From positions 1-55,953 of the forward strand of contig JAFIEK010000025.1 of NCBI GenBank assembly GCA_020832545.1: DNA of 55,953 nt, written 5' to 3'. Positions 1-55,953 of the stretch are shown here, piece by piece (the first letter of the stretch is position 1; every line of letters begins with the position of its first letter). The notes beneath the pieces were generated by a model, which was not told the DNA's origin, searched no databases, and saw only the letters and a program-made list of their open reading frames with translations. The stretch comes from Pararhodobacter sp. GTDB taxonomy: Bacteria > Pseudomonadota > Alphaproteobacteria > Rhodobacterales > Rhodobacteraceae. Position numbers and translations under genes: made by a program.

Positions 1-870
1 CCCGAGCCGGATGGTTCGCGGGTTGCGCGTCATCAACTCTTCCACGCGCGTGTTCTGCAGATCAATGCCCCGGTCGAGGCTACGGCGCAGATCGCCGTCG
101 GTGAAGATGCCCAGCAGCCGGTCTCCACCGTCCATGACCACGGTCATGCCGAGCCCCTTGCGGCTCATTTCCACCAGCGCGTCGCGCAGCGGGGCGTCCG
201 GCGGCACCCGGGGCAGCGCATCGTCGCGGTGGATGAGGTCGTCCACCAGCAGCAGCAAGCGGCGACCCAGTCGGCCGCCCGGATGCGAGCGGGCGAAGTC
301 CTCGGCAGTAAAGCCGCGAGCCTCCAGCAAGGCCACGGCCAGTGCGTCGCCCATGGCCAGCGCGGCGGTGGTGCTGGCGGTGGGGGCCAGGTTCAGCGGA
401 CAGGCTTCCTGCCGCACCCCAACGTCGATATTGACCGATGCCGCCTTGGCCAGCGTTGAGCCAGGCTTGCCGGTCATGCTGACCAGCGGGACGCCCAGAC
501 GCTTGATCAGGGGCAGGATGGTGATGATTTCATCGGTCTCGCCGGAATTGGACAGCGCCAGCACCACATCCTTCTGGGTGATCATGCCCAGGTCGCCGTG
601 GCTGGCCTCGCCGGGGTGAACGAAGAACGCCGGCGAACCGGTGCTGGCCAGCGTGGCTGCGATCTTGCTGCCCACGTGTCCGGACTTGCCCATACCAAGG
701 ACGACGATGCGGCCCTCGCATTGCAGCAGGTAGTGACAGGCGCGCACAAAGGCTTCGTCGATGCGGGCGGTGAGAGCCCGCACTTCGTCTGCTTCCAGTT
801 CCAGCACGCGGCGGCCGAGCTGGCGCAGCTTGTCGTCGCTGATGTGATGTGCAAACCGCTGATCGATCAT
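1..870 (-). CDS. kdsD: Arabinose-5-phosphate isomerase KdsD, 3' end missing
   Basis: Interconverts ribulose 5-phosphate and arabinose 5-phosphate, the first step of Kdo synthesis for LPS. The reading frame from the ATG at 870 runs 290 codons to the window edge without a stop; the family is about 325 residues, so the last 35 or so are cut off. The N-terminal SIS domain shows GMGKSGHVG near residues 59-67, HPGEASHGDLG near 85-95 and SNSGETDE near 108-115. CBS-domain sequence follows, including VVMDGGDRLLGIFTDGDLRR. It lies directly downstream of a calcium/sodium antiporter gene, the yrbG-kdsD order of the gammaproteobacterial kdsD-kdsC-lpt operon. The protein looks gammaproteobacterial to me, unlike the rest of the window, but this is recognition by eye without a search. 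Confidence 0.93.
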   Translation of the reverse strand, partial: MIDQRFAHHISDDKLRQLGRRVLELEADEVRALTARIDEAFVRACHYLLQCEGRIVVLGMGKSGHVGSKIAATLASTGSPAFFVHPGEASHGDLGMITQKDVVLALSNSGETDEIITILPLIKRLGVPLVSMTGKPGSTLAKAASVNIDVGVRQEACPLNLAPTASTTAALAMGDALAVALLEARGFTAEDFARSHPGGRLGRRLLLLVDDLIHRDDALPRVPPDAPLRDALVEMSRKGLGMTVVMDGGDRLLGIFTDGDLRRSLDRGIDLQNTRVEELMTRNPRTIRLG

Positions 871-904
871 GGTCCAGGCATCCGGAGCGTCTCAGGCCCG
901 CAGT

Positions 905-1852
905 TTACAGTGTAAATACCAGCACCTGATAGATGGGGTAGGTGGCCAGAAGCAGCAGGGCAAGCGGTCTGCCGATACGGCCGCGCAGGGCAATTCCCAG
1001 GGTCACGATCAGGGTCAGCGCCGCCATCACCGCGTAATCGCGGTAGAGCACTTCAGCGGGCAGCACGGCCGGGTGGATCAGCGCCGCGGTGCCGAGTACC
1101 GCCAGCAGGTTGAACAGGTTGGAACCGAGGATGTTGCCGAGGACCAGGGCGTACTCCCGCCGTCGCGCGGCGGAGATTGCGGTGGCCAGCTCCGGCAGAC
1201 TGGTACCCAGTGCGACGATGGTCAGACCGATCACCAGATCGCTCACCCCGGCAAGCGTGGCCAGCTCCACGGCGGACCAGACCAGTAGCTGGGCGCTCGC
1301 CAGCAGTACAAGCAAGCTCCCGGCAATCCATAGCAGTACGGGAGGGAGGCGTTCGCCGGCGGTCTCCGGCAGTTCCTCCGTGGGGACCGCCGCGGGATCG
1401 TTCAGGCTCGCGTGAATCAGCCACGCCAGCACGCCGAGCAATCCGCCAATCAGCAGGGCGCCTTCCAGTCGACCCAGGATGCCATCAAGCAGGAGCAGGG
1501 GAACGAGCAGAGTTGCCACCGCCAGCGCAATCAGTTCCCGTCGCACGTCCCTTTCACGCACCAGCAGCGGCGTTATCAGCCCGGCGCAGGCCAGAATCAG
1601 GGCGATATTGGCCACATTCGAGCCCAGGGCATTGCCGACTGCCAGGCCGGTGTTGCCGTTCATGGAGGCCAGGGCAGATACCAGGATTTCGGGGGCCGAG
1701 GTGCCGAAACCGATGATCACCAGGCCCACCAGTACCGGGGCCATGCCCAGCCTGAGCGCCAGCTTGCCGGCGGAGAGTACGAAGCGGTCCGCGCTCCAGG
1801 CGAGGGAAAGGAAGCAAAGCAGGATCAGCAACAGGTGCAGGGCGATGGTCAT
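905..1852 (-). CDS. Calcium/sodium antiporter, YrbG/CaCA family
   Basis: A 315-residue membrane protein of the Ca2+/cation antiporter superfamily. The two alpha repeats are clear: GFGTSAPEILVSA at about residues 48-60 and VALGTSLPELATAISA at about 213-228, each followed by a conserved GN.LGSN motif. About ten hydrophobic helices are present. The ATG at 1852 is chosen because it puts the first transmembrane helix directly at the N-terminus; an upstream in-frame start would add 28 residues with no membrane or signal character. The stop lies 35 bases before the kdsD start, so the two genes are probably co-transcribed. In Gammaproteobacteria this gene (yrbG) heads the kdsD-kdsC-lptC-lptA operon. 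Confidence 0.9.
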   Translation of the reverse strand: MTIALHLLLILLCFLSLAWSADRFVLSAGKLALRLGMAPVLVGLVIIGFGTSAPEILVSALASMNGNTGLAVGNALGSNVANIALILACAGLITPLLVRERDVRRELIALAVATLLVPLLLLDGILGRLEGALLIGGLLGVLAWLIHASLNDPAAVPTEELPETAGERLPPVLLWIAGSLLVLLASAQLLVWSAVELATLAGVSDLVIGLTIVALGTSLPELATAISAARRREYALVLGNILGSNLFNLLAVLGTAALIHPAVLPAEVLYRDYAVMAALTLIVTLGIALRGRIGRPLALLLLATYPIYQVLVFTL

Positions 1853-2321
1853 GGAGCAGACGGGTTCTCGCTGGATCGCAGAAAACGGTGGCCGGAAACA
1901 CACACACGGAATTCCATGGCTTTGCCCGTAACGCACTCTGGGCGGGGCAAATGCCGGGGCCGTTCGCGGCAGAACCGCACGTCAGATCATGTCAGAGAAA
2001 CCGGGCAGACGGTTGTCAGAAACCCAAGTCATGAGGCTGCGGGACAATCAGTTGGGCAAGGGCTAGGTGACCCAGCCAGCTGGCCAGAAACAGGCCCAGC
2101 GTTACCGCCAGCGCAAACCAGAACCGGTCTGACCCGGCCTCGATCAAAGTCCGCAGTCCCTGCGCGACAGGTATGACATGCTGCATGGCCAAGCCTCCGG
2201 TTTATCATTGCATTCTGCTGATCGCCGGGCATTGCGGCATGATTGTGACCGCCTTGAGGCAAAGACATGCAGAATGAAGCGATTCCAGAGAACGCGAGGT
2301 CCGCGCTTGGAAAGTTCAGCC
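1853..2321. other. Junction interval between unlike blocks
   Basis: This interval separates rseP from the antiporter/kdsD pair. In Rhodobacteraceae rseP is normally followed by bamA, skp/ompH, fabZ and lpxA, none of which appear here. Apart from the 56-codon frame at 2016-2186 I see no gene. Stretches 1853-2015 and 2187-2321 hold no convincing frame, RNA or terminator. The break between the two genomic backgrounds must fall in or next to this interval. Confidence 0.5.
2016..2186 (-). CDS. Small single-pass membrane protein candidate (56 aa)
   Basis: A 56-codon frame starting at the ATG at 2186, with GGAGG seven bases upstream. The product has a polar N-terminal third, one hydrophobic segment (about residues 23-46, FWFALAVTLGLFLASWLGH and onward) and a short tail. 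I do not recognise the family. It lies between the gammaproteobacterial-type antiporter and rseP, on the same strand as both, inside the interval where the window changes character. The strong ribosome binding site and membrane segment support it as a real gene, but it is too short for certainty. Confidence 0.4.
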   Translation of the reverse strand: MQHVIPVAQGLRTLIEAGSDRFWFALAVTLGLFLASWLGHLALAQLIVPQPHDLGF

Positions 2322-3656
2322 TCAGCAGAACAGATCGTTGAAGATCGCAAACAGCATAAGTGAGCCAATCATCATCAGTCCGATCGTCATCAGGATGTTG
2401 AGCGCGCGATCCCCCGGTGGCTTGCCGGTGACGGCCTCCCATGCGTGGAACAACAAATGCCCGCCATCGAGGATCGGAATGGGAAACAGGTTGAGCAACC
2501 CCACCGCCGTGGACAGCACTGCGATGAACCAGATGAACGGCCAGATACCATCGGCCGCCATCGCCCCCGAGGTGGTGGCAATCCCGATGGGCCCTGACAG
2601 GTTGCAGGTGCTGATCGCGCCCGAAACCATATGATAGAGGCCTGAAAGCGAGCGGGTGATCACGTTCCATGTCTGGCCCGCGGCGAAAGGCACAACTTCT
2701 GCCAGCGCGGGCTGGCGGGTGGGATGTTCAAAAAACGACCCGCTTTGCAACCCGATCAGCCAGCGTGTTTCAAACCCGCCATCGGGCAGCGGCAAATCCG
2801 TCCGGCGCGGGATAAGCGCAAGCTCCAGCTCTTCACCGTCACGCCAGATGCGCAGTTGCAGCGGCTCGCCCTCGGCGGCACTGACGATCGGAGGCAGCTC
2901 TCCAAAGGACCAGATCGCCTCACCTTCGACCGCCATGATCACGTCGCCCGGCTGCATCCCCGCATCACGCGCTGCCGAATTGAGCGAGATCCCTGCGGCG
3001 CGCGCCGGCACCGGATGCGGGCCTTGCAGTGCCAGCATGGTGCCGTCGCGCTCGACCATGTAGTCCACCGCAGGCGCGCCGGGCAGATCACCCGCGACGC
3101 GGTAGAACTCGGTCAATGAGCCGGTCGGTCGCCCGTCAATCGCCGTGATCAGATCGCCCTCACGCAGCTCCTGCATCGGCGCGGGCAGCGGATGAACCGC
3201 GCCCAGCCGCGGCGTGTCGGCGGCGATGCCGTTGAGCAGGACATAGCCCGCGAAGATCGCAATCGAGAAGATAAAGTTAAACACCGGCCCGGCCGCGACC
3301 GTGGCCGACCGCGCCCAGAGCGGTGCCCCGGTCATGGTGCGGCGACGGTCTTCGGCGCTCATCTGCGAAACAGCCTCGTTATCGGCTGCCGAAGCCGCAT
3401 TGGCATCGCCCAGAAACTTGACAAACCCACCAAAGGGCAGCGCGGCCACCTGCCAGCGCGTGCCATGCCGGTCAACCCCGCTGAACAGCACCGGACCAAA
3501 GCCGATGGAAAACACCTCGGCATGAATGCCTGTCCAGCGCCCGACGATATAGTGACCGTATTCATGCACCGCGACGATGATCGACAGCGCCAGTACAAAC
3601 GCGCCCAGTGTAAAGAAAAGGTTCCCGAAATCGGGGACAAAACCCATAAAATCCAT
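2322..3656 (-). CDS. rseP: Site-2 intramembrane metalloprotease RseP
   Basis: Inner-membrane zinc protease that cleaves transmembrane segments of anti-sigma factors and leftover signal peptides. The 444-residue product has the zinc-binding HEYGH at residues 31-35 in the first membrane helix. Two PDZ-like regions follow (around 150-205 and 215-285), the second containing NSAARDAGMQPGDVI. The third zinc ligand is in NLFPIPILDGG, with Asp near 397, in the C-terminal membrane block. It is the last gene of the pyrH-frr-uppS-cdsA-dxr-rseP series, 10 bases after dxr. It appears complete, so the change in background downstream does not cut into it. Confidence 0.95.
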   Translation of the reverse strand: MDFMGFVPDFGNLFFTLGAFVLALSIIVAVHEYGHYIVGRWTGIHAEVFSIGFGPVLFSGVDRHGTRWQVAALPFGGFVKFLGDANAASAADNEAVSQMSAEDRRRTMTGAPLWARSATVAAGPVFNFIFSIAIFAGYVLLNGIAADTPRLGAVHPLPAPMQELREGDLITAIDGRPTGSLTEFYRVAGDLPGAPAVDYMVERDGTMLALQGPHPVPARAAGISLNSAARDAGMQPGDVIMAVEGEAIWSFGELPPIVSAAEGEPLQLRIWRDGEELELALIPRRTDLPLPDGGFETRWLIGLQSGSFFEHPTRQPALAEVVPFAAGQTWNVITRSLSGLYHMVSGAISTCNLSGPIGIATTSGAMAADGIWPFIWFIAVLSTAVGLLNLFPIPILDGGHLLFHAWEAVTGKPPGDRALNILMTIGLMMIGSLMLFAIFNDLFC

Positions 3657-3666
3657 TTATCGCTCC

Positions 3667-4854
3667 TCAGGCTGCCCCGGAATGGGAGCGGTGGCGCCGC
3701 AGGCCAGCCTGGCCTGCCAACACGCGCGCTTCGGCGTCAATTTCCAGAACGTCAGCCAATGTCGTCGGCACCCTGCCCATATCGGTGCGCGCGGCGCAGA
3801 TGTCCAGAGTCTCTGCAACCACCGGGGCCATATCGGTGAAACGGATATGCCCGGCAATGAACTGATCAAGCGCGGTTTCCTTGGCGGCGTTGAACACCGC
3901 GCCCGATGCGCCGCCAGCGGCCATCACCTGCCGCGCAAGTTCAAGCGCAGGGTAGCGGCGGGTGTCGGGGGCGGCGAAATCCAGCCGCGCAACCTTTGCC
4001 AGATCCAGCCGCGACACCGGCAGATGCGCGCGGTCTGGCCAGTTGAGCGCATAGCCGATGGGGTGGCGCATATCTGGCGCACCCAGATGCGCCATCAACG
4101 CCCCGTCATTGAAGCCCACCAGCGCGTGCACCAGCGATTGCGGATGGATTAACACCTCGATCTGATCAGGGGCGAGCCCGAAAAATTCTCGCGCTTCAAT
4201 GACTTCCATCGCCTTGTTGAACATGCTGGCCGAATCGATGGTGATGCGCTGGCCCATCGACCAGTTGGGGTGCGACGCGGCGTCAGCCACCGAGGCTTCG
4301 GCCAGCTTGTCCAGAGGCCAGTCGCGCAGCCCCCCGCCCGAGGCCGTGAGGATCACCTTCTCCACCGCCGCGATATCTTCGCCCACCAGCGCCTGAAACA
4401 CCGCCGAATGCTCGCTGTCCACCGGCAAGACGGTCGCGCCATGCGCGCGCGCCTCGGCCAGCAACAAGGGTCCGGCGGTGACCAGCGACTCCTTGTTGGC
4501 CAGCGCCAGCGTGCGACCTTGCGAAAGGGCCGCGAAGCCCGGCGCCAGCCCGGCGGCACCGACAATGGCCGACATCACCCAGTCGGCGGGCCGGTAGGCG
4601 GCCTCGACCACCGCGCCGGGGCCGCCCGCCACTTCGATCCCGCTGCCCGCCAGCGCCGCTTTCAGGTCGCGGTAGCATTCCTCGAATGCTGTCACCGCCA
4701 GGTCCGCACCATGCGCGCGCGCCTGCTCGGCCAGCCGCGCCACATTGCGCCCGCCGGTCAACACCGCCACCTTGATATCGGGGCGTTGTGCCAGCAGATC
4801 GAGCGTGCTTTCCCCCACCGATCCCGTCGCGCCAAAAACCGAAACCCTGCGCAT
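3667..4854 (-). CDS. dxr: 1-deoxy-D-xylulose-5-phosphate reductoisomerase
   Basis: Second enzyme of the MEP isoprenoid pathway; converts DXP to MEP with NADPH. The 395-residue product begins with the dinucleotide-binding GATGSVGES at residues 8-16. It contains NKESLVTAG, the metal/substrate motif around PVDSEHSAVFQ, the SASGG-type loop (LTASGGGLRDW), and the MGQRITIDSASMFNKAME segment. The start at 4854 overlaps the cdsA stop as TGATG, indicating translational coupling; a longer in-frame extension only reads through cdsA in the wrong frame. It feeds isoprenoid units to the neighbouring uppS. Confidence 0.96.
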   Translation of the reverse strand: MRRVSVFGATGSVGESTLDLLAQRPDIKVAVLTGGRNVARLAEQARAHGADLAVTAFEECYRDLKAALAGSGIEVAGGPGAVVEAAYRPADWVMSAIVGAAGLAPGFAALSQGRTLALANKESLVTAGPLLLAEARAHGATVLPVDSEHSAVFQALVGEDIAAVEKVILTASGGGLRDWPLDKLAEASVADAASHPNWSMGQRITIDSASMFNKAMEVIEAREFFGLAPDQIEVLIHPQSLVHALVGFNDGALMAHLGAPDMRHPIGYALNWPDRAHLPVSRLDLAKVARLDFAAPDTRRYPALELARQVMAAGGASGAVFNAAKETALDQFIAGHIRFTDMAPVVAETLDICAARTDMGRVPTTLADVLEIDAEARVLAGQAGLRRHRSHSGAA

Positions 4855-5657
4855 CAGCCTGCGCCCCCGGCCAGTGCGCGCAGAACACCCAGCTGCGCCA
4901 GCAAGAGCGCCAGCGCGGTGACGGCGATCATCGCATCGAACCGGTCCAGCACGCCGCCGTGGCCGGGGATCAGGTTGGAGCTGTCCTTGACGCCGTAGCG
5001 CCGCTTGATCGCGCTTTCCGCGATGTCGCCCATCTGGCCCGCGAAACCCAAAAGCACTGATACCGCGATCAGCCCGGCACCGACGCCCAGAATATCCATG
5101 AACACATAGCCCACCACCGCCGCCAGCATCCAGCCGGCCACGGTACCTGACCAGGTTTTCTTGGGGCTGAACCGGGGCCAGAACTTTGGCCCGCCGATCA
5201 CCCGCCCGGCAAAATACCCCGCCACATCCGAGGCAATGACGATCAGCACCAGCCACAATATCCACGCCAGCCCATATTCGCCCCGCAGCACGATGAAGCC
5301 ATGCGCGGCCAGCAGGATGAGCGCCATATAGGCGCCGAAAATGCCCTTGTCGCGCGGCATCCGCGCCGCCACCAGCCCGGCGGCCAGCACCAGCCCGGCG
5401 ACCGAGATCAGCCCGCCCCAGGTATAGGAAAAGACCGCCACCACGATAGCGGCCACCACGCCATGCGCCTCGGCCCGGCCTTGCGGGGCGTCAGGCACCA
5501 TCATGCGGAAAAGCTCCCAGCCCAGTAGCCCGGCCAGAACCACGGCCAGTGCCGCCAGCACATGCCCCCCGGCCCAGAGCGCGCCCAACCCCACAGCCAC
5601 CATCACCAGCGCCGATAGAACCCGCGCTTTCAGGTCGCCGAAGCGGGCATCACTCAT
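4854..5657 (-). CDS. cdsA: Phosphatidate cytidylyltransferase
   Basis: Makes CDP-diacylglycerol from phosphatidic acid and CTP, the branch point of phospholipid synthesis, in the inner membrane. The 267-residue product has about eight hydrophobic helices. It carries the CDP-DAG synthase signature near residues 215-245: S.IKRR..KDSS, then PGHGGVLDRFD. The start overlaps the uppS stop by four bases (ATGA) and the end overlaps dxr, so it is coupled on both sides. Confidence 0.95.
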   Translation of the reverse strand: MSDARFGDLKARVLSALVMVAVGLGALWAGGHVLAALAVVLAGLLGWELFRMMVPDAPQGRAEAHGVVAAIVVAVFSYTWGGLISVAGLVLAAGLVAARMPRDKGIFGAYMALILLAAHGFIVLRGEYGLAWILWLVLIVIASDVAGYFAGRVIGGPKFWPRFSPKKTWSGTVAGWMLAAVVGYVFMDILGVGAGLIAVSVLLGFAGQMGDIAESAIKRRYGVKDSSNLIPGHGGVLDRFDAMIAVTALALLLAQLGVLRALAGGAG

Positions 5658-6373
5658 GTGCCCACACCACCGAACCGGCGCTCGCGCACGCCATAGCGGC
5701 TCAGAATCTCGGCAAAGACCTCGGGGGTGAAATCAGGCCAGAGGACAGGCGAGAACTCAAATTCGGCATAGGCCGCCTGCCAGAGCAGAAAGTTCGACAC
5801 CCGCGTTTCACCCGAGGTGCGGATCACCAGATCAGGATCAGGGATGTCGTGGGTGTCCAATGCGCCCGACACGGTTTCATCGTCGATCGTGGCAGGGTCC
5901 AGCCCCTCCTCCGCCACCCGGCGGGCCAATACCTGCGCAGCACGGGTCAGCTCATTGCGCCCACCGTAATTGATGGCGACGGTCAGGTTGACATGGGTGT
6001 TGCCGCTGGTGCGCTCTTCGATCCAGTGCATCAGGTCCTGCAACTTGGGGTCAAGCCTTGAGCGATCACCGATGAAGCGCATCCGCACCCCCTCGCGCGA
6101 CATGTCCTCGGCCTCGCGCTGGATATAGCGCGCAAAGAGGCCCATCAGGCCGATCACCTCTTCGGTGGAACGCTTCCAGTTCTCAGTCGAAAAGGCATAG
6201 ATCGTCAGCCATTTCACCCCAAGATCGGGCGCGGCGCGAACAATCGCCTTCACCCGCTCGGCCCCCTTGCGGTGGCCGACCAGCCGGGGCCAGCCCTTCT
6301 GGGTGGCCCATCGGCCGTTGCCATCCATGATGATGGCGACATGTTGGGGAGAACTGGAAGCGGATGACGACAT
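5654..6373 (-). CDS. uppS: Isoprenyl transferase (undecaprenyl diphosphate synthase)
   Basis: Cis-prenyltransferase building the C55 lipid carrier for peptidoglycan and other polymers. The 239-residue product has the catalytic aspartate in IIMDGNGRWA (Asp17) and GHRKGAERV just after. It also has YAFSTENWKRS, INYGGRNEL, and the C-terminal signature DPDLVIRTSGETRVSNFLLWQ within residues 180-205. Length and motifs are those of a full enzyme. Overlaps cdsA by four bases; 54 bases separate it from frr upstream. Confidence 0.95.
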   Translation of the reverse strand: MSSSASSSPQHVAIIMDGNGRWATQKGWPRLVGHRKGAERVKAIVRAAPDLGVKWLTIYAFSTENWKRSTEEVIGLMGLFARYIQREAEDMSREGVRMRFIGDRSRLDPKLQDLMHWIEERTSGNTHVNLTVAINYGGRNELTRAAQVLARRVAEEGLDPATIDDETVSGALDTHDIPDPDLVIRTSGETRVSNFLLWQAAYAEFEFSPVLWPDFTPEVFAEILSRYGVRERRFGGVGT

Positions 6374-6427
6374 GATTACTCCGAAAACAGGGAACCGCGC
6401 AGGGCCGGTTGGGGCGGCGTGGCGCGG

Positions 6428-6991
6428 TCAGACCTGCATGATCTCTTCCTGCTTTGCTTCCAGCGCCTTGTCTACCTGACCGGTAAATGTGTCGGTCAGT
6501 TCTTGCACTTCGTCGGACCAGATCTTGTTCTCGTCCTCGCTCATGCCTGCGGCCTTCGCCTTTTTTAGCTGATCCATGCCGTCGCGGCGGATGTTGCGGA
6601 TGGCGACGCGGGCATTCTCGGCATAACCGGCAGCGACCTTGCTCAGTTCGCGGCGGCGCTCCTCGTTCAGCTCCGGGATCGGCAGCATGATGATGGTGCC
6701 GTTGAGCTGCGGGTTGATTCCCAGCCCGCTTTCGCGGATCGCCTTTTCAACCTTGTTCACCATCGACTTGTCCCAGACATTGATGGTGACCATGCGCGGC
6801 TCGGGCACGTTGACGGTGCCGACCTGATTGATCGGGGTCATCTGGCCGTAAGATTCAACCTGAATGGGATCCAGCATCGAGCCTGAGGCCCGACCGGTGC
6901 GCAGGCTGGAAAATTCAGTGCGCAGCGAGGACAGAGCCCCCTCCATCCGGCGCTTCAGATCGTCAATGTCGATGTCAATTTCGTCGGACAT
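6428..6991 (-). CDS. frr: Ribosome recycling factor
   Basis: Splits the post-termination ribosome together with EF-G. The 187-residue product starts [18 protein letters not shown] and contains [22 protein letters not shown] and the C-terminal [14 protein letters not shown]-type helix (here [17 protein letters not shown]). The ATG at 6991 is chosen because it matches the family N-terminus; 21 extra in-frame codons upstream look non-coding. It sits between pyrH and uppS in the standard order. Confidence 0.96.
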
Positions 6992-7128
6992 GTTGGTGCT
7001 CTTCGTCTTCGTTGCCCTGGGTGCCCGCCAAGGCCCTTGCGCCTGGCCTTGCACCCGATTTTCTCAGGTTTATACCGGCGAACGCCGGATTGCCACAGTC
7101 TTGCGCATCAATCGGCGGGCTTTGCCGC

Positions 7129-7854
7129 TCATCCCTGAACGCGCGTATAAGTCCCCTCACCGCGCAGAATGCCGCAAAATCCGCCCGGCTCGTCAAGCGA
7201 AAAGACGATGATCGGCAGGTTGTTGTCACGCGCCAGCGCAATTGCCGAGGCATCCATCACGCCGAGGTTCTTTTGCAGCACCTCATCATAGGTGACGCGG
7301 TCATAGCGCTTGGCCCCGGCGTGTTTCTTGGGGTCCATATCATAGACGCCATCCACCTTGGTGCCCTTGAAGATTGCCTCGCAGGCCATCTCATTGGCGC
7401 GCAGGGTGGCGGCGGTATCGGTGGTGAAATACGGGTTGCCGGTGCCGGCGGCAAAAATGCAGACGCGCTTTTTCTCAAGGTGGCGCACAGCGCGGCGGCG
7501 GATATAAGGCTCGCAGACCTGATCCATCGGAATGGCGCTGATCACCCGGGTGAACACACCAATGCTTTCCAGCGCCGACTGCATGGCCAGCGCGTTCATC
7601 ACGGTCGCCAGCATTCCCATGTAGTCAGCCGTGGTGCGCTCCATCCCCTGCGCGCTGCCCGCCAACCCGCGAAAGATGTTGCCGCCGCCGATCACCATAC
7701 ATATTTCAACCCCCAGATCATGGACCGATTTGACCTCCTGCGCGATGCGCTGGACAGTCGGCGGGTGCAGCCCGTATCCCTGATCGCCCATCAGGGCCTC
7801 GCCCGAAATCTTGAGCATGACACGACGATAAGAGACGGGGGCGGTTTCGGTCAT
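7129..7854 (-). CDS. pyrH: UMP kinase
   Basis: Phosphorylates UMP to UDP; hexameric, allosterically regulated by GTP and UTP. The 241-residue product shows [13 protein letters not shown] near the N-terminus, [10 protein letters not shown], the loop around [15 protein letters not shown], and the C-terminal KTD-type segment [12 protein letters not shown]. The start at 7854 ([11 protein letters not shown]) fits the family N-terminus. First gene of the pyrH-frr-uppS-cdsA-dxr-rseP run, divergent from miaA; the promoter probably lies in 7855-8004. No tsf gene precedes it here. Confidence 0.95.
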
Positions 7855-8004
7855 CAGGGCCTTTCCTTGCCTCGGTCCGCGTGCCTGCGCAGGGGCGGGC
7901 GAACGGGAAGCCAAACGCAGCGGTTTCAATCGTGCGCAAAATGTCGCAAACGGGGCCTGTGTTCAACGCCTATTCGCCCCGCCCATCCGCCAACCGGCCG
8001 TTCC

Positions 8005-8907
8005 ATGCCCGAACTCTCCTTTTCCCTGCCCGACCCCGCGCGCCCGGTGCTGATCGCCGGACCAACCGCCAGCGGCAAATCGGCGCTCGCCCTGCGGATC
8101 GCGGTGGCGCAGGGGCGCGTGGTTATCAATGCCGATGCACTGCAGGTGCATGCCTGCTGGTCGGTGCTGAGCGCGCGCCCGCAAGCGGCCGATCTGGCGC
8201 AAGCCCCTCACTATCTCTATGGCCATCTGCCGCGCGGGGCCGCCTATTCGGTGGGTCACTGGCTGCGCGAACTGGCGCCGATTCTTGAGCGCCACACCAA
8301 TGCGGTGATCGTGGGCGGAACCGGGCTGTACCTCAGCGCCCTGACCGAAGGGCTGGCCACCATCCCTGCCACTCCGCCCGGGATCCGCGCACGTGCCGAT
8401 GCCCTGCTGCGAGACGCGGGGTTGGATGCGCTGCTGGCCGGGCTGGATGCGGCGACCGCCGCACGCATCGACCGGCAAAACCCGGCCCGCGTCCAGCGCG
8501 CCTGGGAGGTGTTGCAGGCAACCGGGCGCGGGCTGGCTGAATGGCACTCCGCAACCGGCCCGGCGCTTTTGCCGCTGGAACAGGCGACGGCACTGGTGCT
8601 CGCCCCTGCGCGCGACTGGCTCAACGACCGAATCACTCACCGATTCGCCGCCATGTTGCAAGACGGCGCGCTGGAAGAGGCCCGCGCCGCCCTGCCCCAC
8701 TGGCCGCCTGACGCGGACCAGCCTACGGCACCTTTATGGACCCGAGCAATCGGTGCGCCTGAGCTGATCGCGCATCTGCGGGGCCAGATATCGTTGGCCG
8801 AGGCCGGTGCAGCCGCAACACTTGCTACCCGCCAATACGCCAAGCGACAGCGCAGCTGGTTCCGCAACCGGATGAAAGACTGGAAAAGGCTGGATTTGCC
8901 CCGATAA
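8005..8907 (+). CDS. miaA: tRNA dimethylallyltransferase MiaA
   Basis: Adds the dimethylallyl group to A37 of tRNAs reading codons that begin with U; MiaB, encoded at 28028-29371, then methylthiolates the product. The 300-residue protein has the P-loop GPTASGKS at residues 19-26, INADALQVH (the DSRQ-type position is altered to DALQ), VGGTGLYL and the C-terminal [15 protein letters not shown] motif. The ATG at 8005 starts just before the P-loop domain, as in the family; the longer frame upstream is antisense to pyrH. It diverges from pyrH. Confidence 0.94.
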
Positions 8908-9035
8908 CCCTGCGTCACCTTTCTGCAACGCCCCGGTGCGAAGCCGGGCTTTGTGGCGCAAAAGTGATAAAATGTCTTGGGTCCGCCCTGATTGGTTCCG
9001 TAGGCTGGCCATAATTGCCCGCCAGAAGGTCTGCC

Positions 9036-9872
9036 ATGACAATCATCCCAGATGCCCCCTCAGCCCTGCGCCTGACGCCGATCGCCCGCCTTGCCGCCGG
9101 TGGTCGCTGGCGGGTGGAGGCCATGCGCTCGCTGCGCGAGCCGGTGCTGTTCTGGTTCACGCAAGGGCAAGGGCGGATCACGGTGGCAGGCACCACGCGC
9201 GGCTATGGGCCCCACAACGCCATCTTCATCCCTCCCGGCGTGATGCACGGGTTCGAGATTGCACCGCGCGTGCAAGGCACGGCGGTGTTCTTCGGTCGCA
9301 AGCATGCCCTTGATCTGCCTGCCACCCCCCAGTTCCTGCGCCCCCGCGATCCGATCTCGCAAAAGGAACTGGTCTCGATCCTGGAAAACATCCAGCGCGA
9401 GGCTGAGAGCACGCGCGCCAGCGCCACTCGCGCCGCGCTACACCATCTGGGGCTTCTCGGTGTCTGGCTCGACCGCCAGATTGAGCGCGAGAACAATGTC
9501 GATGTCCTGCCGGGCCGCCCGATGGCCGCGCAGCGCCTCGTCGCACGCTATGCAGCCTTGCTGGAGCGTGATTACCGCTCCAATCTCTCGGTTGGTGAAT
9601 ATGCCGAAGTGCTGGGCGTGACGCCCACGCACCTGACCCGCGCCTGCCGCGCCACATGCGGGCGCGGTGCGCATATGCTGCTTGAAGACCGTATCCTGTT
9701 CGAGGCCCGGCGCCTGCTGGCCGAAACCCGCATGCCGATCAATCAGATCGCGCAGCTTCTGGGCTATAACTCGGCGGGCTACTTCACGCGCGCCTTCCAG
9801 AAAACCGCCGGCATGACCCCCTCGGCCTTCCGCAACAAACCCGGCCACGGCCCGGTCGTGCCGCGCCTGTGA
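9036..9872 (+). CDS. AraC-family transcriptional regulator
   Basis: 278-residue regulator with an N-terminal cupin-type sensor region (about residues 15-95; GYGPHNAIFIPPGVMHGFEI is the metal/ligand barrel segment) and a C-terminal double helix-turn-helix (about 180-270). The latter includes LSVGEYAEVLGVTPTHLTRACR and the classical second helix INQIAQLLGYNSAGYFTRAFQK followed by GMTPSAFR. AGAAGG lies six bases before the ATG at 9036, deciding that start over one seven codons upstream. The ligand and targets are unknown and nothing in the neighbourhood suggests them. Confidence 0.88.
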   Translation: MTIIPDAPSALRLTPIARLAAGGRWRVEAMRSLREPVLFWFTQGQGRITVAGTTRGYGPHNAIFIPPGVMHGFEIAPRVQGTAVFFGRKHALDLPATPQFLRPRDPISQKELVSILENIQREAESTRASATRAALHHLGLLGVWLDRQIERENNVDVLPGRPMAAQRLVARYAALLERDYRSNLSVGEYAEVLGVTPTHLTRACRATCGRGAHMLLEDRILFEARRLLAETRMPINQIAQLLGYNSAGYFTRAFQKTAGMTPSAFRNKPGHGPVVPRL

Positions 9873-9900
9873 AAACCGCACTTTTGTTTATTTCTGTCTG

Positions 9901-9951
9901 AAAATTTCCTCGGGGTGAATGGTCGCAGGCCAGTGGGGGCCGAGGCCCCCT
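9901..9951. repeat. GC-rich palindromic intergenic repeat, copy 1
   Basis: In the gap between the converging AraC-type regulator and the lytic transglycosylase. Read on the plus strand it gives AAAATTTCCTCGGGGTGAAT, then CGCAGGCCA and a perfect stem GGGGGCC/GGCCCCC (9935-9941 with 9944-9950). This is the reverse orientation of the elements at 29469-29519 and 37768-37824. It may serve as a bidirectional transcript end. Confidence 0.6.
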
Positions 9952-9958
9952 GCCCCGC

Positions 9959-10606
9959 TCAGCCAGCCCCCAGAACGATGCGCACATAGTCCGTGGTTTC
10001 GCGGTATGGCGGCACCCCGTTATGGCGCTGCACCGCTTCCGGCCCCGCGTTATAGGCCGCCAGAGCCAGACGCCAGTCGCCGAAACGCTCATACATCATC
10101 CGCAGATACCGCGCCCCGCCATCAAGATTCTGATGCGGATCATCGGCATTGACGCCCAGAAGCGAGGCCGTGTCCGGCATCAGCTGGGCCAATCCGCGCG
10201 CCCCGGCATGCGACACCGCTGCCGGGTTCCAGCGGCTTTCCTGATGTACCAGCCGCAAGAACAGCTCTTCCGGAATATTGTGGCGGCGCGCTGCGGCACG
10301 GGCAAGGTCCAGATAGGGGCCACGATACGCCCCACCATATGCCGGCGTTGCACCATCACGGTGTGCAGAGGGCGGCAAATGCCGGGTAGAGGCTGAATAT
10401 TGCGACGACAGGCGCGTATCCATGAGCCGGGTCTGATTGCGCATCACATCCTGACGCGAGCTACCACTGCCCCCGCCCAGCCGCAGCCCGCTGGCCTCGG
10501 CATGCCCGGCCAGCAGCCCGGCGATGGCCAGGATGGCAACCGCGCCTCCATAAAGCGCGCCGTTGGCAAGTCGTTTCACTGTCTCTGTCCCGTTCTTGCG
10601 CCGCAT
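9959..10606 (-). CDS. Lytic transglycosylase, SLT domain
   Basis: Exported 215-residue murein lytic transglycosylase. Residues 1-38 form a signal peptide (basic start, then [19 protein letters not shown]). The C-terminal half is a compact SLT domain with catalytic Glu in [20 protein letters not shown], then QLMPDTA, and [24 protein letters not shown]. The start at 10606 is preferred because it places the signal peptide at the N-terminus; an in-frame ATG at 10678 would add 24 unlikely residues. Divergent from ssb. Confidence 0.9.
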
Positions 10607-10753
10607 GGGCTGCGACAGAAAACCATAACCGCGAATCGCGCCCGGGCCAAGCCGCACCGGCTCGGCATCATTAATCAATTTTCAACCCTGATCGCGTGGT
10701 GTACCCAAGAGGCCAATCAGATTCGCAACGCGACGCGGGAAAGGACACAGCGC

Positions 10754-11248
10754 ATGGCAGGCTCGGTCAACAAGGTCATCCTCATCGGCAATCTTGGCCG
10801 CGACCCCGAGGCGCGCAGCTTTCCCAATGGCGGCAAGGTGGTCAACCTGCGCATCGCCACTTCGGAAAGCTGGCGCGACAAGGCTTCGGGCGAGCGCCGT
10901 GAGCGGACCGAATGGCATTCGGTCGCCATTTTTTCCGAGCCGCTGGGCCGGATTGCAGAGCAGTATCTGCGCAAGGGCTCGAAGGTCTATATCGAGGGCC
11001 AGCTGGAAACCCGCAAATGGCAAGACCAGAGCGGCGCTGACCGCTACTCGACCGAGGTTGTTCTGCGCCCCTTTAGCGGCAACCTGACCTTGCTTGACGG
11101 GCGTGGCGGCGACGGCGGCGGTGCCGGAGGCGGCGGCGGGGGTGGCGGCTATGGCAGCGGCTCCTCGGGCGGCGGCGGGTCGCAGGGCGGCGCGCAAGGC
11201 GGCGGTTTCGGCGGTGCGTCGGACATGGATGACGAAATCCCGTTCTGA
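10754..11248 (+). CDS. ssb: Single-stranded DNA-binding protein
   Basis: Binds ssDNA in replication and repair. The 164-residue product has an OB fold (about residues 1-110: [46 protein letters not shown]) and a very glycine-rich linker (about 113-155). The conserved acidic tip DMDDEIPF recruits partner proteins. The ATG at 10754 gives the family N-terminus MAGSVNKV. Monocistronic, followed by tRNA-Gly. Confidence 0.96.
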
Positions 11249-11323
11249 AGATTTCACCAATGCCGGCCCGGCGCTTCAGCCCCTTGACGCAGCCCCGCGC
11301 CAAGGCTAGAGCGTCGCGCACAG

Positions 11324-11397
11324 GCGGGTATGATGTAATGGTAGCCTGTCAGCTTCCCAAGCTGAACGCGCGGGTTCGATTCCCGCTACCCGCTCCA
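11324..11397 (+). tRNA. tRNA-Gly (anticodon CCC)
   Basis: A complete cloverleaf is visible. The acceptor stem GCGGGTA (11324-11330) pairs with TACCCGC (11387-11393). The anticodon arm is TCAGC-TTCCCAA-GCTGA with CCC in positions 34-36. The T arm GCGGG-TTCGATT-CCCGC is followed by a discriminator T and an encoded CCA (11395-11397). A minus-strand frame crossing it is the usual spurious translation of an antisense tRNA. Confidence 0.95.
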
Positions 11398-11707
11398 ACA
11401 AATTGATGCGATAATCATCTGTTTTTGTTAAATAAAAACCACCTATTGCGCCCCTGAAGACCCACTCGGCTTCGGGAGCAAATAGACAACACGGGCAAGT
11501 TTCAGCCAGGAATTCCCAAACAGTCCCGAAGAAACCGCCGAAGAATGCTCTTCGAACGTTCCGCTGCAAGGCCAGGCTGAATTCGTGGTCAGACCCCTGC
11601 GCTTGCATCGAACGGCTTGGTGCTCGCTGCCGCCCTTATTGCTCCGCCACCATTGACCAGGAGCTGTAATTAGAGGGAATTTGCGGGATGGCTATGGCGA
11701 TGGCAAA
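11398..11707. other. Intergenic stretch with no gene seen
   Basis: About 310 bases between tRNA-Gly and the universal stress protein gene. It is slightly more AT-rich than its surroundings. A weak 6-bp inverted repeat (GTTTTT/AAAAAC) lies just after the tRNA near 11421-11440 and could be its terminator. I see no coding frame with family resemblance. The accessory region begins here. Confidence 0.5.
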
Positions 11708-12499
11708 TCATGCCTGCGGTGGCACCGCCAGAATGTCGATTTCCAGACTGCCCATCAGTTCTTGCGCAACGCTCCCCAGGAACAACCGTTTCACGCCGGA
11801 AAGCCCGCGCGTGCCGATCACAAGAAGATCGGGACGTGCCTGTTCGGCCAGGCCCGCGATGGCGTCTGCGCCGACGCCCTCAATGATGCGCGCACTGTAG
11901 CTCAGATTGCCAAGATCGAGCTTTTGAATGAACCGCCCAAGCTCACGACGCGTGGACTGGAATTCGCGCTCGGTTTCTTCATGAACTCGCTCGGCAGGGA
12001 TGCCGGCATGGGTCATCATCTGTCGGGTGATCGGTGCGTAGCCGTGGATGAAGGTGACATCCGCATCGTCCAGCAGTCCCAATGCATGCGCCTTGCGGGC
12101 AGCATGGCCCGATGTCTCGGACATATCGGTTGCGATGAACACCTTGCGCCAGCGCTCTCCGGTCTTCGAGTTGGCCATCAGGACCGGGCGGCCCGCCGTT
12201 CGGGTGACGCGCTCGATTGTCGTGCCGATGAACACGTCGCGCAGATACCGACGACGATGCGCGCCCATCACGATAAGGTCAGCGTCGCGCGCCTGGGCTT
12301 CCTCGCCGATAGTTTGAAAGGCGTGACCCTTGGTGACGGCGATCTCTGCTTGAGACGGTGCGCCAAAACCCGCGACCTGGTCAGACAGAAAGCCCTCGGC
12401 GCTGGCTATTTCCTCACGTGCCCGGTTCTCAGGAAGATCGTCCTCGACCACATGCAGCACTGTGTGCTGCCGATCGTGCTGACGATGACCGTATTTCAC
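11708..12499 (-). CDS. Tandem universal stress protein, 5' end truncated
   Basis: Two UspA domains. The second is complete (about residues 120-263: KVFIATDMSET, then DLLVIGTRGLSGVKRLFLGSVAQELM). The first begins abruptly at its second strand (TVLHVVEDDLP) and lacks the first 30-35 residues that should carry the opening beta strand and nucleotide-contacting Asp. The remaining first domain is normal (ADLIVMGAHRRRYLRDVFIGTT). The 12 residues before TVLHVV read antisense to the DUF1538 gene and look like junk, so the gene was probably broken at about 12460. It could still be translated from the ATG at 12499, but a pseudogene is just as likely. Confidence 0.75.
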   Translation of the reverse strand: MKYGHRQHDRQHTVLHVVEDDLPENRAREEIASAEGFLSDQVAGFGAPSQAEIAVTKGHAFQTIGEEAQARDADLIVMGAHRRRYLRDVFIGTTIERVTRTAGRPVLMANSKTGERWRKVFIATDMSETSGHAARKAHALGLLDDADVTFIHGYAPITRQMMTHAGIPAERVHEETEREFQSTRRELGRFIQKLDLGNLSYSARIIEGVGADAIAGLAEQARPDLLVIGTRGLSGVKRLFLGSVAQELMGSLEIDILAVPPQA

Positions 12500-13156
12500 G
12501 CGTTAGTGCTGGGCGTGGTGCCGCAAAACCCCGCCGGGCTCTTGGCCGGGTTTCTGGCGGTGCTGGTCGGCCTGACGTTGCTGGTGCGGGGGCTGGAGAT
12601 GAGCCTGTTTCCGATCGGCGAGGCGCTGGCCGATGCCATGGCACGGCACGGCCACCCGGTCTGGCTGATGGGATTTGCCTTCGCGCTGGGGTTCGGCAGC
12701 ACGGTGGCCGAACCCGCGCTGGCCGCTGTCGCAGCCGAGGCCGCAGCTGCAATGGTGGCCGATCCCGAATTTCCTGCGCTTGAGGCACAGCGCGCCGCGC
12801 TCGCCCTGCAGATCCGCTATGGGGTCGCCTTTGGCCTTGGGCTGGCGCTGATGCTGGGGGTCTGGCGCATCCTCAAGGGGTGGCCCCTGATCTGGCTGGT
12901 GCTGCCGGGTTACGGCGTGATTGCGCTGGTGGCACTGCTGACCGATGCACCATTCGTGGCCGTGGCGCTGGATGCAGGGACGGCGGCCACTTCGGCCATC
13001 AACATACCCTTGATGCTGGCGCTGGGCATCGGGCTTGGCTCGGTGCTGCGCAGCCGGAATGCGCTGGTCGATGGCTTCGGCATGGTGGTGCTGGCCAGCC
13101 TGACGCCGATGCTCGTGTTTCTTGCTGCGGCGTTCGTGCTGGTTGAGGGAGGCTGA
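12452..13156 (+). CDS. DUF1538 membrane protein A
   Basis: 234-residue multipass membrane protein of the DUF1538 family, function unknown. About seven hydrophobic helices. Motifs shared with its downstream partner are AEPALAAVAAEAA (near residue 80), ALDAGTAATSAINIP (near 175) and LVDGFGMVVLA (near 210). The start is uncertain: the ATG at 12452 is used, but homology may begin a little upstream and the 5' end overlaps the truncated stress-protein gene on the other strand, so the first few residues may be altered. One base separates its stop from the next gene's ATG. Confidence 0.8.
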   Translation: MQHCVLPIVLTMTVFHALVLGVVPQNPAGLLAGFLAVLVGLTLLVRGLEMSLFPIGEALADAMARHGHPVWLMGFAFALGFGSTVAEPALAAVAAEAAAAMVADPEFPALEAQRAALALQIRYGVAFGLGLALMLGVWRILKGWPLIWLVLPGYGVIALVALLTDAPFVAVALDAGTAATSAINIPLMLALGIGLGSVLRSRNALVDGFGMVVLASLTPMLVFLAAAFVLVEGG

Positions 13157-13157
13157 G

Positions 13158-13925
13158 ATGCTGGAACTCGTTCTGCGCGAGGCAATCCGCACGGGCCTTG
13201 ACCTTGCGCCCATCCTGCTGATCCTCGGGCTGTTCTCGGCGCGGTTTCTGGTGCGCGACCTTGCCTTGCTGCGCCGAGTGCTGATCGGCATCCTGCACGT
13301 TTCCGTCGGGCTTACCCTGTTTCGCATCGGCCTTGACGGCACGCTGCTGCCGCTTGTGACCGATCTTGCGCGCGGGCTGGCCGAGGGCATGGTCGCCGCC
13401 ATGGCCTGGCCGCAGGTGCTTGCGCTGGTGGCGTTCGCCGTGGTGATCGGCGCCACGGCAGCCCTGATAGAGCCGACGATGGCGGCCACGGCAGACCGGG
13501 TGCATGACCTGACCGGGGGCAGCGTCCGGCCCATGGTGTTGCGCATCGCGGTCGCCGTGGGCTTCGGACTGGGGCTGGGGCTTGGCGGTTTGCGGCTGGT
13601 TTACGGCCTGCCGCTGGGCATGATCCTGGCCCCCATGGTCGTGCTGATGGGCGTGCTGGCCCTGATCGCGCCAAGGCAACTGGTTCCCCTGGCGCTGGAC
13701 AGCGGCGCAATTGCAACTTCGGTCGTCACCGTTCCGATCATCGCAGCCTATGGCGTGGCGGTTGCCGACACCCTGCCGGAACGCAGCGCGCTGGCGGATG
13801 GCTTCGGCATGATCGTGCTCGCCATGATCGGATCTGCGGTTTCGGTGCTGGCAGCGGCAACCCTGGACGACCGTTTGCGTCGTCGCGACCCTGACACAAC
13901 GAAAGAAGAAGGAGATAGGCCATGA
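13158..13925 (+). CDS. DUF1538 membrane protein B
   Basis: 255-residue paralogue of the upstream protein, with a similar helix pattern and a charged, probably cytoplasmic, C-terminal tail. Shared motifs: IEPTMAATAD near residue 110, ALDSGAIATSVVTVP near 190 and LADGFGMIVLA near 215. GAGGGAGG lies just before the ATG. The one-base gap upstream and the four-base ATGA overlap with the PII-like gene downstream imply a coupled three-gene operon. Two unequal paralogues encoded side by side suggest a heterodimeric membrane complex; this is inference. Confidence 0.85.
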   Translation: MLELVLREAIRTGLDLAPILLILGLFSARFLVRDLALLRRVLIGILHVSVGLTLFRIGLDGTLLPLVTDLARGLAEGMVAAMAWPQVLALVAFAVVIGATAALIEPTMAATADRVHDLTGGSVRPMVLRIAVAVGFGLGLGLGGLRLVYGLPLGMILAPMVVLMGVLALIAPRQLVPLALDSGAIATSVVTVPIIAAYGVAVADTLPERSALADGFGMIVLAMIGSAVSVLAAATLDDRLRRRDPDTTKEEGDRP

Positions 13926-14275
13926 AGTTCAAGCTGATCATTGCCTTCCTGCCCGATGCGCGGCTGGAAAAGGTGCTGGAGGCCGCGCGCGAGGTGGGCG
14001 CCACGGGGTCGACCGTCATCACATCTGCGCGGGGCGAGGGGTTGGAGCGTGAACAAAAGTTCCTCGGACTCGAGGTAACCTCACATCGCAATCTTGCGTT
14101 CTGGCTTGTCGAGGAAAGCGTCGCACCAAAGGTTCTGGCGACGATTGCCTCCATCGGCCGCTTCGAGGAGGAGCGCGGCGCGGGCATTGCCTGCCAGATC
14201 GACGTCGATGAGGCAGTCGGATTGATGCGCCAAATCAAGGCTCTGGAGGGAAGCACTGAGAGTAACAGGGATTGA
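13922..14275 (+). CDS. PII-like signal protein
   Basis: 117-residue protein of the P-II/GlnB superfamily in its short PII-like form. It starts MKFKLIIAFLPDARLEKVLEAAREVGATGSTVI (typical first beta-alpha-beta). The loop region is SARGEGLE where GlnB has a long T-loop with Tyr51, so no uridylylation site is present. The C-terminal half has a ferredoxin-like repeat and ACQIDVDEAVGL. A good ribosome site (AAGGAG) precedes the ATG, which overlaps the DUF1538 B stop. By analogy with SbtB-type proteins it probably gates the membrane partners in response to a nucleotide; the ligand cannot be read from sequence. Confidence 0.85.
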   Translation: MKFKLIIAFLPDARLEKVLEAAREVGATGSTVITSARGEGLEREQKFLGLEVTSHRNLAFWLVEESVAPKVLATIASIGRFEEERGAGIACQIDVDEAVGLMRQIKALEGSTESNRD

Positions 14276-14359
14276 CGATCAGGCGAAAAGGACGCATTCA
14301 ACAAAGGGCTTCCCAACCTTCACTCCCACACAGCCGCGGTTGCGGCTTTCGGCCATGTC

Positions 14360-16861
14360 ATGGATGTCATTTCGCTCGTCGGCATTGTTGCCGCACTCTT
14401 CGTCGTCATTTCCCTGAGCGAGCCCCTCGCTGACCGAACACGGCTGCCCTATACGGTGGTGCTGGCGCTAATCGGAGGGCTGATCGGCACCGTCGCGATT
14501 TACCTGGCCGAACATGGCCGTAACCTTCTTGGTTTGCCTCTGACGATCGAGGTATTCGAGTTCAGTATCCGCTCAAATGTATTCTTGTATGTGCTGCTGC
14601 CGACGCTTCTGTTTCAGGTCGCGCTGGGTCTCAATCTGCGCCGCATGGCGGATGACTGGGTGCCAATTCTTGTCATGGCTGTGCTGGCCGTTGTGGTCGC
14701 AACCTTTACCATCGGTTTCGCGCTGACGCCGTTCACCACGCTGCCGCTGATGGCCTGCCTGATGCTTGGTGCCATCGTTGCCACCACCGATCCCTCGGCC
14801 GTGGTTTCAATCTTTCGCAACATCGCCGCGCCGCAGCGGCTGACCCGCATCGTCGAAGGGGAAAGCCTGCTCAATGATGCCGCCGCCATCGCGCTTTTCG
14901 GGTTCTTCCTGACCTTCGTCATGCTGGGTGTGCCAAACCCGACACTGCAAGATGCGCTGGTGGGCTTTCCGATCCTGATCGTCGGGGGACTTGGCGTTGG
15001 CTGGGTGTCTGCGCGGATCTGCATTGCGCTTTTTGCCATGCTCTCGCGTTTTCCGCGCGCGCAAGTCTCGCTCAGCGTAGCATTACCCTATGTTGCCTTT
15101 CTGGTGGCAGATCGCCTGCTGGGCGTTTCCGGGGTCATAGCGGTTGTGATGGCTGGCATGACGCTGAACTTTCTGGGGCCGGGACGATTGTCACCAGTAA
15201 ACTGGTCGAACCTGCGCGAAATCTGGGATGTGCTGGCGCATTGGGCCGGGGCGTTGATCTTCCTGTTGGCAGCGCTGCTGGTTCCGCGCTTATTGGGCGA
15301 TGTCCAGCTGCGCGATCTGGGCCTGATCGGGGTGGTGGTGGTTGCGGCAATCGCTGCACGGGTCTTCATACTCTATGCTGTTTTGCCGCTGCTGACTGCG
15401 ATGCGCCTGTCACCGCGTGTCGACCGCCCTTATCGCGTGGCAATCCTGTGGGGAGGTCTGCGTGGTGCCGTCACGCTAGCACTGGCTCTGGCCGTGACCG
15501 AAAACCTGAGTGTTCCGGTGGATATCCGCCGCGAGGTTGGCATTCTTGCCACCGGTTTCACGCTCTTCACTCTTTTGGTGCAAGGGACGACACTGCGCTG
15601 GATAATTTCGTTTCTGGGGTTGGACAAGCTTAGCCGACTTGACCGCGCGCTTTCAAATCAGGTCATTGCTGTCGCGCTGCAGAATGTGCGCGAGGAAGTG
15701 GCAAATACCACCAAACGCCATGAGTTGAGCCACGACATAGTGCGCTCGGAAGCCAAGCGCTTTGCCGAACGGCTGGATGGCGCGATGGAAAAGGCTGAGG
15801 GCGCTGACGAGATCCCGGACCGCGATCGCATCACGCTCGGTCTGGTGGCCCTTGCGGGGCGCGAGCGCGATATGATCCTAGACACGTTTCGGGAGCAGCT
15901 GATATCGGCGCGGCTGGCTGAACAGATGCTCTCGGACGCAGACCGGCTGATTGAGCGGACGCGCACTGGCGGGCGCGATCAATACCGCACGGCAGGCCGG
16001 ATGAGCCTTGTGCGCGGGCGCTGGTATGGGTTCGCGATCTTCCTGCACAACCGTCTGCGGATGTCGCGCCTGCTTGCGCGGATGATGGCTGACCGCTTTG
16101 AAATCCTGCTGAACCAGCGTCTGATCCTGCGCGACATGCACAGATATATTGACGGCAAGATCCGCCGTATACACGGAAAACGCGTGGCCGACCTTCTGCA
16201 TGAATCGCTCAGACGGCGCGAGGAAGAAACGCAATCCGCGCTTGACGGCCTGCGGCTGCAATATCCCGGTTATGCCGAAGAGATCGAGCGTCGTTTTATC
16301 CGGCGAACCTCTTTGCGTCTGGAAGAGCGGGAATACAATGTGCTGTATCAGGACGGCTTGATCGGCCGCGAGCTGTTTACCGCCCTCAAGCAGGAACTGG
16401 GCGAAAAACGCAAACTTGCAGAGGCTCGCCCGGCGCTGGACCTTGCGGTTCAGAAAACCGAACTTGTACGGCAGTTTCCACTGTTCGCGAATATGGATGA
16501 AGACAGGCGCGCCAGGCTCGCCCAGTCGCTCAAGGCGCGGTACGTTCAGCCCGGCGAAGTCTTGATACGCAAGGGCGACATCCCTCGTGAAGTTTACTTC
16601 ATCGCGTCTGGCGCCTTCGAGGTTGAGGTTGCAGGACAAAAGAGCCAACTGGGCCGGGGTGAAATGTTCGGCCAGCTCGCACTCCTGAGCCGGAAAGTGC
16701 GCAGGACGCAGGTGTCAGCATTAAGCCACTCGACCTTGCTTGTTCTTGACGAGGCGCGCTTCAGGCGTCTCCTGGACCGAAATGAGACAATTCGCGATGC
16801 TGTGCGTGAGAGTGCCAAGCAGCGGGGGCTCAAGACCGAGCTTTTGAACATGCCAGAGTGA
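14360..16861 (+). CDS. CPA1-family Na+/H+ antiporter with C-terminal cNMP-binding domain
   Basis: 833 residues. The N-terminal 410 or so form the NhaP/NHE-type transporter with about 12 helices, the TDPSAVVSIF motif (near residue 148) and EGESLLNDAAAIALF (near 168), which carries the ion-binding Asp. A long helical cytoplasmic region follows (about 430-700). The last 120 residues are a cyclic-nucleotide-binding domain: FPLFANMDEDRRARLA, VQPGEVLIRKGDIPREVYFI, and GRGEMFGQLALLS, the phosphate-binding cassette with an R..QVSAL end. It lies 84 bases after the PII-like gene on the same strand. Confidence 0.9.
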   Translation: MDVISLVGIVAALFVVISLSEPLADRTRLPYTVVLALIGGLIGTVAIYLAEHGRNLLGLPLTIEVFEFSIRSNVFLYVLLPTLLFQVALGLNLRRMADDWVPILVMAVLAVVVATFTIGFALTPFTTLPLMACLMLGAIVATTDPSAVVSIFRNIAAPQRLTRIVEGESLLNDAAAIALFGFFLTFVMLGVPNPTLQDALVGFPILIVGGLGVGWVSARICIALFAMLSRFPRAQVSLSVALPYVAFLVADRLLGVSGVIAVVMAGMTLNFLGPGRLSPVNWSNLREIWDVLAHWAGALIFLLAALLVPRLLGDVQLRDLGLIGVVVVAAIAARVFILYAVLPLLTAMRLSPRVDRPYRVAILWGGLRGAVTLALALAVTENLSVPVDIRREVGILATGFTLFTLLVQGTTLRWIISFLGLDKLSRLDRALSNQVIAVALQNVREEVANTTKRHELSHDIVRSEAKRFAERLDGAMEKAEGADEIPDRDRITLGLVALAGRERDMILDTFREQLISARLAEQMLSDADRLIERTRTGGRDQYRTAGRMSLVRGRWYGFAIFLHNRLRMSRLLARMMADRFEILLNQRLILRDMHRYIDGKIRRIHGKRVADLLHESLRRREEETQSALDGLRLQYPGYAEEIERRFIRRTSLRLEEREYNVLYQDGLIGRELFTALKQELGEKRKLAEARPALDLAVQKTELVRQFPLFANMDEDRRARLAQSLKARYVQPGEVLIRKGDIPREVYFIASGAFEVEVAGQKSQLGRGEMFGQLALLSRKVRRTQVSALSHSTLLVLDEARFRRLLDRNETIRDAVRESAKQRGLKTELLNMPE

Positions 16862-17068
16862 CACTACGCGTCAGCCGTCTGCGGCCTGCCTGCTTATGCT
16901 GGTCGTGGACGGCATGGTGATCGACCGCTTTGGCAAAATTCTGCGGATGCAGTGCCGCAACTTTGCAGGCAGCATACCGCCCACCATGTTGGTCACGCTG
17001 CAACTGCGAGCAATTTCCGGGTATGCGCAGCGAATTTCCGCAATCTCCGGATCTGCGGTAATTCCCGA
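16862..17068. other. Degenerate stretch, no intact gene
   Basis: Between the antiporter stop and the terminase-like pseudogene. Short open frames occur but none shows a family I recognise. It may be part of the decayed phage or island material that follows. Confidence 0.4.
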
Positions 17069-17518
17069 TTAGAATTGCTGCGGCAGAAATCGCTGGCCGG
17101 TTCGGTTAAGCCCAGCCGCTGGATGCCGTTGGTGCCGGTCCACCACCAATTTCTGGTCGCGCTTCAGCTTTTCCAAGAGCAACCGCCCTTGCAAAGCCGC
17201 GCGCGCCTGCTTCGCGTGCGCGAAGGTCAACTGACCGCCGCTGGCCTCGGGGTCGGTGCCAAGCCCGGCTTCCCCTAAGCCCTCCTACACTGCAAAACGG
17301 CGCGCCTCTGGCGCCTGGGCATGCGCCGCAGCCCCGCGCTGCATCGCTGGGTCCGTCTGCCCGGCGCATTCAGCATCGGCGCGTGCAGGCTCGATCATGC
17401 CGTCAGCTTCCTGGCTGACCCACCCCGCCGCGATCGCCTTGCGCACCGCAGTATGCGAGGTGCCCGGCAGGCCAAGCGCTGCGCGGTGCTGCGCATATAC
17501 GCTGATCGAAAGCCCCAT
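17069..17518 (-). pseudogene. Phage terminase-small-subunit/Nu1-like protein, amber-interrupted
   Basis: From the ATG at 17518 one frame of 150 codons runs to a TAA at 17069, broken only by an in-frame TAG at 17285-17287. The N-terminal part, MGLSISVYAQHR followed by TAVRKAIAAGWV and MIEPARADAECAGQTDPAMQR, is the winged-helix start and linker common to small DNA-packaging proteins of proteobacterial prophages. After the stop the same frame continues GQLTFAHAKQARAALQGRLL and LEKLKRDQKLVV, the usual coiled-coil core. The last 20 residues diverge. Probably a dead relic with one nonsense mutation and a lost C-terminus. No large terminase subunit is nearby. Confidence 0.65.
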
Positions 17519-17528
17519 CCAGCGAGTG

Positions 17529-18530
17529 CTACGCTGATAGCTGTTCGTTGCAGACTGACAGGCTCACAATCAGCCCATCGGCCAGCCAGTCGTAGCTTAT
17601 TGAACCGCCTAGCTGCGCCTCCATGGTCTGGCGGATCAATTTGCTCCCGTACCCGTCACCTTCCGGCGGAGCGCTTACGGTCGGCCCGCCGTGCTCTTTC
17701 CAGACGATGCAAACCCCATCACCCTCCCTGGACCCGGAGATGTCGAGTGTGCCAGTGTCTGCCGAAAGGGCGCCGTATTTGAGCGAGTTCGTGGCGAGTT
17801 CATGAACCACGAGGGCCAGACCCGACGCCGCCACTTCTCCAATACCCATCCGCGGCACGGCGACCCTGATGCGGCCAGCGAAGGCACCATCCTCGTCATA
17901 TGGTGACAGCAGCACGGCACAAAGATCGCCGAGCAGCGCTGCCTTTCCTTGGTTTCCCGGCAACGGGCGCACCAGATCATGAGCGCGCCCCAAGGCCGTG
18001 AGCCGGTGCATTAACTGCTTTGACATGTCTTCGGTCGAACTTGAGGATCGCGACGTTATCTTGGTCAGAGCTGCCGCGATCGCCAGAAGGTTCTTCACGC
18101 GGTGGCTCATTTCGCCGGCCAAAAGCTCGTTGCCTTCTTCGGCATGCTTTCGACCGCTGATATCGATGAAAATACCCGTCATCGTGCGTCGGACGATGCC
18201 AGTCTCGCCGCCGTGACCACGCGCGGATATCCAGCGCACTTCATCGCCAACAACTGTTCGAAAGTCGATCTCGTAAGAGCCTTCGACCGCTTTCGTGGCA
18301 GAAAAGGCTTCCCTGACCCGATCCCGGTCGGCGGGATGAATCTTTTCGGAAAGGCGCTCAAAGGTCAGTTTCTGCCCAAGCGGCACATCCCAGAGCACAT
18401 AGCCATGCGGATCCATGGCCAGGTTGTTCGAATCAATATTCCATGACCAAAGCGCCACTCCTGCCGCATCAACCGCCGCACGAAGAGCGGCATGTCCCCA
18501 TGATGGGGGACTGGTGCTTTCGGACTTCAT
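17529..18530 (-). CDS. PAS-domain HWE-family sensor histidine kinase
   Basis: 333-residue soluble kinase. A PAS fold occupies about residues 13-130 (AAGVALWSWNIDSN, IHPADRDRVREAF, then RWISARGHGG and MTGIFIDISGRKHAEE). The phospho-acceptor box GEMSHRVKNLLAI follows, with His143. The ATP-binding domain has LALVVHELATNSLKYGAL and the WKEHGGP and GYGSKLI motifs that define HWE kinases. The start at 18530 gives a clean cytoplasmic N-terminus with AAGGGG upstream. No response regulator is adjacent, so it is an orphan. It sits inside the phage/island remnant, 10 bases from the terminase-like pseudogene. Confidence 0.88.
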   Translation of the reverse strand: MKSESTSPPSWGHAALRAAVDAAGVALWSWNIDSNNLAMDPHGYVLWDVPLGQKLTFERLSEKIHPADRDRVREAFSATKAVEGSYEIDFRTVVGDEVRWISARGHGGETGIVRRTMTGIFIDISGRKHAEEGNELLAGEMSHRVKNLLAIAAALTKITSRSSSSTEDMSKQLMHRLTALGRAHDLVRPLPGNQGKAALLGDLCAVLLSPYDEDGAFAGRIRVAVPRMGIGEVAASGLALVVHELATNSLKYGALSADTGTLDISGSREGDGVCIVWKEHGGPTVSAPPEGDGYGSKLIRQTMEAQLGGSISYDWLADGLIVSLSVCNEQLSA

Positions 18531-18653
18531 AAAGAGCCCCTTCTTGAGCAAACAAACCCAAACTCGCTTCTTGCAATTTGGCCAAAGGCGAAACCACATA
18601 CCAAGCATGCTTGATTTCATAGACTGAAGTACGCGCACAATTTCTAACCTAGA

Positions 18654-18983
18654 TCATATCATCCCCTTTAATTCCTCGGCACTGAACACCACCTCCGCCA
18701 TCTTCTCCCGCCCAGCCATGCGCCGGGTGGGTTTGCTTTCAGCGACACCGCCGCCCGGCCGTTCCCACCGAACATACACCGCCCGGATGATCGCCCAGTT
18801 GTCCTGGCTGCGCCCGCTTTCGTCCCAAAGCACATCGAACCATGCGGTATAGAAGCCCGCGACGTCGTCGCAGGCCGTCCACTGCACCGCCGCATGGTTG
18901 TCGCGCCCGGCGCGCTGGCGTATGTCGATACGCTGGACCTGTTCCGAGAAGCAATCGCGTGAAAAGGATAACGGCATGCGCAA
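18654..18983 (-). CDS. Hypothetical protein, possibly phage-derived
   Basis: 109-codon frame rich in Trp and Arg: VQWTACDDVAGFYTAWFDVL, then DNWAIIRAVYVRWER, and the end MAEVVFSAEELKGMI. No signal or membrane segment. I do not recognise a family with confidence; the composition is protein-like, and its position amid phage relics suggests the same origin. Its 5' end overlaps the start of the divergent gene at 18976 by eight bases, so its N-terminus may have been lost where the two were joined. Confidence 0.4.
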   Translation of the reverse strand: MRMPLSFSRDCFSEQVQRIDIRQRAGRDNHAAVQWTACDDVAGFYTAWFDVLWDESGRSQDNWAIIRAVYVRWERPGGGVAESKPTRRMAGREKMAEVVFSAEELKGMI

Positions 18984-19344
18984 CGCGGCTTTGATGTTGG
19001 GAGTGATCGGCGGCCTGATCGGGATGATGGTTGGCTTCTTCGGTTACGGCTATACTGAACTGGTCAACCGACATTCCGAGGTCGGCGAGATCTTCGGGCA
19101 GTTTGACAATCCGCAGCTTATCCGGATCGCCAGCTTCCTTGCTCCCCTCCTGGCGATTGCAGGCGGGGCCATGGCGAAAATTCGTGCTCTCATCGGCGGT
19201 GTCTTGATGCTGGTCGCCGGAGCGCTGATGTATTTTGCCTTCGGCTTCGGTGTCTTCACGATGTTCCCCATCGGCTTCTGCATTGTCGGCGGCCTGCTGG
19301 CACTTGCGGCTGGCAAACCCGACGAGCCGAAATCACACTTCTAA
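18976..19344 (+). CDS. Small four-helix membrane protein
   Basis: 122 residues with four hydrophobic segments (about 4-25, 50-68, 70-92 and 93-112) and a short charged tail, KPDEPKSHF. It resembles the DUF4064-type small membrane proteins, without certainty. The ATG at 18976 is preceded by AAAGGAT. Function unknown; it is bracketed by phage relics and could be a passenger gene. Confidence 0.65.
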   Translation: MRNAALMLGVIGGLIGMMVGFFGYGYTELVNRHSEVGEIFGQFDNPQLIRIASFLAPLLAIAGGAMAKIRALIGGVLMLVAGALMYFAFGFGVFTMFPIGFCIVGGLLALAAGKPDEPKSHF

Positions 19345-19742
19345 GAGGCTGCCGAAGAATCCGGCCTCTGGCTCTGGGCCACCAATCCGATGCTGGCGCA
19401 GGCATTCACCGCAATGGCCAGCTGGGGGTCTGAGTTCAAGACAGCAGGCCATTGGGTCAAACGCACGCGCCACGGCAAGCTGGCCTTTGGCACCGGCTAC
19501 ATCCTGCGCAGCGCTGGAGAGCCCTTCCTGATCGGCACTCGCGGCGCGCCGAAATGCGCCCGCACTGTTCGCAGCATCATCAAGTGGCCGATTCGCGAAC
19601 ACACCCGCAAGCCCGACAAGGCTTTCGCCGCCGCAGAGGCCCTGATCCCCGCCGCCGAATCGAGCTGTTCAACCGCCAGTCCCGCCCAGGCTTGGCCAGC
19701 TGGGGTGAAGAGGCGGGCAAATTCAATAACGAGGTCGCATGA
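19345..19742 (+). pseudogene. MT-A70-type adenine methyltransferase, C-terminal relic
   Basis: The frame from 19345 directly follows the stop of the membrane-protein gene and lacks a start and the N-terminal part. It reads GLWLWATNPMLAQAFTAMASWG, then FGTGYILRSAGEPFLIGTRGAP, VRSIIKWPIREHTRKPDKAF and AAAEALIPAA. A one-base shift near 19658 is then needed to continue RIELFNRQSRPGLASWGEEAGKFN to a TGA at 19742. LWATNPML and EPFLIGTRG followed by REH.RKPD are hallmarks of MT-A70 DNA adenine methyltransferases of phages. The catalytic DPPW box is in the missing N-terminal part, so it is inactive. Confidence 0.8.
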
Positions 19743-19903
19743 CAATCACGCTGTCACTCCTGACATCGAATGAAGTCACAACCATCCTGCGCGTATCCAC
19801 GAAAACGCTGCGCCGGATGCGCTTGCGCGGTTTGGTGTATGTAATGCTGACCAGTGGAACGATCCGCTATAGGCTCGACGATCTGAAAACCTTCATCTTC
19901 TGA
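19739..19903 (+). CDS. Small excisionase-like helix-turn-helix protein
   Basis: 54-residue protein. LLTSNEVTTILRVSTKTLRRMR forms a MerR/excisionase-type HTH (residues 7-28), followed by the wing LRGLVYVMLTSGTIRYRLDDLKTFI. The ATG overlaps the stop of the methyltransferase relic (ATGA), the arrangement expected of an ancestral phage operon. Small HTH proteins like this next to integrases are usually recombination directionality factors or AlpA-type regulators. Confidence 0.7.
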   Translation: MTITLSLLTSNEVTTILRVSTKTLRRMRLRGLVYVMLTSGTIRYRLDDLKTFIF

Positions 19904-19931
19904 AAACCTTCATCTCAGGACAAATCCAGCG

Positions 19932-20425
19932 CTGCCGTTCTGTCCCAAGGGCTCGCGCTTCCGGCACTAAGACTTCCAGATCCGTGGTCGTCGATTTTTC
20001 GGAAGTTGCGCGACAGAAGACAAAGAGGAAGCCAAGGCAATAGCGGCAACGGCGCGGGTCAGGGCCAGAGCAGCGCCCGGACCACGCTCAGCCCGTTCAC
20101 CGCCCTGCTCGGCGTGCTCGACGGCGCGCAGGCGATGGAAAGCCTGACCGGCGCGGACCTGATGCGATTCGTCGTAACCCGGCGTGCGGAAGTGTCGAAC
20201 GCCCCCGTGAACCGGCAACTGCAGGCGCTCTGCCGAACGCTGCGCCAATTGGCCAAGGCCTTTGGCGCAACCATGCCCGGCATCGACCTCAAAGCGCCCG
20301 AAACCGGCGAGTCAGAGGAACCCGCACGCGAACTGACCTGAGCACAACAGCACCGCCTGCTTGCAGTTCTCCGCGCCGACCTGCACCCATTCGATCCGTT
20401 CGCGTTGATGACCGGCGCGTGCGGC
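19932..20425 (+). pseudogene. Tyrosine integrase, degraded
   Basis: The N-terminal arm-binding region is readable in one frame: CPKGSRFRH, an in-frame TAA at 19968-19970, then DFQIRGRRFFGSCATEDKEEAKAIAATARVRAR. From about 20080 homology moves to another frame: LLGVLDGAQAMESLTGADLM, then VSNAPVNRQLQALCRTLRQL and PARELT. A TGA at 20339-20341 is followed by AQQHRLLAVLRADLHPFDPFALMTGA, the opening of the catalytic domain. The frame is lost there, 20 bases from the end of trmB, so the catalytic R-H-R-Y residues are gone. At least two stops, one frameshift and a 3' deletion make it inactive. Confidence 0.8.
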
Positions 20426-20442
20426 CCGTCATCACCCGGGCC

Positions 20443-21144
20443 TCAACCGTCCCGCCGGAACGTCAGGTAATGCGGCACCCGGCCCTCACGCAACGCCTTC
20501 TGTTCATAGCGTGTCGACACCCAGTCTGCCCAGGCCTCACCGCCTTGCGAGATCAACGAGAACCCGGCCCGTGGCACCTCGGCCAGCGCCTGGCGCACAT
20601 AATCAGGAATGTCTGTCGCTATCCGGAATTCGGCCCCGGGCGCGCAGGAACGCGCCAGCGGCAGCAAGTGTTCTGGCGTAACGAAGCGGCGGCGGTGGTG
20701 GCGCGACTTGGGCCAGGGATCGGGGTAGTTCAGAAACACCCGCTCCAGGCAGCCCGCAGGCAAGACATCGAACAAATCTCGCACATCGCCCGGATGCAGG
20801 CGCAGATTGGCAACCGACGCCTCGCGCATCCGGCCCAGCGCCATGGCGATGCCGTTCACAAAAGGCTCGCAACCGATCAGCCGGACATGGGGATAGCGCT
20901 GCGCCATATGCACCATGTGCTCGCCGCCGCCAAAGCCGATCTCCAGCCACACCGGGCCCGTAACCGGGAACACCGACAGATCCAGCGCCTGGCGCGTCGG
21001 GTTTTCGGCCCGCGCCACACCGCGCAGGCGCGCGGGCTCCAGGTCCTCGGCCAGATATTGCTTCTGGCTGGGGCGCAGAGTCTTGCCATGGACGCGGCCA
21101 TAGAAATTGCGCTTTGCCGGGATCGGATAGGAAGAACTGGTCAT
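20443..21144 (-). CDS. trmB: tRNA (guanine-46-N7)-methyltransferase
   Basis: 233-residue SAM-dependent enzyme making m7G46 in tRNA. Motifs: VWLEIGFGGGEHMVHMAQ (SAM-binding motif I, about residues 65-82), GCEPFVNGI, VFLNYPDPWPKSRHHRRRFV (catalytic PDPWPK) and the C-terminal STRYEQKALREGR. The start at 21144 gives MTSSSYPIPAKRNFYGRVHGK, a normal family N-terminus; the in-frame extension upstream is GC-rich repeat. Downstream of metK, the SAM supplier. Confidence 0.95.
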   Translation of the reverse strand: MTSSSYPIPAKRNFYGRVHGKTLRPSQKQYLAEDLEPARLRGVARAENPTRQALDLSVFPVTGPVWLEIGFGGGEHMVHMAQRYPHVRLIGCEPFVNGIAMALGRMREASVANLRLHPGDVRDLFDVLPAGCLERVFLNYPDPWPKSRHHRRRFVTPEHLLPLARSCAPGAEFRIATDIPDYVRQALAEVPRAGFSLISQGGEAWADWVSTRYEQKALREGRVPHYLTFRRDG

Positions 21145-21277
21145 CGTGCTTTCAGGCTTTGTCTGCGACACCGGGGGCAGGGTTACGCCAAAGCGCGGGC
21201 GCGGCACAACCCCCCGGCTTGAAATCCGCCGCCATCGCCGACTGACCGTATCGGCGGTCCGTGGCAACCGCCGCCGA

Positions 21278-21294
21278 GGGGGCTCGATGCCCCC
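21278..21294. terminator. Hairpin between metK and trmB, TCGAT loop
   Basis: GGGGGC (21278-21283), loop TCGAT, GCCCCC (21289-21294): a perfect 6-bp stem in the 191-base gap between metK and trmB. No T run follows, so it may be an RNA-stability or attenuating structure rather than a full terminator. The same loop, TCGATG, recurs in the hairpin at 33755-33781. Confidence 0.45.
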
Positions 21295-21335
21295 GAGGCG
21301 GCGCGCGCCACCCCGGACCAGCGGTGAAACCGCCT

Positions 21336-22520
21336 TCAGACGGCAGCTTTCAGCACCCCGGCCAGATCGGTGCGTTCCCAACTGAACCCGCCATCCTCTT
21401 CAGGCGCGCGGCCAAAGTGACCATAGGCCGAGGTGCGGGCATAGATCGGACGATCCAACCCCAGATGCTTGCGAATACCGCTCGGAGTGAGGTCCATCGC
21501 CTGCGCCACAACCTTTTCGATCTCTTCGTCAGGCACCACCCCAGTGCCATGCGTATCGACATAGATCGACAGTGGCCGTGCCACGCCAATCGCGTAGGAA
21601 ATCTGCAATGTGCACCGCTTCGCCAACCCGGCGGCGACCACATTCTTGGCGAGATACCGCGCCGCATAGGCGGCCGAACGGTCCACCTTGGTGGGGTCCT
21701 TACCCGAGAACGCGCCGCCGCCGTGTGGGGCCGCGCCACCATAGGTATCGACGATGATCTTGCGCCCGGTCAGCCCGGCATCCCCATCCGGCCCGCCGAT
21801 CACAAAGGCGCCGGTCGGGTTTACATGCCACTCGGTGCCACCGTTGATCCAGCCATCGGGCACCGCTTTTTCAATATAGGGCCGCACGAGCGCCTGAACA
21901 TCGGCGCTGGTCAATCGCGGGTCCAGATGCTGGTGCGAGACCACCAGTTGCATCACCTCCACCGGCTTGCCATCCGCATAACGGATCGTCAGCTGGCTTT
22001 TTGCATCCGGCCCCAGCATCGGCAGGTCACCCGCCTTGCGCGCATCAGCCAGCGCCTTGAGGATGGCATGGGAATACAGGATCGGCGCGGGCATCAGTTC
22101 GGGCGTTTCATCGACGGCATAGCCGAACATGATGCCCTGATCGCCCGCCCCCTCGCGTTCCACGCCTTGCGCGATATCCACAGATTGCTCATGCAGGAAA
22201 TTCAGTACATGGCAGGTGTTCCAGTGAAACTTGTCCTGCTCATAGCCGATCTCCTTGATGCAGTCGCGCGCGATCTGGCTGATGCGGCCCATCACATCTT
22301 TCAGCCGTTCGCTGCCGGGCCGACCATCGCGCGCGGGCAGGCCGATCTCGCCACCGATGACCACCAGCCCGGTGGTGGCAAAGGTCTCGCAGGCGACGCG
22401 TGCTCTGGGATCCTCGGTCAGAAGATAGTCAAGTATAGCGTCTGATATGCGGTCGCAGACCTTATCAGGATGGCCCTCGGAAACGGATTCCGAGGTGAAG
22501 ACGTAATTCTGCCGGGTCAT
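21336..22520 (-). CDS. metK: S-adenosylmethionine synthetase
   Basis: Makes SAM from methionine and ATP. The 394-residue product has [22 protein letters not shown] at the N-terminus (His and Asp of the active site), [13 protein letters not shown] and [19 protein letters not shown] (phosphate-binding loop). The start at 22520 is fixed by the family N-terminus [12 protein letters not shown] and by a SAM/SAH-type riboswitch ending just upstream. Expression is therefore probably repressed when SAM is abundant. Confidence 0.97.
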
Positions 22521-22528
22521 GGTGATAG

Positions 22529-22575
22529 CGCTCCAATAAAAGTCAGCCGTCACGTCAGGAAGCCGTTGTGACGGG
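22529..22575 (-). promoter_or_regulatory. SAM/SAH-type riboswitch in the metK leader
   Basis: On the minus strand CCGTCAC (22574-22568) pairs with GTGACGG (22553-22547), closing the loop AACGGCTTCCTGAC. After a short linker comes ATTGGAGCG (about 22537-22529), whose GGAGC is complementary to GCTTC of the loop. This H-type pseudoknot would bury the metK ribosome binding site, and the ATG follows nine bases later. Sequence and layout match the known SAM/SAH riboswitch class of Rhodobacterales metK leaders, including the ACAACGGCTTCCTG core. Confidence 0.9.
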
Positions 22576-22593
22576 TTCAAAGCGGCTAGCCCG

Positions 22594-24174
22594 TCATGTG
22601 CCGGGCGTCAATCGCTTTTCGCGCAGGCGTTTCACACCTACCCCTGCGATCCCCGCCAGCAACAGCAGATGCCACAGAGTGTCACCAAAGCGTGAATAAG
22701 GTGTTGATGACAGCGCGCCGGGCAGATCGGCATCGACAAAACCCGCCTGATTGAGCCCCAGCGACTGCACCATCTGACCGCGCGCATTGATCACCGCCGA
22801 GACGCCGGTATTGGCCGCACGCACCAGCGGCAGCCCCTGTTCAATCGCGCGCAGACGGGCTTGCGCCAGATGCTGGTATGGGCCTGACCATTCCCCGAAC
22901 CAGGCGTCGTTGGTGATCTGCAAGATCCAGTCAGGCCGGGTCTCGGTGCGCAGATGGCGCGCAAAGATCGCCTCATAGCAGATCAGCGGCAAAACCAGCC
23001 CTGCGTCGCCCATGTCCAGCAGGCGGGGCCCGGGGCCGGGCGTATAGCCCAAGAGCGCCTGCGCGGCAAAGCCCGACAGCCACGCCATGCCGGGGCGGTC
23101 GGCAAACTGGCCCAGAAGGGGGACATATTCGCCAAAGGGCACCAGATGGTGCTTGTCATAAACTGCCGTCACCGTGCCTGCATCATCAAGCACGGCAAGG
23201 CTGTTGAAATAGTGCAGCCCGCCTGATGCCCCCGTTTCGCGTCGCTGGATGCCCAGCGCCAGAATCGCGCCACCCGCGGCCTCGGCTGCCATGTGCAGCC
23301 CGTCCATGGGATTGTCGAGAAAGAACGGCACCGAGGTTTCCGACCAGATTACCAGATCGGGCGCGCGCCCGTCATCTGCCGGGGCGGCGGTCAGGTCGAG
23401 GTGGCGATAATAGAACATCTCGGCAAAATGGCGGTCCCATTTGAGGGCCTGCGGGGCGTTGGGTTGCACCAGCCGCAAGCGCAACGCCCGATCCTCGGGC
23501 AGCGGTGCCGCCAGCCGCGCCGCACCCCAGGCCCAGACCGAAGCGAGAACGGCGACGACCGCCAACCCGGCCAACCCCGCCCGGAGACCCTGCCCGCGAC
23601 GCTGCCGCCTCCAAAGCGTGGCCAGCCCTGCCGCAAGGCCAAGAGTCAGCGCGCTCAGCCCCAGCGCCCCTGATATCGCGGCGAGTTGTGCGATTGGCGT
23701 GTCGATCCAGACATGGCCCAGCATTGCCCAGGGCAGGCCCGTGAAAACCACGCCGCGCAGTGCCTCCATCGCCAGCATGGTCAGCGCAAAGACCCACAGG
23801 CGCGCCACCGGATGGCGCACGGCCCAGACGGCGAAAGCCCCCGCCACCCCCCAAAACAACGCCAGCCCGCCTGCCATCAGCACCAGCGCAAAGGGTGCCA
23901 TCCAGCCGTGACGATCAGGCTCGATGAAAAAGGGCTCGATGATCCAGACCATGGCCAGCGCAAAACTGCCCGTGCCAGCCAGCCACCCCAACCCGAAGCC
24001 CGCGCGCACGCTGCCCGCAGGGGCAAGGGCCACCATCAGCAGCGCCAGCGCCAGAAGCGTCAGCGGCCACAGCCCCCAGGGCGCCTGCCCCAGCGCAGAC
24101 AGAGGCCCAGCCAGCACCGCCCAAAACCAGGGCGCACGCAGAACTGCCGCAAGGCGCTGCCGTGCCCCCGTCAC
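22594..24174 (-). CDS. lnt: Apolipoprotein N-acyltransferase
   Basis: Adds the third acyl chain to lipoproteins in the inner membrane. The 526-residue product has six or so N-terminal helices, with [20 protein letters not shown] near residue 27, and a C-terminal nitrilase domain. There the Glu-Lys-Cys triad is seen in VPFGEYVPL (Glu), [11 protein letters not shown] (Lys) and LICYEAIF (Cys). [24 protein letters not shown] is the usual following motif. It sits between the CBS protein and metK; four bases separate its start from the upstream gene. Confidence 0.94.
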
Positions 24175-24177
24175 CTG

Positions 24178-25077
24178 TCAGCCTTCGCTGGCCGGAACGG
24201 CGGCCTCGGCCATACGCAACCGCAACCGTTTGACACGGCGCGGATCTGCTTCCAGCACCTCGATTTCCACACCTGCGGGATGCGGGATCACCTCGCCACG
24301 CACCGGCACTCGGCCCAGAAGCACAAAGACCAGACCGCCCAGCGTATCTACATCCTCGTCGGTTACGCCTTCGGTGAGGTCCATTCCCAGCAATTTCTCG
24401 ACATCTTCCAGCGTGGCGCGCGCCTGCACCAGCCAGACTTCGGGCTTTTCTTCAATCCAGAGGCCTTCATCATCGGTGTCGTGCTCATCCTCGATCTCGC
24501 CCACCACCTGCTCAAGCAGATCCTCAATGGTGACCAGCCCGTCAACGCCGCCGTATTCGTCGATCACCAGCGCCATGTGCGTGCGCTCGGTCTGCATTTT
24601 TTGCAGCAGGACCATCAGCGGCATCGAAGGTGGAACGAACAGGATGGGCCGCAACAGCGGCGCAAGGTCGATCTCGCCCTGCGTCACGTCCAGACCGTGG
24701 CGCAAGACCAGATCCTTGAGCAGCAACAGGCCCAGCGGCTTGTCGAGGGTTTCGTTGTAAACCGGAAGGCGGGAAAACCCGCTGTTGCGCAGCACCGTGA
24801 TTAGGTCATCGCGCGTGGTATCCAGCGGCACGGCCACAATCTCGGCCTTGGGGATGGACACATCCGCCACACGCAAATGCCGCAGGTTGTTCAGCCCCGG
24901 CAAGACCTGCCGCATGCTGGATCTCAACGCCTCATCCTTCTCGGCTTGCGATTCCGGTGATGCGAGCGCGTAGATCAGTCGTCCGATCAGGCCGCGCTGG
25001 CCGTTACTGTCAGACGAGGGGTCGGCATCGTCAGACGCGCTTCGCGCCGCCTCGGAGCCGGATAGGGAATCGTTCAT
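24178..25077 (-). CDS. CBS-pair/CorC-type protein
   Basis: 299-residue cytosolic protein of the CorC/YbeX type. Residues 65-195 form a CBS pair (RVADVSIPKAEIVAVPLDT, GFSRLPVYNETLD, MALVIDEYGGVDGLVTIEDLLEQVVGEIEDE). The C-terminal 80 residues are a transporter-associated domain (GLVFVLLGRVPVRGEV, then GVEIEVLEADPRRVKRLRL). It lacks the DUF21 membrane part found in longer homologues. Located between ybeY and lnt, as in many proteobacteria. A role in Mg2+/Co2+ homeostasis or rRNA processing is assumed from homologues. Confidence 0.92.
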   Translation of the reverse strand: MNDSLSGSEAARSASDDADPSSDSNGQRGLIGRLIYALASPESQAEKDEALRSSMRQVLPGLNNLRHLRVADVSIPKAEIVAVPLDTTRDDLITVLRNSGFSRLPVYNETLDKPLGLLLLKDLVLRHGLDVTQGEIDLAPLLRPILFVPPSMPLMVLLQKMQTERTHMALVIDEYGGVDGLVTIEDLLEQVVGEIEDEHDTDDEGLWIEEKPEVWLVQARATLEDVEKLLGMDLTEGVTDEDVDTLGGLVFVLLGRVPVRGEVIPHPAGVEIEVLEADPRRVKRLRLRMAEAAVPASEG

Positions 25078-25098
25078 CAGTCCTTTCCGATATCAGTT

Positions 25099-25632
25099 TC
25101 ACGCAGCACCATTGTGCCCCATGTGCAGGCCACTCAGGCTTGCATATGGGTCAGCAATGCCCAGAGTTGCAAGTATCTCGGTTTCAGTTTCTTCCATCAA
25201 CTGCGCATCCTGCTCGCTTTCATGGTCATATCCCAGCAGATGCAGGAGCGAATGCACAATCAGATGGGTGACATGATCAGGCAGCGTCTTGCCCTGCTCC
25301 ATCGCCTCGCGCTGGCAGGTTTCAAAGGCCAGCGCCAGATCGCCAAGCGCCTCGGGGTCGTCAATGCTGCCGGGTTCGGGCGGCTCGGGCAACGCGCCGG
25401 GCACCTCGGCGCTCAGGTCCCATGTGGGCCAGGACAGCACATTTGTCGGCCCGGCCTTGCCCCGAAACTGCGCATTCAGCGCCTTGATGCGCGCATCATC
25501 GCAGGCCAGCAAGCTGACCTCAAAACGCGCCGGGTCATGGCCCAGGTGGCGCAGGGCCACTGCCAGTGAGCGCTCGGCCAGTGGTGCCAGATCGCCCCAA
25601 CGCGCGTCTTCGGTGTTCAGCTCAACCGGCAT
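25099..25632 (-). CDS. ybeY: Endoribonuclease YbeY
   Basis: Zinc-dependent RNase for 16S rRNA 3' maturation and ribosome quality control. The 177-residue product has the metal motif H..LLHLLGYDHE (HSLLHLLGYDHES), preceded by FRGKAGPTNVLSWP. An acidic/proline insert (EVPGALPEPPEPGS) lies between these. Nine bases separate it from phoH upstream, giving the common phoH-ybeY-ybeX-lnt order. Confidence 0.94.
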   Translation of the reverse strand: MPVELNTEDARWGDLAPLAERSLAVALRHLGHDPARFEVSLLACDDARIKALNAQFRGKAGPTNVLSWPTWDLSAEVPGALPEPPEPGSIDDPEALGDLALAFETCQREAMEQGKTLPDHVTHLIVHSLLHLLGYDHESEQDAQLMEETETEILATLGIADPYASLSGLHMGHNGAA

Positions 25633-25641
25633 GGCGCATGC

Positions 25642-26643
25642 TCACGACTGTTCGTCACGCTCATAGGCCTGAATGATCCGCGCAACCAGAGGATGGCGCA
25701 CCACATCGGCTGCGGTGAAATAGGAAAACCGGATCCCCTTCACCCCGTCCAGTATCCGCTCAGCCGCCGAAAGCCCGCTCTGCACCCCGCGCGGCAGATC
25801 GACCTGACTGCGATCACCGGTAATGGCCATGCGCGACCCCTCGCCCAGACGCGTCAGAAACATCTTCATCTGCATCTCGGTGGCGTTCTGCGCCTCATCC
25901 AGCACGACAAAGGCATTGGCCAGTGTCCGCCCGCGCATGAAGGCCAGCGGCGCAATCTCGATGCGACGCTCCTCCATCAGCTTCTGTAATTGCTTGCCGG
26001 GCAGAAAATCATTCAGCGCGTCATAAAGCGGCTGCATGTAGGGGTCGATCTTTTCCTTCATGTCACCGGGCAGAAAACCCAGCCGCTCACCGGCCTCGAC
26101 CGCCGGACGCGACAGGATGATCCGGTCCACATGACCCTCGGCAAACATGTGCACGGCAGCGGCAACGGCGATATAGGTCTTGCCGGTGCCTGCCGGACCG
26201 ATGCCAAAATTCAGCGTGTCCTCGAACAGCGCGCGGGTGTAATCCTGCTGCGCCTGCGTCCGGGGGATCACATGCTTCTTGCGGGTGCGGATCTCGATCT
26301 GGCCGGCGCGGAACATCTCCAGCTGCTTTTCGCCGCCGGTCCGGGCACCGCCCATGCGGATTGCACCTGCGATATCCCCCGCCTCCAGCGGCTGCCCCTC
26401 GGCCAGACGGGCATAGAGCGCCTCCAGCGTCTCGGTGGCGCGCGCGCGTAGCGGGGCCTCACCCATGATATGTAACTGATTGCCGCGTCGGATAATCTGG
26501 ACACCCAGCTCATTCTCCAGCCGGGCAAGGTTGCGGTCATACTCGCCGCAAAGATCGATCAGAATGCGATTGTCAGCGAATTCAAGTTGCGTTTGCAGCG
26601 GATCGCCGGGGTTGAGCGGGGGGGTCAGCGCGCTGATGCCCAA
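25642..26643 (-). CDS. PhoH-family ATPase
   Basis: 333-residue protein with an N-terminal KH-like segment (about residues 30-90) and a P-loop ATPase domain. GPAGTGKTYIA is the Walker A, ILSRPAVEAGERLGFLPGDMKEK and FVVLDEAQN the Walker B with its conserved neighbours, and RMAITGDRSQVDLP the sensor. Homologues (YbeZ) work with YbeY in rRNA metabolism; adjacency here supports that. The miaB gene that often precedes it is separated by two small exported-protein genes. Confidence 0.92.
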   Translation of the reverse strand: MGISALTPPLNPGDPLQTQLEFADNRILIDLCGEYDRNLARLENELGVQIIRRGNQLHIMGEAPLRARATETLEALYARLAEGQPLEAGDIAGAIRMGGARTGGEKQLEMFRAGQIEIRTRKKHVIPRTQAQQDYTRALFEDTLNFGIGPAGTGKTYIAVAAAVHMFAEGHVDRIILSRPAVEAGERLGFLPGDMKEKIDPYMQPLYDALNDFLPGKQLQKLMEERRIEIAPLAFMRGRTLANAFVVLDEAQNATEMQMKMFLTRLGEGSRMAITGDRSQVDLPRGVQSGLSAAERILDGVKGIRFSYFTAADVVRHPLVARIIQAYERDEQS

Positions 26644-26880
26644 ACAGGACTCCTTAGTCAGAGGGACGCCCCGTGTTCAGGGCCTGGGTTCATGCTGCCA
26701 ACGAAGCGGCCCGCTGGCAAGAACCGATATGGGTATTTCACGCGCCTGTCACAAGATATGCCGGAAGTCACGCAAAGCCGGTGCAGAAATGCGACATATG
26801 GGGCTTTCCCCGCCGAAACGCAAAACGGCGACCCCCACAAGGGCCGCCGCCAGAAAATTTTCGCAACACGCGCGCAGCTG

Positions 26881-27195
26881 TCAGGTGCCGCGGCGATAAC
26901 GGCCAACCGCCACCGTGGGCGGCGCAATCCCCGAGCAGACCGGGTTGCCATAAGGGTCAAGCCGGGCCGACATGAAGCCCTCAACCCCTTCGTCGATGAT
27001 CCAGTGATCGCAGCCATGCGGGTCAACCCAGATGCCCGCGTCACGCATGTTGGACAGATGGTTCGGTTCGCCCAGATGCCGGTCCGAGGTATTATCCTCA
27101 GGGTTGATCTCAACAAAGCGGCCGTCAGGCCCATAGGCACAGGCCGCCAATGTAAGCACAGCCGCGCTGGCCAGGATGGTTTTCATCATTTTCAT
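26881..27195 (-). CDS. Small lipoprotein with DPxGCxHW-type domain
   Basis: 104 residues. MKMMKTILASAAVLTLAACAYG is a lipoprotein signal peptide with the LAAC lipobox (Cys near residue 19). The mature part contains GIWVDPHGCDHWIIDEG, then VEGFMSARLDPYGNPVC. This block is nearly repeated in the next gene upstream, so the two are paralogous over about 35 residues. Two cysteines (in the GC and PVC motifs) may form a disulphide. The start at 27195 puts the signal peptide at the N-terminus, with GGGGGA upstream. Function unknown; co-directional with its partner, 16 bases apart. Confidence 0.75.
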   Translation of the reverse strand: MKMMKTILASAAVLTLAACAYGPDGRFVEINPEDNTSDRHLGEPNHLSNMRDAGIWVDPHGCDHWIIDEGVEGFMSARLDPYGNPVCSGIAPPTVAVGRYRRGT

Positions 27196-27211
27196 CGCTT
27201 TTCCCCCGGAC

Positions 27212-27793
27212 TCAGCGAACACACAGAACTTCGACGCGGCGATTTTGGCTCATTCCCGCAGCGGTGTTGTTCGACGCTACCGGATGCATCGGCCCAAACC
27301 CCCGCACGGCCGACACCACGCCGCCATTGCGAATGGCGACATTGGCCACGGTGCGTGCACGGTTCTCGGACAGGCGCATGTTGTATTCAAACCCGCCGCG
27401 CGGATCGGTGTGGCCGTAGACCACAAAGGCAGTGTAACCGTTGGTACGGAAGAAATGTGCAAGCCGGTCTTCCGCTCCGGGGCGCAACCGGTGGCTGCCG
27501 GTGGCAAAGAGCGTGTCCGCGCTTTCAACCAGACAAGCATTGGTGCGGTGGCAGACTGGGCGGCCATCGCGGGTGCGGTTCGGGGTCATGTAACCCTCGA
27601 TTCCGTTGTCGAGAACCCAGTGCTCGCAGCCATCCGGATCGATCCAGATTGTCGGCACATAGCGCTCGCCCACAATCGTACGTTGCCGTTGTGCGGATGC
27701 ATCGGTCGGCATCAAGCTGACCACCAGAAGCGCCGTGGCAGCGGCACTGACAAGCATCCGAACAGCTTTGGAAATTGATTTTACCACAGCCAT
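27212..27793 (-). CDS. OmpA-type exported protein with DPxGCxHW-type domain
   Basis: 193 residues. Residues 1-35 form a signal peptide (MLVSAAATALLVVSLMPTDASAQ). Next comes the block TIWIDPDGCEHWVLDNGIEG, YMTPNRTRDGRPVC, the same as in the adjacent lipoprotein. The C-terminal 100 residues are an OmpA/MotB peptidoglycan-binding fold: LFATGSHRLRPGAEDRLAHF, VVYGHTDPRGGFEYNMRLSENRART, and MSQNRRVEVL. The start at 27793 has AAAGGA upstream. It probably anchors the unnamed domain to peptidoglycan in the periplasm. Confidence 0.85.
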   Translation of the reverse strand: MAVVKSISKAVRMLVSAAATALLVVSLMPTDASAQRQRTIVGERYVPTIWIDPDGCEHWVLDNGIEGYMTPNRTRDGRPVCHRTNACLVESADTLFATGSHRLRPGAEDRLAHFFRTNGYTAFVVYGHTDPRGGFEYNMRLSENRARTVANVAIRNGGVVSAVRGFGPMHPVASNNTAAGMSQNRRVEVLCVR

Positions 27794-28027
27794 CGTCCTT
27801 TTATGTTTTCCCCCAAAGGCGCAGGCCAGCTCCGGCAACAAATACGGTTTTCGTGGCAGAAACGAAAACCTGCCGGGACAGAGGCCCTTAGCGACTGGGA
27901 AACATTAGCAAATCCAAGGCGCTTTGGAAGAGTGATTCCCCCGCCAATCCCGCAAATCTTGTCTCTTGCAGGTGTTATTTCGGCCCTACGAAGGCGGCAG
28001 GTTCGTGTTTCAAAGGTATCCGCGCTG

Positions 28028-29371
28028 TCAGAGCAGATCGCCGCCCAGCGAATTCGGTCCGCTCTGAGTGATTCTGACACGCATTTCTGATCCGATCTGC
28101 GCCCGCGGATCGCTGACATGAACAGCGTGCAGATGGTCTGACTTGCCCACCATCTGACCCTCCATCCGGCCCGGCTTTTCAAACAGAACACCAACCTCGC
28201 GGCCCACCATCGCCTCTTGGCGGGTGCGCTGCTGCTCAGCCAGCAATGCCTGCAGGCGTTGCAGCCGGTCGTCCATGACCTCGGGCGCGACACCTGGGCG
28301 CTCAGCGGCAGGTGTGCCGGGGCGGGCAGAGTACTTGAACGAATAGGCCTGCCCGTAGCCAACCGCGCGCACCAGATCCATCGTCGCCTCGAAATCGTCA
28401 TCCGTCTCGCCGGGGAAGCCGACGATAAAATCGCCTGACAACAGCAGATCCGGGCGCGCGGTGCGCAGACGCTCGATCAGACGCAGGTAGTGCTCTGCCG
28501 TATGCTTGCGGTTCATCGCCTTGAGGATCCGGTCAGAGCCCGATTGAACCGGAAGATGCAGATAGGGCATCAGCTTGGGCTCGTCGCCATGGGCGGCAAT
28601 CAGATCCTCGCTCATGTCATTGGGATGCGAGGTGGTATAGCGGATCCGCACCAGCCCGTCGATTGCCGCCAGCGCCCGGATCAACCGCGCCAACGACCAG
28701 TCACCACCCGGCCCCGCACCGTGATAGGCATTCACATTCTGGCCCAAGAGCGTGATCTCGCGCACCCCGCGCTCAACCAGATCGCGCGCCTCGGCCAGCA
28801 AACGCTCAGCGGGGCGGCTGACCTCGGTGCCGCGCGTATAGGGCACAACGCAAAAGGCGCAAAACTTGTCGCACCCCTCCTGCACCGTCAGAAACGCCGC
28901 CGGGGCACGGCGCGCACGCGGGCCGCCGCGCGGGCCAAGCGGCAGATGGTCAAACTTGTCCTCCTCGGGGAACTCGGTATCAACCGGGCGCTCTCCGCGG
29001 CGAACGGCGGCCTCCATCGCGGGCAGACGATGATAGGTCTGCGGGCCGACCACCAGATCGACAACCGGGGCACGGCGCATGATCTCCGCACCCTCGGCCT
29101 GCGCCACGCAACCGGCAATCCCGATCTTCAGATCGGGATTGGCCGCCTTAAGCGGTTTCAGCCGCCCCAGTTCGGAATACACCTTCTCGGCCGCCTTCTC
29201 GCGGATATGGCAAGTGTTGAGCAGGATCATGTCGGCCTCTTCCGGCCGCTCGGTCGTAACATAGCCTGATGCCCCCAACGCCTCGGCCATGCGCTCGCTG
29301 TCATAGACATTCATCTGACAGCCATAGGTCTTGATGAAAAGCTTGCGAAGGGCGGGTATAGGGGCGGTCAT
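28028..29371 (-). CDS. miaB: tRNA-2-methylthio-N6-dimethylallyladenosine synthase MiaB
   Basis: Radical-SAM methylthiotransferase that acts after MiaA on A37. 447 residues: the UPF0004 domain with Cys18 (KTYGCQMN), NTCHIRE and AGCVAQ cysteines for one Fe-S cluster; the radical-SAM CxxxCxxC in [17 protein letters not shown] (about residue 155); and a C-terminal TRAM domain. The start at 29371 fits the family; 43 upstream in-frame codons cross a non-coding repeat-bearing gap. Confidence 0.96.
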
Positions 29372-29468
29372 GGGAAACGTCCTGCCGATAGGGTTGCCCG
29401 GGATGTATCGAAAACCGCGCCACGCCGCAACGCCCACCAGGCACATGCCAGGACGGGACAGAAAGCAA

Positions 29469-29519
29469 GGGGGCTTTGCCCCCTCTTGGCCTACGGCCAA
29501 TTCACCCCCAGGATATTTT
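29469..29519. repeat. GC-rich palindromic intergenic repeat, copy 2
   Basis: GGGGGC-TTT-GCCCCC stem, then TCTTGGCC-TA-CGGCCAA and TTCACCCCCAGGATATTT. Nearly identical to 37768-37824 and, inverted, to 9901-9951. It lies between the miaB start and the rlmJ stop (both minus strand), so it is downstream of rlmJ. Confidence 0.7.
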
Positions 29520-29578
29520 CAGGACACAAAATGAAAAGCCCGGCAGCTTCATTTTGTGTCCTGCAAATATCCTGGGGG
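29505..29578. repeat. Long near-perfect palindrome
   Basis: CCCCCAGGATATTT (29505-29518), two unpaired bases, and AGGACACAAAATGAA (29521-29535) are mirrored by TTCATTTTGTGTCCT (29548-29562), two bases, and AAATATCCTGGGGG (29565-29578) around a 12-base loop. That makes 29 bp of stem with one internal 2x2 bulge. It unites two facing copies of the CCCCCAGGATATTT repeat end. Confidence 0.85.
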
Positions 29579-29615
29579 AGCCCGTTCTGCACAGCAGGAC
29601 GGGCGGGGGCAACGC
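29565..29615. repeat. GC-rich palindromic intergenic repeat, copy 2b (inverted)
   Basis: AAATATCCTGGGGG is followed by a hairpin-forming stretch, CCCGTTCTG..CAGGACGGG, and then GGGGGC-AAC-GCCCCC. It faces copy 2 and forms the right arm of the long palindrome. Confidence 0.55.
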
Positions 29616-29666
29616 CCCCGGACGCCGCGAAGCGGCAAACAAACAGGCGTCTGCGCAAGCAGGCAG

Positions 29667-30455
29667 TCAGGTCACGGGCAAACCGGCGTCGAATTGTCGC
29701 GCCAATTGCACTGCGGCCTCCGCCAGCCCATAAGGCGGATTGATTACGAAGAGGCCCGAGCCGGTCATCCGGTGCCCCTCACGCACCGGTGGAAAGCGAA
29801 CCTCATTACGCAGCGCACCCGTATGCGCCCCATCGAGCGCCGCCAGCATCGGTTCATGCCGCGCATCGGCAAGCACCGGATACCACAGCGCAATCACCCC
29901 CACGTTCCATTTCCGCGTGATCTGCCCGATGAAGCGCGGCATCTCGGTATAGTCGGAGGCGATCTCGTAGCTGGGATCGATCAGCATCAGCCCGCGCCGG
30001 GGCTCGGGCGGTGTCAGCGCCCGGGCCAGTTCGAACCCGTCCCGGTGATAGACCCGCACCCGGTGCGGCTGCATCACCTGCGCCAGCGCCGCCTGTTCAG
30101 CCGGGTGCCGCTCTGCCAGGTGGATCGTGTCGATATCGCGCAACAGATACGCCGCAATCAGGGGCGAGCCCGGATAGGCCGCGGCCCCGTGCTCTGTACG
30201 CACGGCCGCCAGCGCTCGGGCATAGGGATGAGCCGTGTCAAACCAGCCTTCAGCCCGTCTGATCCCCTGCGCGGCTTCGCCGGTCTTGCGGGCCTCGGCG
30301 CCACGAAGATCATAGAGCCCGCGCCCGGCGTGGGTTTCCAGATAGAACAGCGGTTTCGGTTTCTGCGTTAGATAGTCCAGCATCACCGCCAGAAGCGCGT
30401 GTTTGTGGACATCGGCCAGATTGCCCGCGTGATAAGCGTGCTGATACGACAGCAT
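29667..30455 (-). CDS. rlmJ: 23S rRNA (adenine-2030-N6)-methyltransferase RlmJ
   Basis: 262-residue SAM methyltransferase. The N-terminus MLSYQHAYHAGNLADVHKH is diagnostic of the RlmJ family; ETHAGRGLYDL is the SAM-binding motif; LMLIDPSYE is the catalytic DPxY-type motif; INPPYGL follows near the C-terminus. Full length. Followed downstream by the palindromic repeats at 29.47-29.62 kb. Confidence 0.93.
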   Translation of the reverse strand: MLSYQHAYHAGNLADVHKHALLAVMLDYLTQKPKPLFYLETHAGRGLYDLRGAEARKTGEAAQGIRRAEGWFDTAHPYARALAAVRTEHGAAAYPGSPLIAAYLLRDIDTIHLAERHPAEQAALAQVMQPHRVRVYHRDGFELARALTPPEPRRGLMLIDPSYEIASDYTEMPRFIGQITRKWNVGVIALWYPVLADARHEPMLAALDGAHTGALRNEVRFPPVREGHRMTGSGLFVINPPYGLAEAAVQLARQFDAGLPVT

Positions 30456-30472
30456 ACGTACGCGCCCCGCCC

Positions 30473-30913
30473 TCAGCCCTTGCGCCGCAGGCGGATCACC
30501 ACGTCGACCCGCGACACCTCGAACCCCTCGGGGGCCTTTGGCAGGCGCGTGATCTCCAGCTCATCGGCCGGCGCATCGGTCAGTTTCTGCTGATCCTCAT
30601 GAAAGAAATGCGGATGATCGTCGGTCCGGGTATCAAAATAGCTGCGCGTGGCATCGACTGTGATCTCGTTCAGCAGCCCCACTTCACAAAATGCCCGCAA
30701 CGTGTTGTAGACCGTCGCCAATGAGACCTTCTCGCCCCGGTCGATCGCAGCCCCGAAAAGCCCTTCGGCGGTGACATGGCGATCGCGCCCGTCACCGACC
30801 AGCAGCGCGGCCAGCGATAGCCGCTGCCGCGTGGGCCGCAACCCGACATCGGCCAGCCAGCGGGCTGCCTGGTCAAGGGCTTCGTCATTCTGGGGTGCGA
30901 AATCGGTACTCAT
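30473..30913 (-). CDS. irr: Fur-family iron response regulator Irr
   Basis: 146-residue transcription factor. GLRPTRQRLSLAALLVGDG and HVTAEGLFGAAIDRGEKVSLATVYNTLRAF form the Fur-type winged helix; DATRSYFDTRTDDHPHFFHED is the Irr-type heme/metal region with the HH.F-like cluster; the C-terminus VDVVIRLRRKG is typical of Irr. Irr represses or activates iron and heme genes according to heme status in Alphaproteobacteria. The start at 30913 is chosen by family length. Divergent from fabA, a conserved alphaproteobacterial arrangement. Confidence 0.88.
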   Translation of the reverse strand: MSTDFAPQNDEALDQAARWLADVGLRPTRQRLSLAALLVGDGRDRHVTAEGLFGAAIDRGEKVSLATVYNTLRAFCEVGLLNEITVDATRSYFDTRTDDHPHFFHEDQQKLTDAPADELEITRLPKAPEGFEVSRVDVVIRLRRKG

Positions 30914-31102
30914 GTGTGAAGTATAAAGCCTGCAGCGCGGATGTTTCAATGCCTGCATCGCTATTCCCCGGGTTCTGTTGCATTTCCGAATCACGATTTC
31001 GCGCGCTTCCCGGCCATGCCCGCGCCCCCACAGGTTGACTTGTCAGCCATCAAGCGCAGGTGCTAGAGGAAGGAAACGACCCGGAGATAAGGACAGCAAC
31101 CT

Positions 31103-31612
31103 ATGGCGCAATTCCCGACGCAGTTTGACAAGGAGGCCCTGCTTGCCTGTTCCCGTGGCGAGTTGTTCGGCCCCGGCAATGCCCAACTGCCCGCGCCGCC
31201 GATGCTGATGATGGACCGGATCACCGAAGTGTCCGCCGATGGTGGCGCGCATGGCAAGGGCCATGTGGTCGCCGAATTCGACATATCGCCGGATCTGTGG
31301 TTCTTCGATTGCCATTTTCCGGGCAACCCCATCATGCCCGGCTGCCTTGGCCTGGATGGGTTGTGGCAGCTCACGGGGTTCAATCTGGGCTGGCGTGGCT
31401 GGCAGGGGCGCGGCTACGCGCTCGGTGTGGGCGAGGTCAAGCTGACAGGCATGGTCCGGCCTGACCGCAAGCTTCTGCGTTATTTTGTTGATTTCACCAA
31501 GGCCATTCAGACCCGCCGCCTGACGATGGGGGTGGCCGATGGCCGGGTCGAAGCGGATGGCGAAACCATCTATATGGTCAAGGACATGAAGGTCGCCTTG
31601 TCTGAAACCTGA
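31103..31612 (+). CDS. fabA: 3-hydroxydecanoyl-ACP dehydratase/isomerase
   Basis: Introduces the cis double bond for unsaturated fatty acids. The 169-residue product has the catalytic His71 in [19 protein letters not shown], with the partner Asp at about 85. First gene of fabA-fabB-fabI. A TTGACT at 31035-31040 could be a -35 box in the irr-fabA gap, though no strong -10 is seen. Confidence 0.96.
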
Positions 31613-31653
31613 TCTATGTCCGAAAACTGATCCTTGATCGAAGGAGGAAGTAT

Positions 31654-32883
31654 ATGCGCCGTGTCGTCATCACCGGGATGGGAATCATTTCGCCCATCGG
31701 CAACGATGTCTCCGAGGTTGAAGCAAACCTGCGTGCCGGGCGCTCGGGCGTGGTCTTTGCCCCCGAATACGCCGAGCACGGGTTTCGCAGCCAGATCCAC
31801 GGCAAGCCGGAGATCGTGCTCGAAGACCATCTGGAAAAGCGCGACCTGCGCTTCATGGGGCCGGGTGCGGCCTATAACTTTCTGGCGATGCAGCAAGCCA
31901 TTGCCGACGCCGGGCTAGAGCCGGGCGACGTCTCGAACCCGCGCTCGGGGCTGATCATGGGCTCGGGCGGGCCGTCGACGTCGAATTTCTTTCAGGCGCA
32001 TCAGATCGTGATCGAAAAGGGCAGCCCCAAACGCATGGGGCCGTTCATGGTCACGCGCTGCATGTCCTCGACGAATTCCGCCTGCCTGGCGACGCCCTTC
32101 AAGATCAAGGGTGTGAACTATTCGATCACCTCGGCCTGTTCGACCAGTGCGCATTGCATCGGCAATGGTGCCGAGCTCATCCAGATGGGCAAGCAGGACA
32201 TTGTCTTTGCCGGCGGCGGTGAGGAACTGGACTGGACGCTGTCGTGCCTCTTCGATGCGATGGGGGCCATGTCGTCCAAATACAACGACGCGCCCGCAAC
32301 TGCGTCACGGCCCTTTGATGCCTCGCGTGACGGCTTTGTAATCGGCGGCGGCGGTGGCGTGCTGGTGCTTGAAGAGTTGGAACATGCCAGGGCGCGCGGC
32401 GCGAAGATCTATGCCGAACTGACCGGCTATGGCGCCACCTCTGACGGGCATGACATGGTCGCCCCCTCAGGCGAGGGCGGCGAACGCTCGATGCGGCTGG
32501 CCGTGGGCACGCTGCCCGAAGGCCGAAAGATCAGCTATATCAACGCCCATGGCACCTCGACCCCGGCGGGCGACGTGACCGAGGTTCAGGCCATTCGCCG
32601 CGTCTTTGGCGAAGACAGCGTGCCGCCCATTGCGTCGACCAAGTCGCTCACCGGCCATTCACTGGGCGCGACCGGAGTGCATGAGGCGATCTATTCACTG
32701 ATCATGATGCACAAGGGCTTCATCGCCCCCTCGATCAATGTGACCGATCTGGACCCCGCACTGAAGCCACAGGAGATCGTGACCGAGTTGCGTGAAAACG
32801 TCAGCTTTGATTCGGTCCTGTCCAACAGTTTCGGCTTCGGTGGTACCAATGCCACGCTCGTATTCAGTGCGCTTCAAGGGTAG
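31654..32883 (+). CDS. fabB: 3-oxoacyl-ACP synthase I
   Basis: Beta-ketoacyl-ACP synthase needed to elongate the unsaturated chain started by FabA. 409 residues, with the active Cys162 in [14 protein letters not shown] and the two catalytic histidines in [11 protein letters not shown] and [25 protein letters not shown] closes the fold. GGAGG stands before the ATG. 41 bases after fabA. Confidence 0.96.
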
Positions 32884-32889
32884 TCACAG

Positions 32890-33678
32890 ATGGCAGATTT
32901 GATGAAGGGCAAGCGCGGGCTTGTGATGGGCGTGGCCAATGAACGCTCCATCGCCTGGGGCATTGCTTCGGCGCTACATGCCGAGGGGGCGGAGCTTGCC
33001 TTTTCCTATCAGGGCGAAGCCTTCGGCAAACGGGTGGAGCCGCTGGCAGCCTCTGTCGGGTCTGATTTCCTGCTCGATGTCGATGTGTCCGATGATGCAA
33101 GCCTTGATCGCGCCTTTGCCAGCCTTCAGGACCGCTGGGGATCGATCGATTTTCTGGTCCATGCAATCGCCTTTTCCGATCGCTCGGAACTGACCGGAAG
33201 ATTCATCCACACAACGCGCGACAACTTCAGGAATTCGCTGGATATTTCCTGTTTTAGCTTTATCGACATCTCACGCCGGGCTGCCGATCTGATGCCTGAG
33301 GGCGGGTCACTTATCACGCTGACCTATGGCGGCTCCAACCGGGTGACGCCGTTTTACAACGTGATGGGCGTGGCGAAGGCCGCGCTGGAATCCTCGGTGC
33401 GCTATCTAGCGAATGATCTCGGGCCGCAGGCGATCCGGGTGAATGCGATCTCACCGGGACCGATGAAGACGCTGGCCGGTGCGGCAATCGGCGGAGCGCG
33501 CAAGACCTACCGCCACACCGAGGCCAACGCGCCACTGCGCCACAACGCCACGCTGGAGGCGGTTGGCGGGGCGGCGGTGTTTCTGTGCTCGGACTATGGC
33601 AATTGCACAACCGGTGATGTGATCATGGTTGATTCGGGCTATCACGTTCTGGGCATGCCGCAGACCGATAATATCTGA
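32890..33678 (+). CDS. fabI: Enoyl-ACP reductase (NADH)
   Basis: Last reductive step of fatty-acid elongation and target of triclosan. 262-residue SDR protein: GLVMGVANERSIAWGIA (NADH-binding variant of the glycine motif), TYGGSNRVTPFYNVMGVAKAALE with the Tyr-x6-Lys catalytic pair, and NAISPGPMKTLAGAAI. Six bases after fabB, so co-transcribed. Confidence 0.96.
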   Translation: MADLMKGKRGLVMGVANERSIAWGIASALHAEGAELAFSYQGEAFGKRVEPLAASVGSDFLLDVDVSDDASLDRAFASLQDRWGSIDFLVHAIAFSDRSELTGRFIHTTRDNFRNSLDISCFSFIDISRRAADLMPEGGSLITLTYGGSNRVTPFYNVMGVAKAALESSVRYLANDLGPQAIRVNAISPGPMKTLAGAAIGGARKTYRHTEANAPLRHNATLEAVGGAAVFLCSDYGNCTTGDVIMVDSGYHVLGMPQTDNI

Positions 33679-33754
33679 ACCGGCAACAGCCCTGCGTCGC
33701 CCCGCCCGGCACCTGAATATGGGGGCCGGAGGCGCGGTATGGCGCGCCGACCGT

Positions 33755-33781
33755 GCGGGCGGGGTTCGATGCCCCGCCCGC
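33755..33781. terminator. Hairpin between converging fabI and DUF6456 genes
   Basis: GCGGGCGGGG (33755-33764) and CCCCGCCCGC (33772-33781) form a perfect 10-bp stem with loop TTCGATG. It lacks a T run, but the position between two converging genes suggests a bidirectional transcript end. The loop resembles that of the hairpin at 21278-21294. Confidence 0.6.
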
Positions 33782-33810
33782 CCGGTCCGCCGCCAGCAAT
33801 CTCTTGCGGA

Positions 33811-34944
33811 TCAGCCGATAAGTTTCACCGCCTCGCCCTGTGCGTCGTAATAGCGCTTCAGCCGTGTCAGGGCGATGCGCAGCACAATCTTGCCCGAGCG
33901 CGCCGACCAGCCCAGTTTCTGTTCAGCGGTCTCAAGCCCCTCAAGATAGCAGCAGCAGCGCAACGCCATATCGCCCAGCCCCGGCCCCAGTTCAGACAAG
34001 GCCCGTTCCACCCGTTCACGCGCGGCGCGCTGCCCACGATCGCCCGGCGCGCCGGGGCCAAAGCCGCCCCGTACATTGCCGGTCAGAAAGCGCTCCCAGT
34101 CCTGGGTCACACTTGGCCCCATCTGCGCAATCTCGAAATCCTCGCGCAGCTTTTCCGCCGCGCTGACCAGATCCGGCGTCAGAAACGGCTTGCCGTCCCG
34201 GTCGCGCCGCCGGGCGAGCGCAGTGACCGGGCTTTCGCCCAGCCCGGCACGGGCGCGCGTTCCCTCGGCCTCCACCGCATTGCGCAGGCGCTGGGGTTCT
34301 GCGCCCTCAGCCATATCGGCATCGGCCAGCAACCGACGCAGCATCGCACGCCCCGCCGGGGTAATTTCGTACTGCGCCACCCGCCCCGGTTTGCGGCACG
34401 AGATCCATTCGCGCAGCGCGAAGACCTCGGCAACCGGGCGGTCCAGCACCGCCAGCCGCACCGCACCTTCCGGCCCGTCGCGCAGCACCACCGCGCGCTC
34501 CATGTCGGCGGCAACCGCCAGAAAGGCGCCTGGCTCAGCCATGCGGCGCAGAACCCTGCGCGCTTCGTCCTCCATCCGGCATGCGCTCGGCGCCGCCATC
34601 TGCGCTGTGTCGTACGCCCCTGTGGCGGGCAGCGCAGTCAGTTGCGCAGGAGGGTGGGCGAGCGGTTGGATCGTCGGCGAGGTCATGGCGCGATTGTCCT
34701 TGGTTTCAGAACATTCATGGCCGCCCGCCCTCTGAAGCAATCGCTCCAGCGCACAGTCGACCAGCGGATCATCACGACGGCTCTCGAAACGGCGCACCTG
34801 CCGCAGGACGGTCGAGGCATGCATCCCTTCAGATCTGGCAATGTCACGCAACGACCGACCGTTTTCGGTATGCGAAAGATACAGGCGCACGGCCGCAGGA
34901 ACCCAATCCGGCAAGTGATCCAGCGGTTTGAGATTGGATGTCAT
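33811..34944 (-). CDS. DUF6456 helix-turn-helix protein
   Basis: 377 residues. The N-terminal 60 contain an HTH (AVRLYLSHTENGRSLRDIARSEG, then MHASTVLRQVRRFE). The C-terminal 180, from about residue 195, are the DUF6456 domain of Alphaproteobacteria (SPVTALARRRDRDGKPFLTPD, SAAEKLREDFEIAQMGPSVTQDWERF, GLETAEQKLGWSARSGKIVL). Likely a DNA-binding regulator; its targets are not known to me. It diverges from a DUF6477 gene, a pairing seen in Rhodobacteraceae. Confidence 0.85.
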   Translation of the reverse strand: MTSNLKPLDHLPDWVPAAVRLYLSHTENGRSLRDIARSEGMHASTVLRQVRRFESRRDDPLVDCALERLLQRAGGHECSETKDNRAMTSPTIQPLAHPPAQLTALPATGAYDTAQMAAPSACRMEDEARRVLRRMAEPGAFLAVAADMERAVVLRDGPEGAVRLAVLDRPVAEVFALREWISCRKPGRVAQYEITPAGRAMLRRLLADADMAEGAEPQRLRNAVEAEGTRARAGLGESPVTALARRRDRDGKPFLTPDLVSAAEKLREDFEIAQMGPSVTQDWERFLTGNVRGGFGPGAPGDRGQRAARERVERALSELGPGLGDMALRCCCYLEGLETAEQKLGWSARSGKIVLRIALTRLKRYYDAQGEAVKLIG

Positions 34945-35040
34945 GAGTGCCTCGTCATTTCCGCCTTGCGTGCGAATAGCTCCTCAGCAACAGCTTTACT
35001 GTTTACATTTTGTCAACAATTGCACCATTGCGGGAATTGG

Positions 35041-35056
35041 TTACCGGTTCCTTAAC
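35041..35056. promoter_or_regulatory. Possible CtrA-type site in the DUF6456/DUF6477 gap
   Basis: TTAC-CGGTTCC-TTAAC matches the TTAA-N7-TTAA CtrA recognition pattern with one mismatch, in the 253-base divergent gap. Single short sites of this kind occur by chance; this one is offered because of its promoter position. Confidence 0.3.
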
Positions 35057-35197
35057 CCCATCGTCCGATGCAGGATGTTTCACAAACTTCTATACCGCCT
35101 GAACTATACGGACGCAGGGTCTAGCAAGAACGCAACACCCGCTCAGGTTGTGCAACAGTCGCTGTCACAAACCCGACCAATGCACAGGAGTCGCCGG

Positions 35198-35590
35198 ATG
35201 AGCTACCAGCCACGCGAGTTTATTGTTTCGTTATTAGATACTATAGCCACCACCCGACGCCCCCGTATGCTGCTGCGCGCCGCGCGGATCGGCATGCAGG
35301 ACTACCGCCGGGAATCCGATCTGCGGCGGGTGCTGCGCCTTCCGGCCGCCCCGCCTCCCGGTCCGGCCACGGTTCGCGACCTGATCGCGCTGGAGGCAGA
35401 GATAGAGGCCGGGCGCACCCGTCCCGGGCATATCGCGGGCGACACCTGGCGTGCGGCCCGGCATGTCGAGGTGATGATCGCCCTGATGGCCGAAGCGCAA
35501 CTGATGGCCGAGGCGGTTCCGGCCCCTGCCGCCGACCACCCCCCCGCCGCCCCGCCCCCGCGTCGGCTGACCCTCGCCCACAGAAGGTAA
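35198..35590 (+). CDS. DUF6477 family protein
   Basis: 130 residues, small and basic, starting MSYQPREFIVSLLDTIATTRRPRMLLRAAR, the conserved opening of DUF6477 proteins of Rhodobacteraceae. YRRESDLRRVLRLP and IALEAEIEAGRTRPGHIAGDTWRAARHVEVMIAL follow, with a Pro/Ala-rich tail. CAGGAG precedes the ATG. Function unknown; divergent partner of the DUF6456 gene. Confidence 0.8.
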   Translation: MSYQPREFIVSLLDTIATTRRPRMLLRAARIGMQDYRRESDLRRVLRLPAAPPPGPATVRDLIALEAEIEAGRTRPGHIAGDTWRAARHVEVMIALMAEAQLMAEAVPAPAADHPPAAPPPRRLTLAHRR

Positions 35591-35704
35591 ACCGCGCCCA
35601 TCCGCGCCCGAGGTCGCTTTCTGCCGGGTGGCGTCGTTCCACCGCTTTCCCCCGGCTGCGGCGCGGCTATCTTGCGCAAGTCATCGCAAGGGTTGGGGCA
35701 GAAC

Positions 35705-37744
35705 ATGTCGGACGCACTGGTGGTCTTTACGCCTTCGGGCAAGCGCGGGCGCTTTGCGCTGGGCACGCCGGTGCTGACCGCCGCGCGCCAGTTGGGGGTC
35801 GATCTGGATTCGGTCTGCGGCGGGCGCGGCATCTGCTCGAAATGCCAGATCACGCCGGGCTATGGTGAATTTTCCAAACACGGCGTGAGCGTCGCATCGA
35901 ATGCGCTGAGCGACTGGAATGCGGTCGAACAGCGCTACCGGGACAAGCGCGGCCTGACCGAGGGGCGGCGCCTGGGTTGCCAGGCCCGCATTCAGGGCGA
36001 TGTGGTCATCGATGTGCCCCCTGAAAGCCAGTTGCACCGTCAGGTCGTACGCAAGGCCGCCAGCGCCCGACCCATTGCCATGGACCCGGCCACGCGGCTT
36101 TACTATGTCGAAGTCACCCAGCCCGACATGCACGAACCCTCGGGCGATCTGGAGCGGCTGGCCGAAGCCCTGCGCAGCCAGTGGCAGATTGACAGCATTC
36201 AGGCGGGTCTCGCCATCCTGCGCAAGCTGCAACCGGCGCTGCGACAGGGCAACTGGGCTGTGACGGTGGCGCTTTATGCCGATCACCGTGGCGGCGCGGC
36301 GCGGATTCTCGATATCTGGCCCGGCTTTCACGCGGGCCCTCTGCTGGGGCTGGCCATCGATCTGGGCTCTACCACCATCGCCGCGCATCTGACCGATCTC
36401 AGCGATGGCTCGGTCGTGGCTTCGGGAGGGGTGATGAACCCGCAGATCCGTTTTGGCGAGGACCTGATGAGCCGCGTCAGCTATGCCATGATGAACCCCG
36501 GCGGCGACGTGGAGATGACGGCGGCGGTGCGGCTGGCAATCAACGCGCTGGTGCAATCGGTCGCTGCCGAGGCCGGGGCTGACCCGGCCGCGATCATGGA
36601 GGTTGTGCTTGTCTGCAACCCGGTGATGCACCACCTGTTTCTGGGCATCGACCCTGTGGAACTGGGTCAGGCCCCGTTCGCGCTGGCGACCTCGGGTGCG
36701 CTGACGCTGGCTGCGCGCGATCTGGAACTGACGGCCCTGAACCCTGAGGCGCGGCTCTATACCCTGCCCTGCATCGCAGGCCATGTGGGGGCCGATGCGG
36801 CGGCGGTGGCGCTGTCGGAAGCGCCCGAGAAATCGGAGGATTTGGTGCTGATCGTCGATGTCGGCACCAATGCCGAGATCCTTCTGGGCAACAAGACGCG
36901 GGTGCTGGCCTGCTCATCGCCCACCGGCCCGGCATTTGAGGGCGCACAGATTTCCAGCGGACAGCGCGCAGCCCCTGGCGCGATCGAGCGCATAGAGATC
37001 GACCCCGCCACCAAGGAGCCGCGCTTCAAGGTCATCGGCTCTTATCTGTGGTCCAACGAGCCGGGTTTTGCCGAGGCGACCGCAAAAACCGGCGTTACCG
37101 GCATCTGCGGCTCAGGCATCATCGAGGCGGTGGCCGAGATGCGCATGGCCGGTATTGTCGATGCCGCCGGGCTGATCGGTAATCCTGAACAGACTGGCAC
37201 CGCGCGCTGCTTCGCCGAAGGGCGCACGCATGCCTATCTGATCCATGATGCCACAGATCAGGGCGGGCCGCGCATTACCGTCACCCAGGGCGATATCCGC
37301 GCGATCCAGTTGGCCAAGGCCGCGCTCTATGCGGGCGCGAAACTGCTGATGGATGAGCTGGGCGTCGACACGGTCGACCGGGTGGTGCTGGCAGGCGCGT
37401 TCGGCGCGCATATCAGCGCCAAACACGCGATGGTGCTGGGCATGATCCCCGATTGCCCGCTGGACAAAGTCACCAGCGCCGGAAACGCGGCGGGAACCGG
37501 TGCACGGATTGCGCTGTGCAATGTCGCGGCGCGCAAGGGGATTGAGGCGCAGGTGGCGCGGATCCACAAGGTTGAAACCGCCATCGAGCCGCGCTTTCAG
37601 GAGCATTTCGTCGCCGCAAGCGCCATTCCCCATGCGACCGATCGTTTTCCGGAGCTGTCGCGCGTTGTCACCCTGCCCCAGGTCAGCCATAACACGAGTG
37701 GCGGGGGTGACGGTGGACGGCGACGCGGGCGCAGCCGGGGCTGA
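35705..37744 (+). CDS. ASKHA-type corrinoid-activation protein (RamA/RACo-like, DUF4445)
   Basis: 679 residues. The N-terminal [2Fe-2S] ferredoxin domain holds CGGRGICSKCQI (about residues 38-50) and a later cysteine (GCQARI). A linker follows, then a large ASKHA ATPase domain with GLAIDLGSTTIAAHLTDL (about 220), VDVGTNAEILL, FEGAQISSGQRAAPGAI, GICGSGIIEAVAEM and VLAGAFGAHI. Such proteins use ATP to re-reduce inactive Co(II) corrinoid in methyltransferases. No corrinoid protein or methyltransferase is encoded next to it. The last 15 residues are Gly/Arg-rich and run into the palindromic repeat, perhaps a recent extension. Confidence 0.87.
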   Translation: MSDALVVFTPSGKRGRFALGTPVLTAARQLGVDLDSVCGGRGICSKCQITPGYGEFSKHGVSVASNALSDWNAVEQRYRDKRGLTEGRRLGCQARIQGDVVIDVPPESQLHRQVVRKAASARPIAMDPATRLYYVEVTQPDMHEPSGDLERLAEALRSQWQIDSIQAGLAILRKLQPALRQGNWAVTVALYADHRGGAARILDIWPGFHAGPLLGLAIDLGSTTIAAHLTDLSDGSVVASGGVMNPQIRFGEDLMSRVSYAMMNPGGDVEMTAAVRLAINALVQSVAAEAGADPAAIMEVVLVCNPVMHHLFLGIDPVELGQAPFALATSGALTLAARDLELTALNPEARLYTLPCIAGHVGADAAAVALSEAPEKSEDLVLIVDVGTNAEILLGNKTRVLACSSPTGPAFEGAQISSGQRAAPGAIERIEIDPATKEPRFKVIGSYLWSNEPGFAEATAKTGVTGICGSGIIEAVAEMRMAGIVDAAGLIGNPEQTGTARCFAEGRTHAYLIHDATDQGGPRITVTQGDIRAIQLAKAALYAGAKLLMDELGVDTVDRVVLAGAFGAHISAKHAMVLGMIPDCPLDKVTSAGNAAGTGARIALCNVAARKGIEAQVARIHKVETAIEPRFQEHFVAASAIPHATDRFPELSRVVTLPQVSHNTSGGGDGGRRRGRSRG

Positions 37745-37767
37745 CCTGCGGCGGTGTTAAGTGCAAA

Positions 37768-37824
37768 GGGGGGGCGTTGCCCCCCTCTTGGCCTGTCGGC
37801 CAATTCACCCCCCAGGATATTTTT
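37768..37824. repeat. GC-rich palindromic intergenic repeat, copy 3
   Basis: GGGGGGGC-GTT-GCCCCCC stem, TCTTGGCC-TGT-CGGCCAA, then TTCACCCCCCAGGATATTTTT. Matches copy 2 apart from loop changes and one extra C. It is 24 bases after the DUF4445 protein's stop. Confidence 0.7.
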
Positions 37825-38008
37825 GAGTAGATGAAGCAGGGCGGATCGCGCAATGGGCTGATCCGGGAAAAGGCGGCGGGCGTTCGCCGGAGCATTGCTC
37901 AGGCACTTTCCCGCCAATGTTTCAGTCTGTCATGCCTTGTGATTCGCCGCCAACTTGCAATGGCGTGGCCTTGGGATAGAAGGGGCAGGCAATCACAAGG
38001 ACCCGCGC

Positions 38009-39358
38009 ATGCCGCTTTCGCTTGTCATCCTGGCCGCCGGACAGGGCAGTCGCATGAACTCTGACCTGCCCAAGGTGCTGCACCCGCTGGCTGGCGCGCC
38101 GCTTCTGGCCCATGCCTTGCGCGCCGGGGCCGTGCTGGAGCCGGAGCGCGTTGTCGTGGTGACCGGGCATGGGGCCGAACGAGTGGCCCGCGCAGCGCAG
38201 GACGCCGAGCCGGGCGTGTTGATTGCCCATCAGGCCGAGCAGCTGGGCACCGCGCATGCCGTGGCGCAGGCGCGCGCGGCCCTTGAGGGGTTCTCAGGCG
38301 ATGTGGTGGTGCTTTACGGCGACACTCCCTTTGTCAGCCCCGAGACGCTGGAGGCGCTGATCGCTGCGCGCAGCCGTCACGCGGTGGTTGTGCTGGGCTT
38401 TGAAGCCGTCGATCCGGGGCGTTACGGTCGGCTGGTCATGCAGGGCAGCGCGTTGGAGCGGATCGTTGAATACAAGGATGCGAGCGCACAGGAACGGTCG
38501 ATAACCCTTTGTAATTCTGGTGTTGTATGCGCAGATGCGGCGCTGCTTACGGAACTGGTCGATGCAGTTGGTAATGACAATGCATCGGGCGAATATTACC
38601 TCACCGATATTATCGCGCTGGCGCGCGCGCGGGGCCTGACAGCGGGGGTTGTGACCTGCCCGGAGCCCGAGACGCTGGGCATCAACACCCGTACCGAGCT
38701 GTCCGCCGCCGAGGCGCTGTTTCAAAGCCGCGCCCGCGCGGAGGCACTGGAAAACGGCGTAACGCTGATCGCGCCCGAGACGGTGTTTTTTGCGCTTGAT
38801 ACGGTGATCGGACGCGATGCGCTGGTGGGGCCGAATGTGGTCTTCGGCCCCGGCGTGACCATCGAGAGCGGCGCCGAGATCCGCGCTTTCTGCCATCTAG
38901 AGGGTTGCCACGTCTCGCGCGATGCCGTGGTCGGGCCCTTTGCGCGGCTGCGCCCCGGCGCGGAGCTGGCCGAAGGGGTGCGCGTGGGCAATTTTGTCGA
39001 GATCAAGAACGCCATTCTGGATGAGGGCGCCAAGGTCAACCACCTGTCCTATATCGGTGATGCGCATGTCGGCGAAGGCGCAAATGTCGGCGCGGGTAGC
39101 GTCACCGTCAATTATGACGGGGTGATGAAACACCATACCGGGATCGGCGAACGCGCATTCGTTGGCTCGGGCTCGATGCTGGTTGCGCCGGTGAAGGTGG
39201 GGGCCGGGGCAATGACGGCTGCGGGCTCGGTCATCACCGCCGATGTGCCAGACGGCGCACTGGCGCTGGGGCGCGCGCGGCAAGAGAACAAGGCAGGGCT
39301 GGCGCTGCGGCTGCGCGAGCGGCTTCTGGCGCTGAAAGCCAGGAAAAATGAGGACTGA
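38009..39358 (+). CDS. glmU: Bifunctional UDP-N-acetylglucosamine pyrophosphorylase/GlcN-1-P acetyltransferase
   Basis: Makes UDP-GlcNAc for peptidoglycan and LPS. 449 residues. The N-terminal nucleotidyltransferase has LAAGQGSRMNSDLPKVLHPLAG (residues 8-29), and VVLYGDTPFVSP. The C-terminal left-handed beta helix (about 245-430) has GPFARLRPGAEL, VGNFVEIKNA and GAGSVTVNYDGVMKHHT, which includes the catalytic His region. The ATG at 38009 fits the family. Two bases before glmS, so one operon that supplies GlcN-6-P and then UDP-GlcNAc. Confidence 0.96.
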   Translation: MPLSLVILAAGQGSRMNSDLPKVLHPLAGAPLLAHALRAGAVLEPERVVVVTGHGAERVARAAQDAEPGVLIAHQAEQLGTAHAVAQARAALEGFSGDVVVLYGDTPFVSPETLEALIAARSRHAVVVLGFEAVDPGRYGRLVMQGSALERIVEYKDASAQERSITLCNSGVVCADAALLTELVDAVGNDNASGEYYLTDIIALARARGLTAGVVTCPEPETLGINTRTELSAAEALFQSRARAEALENGVTLIAPETVFFALDTVIGRDALVGPNVVFGPGVTIESGAEIRAFCHLEGCHVSRDAVVGPFARLRPGAELAEGVRVGNFVEIKNAILDEGAKVNHLSYIGDAHVGEGANVGAGSVTVNYDGVMKHHTGIGERAFVGSGSMLVAPVKVGAGAMTAAGSVITADVPDGALALGRARQENKAGLALRLRERLLALKARKNED

Positions 39359-39360
39359 GC

Positions 39361-41178
39361 ATGTGTGGGATTGTTGGTGTTCTGGGCACGCATGAAGTCG
39401 CGCCCCTGATCCTGGAGTCGCTGAAACGGCTGGAATACCGCGGCTATGACAGCGCCGGAATCGCCACGGTGAACAACGGCACGCTGGATCGCCGTCGCGC
39501 GGTGGGCAAGCTGATCAACCTCAGCGATCTTCTGGTGCACGAGCCCCTGACCGGGAAATCGGGCATCGGTCATACCCGCTGGGCGACGCATGGCGCGCCG
39601 ACGGTGACGAACGCCCATCCGCATCGCTCGGGCGGGGTGGCGGTGGTGCACAATGGAATCATCGAGAATTTCAAGGCCCTGCGCGCGGAACTGGCGGCGG
39701 CCGGTCTGGTTCATGAAACCGGGACTGACACCGAGACCATAGCAATTCTGACCCGCCTTCATCTGACCCAGGGCATGACCCCGGCCAAAGCCGCAGCCGC
39801 CACGCTTGCGCGGCTGGAAGGTGCCTTTGCACTGGCCTTTCTGTTCGAGGGCGAAGATGATCTGATGATCGGCGCGCGCAAGGGCTCTCCGCTCGCGGTG
39901 GGACATGGGGACGGCGAGATGTATCTGGGGTCGGACGCGATCGCACTGGCGCCGATGACCGACCGGATCACCTATCTGGAAGAAGGGGACTGGGTTGTTC
40001 TGACCCGCGCGGGGGCGGAAATCTTTGATGCCGACGGCCGCCGCGCCAATCGCGCGGTAAGCAGGATCCGTTTGGATCAGACGCAGGTGGACAAGGGCGG
40101 CTATCGCCATTTCATGGCCAAGGAGATTGCCGAACAGCCTGCCGTGCTGCAAGCGGCACTCGCCTTCCATCTGGACCCGTCAGGTCAGGCCCTGTCCCTG
40201 CCCGACGAGGTGGATTTCAGCGATTGTGACCGGATTACACTGGTCGCCTGCGGCACGGGGTTTTATGCCGCGCAAGTGGCGAAATACTGGTTCGAGCAGC
40301 TCGCCCGCATCCAGGTGGAGACCGATATCGCCTCGGAATATCGCTACCGCCAGCCGGTTCTGTCAGACAAGGCAGTGGCGATCTTTATCAGCCAGTCTGG
40401 CGAGACAGCCGATACATTGGCCGCGCTGCGCCATGTGCGCGATCAGGTGGCCCGCACCATTGGCGTGATCAACGTGCCCACCTCGTCCATCGCGCGTGAA
40501 ACCGACGTGGCTCTGCCGATCCTCGCGGGGCCGGAAATCAGCGTGGCCTCGACCAAGGGCTTCACCGCCCAGCTTCTGGTGTTGTTGTTGCTGGCGCTGA
40601 AAGCCGGACAGGACAGGGGCACGCTGAGCGCCGATCAGGTCAAGGATCATCTGGCCACGCTGGCCAGCTTGCCCGGATTGATGCGTCAGGCACTGGACCG
40701 GAATGAGGAAATCGACAAGATCGCCCGCAAACTGGCCGAGGCCCGGGATGTGCTGTATCTGGGGCGTGGCATGATGTATCCGCTGGCGCTGGAGGCTGCA
40801 CTGAAGCTCAAGGAAATCAGCTATATCCACGCCGAGGGCTATGCCTCGGGCGAGTTGAAGCACGGGCCCATCGCACTGATCGACAAGACCATGCCGGTCG
40901 TGGTTCTGGCCCCGCGCGACGCGCTCTTTGAAAAGACAGTGTCGAACATGCAGGAAGTTATGGCCCGGCAGGGTCAGGTGCTGCTGATCTCAGACCCCGC
41001 CGGTCTGGAAGAGGCTGGCGAGGTCTGGCAAAGCATTACGCTTCCCACCGTGCCCGAACTGATCGCACCTATGATTTATGCGGTTCCCGCCCAGCTACTG
41101 GCCTATCATGCGGCGATGGTGCGCGGCACCGATGTCGATCAACCGCGCAATCTGGCCAAATCGGTGACCGTGGAATAA
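39361..41178 (+). CDS. glmS: Glutamine-fructose-6-phosphate transaminase
   Basis: First committed step of amino-sugar synthesis. 605 residues: the class II glutaminase domain begins with Cys2 (MCGIVGVLG), with LEYRGYDSAGIA and HTRWATHGAP; two SIS domains follow (ACGTGFYAAQVAKYW, ISQSGETADTLAALR; LGRGMMYPLALEAALKLKEISYIHAEGY); and the C-terminus DVDQPRNLAKSVTVE is diagnostic. Full length, translationally close to glmU. Confidence 0.97.
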   Translation: MCGIVGVLGTHEVAPLILESLKRLEYRGYDSAGIATVNNGTLDRRRAVGKLINLSDLLVHEPLTGKSGIGHTRWATHGAPTVTNAHPHRSGGVAVVHNGIIENFKALRAELAAAGLVHETGTDTETIAILTRLHLTQGMTPAKAAAATLARLEGAFALAFLFEGEDDLMIGARKGSPLAVGHGDGEMYLGSDAIALAPMTDRITYLEEGDWVVLTRAGAEIFDADGRRANRAVSRIRLDQTQVDKGGYRHFMAKEIAEQPAVLQAALAFHLDPSGQALSLPDEVDFSDCDRITLVACGTGFYAAQVAKYWFEQLARIQVETDIASEYRYRQPVLSDKAVAIFISQSGETADTLAALRHVRDQVARTIGVINVPTSSIARETDVALPILAGPEISVASTKGFTAQLLVLLLLALKAGQDRGTLSADQVKDHLATLASLPGLMRQALDRNEEIDKIARKLAEARDVLYLGRGMMYPLALEAALKLKEISYIHAEGYASGELKHGPIALIDKTMPVVVLAPRDALFEKTVSNMQEVMARQGQVLLISDPAGLEEAGEVWQSITLPTVPELIAPMIYAVPAQLLAYHAAMVRGTDVDQPRNLAKSVTVE

Positions 41179-41222
41179 GCCAAGCCGGGGCGGCTGGCGC
41201 CCCTTGCTGCATTGAGGCCCCG

Positions 41223-41930
41223 ATGACCGACGCCCCCCATACTGCTGCCGCGCTGGAAGCCCTGAGCGCCCTTGCCGACCCGCAAAAGGCCAGCGAGATG
41301 CAGGCCTATCACAAGACCGACCGCCCGTTTCTGGGCGTCCCCGTCCCACAGATCGAGGCGCTGGTGAAAGACTGGCGGACCGCGTGCTCGCTCGAACAGC
41401 GGCTGGCGCTGGCAGCAGGCCTGTGGGACAGCAATATCCACGAGGCCCGGGTCGCCGCTGCCAAACTGCTGCTGCAGGCGCGTATCCGCCCTGATGACAA
41501 TGCCGCGTGGGCGCTGATCACCAGTTGGGTGCCGCAGTTCGACAGTTGGGCGATCGCCGATCATGCGTCGATCGCCGGGGGCAAGCGGTTGGTGGCTGAT
41601 CCGTCGCGGCTGGATCAGCTTGAGGAATGGACCACCCACCCCAACATGTGGACCCGACGCGCGGCGCTGGTGATGACCCTGCCCTGGACCCGCCTGAACC
41701 ACCCCAAACCCGCCGATCTGGCGGTGCGCGAGCGGGTTTTGGGCTGGGCCGAGGGCTATCTGGATGACAAGGAATGGTTCATCCAGAAAGCCATCGGCTG
41801 GTGGTTGCGCGACCTGTCCCGGCATGATCCGGCGCGTGTGCGCGATTGGCTCGGTGCGCATGGGGCGCGGCTGAAACCCTTCGCCCGGCGCGAGGCGCAG
41901 CGCCATCTCGGGCGCCAGATCAAAGGTTGA
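41223..41930 (+). CDS. AlkD-like DNA alkylation repair protein
   Basis: 235-residue all-helical HEAT-like repeat protein of the DNA alkylation repair family: FLGVPVPQIEALVKDWR, LLLQARIRPDDNAAWALITSWVPQFDSWAIADHAS, and NMWTRRAALVMTLPW, then WFIQKAIGWWLRDLSRHDP. AlkD enzymes excise N3- and N7-alkylpurines without base flipping. The conserved Trp and Asp (W/D of the catalytic cleft) appear present in WAIADH and WMTR-like positions. A second alkyl-base glycosylase gene (mpg) lies 1.1 kb downstream. Confidence 0.85.
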   Translation: MTDAPHTAAALEALSALADPQKASEMQAYHKTDRPFLGVPVPQIEALVKDWRTACSLEQRLALAAGLWDSNIHEARVAAAKLLLQARIRPDDNAAWALITSWVPQFDSWAIADHASIAGGKRLVADPSRLDQLEEWTTHPNMWTRRAALVMTLPWTRLNHPKPADLAVRERVLGWAEGYLDDKEWFIQKAIGWWLRDLSRHDPARVRDWLGAHGARLKPFARREAQRHLGRQIKG

Positions 41931-42036
41931 GGCATGGATTTTGTCGTTGTGAGCGGTAACGCACGCGCTTCACCATTGCCGTAACGCAATTCCCCATCTA
42001 TCCCTGCGGCCAGCATGCCAACAGAGGAGCCCGCCA

Positions 42037-42966
42037 ATGCGCGCGACGCGAATTGTTCAGAAAATCCTTTCCAACTACGAAGGCGAAACCCCCGGCGTAA
42101 AAGCCAACCTGTGCCGCATGTTGATGCAGGGCAAACTGGGCGGCACCGGCAAGATGATCATCCTGCCGGTCGATCAGGGGTTCGAGCATGGCCCGGCGCG
42201 CACCTTCGCTGCCAACCCCGCCGCCTATGACCCGCATTACCACTATCAACTGGCGCTCGATGCCGGGCTCAACGCCTATGCAGCCCCCCTTGGCATGATA
42301 GAGGCCGGGGCAGACACCTATGCCGGCCAGATCCCCACCATCCTCAAGGTCAATTCCGCCAACTCGCTCTTGTCCGACACCGCAGGCAAGAACCAGGCGA
42401 TCACCGCTTGTGTTGATGATGCGCTGCGGCTGGGCTGCGCGGCCATCGGGTTTACCATCTATCCGGGCTCGGATGCGCAGCTTGAGATGTATGAAGAGAT
42501 CTCGGTGATGCGCGAAGAGGCCGCGCGCAAGGGCATCGCCACCGTCATCTGGTCCTACCCGCGCGGCGAGGCGGTCACCAAGGACGGTGAAACCGGCATC
42601 GATGTCGCCGCCTATGCTGCGCAGATCGCGGCACTGCTGGGCGCGCATGTCATCAAGATCAAGCTGTCGACCGACCATCTTATGCTGCCCGAAGCCAAGA
42701 AGGTCTACGAGGCCGAGGGCATCGACATCGCCACTCAGGCCGCGCGCGTGCGTCACTGCATGCAGGCCAGCTTCAACGGACGGCGGATTGTTGTGTTCTC
42801 GGGCGGGGCCAAGAAGGGCGAAGACTCGGTTTATGACGATGCGCGCGCCATCCGTGACGGCGGCGGCAACGGCTCGATCATCGGGCGCAACAGCTTCCAG
42901 CGTCCGCGCGAAGATGCGCTGGCGATGCTGGGCAAGCTGGTGGAAATCTATCGCGGCAAAGCGTGA
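42037..42966 (+). CDS. Class I fructose-bisphosphate aldolase, DhnA type
   Basis: 309-residue DhnA/FbaB-type aldolase of glycolysis/gluconeogenesis. MIILPVDQGFEHGPARTF (about residues 40-57), the Schiff-base lysine in GAHVIKIKLSTDHL (207 or 209), and RIVVFSGGAKKGED and GGNGSIIGRNSFQRP as the phosphate-binding loops. A strong terminator follows. Well separated from neighbours, so probably monocistronic. Confidence 0.94.
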   Translation: MRATRIVQKILSNYEGETPGVKANLCRMLMQGKLGGTGKMIILPVDQGFEHGPARTFAANPAAYDPHYHYQLALDAGLNAYAAPLGMIEAGADTYAGQIPTILKVNSANSLLSDTAGKNQAITACVDDALRLGCAAIGFTIYPGSDAQLEMYEEISVMREEAARKGIATVIWSYPRGEAVTKDGETGIDVAAYAAQIAALLGAHVIKIKLSTDHLMLPEAKKVYEAEGIDIATQAARVRHCMQASFNGRRIVVFSGGAKKGEDSVYDDARAIRDGGGNGSIIGRNSFQRPREDALAMLGKLVEIYRGKA

Positions 42967-42987
42967 GCTTTTTTTGCTGATTGAGAG

Positions 42988-43015
42988 GGGCGGTCGCATG
43001 CGGGCCGCCCTTTTT
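42988..43015 (+). terminator. Rho-independent terminator after the aldolase gene
   Basis: GGGCGG (42988-42993) pairs with CCGCCC (43005-43010), with further partial pairing in the loop, followed by TTTTT (43011-43015). It lies 22 bases after the aldolase stop, between converging genes. Confidence 0.8.
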
Positions 43016-43587
43016 CATGGGCTGCGGAAGGGACGGCTGAGAAAGGCTGACCCCTTGATGCCAAAGCGCCAAGGCCAGTCCGCCGCGCGGGCAATGCCGA
43101 TGCGGGGGCCGGTGAGCACTTCGGCGAGGTCGCCCGCGAAAAAGCCGAAATCCGGGTGATCGAAAGCGGCATGGTTGTCCGGCAGTCCGATCCCCAGCGC
43201 CTGCCCCAGCCGCCCCGGCCCGGTGGCCAGCAAGCGCGGCACATCCGTGCCACGGCGCGCGGCCATCACGGGCAAGCCATACTGCGGTTCAAGCGCGCGC
43301 AACAGCACGGCATGGCCCCGTGCACAGACCACGTTCAGACACCAGTGTATCCCATACGAGCGATAGACATAGGCCCGCCCCGGCGGGCCGAACATGGCGG
43401 CGTTGCGAGCGCCCTCGCCGCGAAAGCTGTGTGAGGCCGGATCATCGGGTCCATAGGCCTCGGTCTCGGTGACAATCCCGCCGCAGCCACGCACCATCAG
43501 AACCACGCCGATCAGATCGCGCGCCACCGCTTCGGCGGGCCGGTCGAACCAAGCCGTCGGGCGGGGTAGTTTTGTCTGACGTTTCAT
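43015..43587 (-). CDS. DNA-3-methyladenine glycosylase (AAG/Mpg family)
   Basis: 190-residue base-excision glycosylase: ARDLIGVVLMVRG, IVTETEAYGPDDPASHSFRG with the catalytic Glu, ARNAAMFGPPGRAYVYRSYG (base-flipping Tyr region), CLNVVCARGHAVLLRALEP and LLATGPGRLGQALGI. Complete; eight bases before it on the same strand lies yjbQ. Confidence 0.93.
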   Translation of the reverse strand: MKRQTKLPRPTAWFDRPAEAVARDLIGVVLMVRGCGGIVTETEAYGPDDPASHSFRGEGARNAAMFGPPGRAYVYRSYGIHWCLNVVCARGHAVLLRALEPQYGLPVMAARRGTDVPRLLATGPGRLGQALGIGLPDNHAAFDHPDFGFFAGDLAEVLTGPRIGIARAADWPWRFGIKGSAFLSRPFRSP

Positions 43588-43595
43588 CTTTCCAA

Positions 43596-44012
43596 TTAAC
43601 GCAGCATGGCAATGATGTCGCGCCGATGCGGACGGCGGCGATGTTCGAAAACGAATATTCCTTGCCAGTTGCCCAGTGCCATCTCACCGTCAAGCACCGG
43701 AATTTGCAGCGAAACTGGCAAGAGGGCTGCCTTGATATGCGCGGGCATATCATCGACCCCTTCGCTGGTATGGCGCAGGTAGCACATTGACGGATCATCG
43801 GCGGGCGGCACCAGACGATGAAAATATTCCGACATGTCGCGCGGCACATCCGGGTCAGCGTTCTCCTGGATCACCAGACTGGCCGAGGTGTGCTGGATGA
43901 ACAGGGTTAAAACCCCCTCTGCCACCATGTCTCGCCGAAGCCACCCCGCGATCTGCGGTGTGATTTCATAGAGGCCGGGGCCTTGGGTGGCGATGGAAAA
44001 GGTCTTGTGCAT
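43596..44012 (-). CDS. YjbQ family protein
   Basis: 138-residue UPF0047/YjbQ protein. LTLFIQHTSASLVIQENADPDVPRDM (about residues 44-70), CYLRHTSEGVDDMPAHIKAALL and LGNWQGIFVFEHRRRPHRRDI are the metal-binding family motifs. Homologues have weak thiamine-phosphate synthase activity; the physiological role is unsettled. The start at 44012 gives the family N-terminus MHKTFSI; 29 upstream codons run into a terminator. Confidence 0.9.
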   Translation of the reverse strand: MHKTFSIATQGPGLYEITPQIAGWLRRDMVAEGVLTLFIQHTSASLVIQENADPDVPRDMSEYFHRLVPPADDPSMCYLRHTSEGVDDMPAHIKAALLPVSLQIPVLDGEMALGNWQGIFVFEHRRRPHRRDIIAMLR

Positions 44013-44066
44013 GTGTTCGAACCTGATCTCCGGGCGACACGGGCCCACATGGGGCTCTGATGTCAG

Positions 44067-44090
44067 AAAGGCGCCCCTTGGGGCGCCTTT
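44067..44090. terminator. Bidirectional-looking hairpin downstream of rpoD
   Basis: AAAGGCGCCCC (44067-44077) and GGGGCGCCTTT (44080-44090) form an 11-bp perfect stem around TT (functionally a larger loop), A/T-tailed on both sides. It lies 28 bases after the rpoD stop on the minus strand. Confidence 0.8.
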
Positions 44091-44118
44091 ACCTGTCAAT
44101 GTCCTGTCTGGCGCGCCT

Positions 44119-46104
<1,986 letters not shown>

Positions 46105-46188
46105 GGGTCCTCCGGCCGAAGGCAGTGATTCGAATTTATCCAGATGTAGCGACTCGGCAGACCGAATCACAGGGGTCAGCAGCGAATT

Positions 46189-48156
46189 TTACCGATTCGG
46201 GCGCTTCTTCACCCAAATCTGCGAATCAATAAGGCTTTGCAGGTGGTTTGACATGCCCGCGCGATCCTCGCCAAGGTCCGTGCTGTCGTCCAGACGCGAT
46301 TTACCGGCATTGTGAACCGCGGCCGCAGCCTGACCCAACCGCCATGTCAGCCCCTCATCGGCCAGATGCTCCAGATCGCTCATCGCCTCGGCGATCTCGC
46401 GGTGGGCGGCACGGCGGGCGCTCAGTATGGCGAAATCCTCCGCAATGCAGTTTGCCACGAAACCGGGATCTGCCCCCGGCTTGCGCAGCGGTGCAATTGC
46501 GATGTGGGGGCGCGCCAGCAGTTCGTCAAGGGCATCCCCGGCCCGCGCCGCCATGTCCGCACGGTCAGGCAGCGGACTCTCGCGCGCGGCGTCCAGAAGG
46601 ATCGCCAGCAGCTTGCGATGATCCTCGCGCGTAGGGTCATGGCGAAACAGCTCATCCTCGAATCGGGTGATCTGCTCAGGATGGGTGAACAACGCGGCCA
46701 GTATCATCGCCTCGCGCAGCTCTTCCTCTACCTGTTCCGTGGCGGCGGCGGCCAGAAGCGTGCCACGCGTCGATGGCAGCGGTGCCGAAGGGAAAGACCC
46801 ATGACGCCCCCCCGCCCCCTGCGGGCGGAACGGACCGGGCCGAAAGGGGCCGGGGCGTTGACCGCCACTGGAGCGGGCCAGCAGATCACGCCGGAGGTTG
46901 CGGAATTCATCGGTGTAATGGTTGCGCAGAACGGGATCGGTGATCTTTTGCAAAAGCGCGCGCAGGCGGCGGTCCAGCGCTGCGCGGCGCTCCGGGCTGT
47001 CAAAGACCTGGCCCGCCGTCTCACGCTCCCATAGCAGCTGGGCCATGGGCAAGGCGCGCTCAAGCACGGCGCGCATAGCCGCAGCGCCGCCGGTGCGCAG
47101 CACGTCATCAGGGTCCTGCCCGGCGGGCAGCAACGCAAAGCGCAGCCCCTGCCCCGCCGCCAGCAGCGGCAGCGCCAGATCGGCCAGCCGCTGCCCTGCT
47201 CGCAGCCCGGCGGCATCGCCGTCCAGCGCGATCACTGGCTCTTCATGCAGCCGCCACAAAAGGCGCAACTGCTCTTCGGTGATTGCTGTTCCAAGAGGGG
47301 CAACAGCCCCTTCAAACCCCGCACCAACCAGCGCGATCACATCCATATAGCCCTCGGCCACGATCAGCGGTGCCGCCTTGCCCATCGCCGTGCGCGCCGG
47401 GCCAAGGTTGTAGAGCGTGCGTCCCTTGTCGAAAAGCTCAGTCTCGGGCGAGTTCAGGTATTTGGCGCGCGCGCCCACGGCCATCGCCCGCCCGCCAAAG
47501 GCGATGCACTGGCCGCGCGCATCGCGGATCGGATAGATGATACGCCCGCGAAAGCGGTCATAGGGCGCGCCACCGTCATCAGGGCGCGCGCAAAGCCCGG
47601 CATCGATGATCAGATCGGTCGCCACCCCTGCCCCGGTCAGATGCGTGTAAAGCGCCTGCCGCTGGTCGGGGGCAAAACCGATGCCGAATCGCTCGCGCTG
47701 CGCCTCGGACAGGCCGCGCCGGTCAAGATAGGCGCGGGCATCGGCCGCCGCCCCACCATTGAGCTGCATGCGGAAAAAGCGCGCGGCCTGCTCCATGACG
47801 GCGGCCAGTTCGCTGCGCCGGTCGGCGCGTTTTGCCGCCTGCGGGTCACGCGCGGGCATGGGCATGCCCACTTCACGCGCCAGTGTCTCAACCGCCTCCA
47901 TGAAGCCCATGTTCTCGGTCTCACGCAGAAAGGTCAGCGCATCCCCCTTCGCATGGCAGCCAAAGCAATAGTAGTAACCCTTGCGGTCATCGACATGAAA
48001 CGAGGCCGTGCGCTCCTGATGAAACGGGCATGGTGCCCAAAAATCACCCTTGCCGGTGTTCGACTTGCGCGCATCCCACGTGACCTTGCGCCCCACAACC
48101 TGCGCGATGGAAACGCGCGAGCGCAGTTCATCAAGAAAGCCGTTGGGCAGCGACAT
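46189..48156 (-). CDS. dnaG: DNA primase
   Basis: 655 residues. CHC2 zinc finger with Cys43, His46, Cys64, Cys67 (CPFHQERTASF and YYYCFGCHAKGD); RNA polymerase core with FRGRIIYPIRDARGQCIAFGGRAM; TOPRIM with LIVAEGYMDVIAL and VIALDGDAAGLRAG; a Gly/Pro/Arg/Phe-rich linker (about 437-455, RPGPFRPGPFRP); and a C-terminal DnaB-interacting helical domain. The ATG at 48156 follows an in-frame TTG; the ATG fits the family. Forms dnaG-rpoD with the next gene; no rpsU, as usual in Alphaproteobacteria. Confidence 0.96.
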   Translation of the reverse strand: MSLPNGFLDELRSRVSIAQVVGRKVTWDARKSNTGKGDFWAPCPFHQERTASFHVDDRKGYYYCFGCHAKGDALTFLRETENMGFMEAVETLAREVGMPMPARDPQAAKRADRRSELAAVMEQAARFFRMQLNGGAAADARAYLDRRGLSEAQRERFGIGFAPDQRQALYTHLTGAGVATDLIIDAGLCARPDDGGAPYDRFRGRIIYPIRDARGQCIAFGGRAMAVGARAKYLNSPETELFDKGRTLYNLGPARTAMGKAAPLIVAEGYMDVIALVGAGFEGAVAPLGTAITEEQLRLLWRLHEEPVIALDGDAAGLRAGQRLADLALPLLAAGQGLRFALLPAGQDPDDVLRTGGAAAMRAVLERALPMAQLLWERETAGQVFDSPERRAALDRRLRALLQKITDPVLRNHYTDEFRNLRRDLLARSSGGQRPGPFRPGPFRPQGAGGRHGSFPSAPLPSTRGTLLAAAATEQVEEELREAMILAALFTHPEQITRFEDELFRHDPTREDHRKLLAILLDAARESPLPDRADMAARAGDALDELLARPHIAIAPLRKPGADPGFVANCIAEDFAILSARRAAHREIAEAMSDLEHLADEGLTWRLGQAAAAVHNAGKSRLDDSTDLGEDRAGMSNHLQSLIDSQIWVKKRPNR

Positions 48157-48260
48157 GGGCAAAATCCGGGTTGGCGGTGACGCGGTTGTGAGCCGTTTCT
48201 GGTGGCGGGGCGGTTAGGATGACATAGTTTGTAATGTAGTTCAGTTCAAAGGAGAACGCG

Positions 48261-48746
48261 ATGATCTCTCGGCGGGCATTTGTAGCAGGGCTCGGCCTGG
48301 CACCTTTCGCCACCACCGCCTGGGCCGGACAGCAATTTGAGATCGAATTGACCGAAGCGGAGTGGCGCGAACGGTTGACACCGGCACAGTTTGCCATCCT
48401 TCGCGACCACGCGACGGAGCGCGCTTACACCAACGAACATCTGGGCGAGCGCTCTGCGCTTTTGAACGAGGAACGGGCGGGCACCTATACCTGCGCGGGC
48501 TGTGATCTGCCGATCTATCGTTCCGAAACCAAGTATGACAGCCGCACCGGCTGGCCCAGCTTCTGGGACGCGATCGAGGGCGCGGTCGGCACCAAGGATG
48601 ACTACCGCCTGCTGTTCATCCGCCGGACCGAGGTGCATTGTGCGCGCTGTGGCGGGCATCTGGGCCATATTTTCGAAGATGGTCCCGCCCCCACCGGCCT
48701 GCGTCATTGCATCAACGGGCTAGCGATGAACTTCATACCGGACTGA
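48261..48746 (+). CDS. msrB: Peptide-methionine (R)-S-oxide reductase with Tat signal
   Basis: 161 residues. MISRRAFVAGLGLAPFATTAWAG is a twin-arginine signal (SRRAFVAG). The MsrB domain has zinc cysteines CAGCD and CARCGGH, KYDSRTGWPSFWDA, HLGHIFEDGP, and the catalytic Cys in GLRHCINGLAMNF. It repairs methionine sulfoxide, here probably in the periplasm. GGAG precedes the ATG. Divergent from dnaG. Confidence 0.93.
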   Translation: MISRRAFVAGLGLAPFATTAWAGQQFEIELTEAEWRERLTPAQFAILRDHATERAYTNEHLGERSALLNEERAGTYTCAGCDLPIYRSETKYDSRTGWPSFWDAIEGAVGTKDDYRLLFIRRTEVHCARCGGHLGHIFEDGPAPTGLRHCINGLAMNFIPD

Positions 48747-48760
48747 GTATTTGAGAAAAA

Positions 48761-48794
48761 AGCCCCGGTGCAGGCCTGCTGCACCGGGGCTTTT
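48761..48794. terminator. Bidirectional terminator between msrB and the DUF4167 gene
   Basis: GCCCCGGTGCAG (48762-48773), loop GCCTG, CTGCACCGGGGC (48779-48790), followed by TTTT and preceded by AAAAAA. A perfect 12-bp stem, with a poly-U end on each strand, between converging genes. Confidence 0.92.
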
Positions 48795-48826
48795 GATTGC
48801 GCTTTCGCGCCCGTATTTCCTGTGCC

Positions 48827-49735
48827 TTATTCAGCCACGCGCGCGGGGCCGTCCTGCACATGCGCGGGATCTTCCTGCGGATCGGCCTTGGCTTTGCGTG
48901 GGGCACGCCGGGTGGCCGTCGCAGCACGCGGTTTGCGCGGCTTCGGCGCGGCGGCATCTCCGGTTGCCTCTGGCTCGGCGGGCGCAGCTTGTGCGGCCTG
49001 ATCAGGCGTCGCTTCGTGGTCCTGGGTTGCAGGGCCCTGACCCGCGGGGTCCTGGGCTACGGCTGCCGTGTCATCGGCAGCAGGCCGTCTGCGGCGATTG
49101 CGGGCCTCAGGTGCCGGGTTCCCGGCCTCCTGGCGTGGCTCGGGTTGTTTTTCGCCACGCGATTCCGGGGTTTCCACCAGCATCGTATCGGGTTCGTTCT
49201 GCGAGGTCTGATTTTCGCGCGGATCCGCGTTGTCGCGCGGCTGGCGCTGGGGCCTGCGGTCATCGCGGCGGTTGCCACGGCGGTTCCCGCCACCCTCATT
49301 CTGACGGTCGTTCTGCCGCTCATTCTGCCGGTCGTTCTGGCGCTCGCCAGCCTCGGCGGTATCTGCGCCATCCTGGGTGTTCTCACCCTCATCGCGCTGA
49401 TCGAACCGGCGGTTCTGGTTATTGTTTTGCTGCTGGTTATTGTTTTGCTGATTGGTATTTTGCTGGCGCATCTCGGCCTCTCGGGCCATTTCGCGCTGTG
49501 CCTCGCTGAGCATACGGGTGTAATGCTCCGCGTGCTGCAGGAAATTCTCGGCCGCAACGCGGTCGCCCGACAATTGTGCATCGCGTGCATGCACAAGATA
49601 TTTGTCGATGATCTGTTGCGGTGTACCGCGAACCTTGCCTTCCGGCCCCGAACTGTCGAACACACGGTTGACAACATTGCCCAAGGGTTTGGGGCGGTTC
49701 GACTTTGAACGCGAACGTTTATTCGATGATCTCAT
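48827..49735 (-). CDS. DUF4167 protein, low-complexity
   Basis: 302 residues. The N-terminal 80 are conserved (SSNKRSRSKSNRPKPLGNVVNRVFDSSGPEGKVRGTPQQI, YLVHARDAQLSGDRVAAENFLQHAEHYTRML). The rest is disordered. It has an Asn/Gln-rich run (about 91-108, QQNTNQQNNNQQQ), a repeated RQNDRQNE unit (about 133-148), Arg-rich patches and an Ala/Pro/Lys-rich end. The family is alphaproteobacterial and often lies by prfA/prmC, as here. Function unknown; RNA binding or condensate formation is plausible from composition only. Confidence 0.88.
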   Translation of the reverse strand: MRSSNKRSRSKSNRPKPLGNVVNRVFDSSGPEGKVRGTPQQIIDKYLVHARDAQLSGDRVAAENFLQHAEHYTRMLSEAQREMAREAEMRQQNTNQQNNNQQQNNNQNRRFDQRDEGENTQDGADTAEAGERQNDRQNERQNDRQNEGGGNRRGNRRDDRRPQRQPRDNADPRENQTSQNEPDTMLVETPESRGEKQPEPRQEAGNPAPEARNRRRRPAADDTAAVAQDPAGQGPATQDHEATPDQAAQAAPAEPEATGDAAAPKPRKPRAATATRRAPRKAKADPQEDPAHVQDGPARVAE

Positions 49736-49976
49736 CAGGTCTGGTTCCGGACTTGGTCGGGACTGTGGACCCGCGCGACGCCGGTCTGGCGCGACACCTC
49801 GGGTCTGACGTGGGTAGATTTATGGCGCGGCCACGGTTGCGAAGTCAGTGCGCATCCTGTCCGGGCACGCTTGCGACTAACCATGCTCACAGCCCGCACA
49901 CAACCCTGAATCGCCCCAAACTCGCTGGAAAGTGAATGTTTCTGACTGATCGTTGCGAAAAAAGCATAAGTTTGCG

Positions 49977-50825
49977 TTAACGCTGGCGGCATCGCGCGGT
50001 GACGATCCGGGGCCGACCATCAAAATCAGGCAGGATGGCGATGGCGTCCAGCGCCACCGATTGCAAGATCGCGGCCACGGCCTCGCCCTGCGTCGGCCCG
50101 ATCTCAAGCAGCAGCCGCCCACCGGGCCGCAGCACGCCCCCCACCCCCGCCGCGATTGCCCGGTACGCTGCCAACCCGTCACCGCCCGGGGTGAGCGCTA
50201 TCGAGGGTTCCCACTGGCGGGTTTCCGGCGCGAGATCAGCCATTTCGGCGTCGCTGATATAGGGCGGGTTGGACACGATCAGATCAAAATCACCTGCCAC
50301 ACCGTCAAACCAATCCGAGCACTCGAACCCGGCCCGGTCCGACAGTTGCAACTGCACCGCGTTGGCGCGCGCCACCGCAAGCGCCTTGAGTGACAGATCC
50401 ACACCCAGCCCCGTCGCCCCGGGGCATTCGGCCAGCAGACTGAGCATGATTGCGCCTGATCCAGTGCCCAGATCCAGCACCCGCGTAAAGGGCTCCTGCA
50501 ACGCTGCCGCGACCAGAATCTCGGTCTCAGGGCGCGGGTCCAGCACATCCGGTGTGACCGTAAAGCGGCGTCCCCAGAACAGCCGGGTGCCAATGATCTG
50601 GCTAAGCGGCTGGCGCATTTCACGCGCTGCCAGCGCCGCGTCAAAGCGCGCCTGACCGTCGGGCAAAAGCGGATCCTCCAGATGCAACGTCAGCCGATCC
50701 GGGGCCAGACCCAGCGCGAAGGCCAGCAACAACCGTGCATCGCGAGCAGGCTCTGCCACTCCGGCTGCGCGCAGGCGTGGCACGGCAAGGGCCAATGCGG
50801 CACGACCGGTGGCCCCGGTGTTCAT
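49977..50825 (-). CDS. prmC: Release factor glutamine methyltransferase
   Basis: Methylates the Gln of the GGQ motif of RF1 and RF2. 282 residues: the N-terminal helical domain, then [28 protein letters not shown] (SAM motif I), [17 protein letters not shown] with catalytic NPPY, and [19 protein letters not shown]. The start overlaps the prfA stop by four bases. Confidence 0.95.
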
Positions 50826-51877
50826 GCTTCCAGCTCGGCCAGCTTGACGGCCTGATCATGTGCGCTCAGGGCCTCGATCACCGGTTCCAGATCGCCTGCC
50901 ATGATCTGTGGCAACGCGTAGAGCGTCAGATTGATGCGGTGATCGGTCATCCGGCCCTGGGGAAAATTGTAGGTGCGAATACGCTCAGAACGGTCGCCGG
51001 TTCCCACCTGCGCCCGACGATCGGCGGCGCGGGCCTGATCCAGCTTCTGGCGCTCCAGATCAAACAGCCGGGCGCGCAACACCTCCAGCGCCAGCCGCCG
51101 GTTCTGGTGCTGCGACTTCTCGGACGAGGTCACGACAATACCGCTGGGCAAATGGGTGATCCGCACTGCCGAATCGGTGGTGTTGACATGCTGCCCCCCC
51201 GCCCCCGAGGCGCGCATGGTGTCGATGCGCAGATCGGCCTCGTTCAGCGCGAAATCGACTTCCCCTGCCTCAGGCAGGACAGCCACAGTGGCTGCCGATG
51301 TGTGAATGCGGCCTCCCGATTCGGTGACCGGTACGCGCTGCACGCGGTGCACACCGGATTCGAACTTGAGCCGCGCAAAAACTCCATCGCCGCCCACCCG
51401 CATCACCGCCTCGCGCACGCCGCCCAGTTCAGTTTCGCTGAGGCTGATCAGATCGCAGGACCAGCCCTGCGCCTCGGCGTAGCGCTGATACATCCGCAAC
51501 AGATCTGCGGCAAACAGCGCGGCCTCCTCACCCCCGGTGCCCGGACGGATTTCAAGGATCGCGGACCGGCTATCGGCCAGATCACGCGGCAAAAGCGCCA
51601 GCCGCAACTGATGCTCCAGAACGGGGATGACAGTGTCCAGCCGCGCCATTTCCTCGTCAGCGAGGGCACGCATCTCAGGATCGGTGCGCAGGGCTTCGGC
51701 CTCGGCGCGCTGCGCCAGCGATGTCCGCAAGTCGGCGATCGCCGCCACCACGGGTTTCAACTGATCGTATTCGCGCGCAATCGCGGCCAACTGCCCGGGA
51801 TCGGCCCCTTCGGTCAGCAGCGCTTCGAGATATCCGAAGCGGCGAGTGATCTGTTCAAGCGTCTCGGTGGCGACCAT
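50822..51877 (-). CDS. prfA: Peptide chain release factor 1
   Basis: 351 residues. [17 protein letters not shown] at about 105-121, [32 protein letters not shown] containing the codon-reading region, and [26 protein letters not shown] with the catalytic GGQ. The ATG at 51877 is chosen by family length; 21 upstream in-frame codons look non-coding. Coupled to prmC, its modifying enzyme. Confidence 0.96.
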
Positions 51878-52258
51878 GTGCCGGATGTGACGCGCGGGCG
51901 CGTGCACGTCAAGAGGGCCCGGCACCGCGGGCAGGTGCACATATGCGATGCGGCCGCTCTGCGCGGCCGGAGTGACCCTGCGGACTGCTGTGCAGCCGCC
52001 GCTTTGCCTTGCCGCTCCGCGGCGCAGGGGGGGGGGGGCCCCCGCCCCCCCGGGCGGGGGGCGCCCCCCCGGGGGGTTTTTGGTTTTGAAAGGCGGCTAC
52101 TGCGCCCATTCATCTTGCCGGAAATACGCAGGAAAATCTGACTTCTGACGCGTGGAGCATCTGGCTCTTGCCGCGCGCCGCAGGCGTGCGGCCCGGCCCA
52201 ACAGGAGGCGCTGCATCTTTGATGCTGCGCCCGACTGGCGGGAGCCCTGCGAAGCCCC
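51878..52258. other. Intergenic stretch with corrupted G/C homopolymers
   Basis: Positions 52027-52076 are runs of 12 G, then CCCCC, CCCCCCC, GGGGGG, CCCCCCC and GGGGGG, next to GGTTTTTGGTTTTGAAAG. The layout (G stem, C stem, then a T-rich end) resembles the GC-rich palindromic repeat seen elsewhere here, with homopolymer lengths and the GATATT end altered. I take it as a repeat copy damaged by sequencing or assembly errors. No gene seen. Confidence 0.5.
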
Positions 52259-52921
52259 TCAGTTACTCGAAAGATGGATGGGTTCGCGGTAGAAAGAATG
52301 CGTACCGATCTGCGCGGTCCGGGCGAAGCGGCGCGACCAGACCGGGCGTACGGTATTGGCGTGGAAATGGGTGGCCCCGTCTGTCAGCTCGCGTGGCGCA
52401 CCACTGAGCAGGACCTGCGCGATCCGCCCCGCAAGGCGGCGGGCACCGGGTTCCGACATGGCCCGCGAACGGCCATTGCAGGCATAGCTGAACTGGCAGG
52501 CGTTGCTCAGATGGGCATTCTGGTGCACCACTTCGCAGACCGTGCCGGGATAGTTCGACAGATCGACACGATTGAGGATGACCTCCGCCACGGCGAACTG
52601 GCCGGTGATGGTTTCGCCCCTGGCCTCGTGATAAATCGCCTCTTGCAGGCACTGATACTGGCGGTCTTCAGCGAGTGTGACGCTTTGATCCATCAGCCAG
52701 CTGCGGTCATAGCGGCGCGCGGCGAGAGCTTCCTGTGCTTCGGTCGCACGGCTGACGAGTGCCGGGGGAACCTGACGGATTGCGTCACGTTCAGCGTTCA
52801 GCGCGGCCATCAGCCCCTGTTGCCCCCGCACTTCGGCCTGGGCGGTTTGGGTCGTCGCCATGACCATCAGGCAAAATGCAGAAAACGCCCCGAAGGGCTT
52901 GATCCGGTTCCAACGTCCCAT
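52259..52921 (-). CDS. SleB-type cell wall hydrolase
   Basis: 220-residue exported peptidoglycan hydrolase (Hydrolase_2). N-terminal signal (FGAFSAFCLMVMATTQTAQAEV). The domain starts at about residue 90, QCLQEAIYHEARGETITGQFAVAEVILNRV (Glu in YHEARGE), then ACQFSYACNGRS and GATHFHANTVRPVWS. The start at 52921 has AGAGG eight bases upstream; a start at 52930 would leave no spacing. Adjacent to the PEP-binding protein gene. Confidence 0.9.
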   Translation of the reverse strand: MGRWNRIKPFGAFSAFCLMVMATTQTAQAEVRGQQGLMAALNAERDAIRQVPPALVSRATEAQEALAARRYDRSWLMDQSVTLAEDRQYQCLQEAIYHEARGETITGQFAVAEVILNRVDLSNYPGTVCEVVHQNAHLSNACQFSYACNGRSRAMSEPGARRLAGRIAQVLLSGAPRELTDGATHFHANTVRPVWSRRFARTAQIGTHSFYREPIHLSSN

Positions 52922-53258
52922 ACCGTCCATCCTCTGTATCAGCCAAAGGCAGCTCTATGCTTACCAGCGGCGGTCGGTTTGGCCGCAGGGGTCGCGGCCG
53001 CAGTCTCTCAGCATGCGAGGGATCACCCGGTTTGACCGGGCAGCCCCGGTGCCGGGCATCCGATCCCCCGGGGATCGCGTTGCCAGCACCGATGGGGGCA
53101 TACGCCAAAAACCCGGTTGCGTCCAGTTTACCCCGCCGGGCCTGCCCCCGCCCATGCGCACTCGCGCGCCCGCCCCGGCCCTGCGACGGAGCGCGACGGC
53201 ATCAGCCCTGCGTCAATGCGCGCGTTAACCTATTGGAAAGGAACGGACTAACCGCAGA
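52922..53258. other. Intergenic stretch, no gene seen
   Basis: About 340 GC-rich bases between the PEP-binding protein and the hydrolase gene. It includes an inverted repeat CCGATCCCCCGGGGATCG near 53060-53077. Open frames here lack any family likeness. The promoter for the hydrolase gene is probably in this stretch. Confidence 0.45.
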
Positions 53259-55832
<2,574 letters not shown>

Positions 55833-55899
55833 GTCGCGCACTCCCGGGCTGGCGCGCAGGATAGGCTTTATGCCGTACCGTGCAAGTGCAGAAATGGCG

Positions 55900-55941
<42 letters not shown>

Positions 55942-55953
55942 CGGGGCCGCGCG

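Follow-up and report, generated by a model that had tools for sequence, protein, structure and literature searches.

A conserved PII-like gene beside UmpAB-type (DUF1538) antiporter genes suggests a regulator of alkali-cation/proton exchange

UmpAB of Halomonas (Vreelandella) zhaodongensis, a pair of adjacent paralogous DUF1538 proteins, was identified by vesicle assay and co-immunoprecipitation as a heterodimeric two-component Na+(Li+, K+)/H+ antiporter (PMC5484666, sections consulted). The published activity is that of the Halomonas pair expressed without PII, assayed in vesicles of E. coli KNabc, and the terms 'PII' and 'nitrogen regulatory' have no occurrence in the consulted text of that paper. 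Antiporters set the pH and salt content of the cell yet dissipate the proton gradient, and therefore need fast control. PII control is documented for the transport of ammonium, nitrate, urea and bicarbonate; known PII–transporter pairs are AmtB–GlnK and SbtA–SbtB, the latter a cyanobacterial bicarbonate transporter and its PII-like regulator, for which adenylate-dependent locking has been proposed (PMC10710835, sections consulted). Neither PII control of alkali-cation antiport nor a PII-regulated UmpAB was found among the literature matches listed. We know of no PII-controlled Na+/K+:H+ antiporter described so far.

We analysed a 55,953-nucleotide stretch of Pararhodobacter sp. DNA (the window; contig JAFIEK010000025.1) that carries two DUF1538 genes, a PII-like gene and a CPA1-type antiporter gene in one row (Table 1). 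A first-pass annotation had read this gene set from the letters alone, and its families and spacings agree with our results. Pfam assigns DUF1538 (PF07556) to umpA and umpB at 169.8 and 138.3 bits (gathering cut-off 22.6), P-II (PF00543) to the third product at 30.9 bits (cut-off 25), and Na_H_Exchanger (PF00999, 165.8 bits) and cNMP_binding (PF00027, 63 bits) to the antiporter, both above their cut-offs; against the TIGR00831 equivalog (cut-off 279.6) the antiporter scores 195.6 bits. The umpA stop codon (TGA, 13154–13156) is separated by one base from the umpB ATG at 13158, the umpB stop overlaps the PII start at 13922 as ATGA, with an AGGAG at 13910–13914 upstream, and 84 bases lie between the end of the PII gene (14275) and the antiporter ATG (14360). 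The motifs ALDxGxxATSxxxxP, DGFGMxVLA and EPxxAA are present in both DUF1538 translations, as that annotation had claimed. Scanning positions 12200–17000 gave no sigma-70-like promoter and five terminator-like sites, against 4.9 in shuffled sequence. The hairpin before the antiporter had fold z-scores of 0.48 in the window, −0.75 in L082 and −2.65 in L083; the related locus L042 aligns poorly over this intercistronic region.

Table 1. Features of the umpAB locus in the Pararhodobacter sp. window
Feature	Coordinates	Strand	Remarks
Universal stress protein gene (usp), divergent	11708..12499	−	PF00582, 122.6 bits; N-terminus missing
umpA-like (DUF1538)	12452..13156	+	234 aa as read; shortened at the 5' end compared with close relatives
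usp/umpA 5'-end junction	12454..12470		7-bp palindrome GCAGCAC-TGT-GTGCTGC
umpB-like (DUF1538)	13158..13925	+	255 aa
PII-like protein gene	13922..14275	+	117 aa; starts inside umpB stop; P-II family and predicted fold
CPA1-type Na+/H+ antiporter, C-terminal cNMP-binding domain	14360..16861	+	833 aa

The supposition that DUF1538 has no assigned substrate did not survive, UmpAB being a Na+/Li+/K+:H+ antiporter (PMC5484666, sections consulted). Of the two NCBIfam profiles, UmpA (NF041627) fits the first window protein better and UmpB (NF041628) the second; the scores of 205.6 and 155 bits lie far below the equivalog cut-offs of 490 and 500, so antiport is assigned here by family and not by orthology. 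The window thus departs from the Halomonas pair in these scores as well as in its truncated umpA. Two loci from bacteria near the one characterised, L118 of Vreelandella sedimenti and L098 of a Halomonas, both carry a PII-like gene downstream of umpAB; their UmpB proteins pass the cut-off (515.7 and 513.6 bits against 500) and their UmpA proteins fall below it (428.3 and 443.9 bits against 490). UmpA–UmpB fusions occur at L048, L057, L064, L075, L077 and L258 and in a long single-chain branch, and UmpB–PII fusions were absent from the loci scanned. We saw no relation of UmpAB to SbtA: the UmpA profile had no match in the PDB, and Foldseek with a predicted model of the single-chain UmpAB of L057 (pLDDT 84, pTM 0.85) returned nothing at E ≤ 0.001. 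Its best match (E 0.018) was disregarded, as were the 50 rows listed of 261, with TM scores of at most 0.23.

Canonical GlnB and GlnK proteins carry a uridylylatable tyrosine in the T-loop and a lysine in the B-loop motif GDGK. The T-loop region of the window protein contains no tyrosine, in line with the first-pass view of a PII-like protein without a uridylylation loop, and among 63 aligned PII-like rows only three have one (positions 37–60). The classical B-loop lysine position is occupied by I, V or L in all 63 rows, which makes classical ATP binding doubtful. Judged by these residues, the protein would fall outside the canonical GlnB/GlnK group. Its shortened T-loop holds a conserved GEGL...KTFFGL segment. 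The predicted structure is a PII fold (pLDDT 82.8), and the best PDB matches found by Foldseek are GlnK/PII proteins (probability 1.00), with a GlnK at the top. AmtB–GlnK resembles the present case in this fold and as a conserved transporter–PII gene pair, but differs in the two loop residues and in its transporter, an ammonium channel trimer rather than an antiporter heterodimer. The likeness to SbtA–SbtB is that of a PII-fold protein on a secondary transporter (PMC10710835, sections consulted); SbtB matched the PII-like profile over residues 6–44 only (E ∼ 0.009).

To judge how constant this neighbourhood is, we compared 121 UmpAB units from loci L042–L161, 41 from hand-picked Pseudomonadota (sample 1) and 80 from a GTDB-wide scan (sample 2). 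In 112 of the 121 (35/41 and 77/80) the gene immediately following umpB encodes a PII-like protein. Selection from high-scoring matches means that both samples under-represent rarer DUF1538 forms. PII is followed by a CBS-pair gene in 94 (24/41 and 70/80); the CBS-pair protein is the usual fourth member of the unit. By script-chosen starts, 52 of 109 umpB–PII junctions overlap and 80 of 98 PII–CBS junctions have a 4-nt overlap. A census by coordinates placed PII downstream in 99 of 106 DUF1538 clusters from 17 families (hand-counted from the table). These frequencies reject a chance neighbourhood of UmpAB and PII and bear out the proposal that a transporter of two subunits forms a conserved unit together with a PII-like protein. 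Five units (L063, L067, L071, L073 and L156) lack PII within the flanking sequence available, which we counted against dedicated regulation. An A8-type CBS protein after PII is absent in the window's clade, and the four-gene UmpAB–PII–CBS order is not present in the window; the best match to this protein in the window's own genome (42.4 bits) is a 629-aa frame on another contig.

The antiporter behaves differently. The question of how often DUF1538 pairs adjoin both genes thus has a split answer, affirmative for PII and negative for the CPA1-cNMP antiporter: across the 120 loci L042–L161 strong matches beside UmpAB were confined, apart from the window itself, to L042, L082 and L083, with weak ones (≤ 31 bits) at L045, L051, L054, L066 and L074. 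It had been suggested that UmpAB, PII and the antiporter belong to a single regulated circuit in which the two fluxes are matched. The antiporter does lie 84 nt away on the same strand, and the order repeats at those three loci. However, it sits on a different contig from umpAB in G014, and in G003 it is intact where DUF1538 has no match and PII is a truncated remnant. Moreover, a second antiporter type, 57–62% identical, occurs in 17 of 18 genus genomes (not G007), with or without DUF1538. We rejected the antiporter as a constant UmpAB partner and regard the single circuit as very improbable; we judge this gene to be a clade-specific neighbour outside the conserved unit.

Whether the unit still works in this genome is a separate matter. 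Window umpA lacks ∼ 20 N-terminal residues, among them the nearly invariant D of RDLLPI, a stretch present in L042, L043, L082 and L083, and the usp N-terminus, missing here, is kept in L042, L082 and L083. The usp–umpA distance is 9 nt, compared with 246 in L082 and L083 and 245 in L042; ∼ 237 nt are absent relative to these relatives, which joins umpA to the equally truncated universal-stress gene. A search for the missing segment elsewhere in the genome gave only a 28-nt match at 12436–12463. Judging from these alignments, 12452 is probably not the ancestral start, and the truncation may leave the unit weak or silent; the absence could be either a true deletion or an assembly error. The unit might be a decaying relic without function in this genome, whatever its role elsewhere. 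Decay is favoured by the missing starts of both genes together with the DNA that lay between them, by the presence of DUF1538 in just three of 18 genomes of the genus, several of which are incomplete, and by the lone PII remnant of G003, whereas all four frames are open and dN/dS against L082 is ∼ 0.13 for umpA, 0.22 for umpB, 0.12 for PII and 0.08 for the antiporter, averages over the whole divergence. The deletion may also be an artefact of assembly. We think a relic unlikely, if not negligibly so.

Our preferred reading, which we hold to be probable, is that of an UmpAB-type heterodimeric alkali-cation/proton antiporter with the PII-like protein as its dedicated cytoplasmic regulator. A PII trimer would use the shortened T-loop to dock on UmpAB from the cytoplasmic side and would open or close the transporter depending on a small ligand, for which an adenine nucleotide is the most likely candidate. 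A second adenylate input could come, in the majority of the sampled bacteria, from the CBS-pair protein, which is translationally coupled to PII. By analogy, PII (with CBS elsewhere) would gate UmpAB much as SbtB gates SbtA; the likely logic is a brake, a H+-consuming antiporter being halted at low energy as AMP-bound SbtB locks SbtA. We counted in favour that G003, devoid of DUF1538, keeps only a PII remnant while its antiporter is intact, and against that UmpAB is described as a heterodimer, transporters under PII control being stated to be trimers (PMC10710835, sections consulted).

Strong PII-like matches away from DUF1538 (23 of 111) were likewise counted against dedicated regulation. Such orphan copies would suit UmpAB acting as a sensor-anchor that sequesters a messenger PII, the true target of which lies elsewhere, in the CBS protein or a metabolic enzyme. 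AmtB sequesters GlnK (PMC10710835, sections consulted), and three f70 genomes have PII with a CBS gene apart from umpAB, two of them with PII adjoining a MaeB-like gene (named by eye). However, PII tracks UmpAB far above other genes, the next recurrent family after CBS being found at 11 of 120 loci, and it has decayed in G003, the sole genome seen without umpAB beside the antiporter. We consider this alternative improbable.

Returning to dedicated regulation by PII, a distant DUF1538 branch offers a variant. Its members carry either a pair of PII-like genes or, as at L188 and L189, a single PII-like protein of three domains, and distant single-chain DUF1538x2 proteins are adjoined by PII-like genes. 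In profile–profile comparison with the PII-like alignment, domains 1, 2 and 3 of the three-domain protein scored 94.9%, 98.5% and 90.7%; between domains the values were 92.5% (1–2), 51.4% (2–3) and 2.6% (1–3), which makes domain 3 the least certain. More tentatively, and with slightly more doubt than confidence, we propose that UmpAB–PII–CBS is a four-part energy-gated alkali-cation/proton antiporter in which docked PII and CBS proteins would read adenylates, PII having evolved in the distant branch into two different PII proteins and in some lineages into one three-domain chain beside a single-chain UmpA–UmpB. If so, the three-domain protein would break the three-fold symmetry of PII, fitting one asymmetric transporter.

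The near-constant PII gene, usually with a CBS gene, beside UmpAB in the sampled bacteria thus seems to represent a hitherto undescribed switch acting on a pump for salt and pH. If PII (with CBS) gates UmpAB, the activity data of 2017 would describe the unregulated core only, the three-domain proteins would provide a handle on stoichiometry, and a general sensor family would acquire a role in pH and salt control in many Pseudomonadota.

The row of four genes described in the first-pass annotation was borne out, spacings included: umpA and umpB, the paired DUF1538 genes, are separated by one base, umpB overlaps the PII-like gene (hereafter PII) in an ATGA, and an 84-base gap precedes the antiporter gene. 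This is the only DUF1538 pair in its genome. The frames are open apart from a flaw at the 5' end, and average dN/dS against the Pseudotabrizicola algicola locus (L082) is low. The two membrane proteins match UmpA and then UmpB in gene order, both below the equivalog cut-offs. According to the portion of PMC5484666 available, UmpAB of Halomonas zhaodongensis (now placed in Vreelandella) works as a heterodimer that exchanges Na+(Li+,K+) for H+ in a pH-dependent manner; the evidence comes from vesicle assays, co-immunoprecipitation and the complementation of E. coli KNabc. The earlier statement that DUF1538 has no assigned substrate is therefore out of date. No other functional report on DUF1538 was found in our literature search.

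Genes of the row in the window
Feature	Position	Basis
umpA-like DUF1538 gene	12452-13156	gene call and Pfam
umpB-like DUF1538 gene	13158-13925	gene call and Pfam
P-II gene	13922-14275	gene call and Pfam
CPA1-type antiporter with cNMP domain	14360-16861	gene call and Pfam

Across the phylum, 116 of the 299 genomes sampled carry DUF1538; within the genus it occurs in 3 of 18, a set that counts the own genome and includes several incomplete ones. The proposed adjacency of DUF1538 pairs and PII-like genes held up well in two samples of loci, with PII directly 3' of 35/41 units among 40 loci hand-picked from the matches listed and spread over genera (L042-L081), and of 77/80 units among the best 80 of at least 512 confirmed relatives in a GTDB-wide scan (L082-L161). 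Nine units were exceptions: at L045 and L120 the sequence stops soon past umpB, at the second unit of L075 PII lies upstream, at L114 it is upstream and divergent, and at L063, L067, L071, L073 and L156 no PII was found in the available flank. A coordinate census, dominated by one family (f51), placed PII downstream in 99 of 106 DUF1538 clusters among the matches listed; 80 of these were strict and 19 had a single listed DUF1538 match, with PII 774-1021 nt further on. Counting in reverse from the 111 PII-like matches of at least 97 bits (the next scored 72), 84 lay behind a DUF1538 gene, 1 between two units and 23 elsewhere, and 3 had no clear placement. Several PII-like copies away from DUF1538 (L235-L239, L244-L248, L251) adjoin genes that by eye are for an SH3-type secreted protein or are argB-like or mutS-like. 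L075 and L258 are tandem loci: one unit consists of single-chain UmpAB, PII and CBS, the CBS-pair gene, and the unit beside it of umpA and umpB as two genes plus a further PII.

P-II genes also adjoin a distant branch of single-chain proteins of ∼ 570-645 aa with two DUF1538 domains. Among L222-L261, a set that includes orphan loci without DUF1538, PII was directly downstream in 24 of 26 units from the distant branch and ordinary units together; L249 had none in the 1.2 kb of sequence left, and in L261 (the same locus as L187) the slot holds a three-domain PII-like protein. Nine single-chain loci were inspected in detail: eight carry two different PII-like genes, the second being PII-like by profile comparison (95.3%; Pfam match of 33 bits in L222), and L232 carries one longer protein. 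Proteins of ∼ 380-420 aa with three PII-like domains directly follow single-chain UmpAB-like proteins in L187, L188, L189 and L232; three of them were scanned and score 37-38 bits against Pfam P-II.

Neighbour clustering of 120 loci gave one other frequent family besides PII, a CBS-pair protein. Of five members scanned for PF00571, four have two stretches and the fifth has one. CBS domains bind adenylates. The gene lies just 3' of PII in 94/120 loci (94/121 units, 24 + 70), and with starts chosen by script, 80 of 98 PII-CBS junctions show a 4-nt overlap between the PII stop and the CBS start. It was not found 3' of PII in L042 and L043 (both of the window's genus), L082 or L083 (Rhabdonatronobacter sediminivivens); the best CBS match in the own genome lies on a different contig, within a long frame, and scores 42.4 bits. 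The CPA1-cNMP antiporter takes the CBS position in the window, L042, L082 and L083. L240-L242, the three genomes of f70 that were checked, keep PII beside CBS and have umpAB elsewhere.

The first-pass annotation had also tied UmpAB to this antiporter, a link that fared poorly. Strong matches stood beside UmpAB only in the window, L042, L082 and L083 (many flanks are short); L043 had none within 6.5 kb downstream, and in genome G014 a copy 84% identical lies on a contig other than that of umpAB. Genome G003 has the antiporter and no DUF1538 match: on its contig C22 (L264, L270) an intact antiporter follows a PII piece that lacks the N-terminus and has the invariant G49 changed. Where umpAB is absent, in this one genome, PII has thus decayed and the antiporter has not. 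A second antiporter type, 57-62% identical, occurs in 17/18 genomes of the genus, and the second cNMP-domain antiporter copy at G000:C31:4493-6970 (-), 60% identical, belongs to it. A 6-bp hairpin just before the antiporter start (14332-14347) recurs at the same place in L082 and L083, where the arms differ yet stay complementary; the fold z-scores are weak for two of the three loci, and alignment with L042 is poor in this stretch.

The flaw at the 5' end lies between umpA and the divergent universal stress gene (11708-12499, minus strand). UmpA starts ∼ 20 residues more upstream, with RDMLPI or RDMAPI, in L042, L043, L082 and L083, and the N-terminus of the universal stress protein is present in L042, L082 and L083 (the L043 contig stops inside the gene). 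The window lacks the starts of both genes as well as the intervening region. Matching points are 9 nt apart, versus 246 in L082 and L083 and 245 in L042, and the junction is a 7-bp palindrome (12454-12470). Either ∼ 237 nt are missing relative to L082 and L083 or the assembly is in error; a search of the own genome for the absent stretch recovered a 28-nt edge alone. Because of this absence 12452 is probably an accidental start of umpA, and the window has lost whatever promoter may have stood between umpA and the universal stress gene. The universal stress gene of P. algicola (L082:4201-5300, minus strand) is broken across two frames, with the start in one and the remainder in the other.

In the predicted structure of the fused single-chain UmpAB from L057, helices are broken in each half at an EP motif (E90, E342) and just after a DxGG motif (D166, D418). 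D166, E342 and D418 are invariant in 25 aligned rows and E90 nearly so, and these regions are candidate cation/proton sites. No solved structure resembling UmpAB was found with a UmpA profile against the PDB or with Foldseek and the single-chain model. The PII-like protein is predicted to adopt the PII fold, with an uncertain T-loop. In alignment the family retains G-A-T-G-x-T and P-G-x-G, lacks the B-loop lysine and almost never has the T-loop tyrosine; KTFFGL is its conserved T-loop feature.

No published account of a link between PII or CBS and UmpAB/DUF1538 was found by title or abstract among the matches listed, a scope outside which subscription papers mostly, and bioRxiv wholly, fall. 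PII is not mentioned in the available text of PMC5484666, nor PII, P-II or CBS in the DUF1538 papers PMC5996927 and PMC6055358; the single PII match in a third, PMC7221264, lies within a motif string, and the UmpAB papers PMC12093952 and PMC10030654 mention neither PII nor P-II. As far as the available part of PMC5484666 reports, umpAB alone sufficed for activity in E. coli, and PII is therefore not needed for transport. Such dispensability fits a regulatory role: PII would act on UmpAB as a regulator, most likely as a brake, for which the nearest precedent, from the portion of PMC10710835 available, is the action of SbtB on SbtA.
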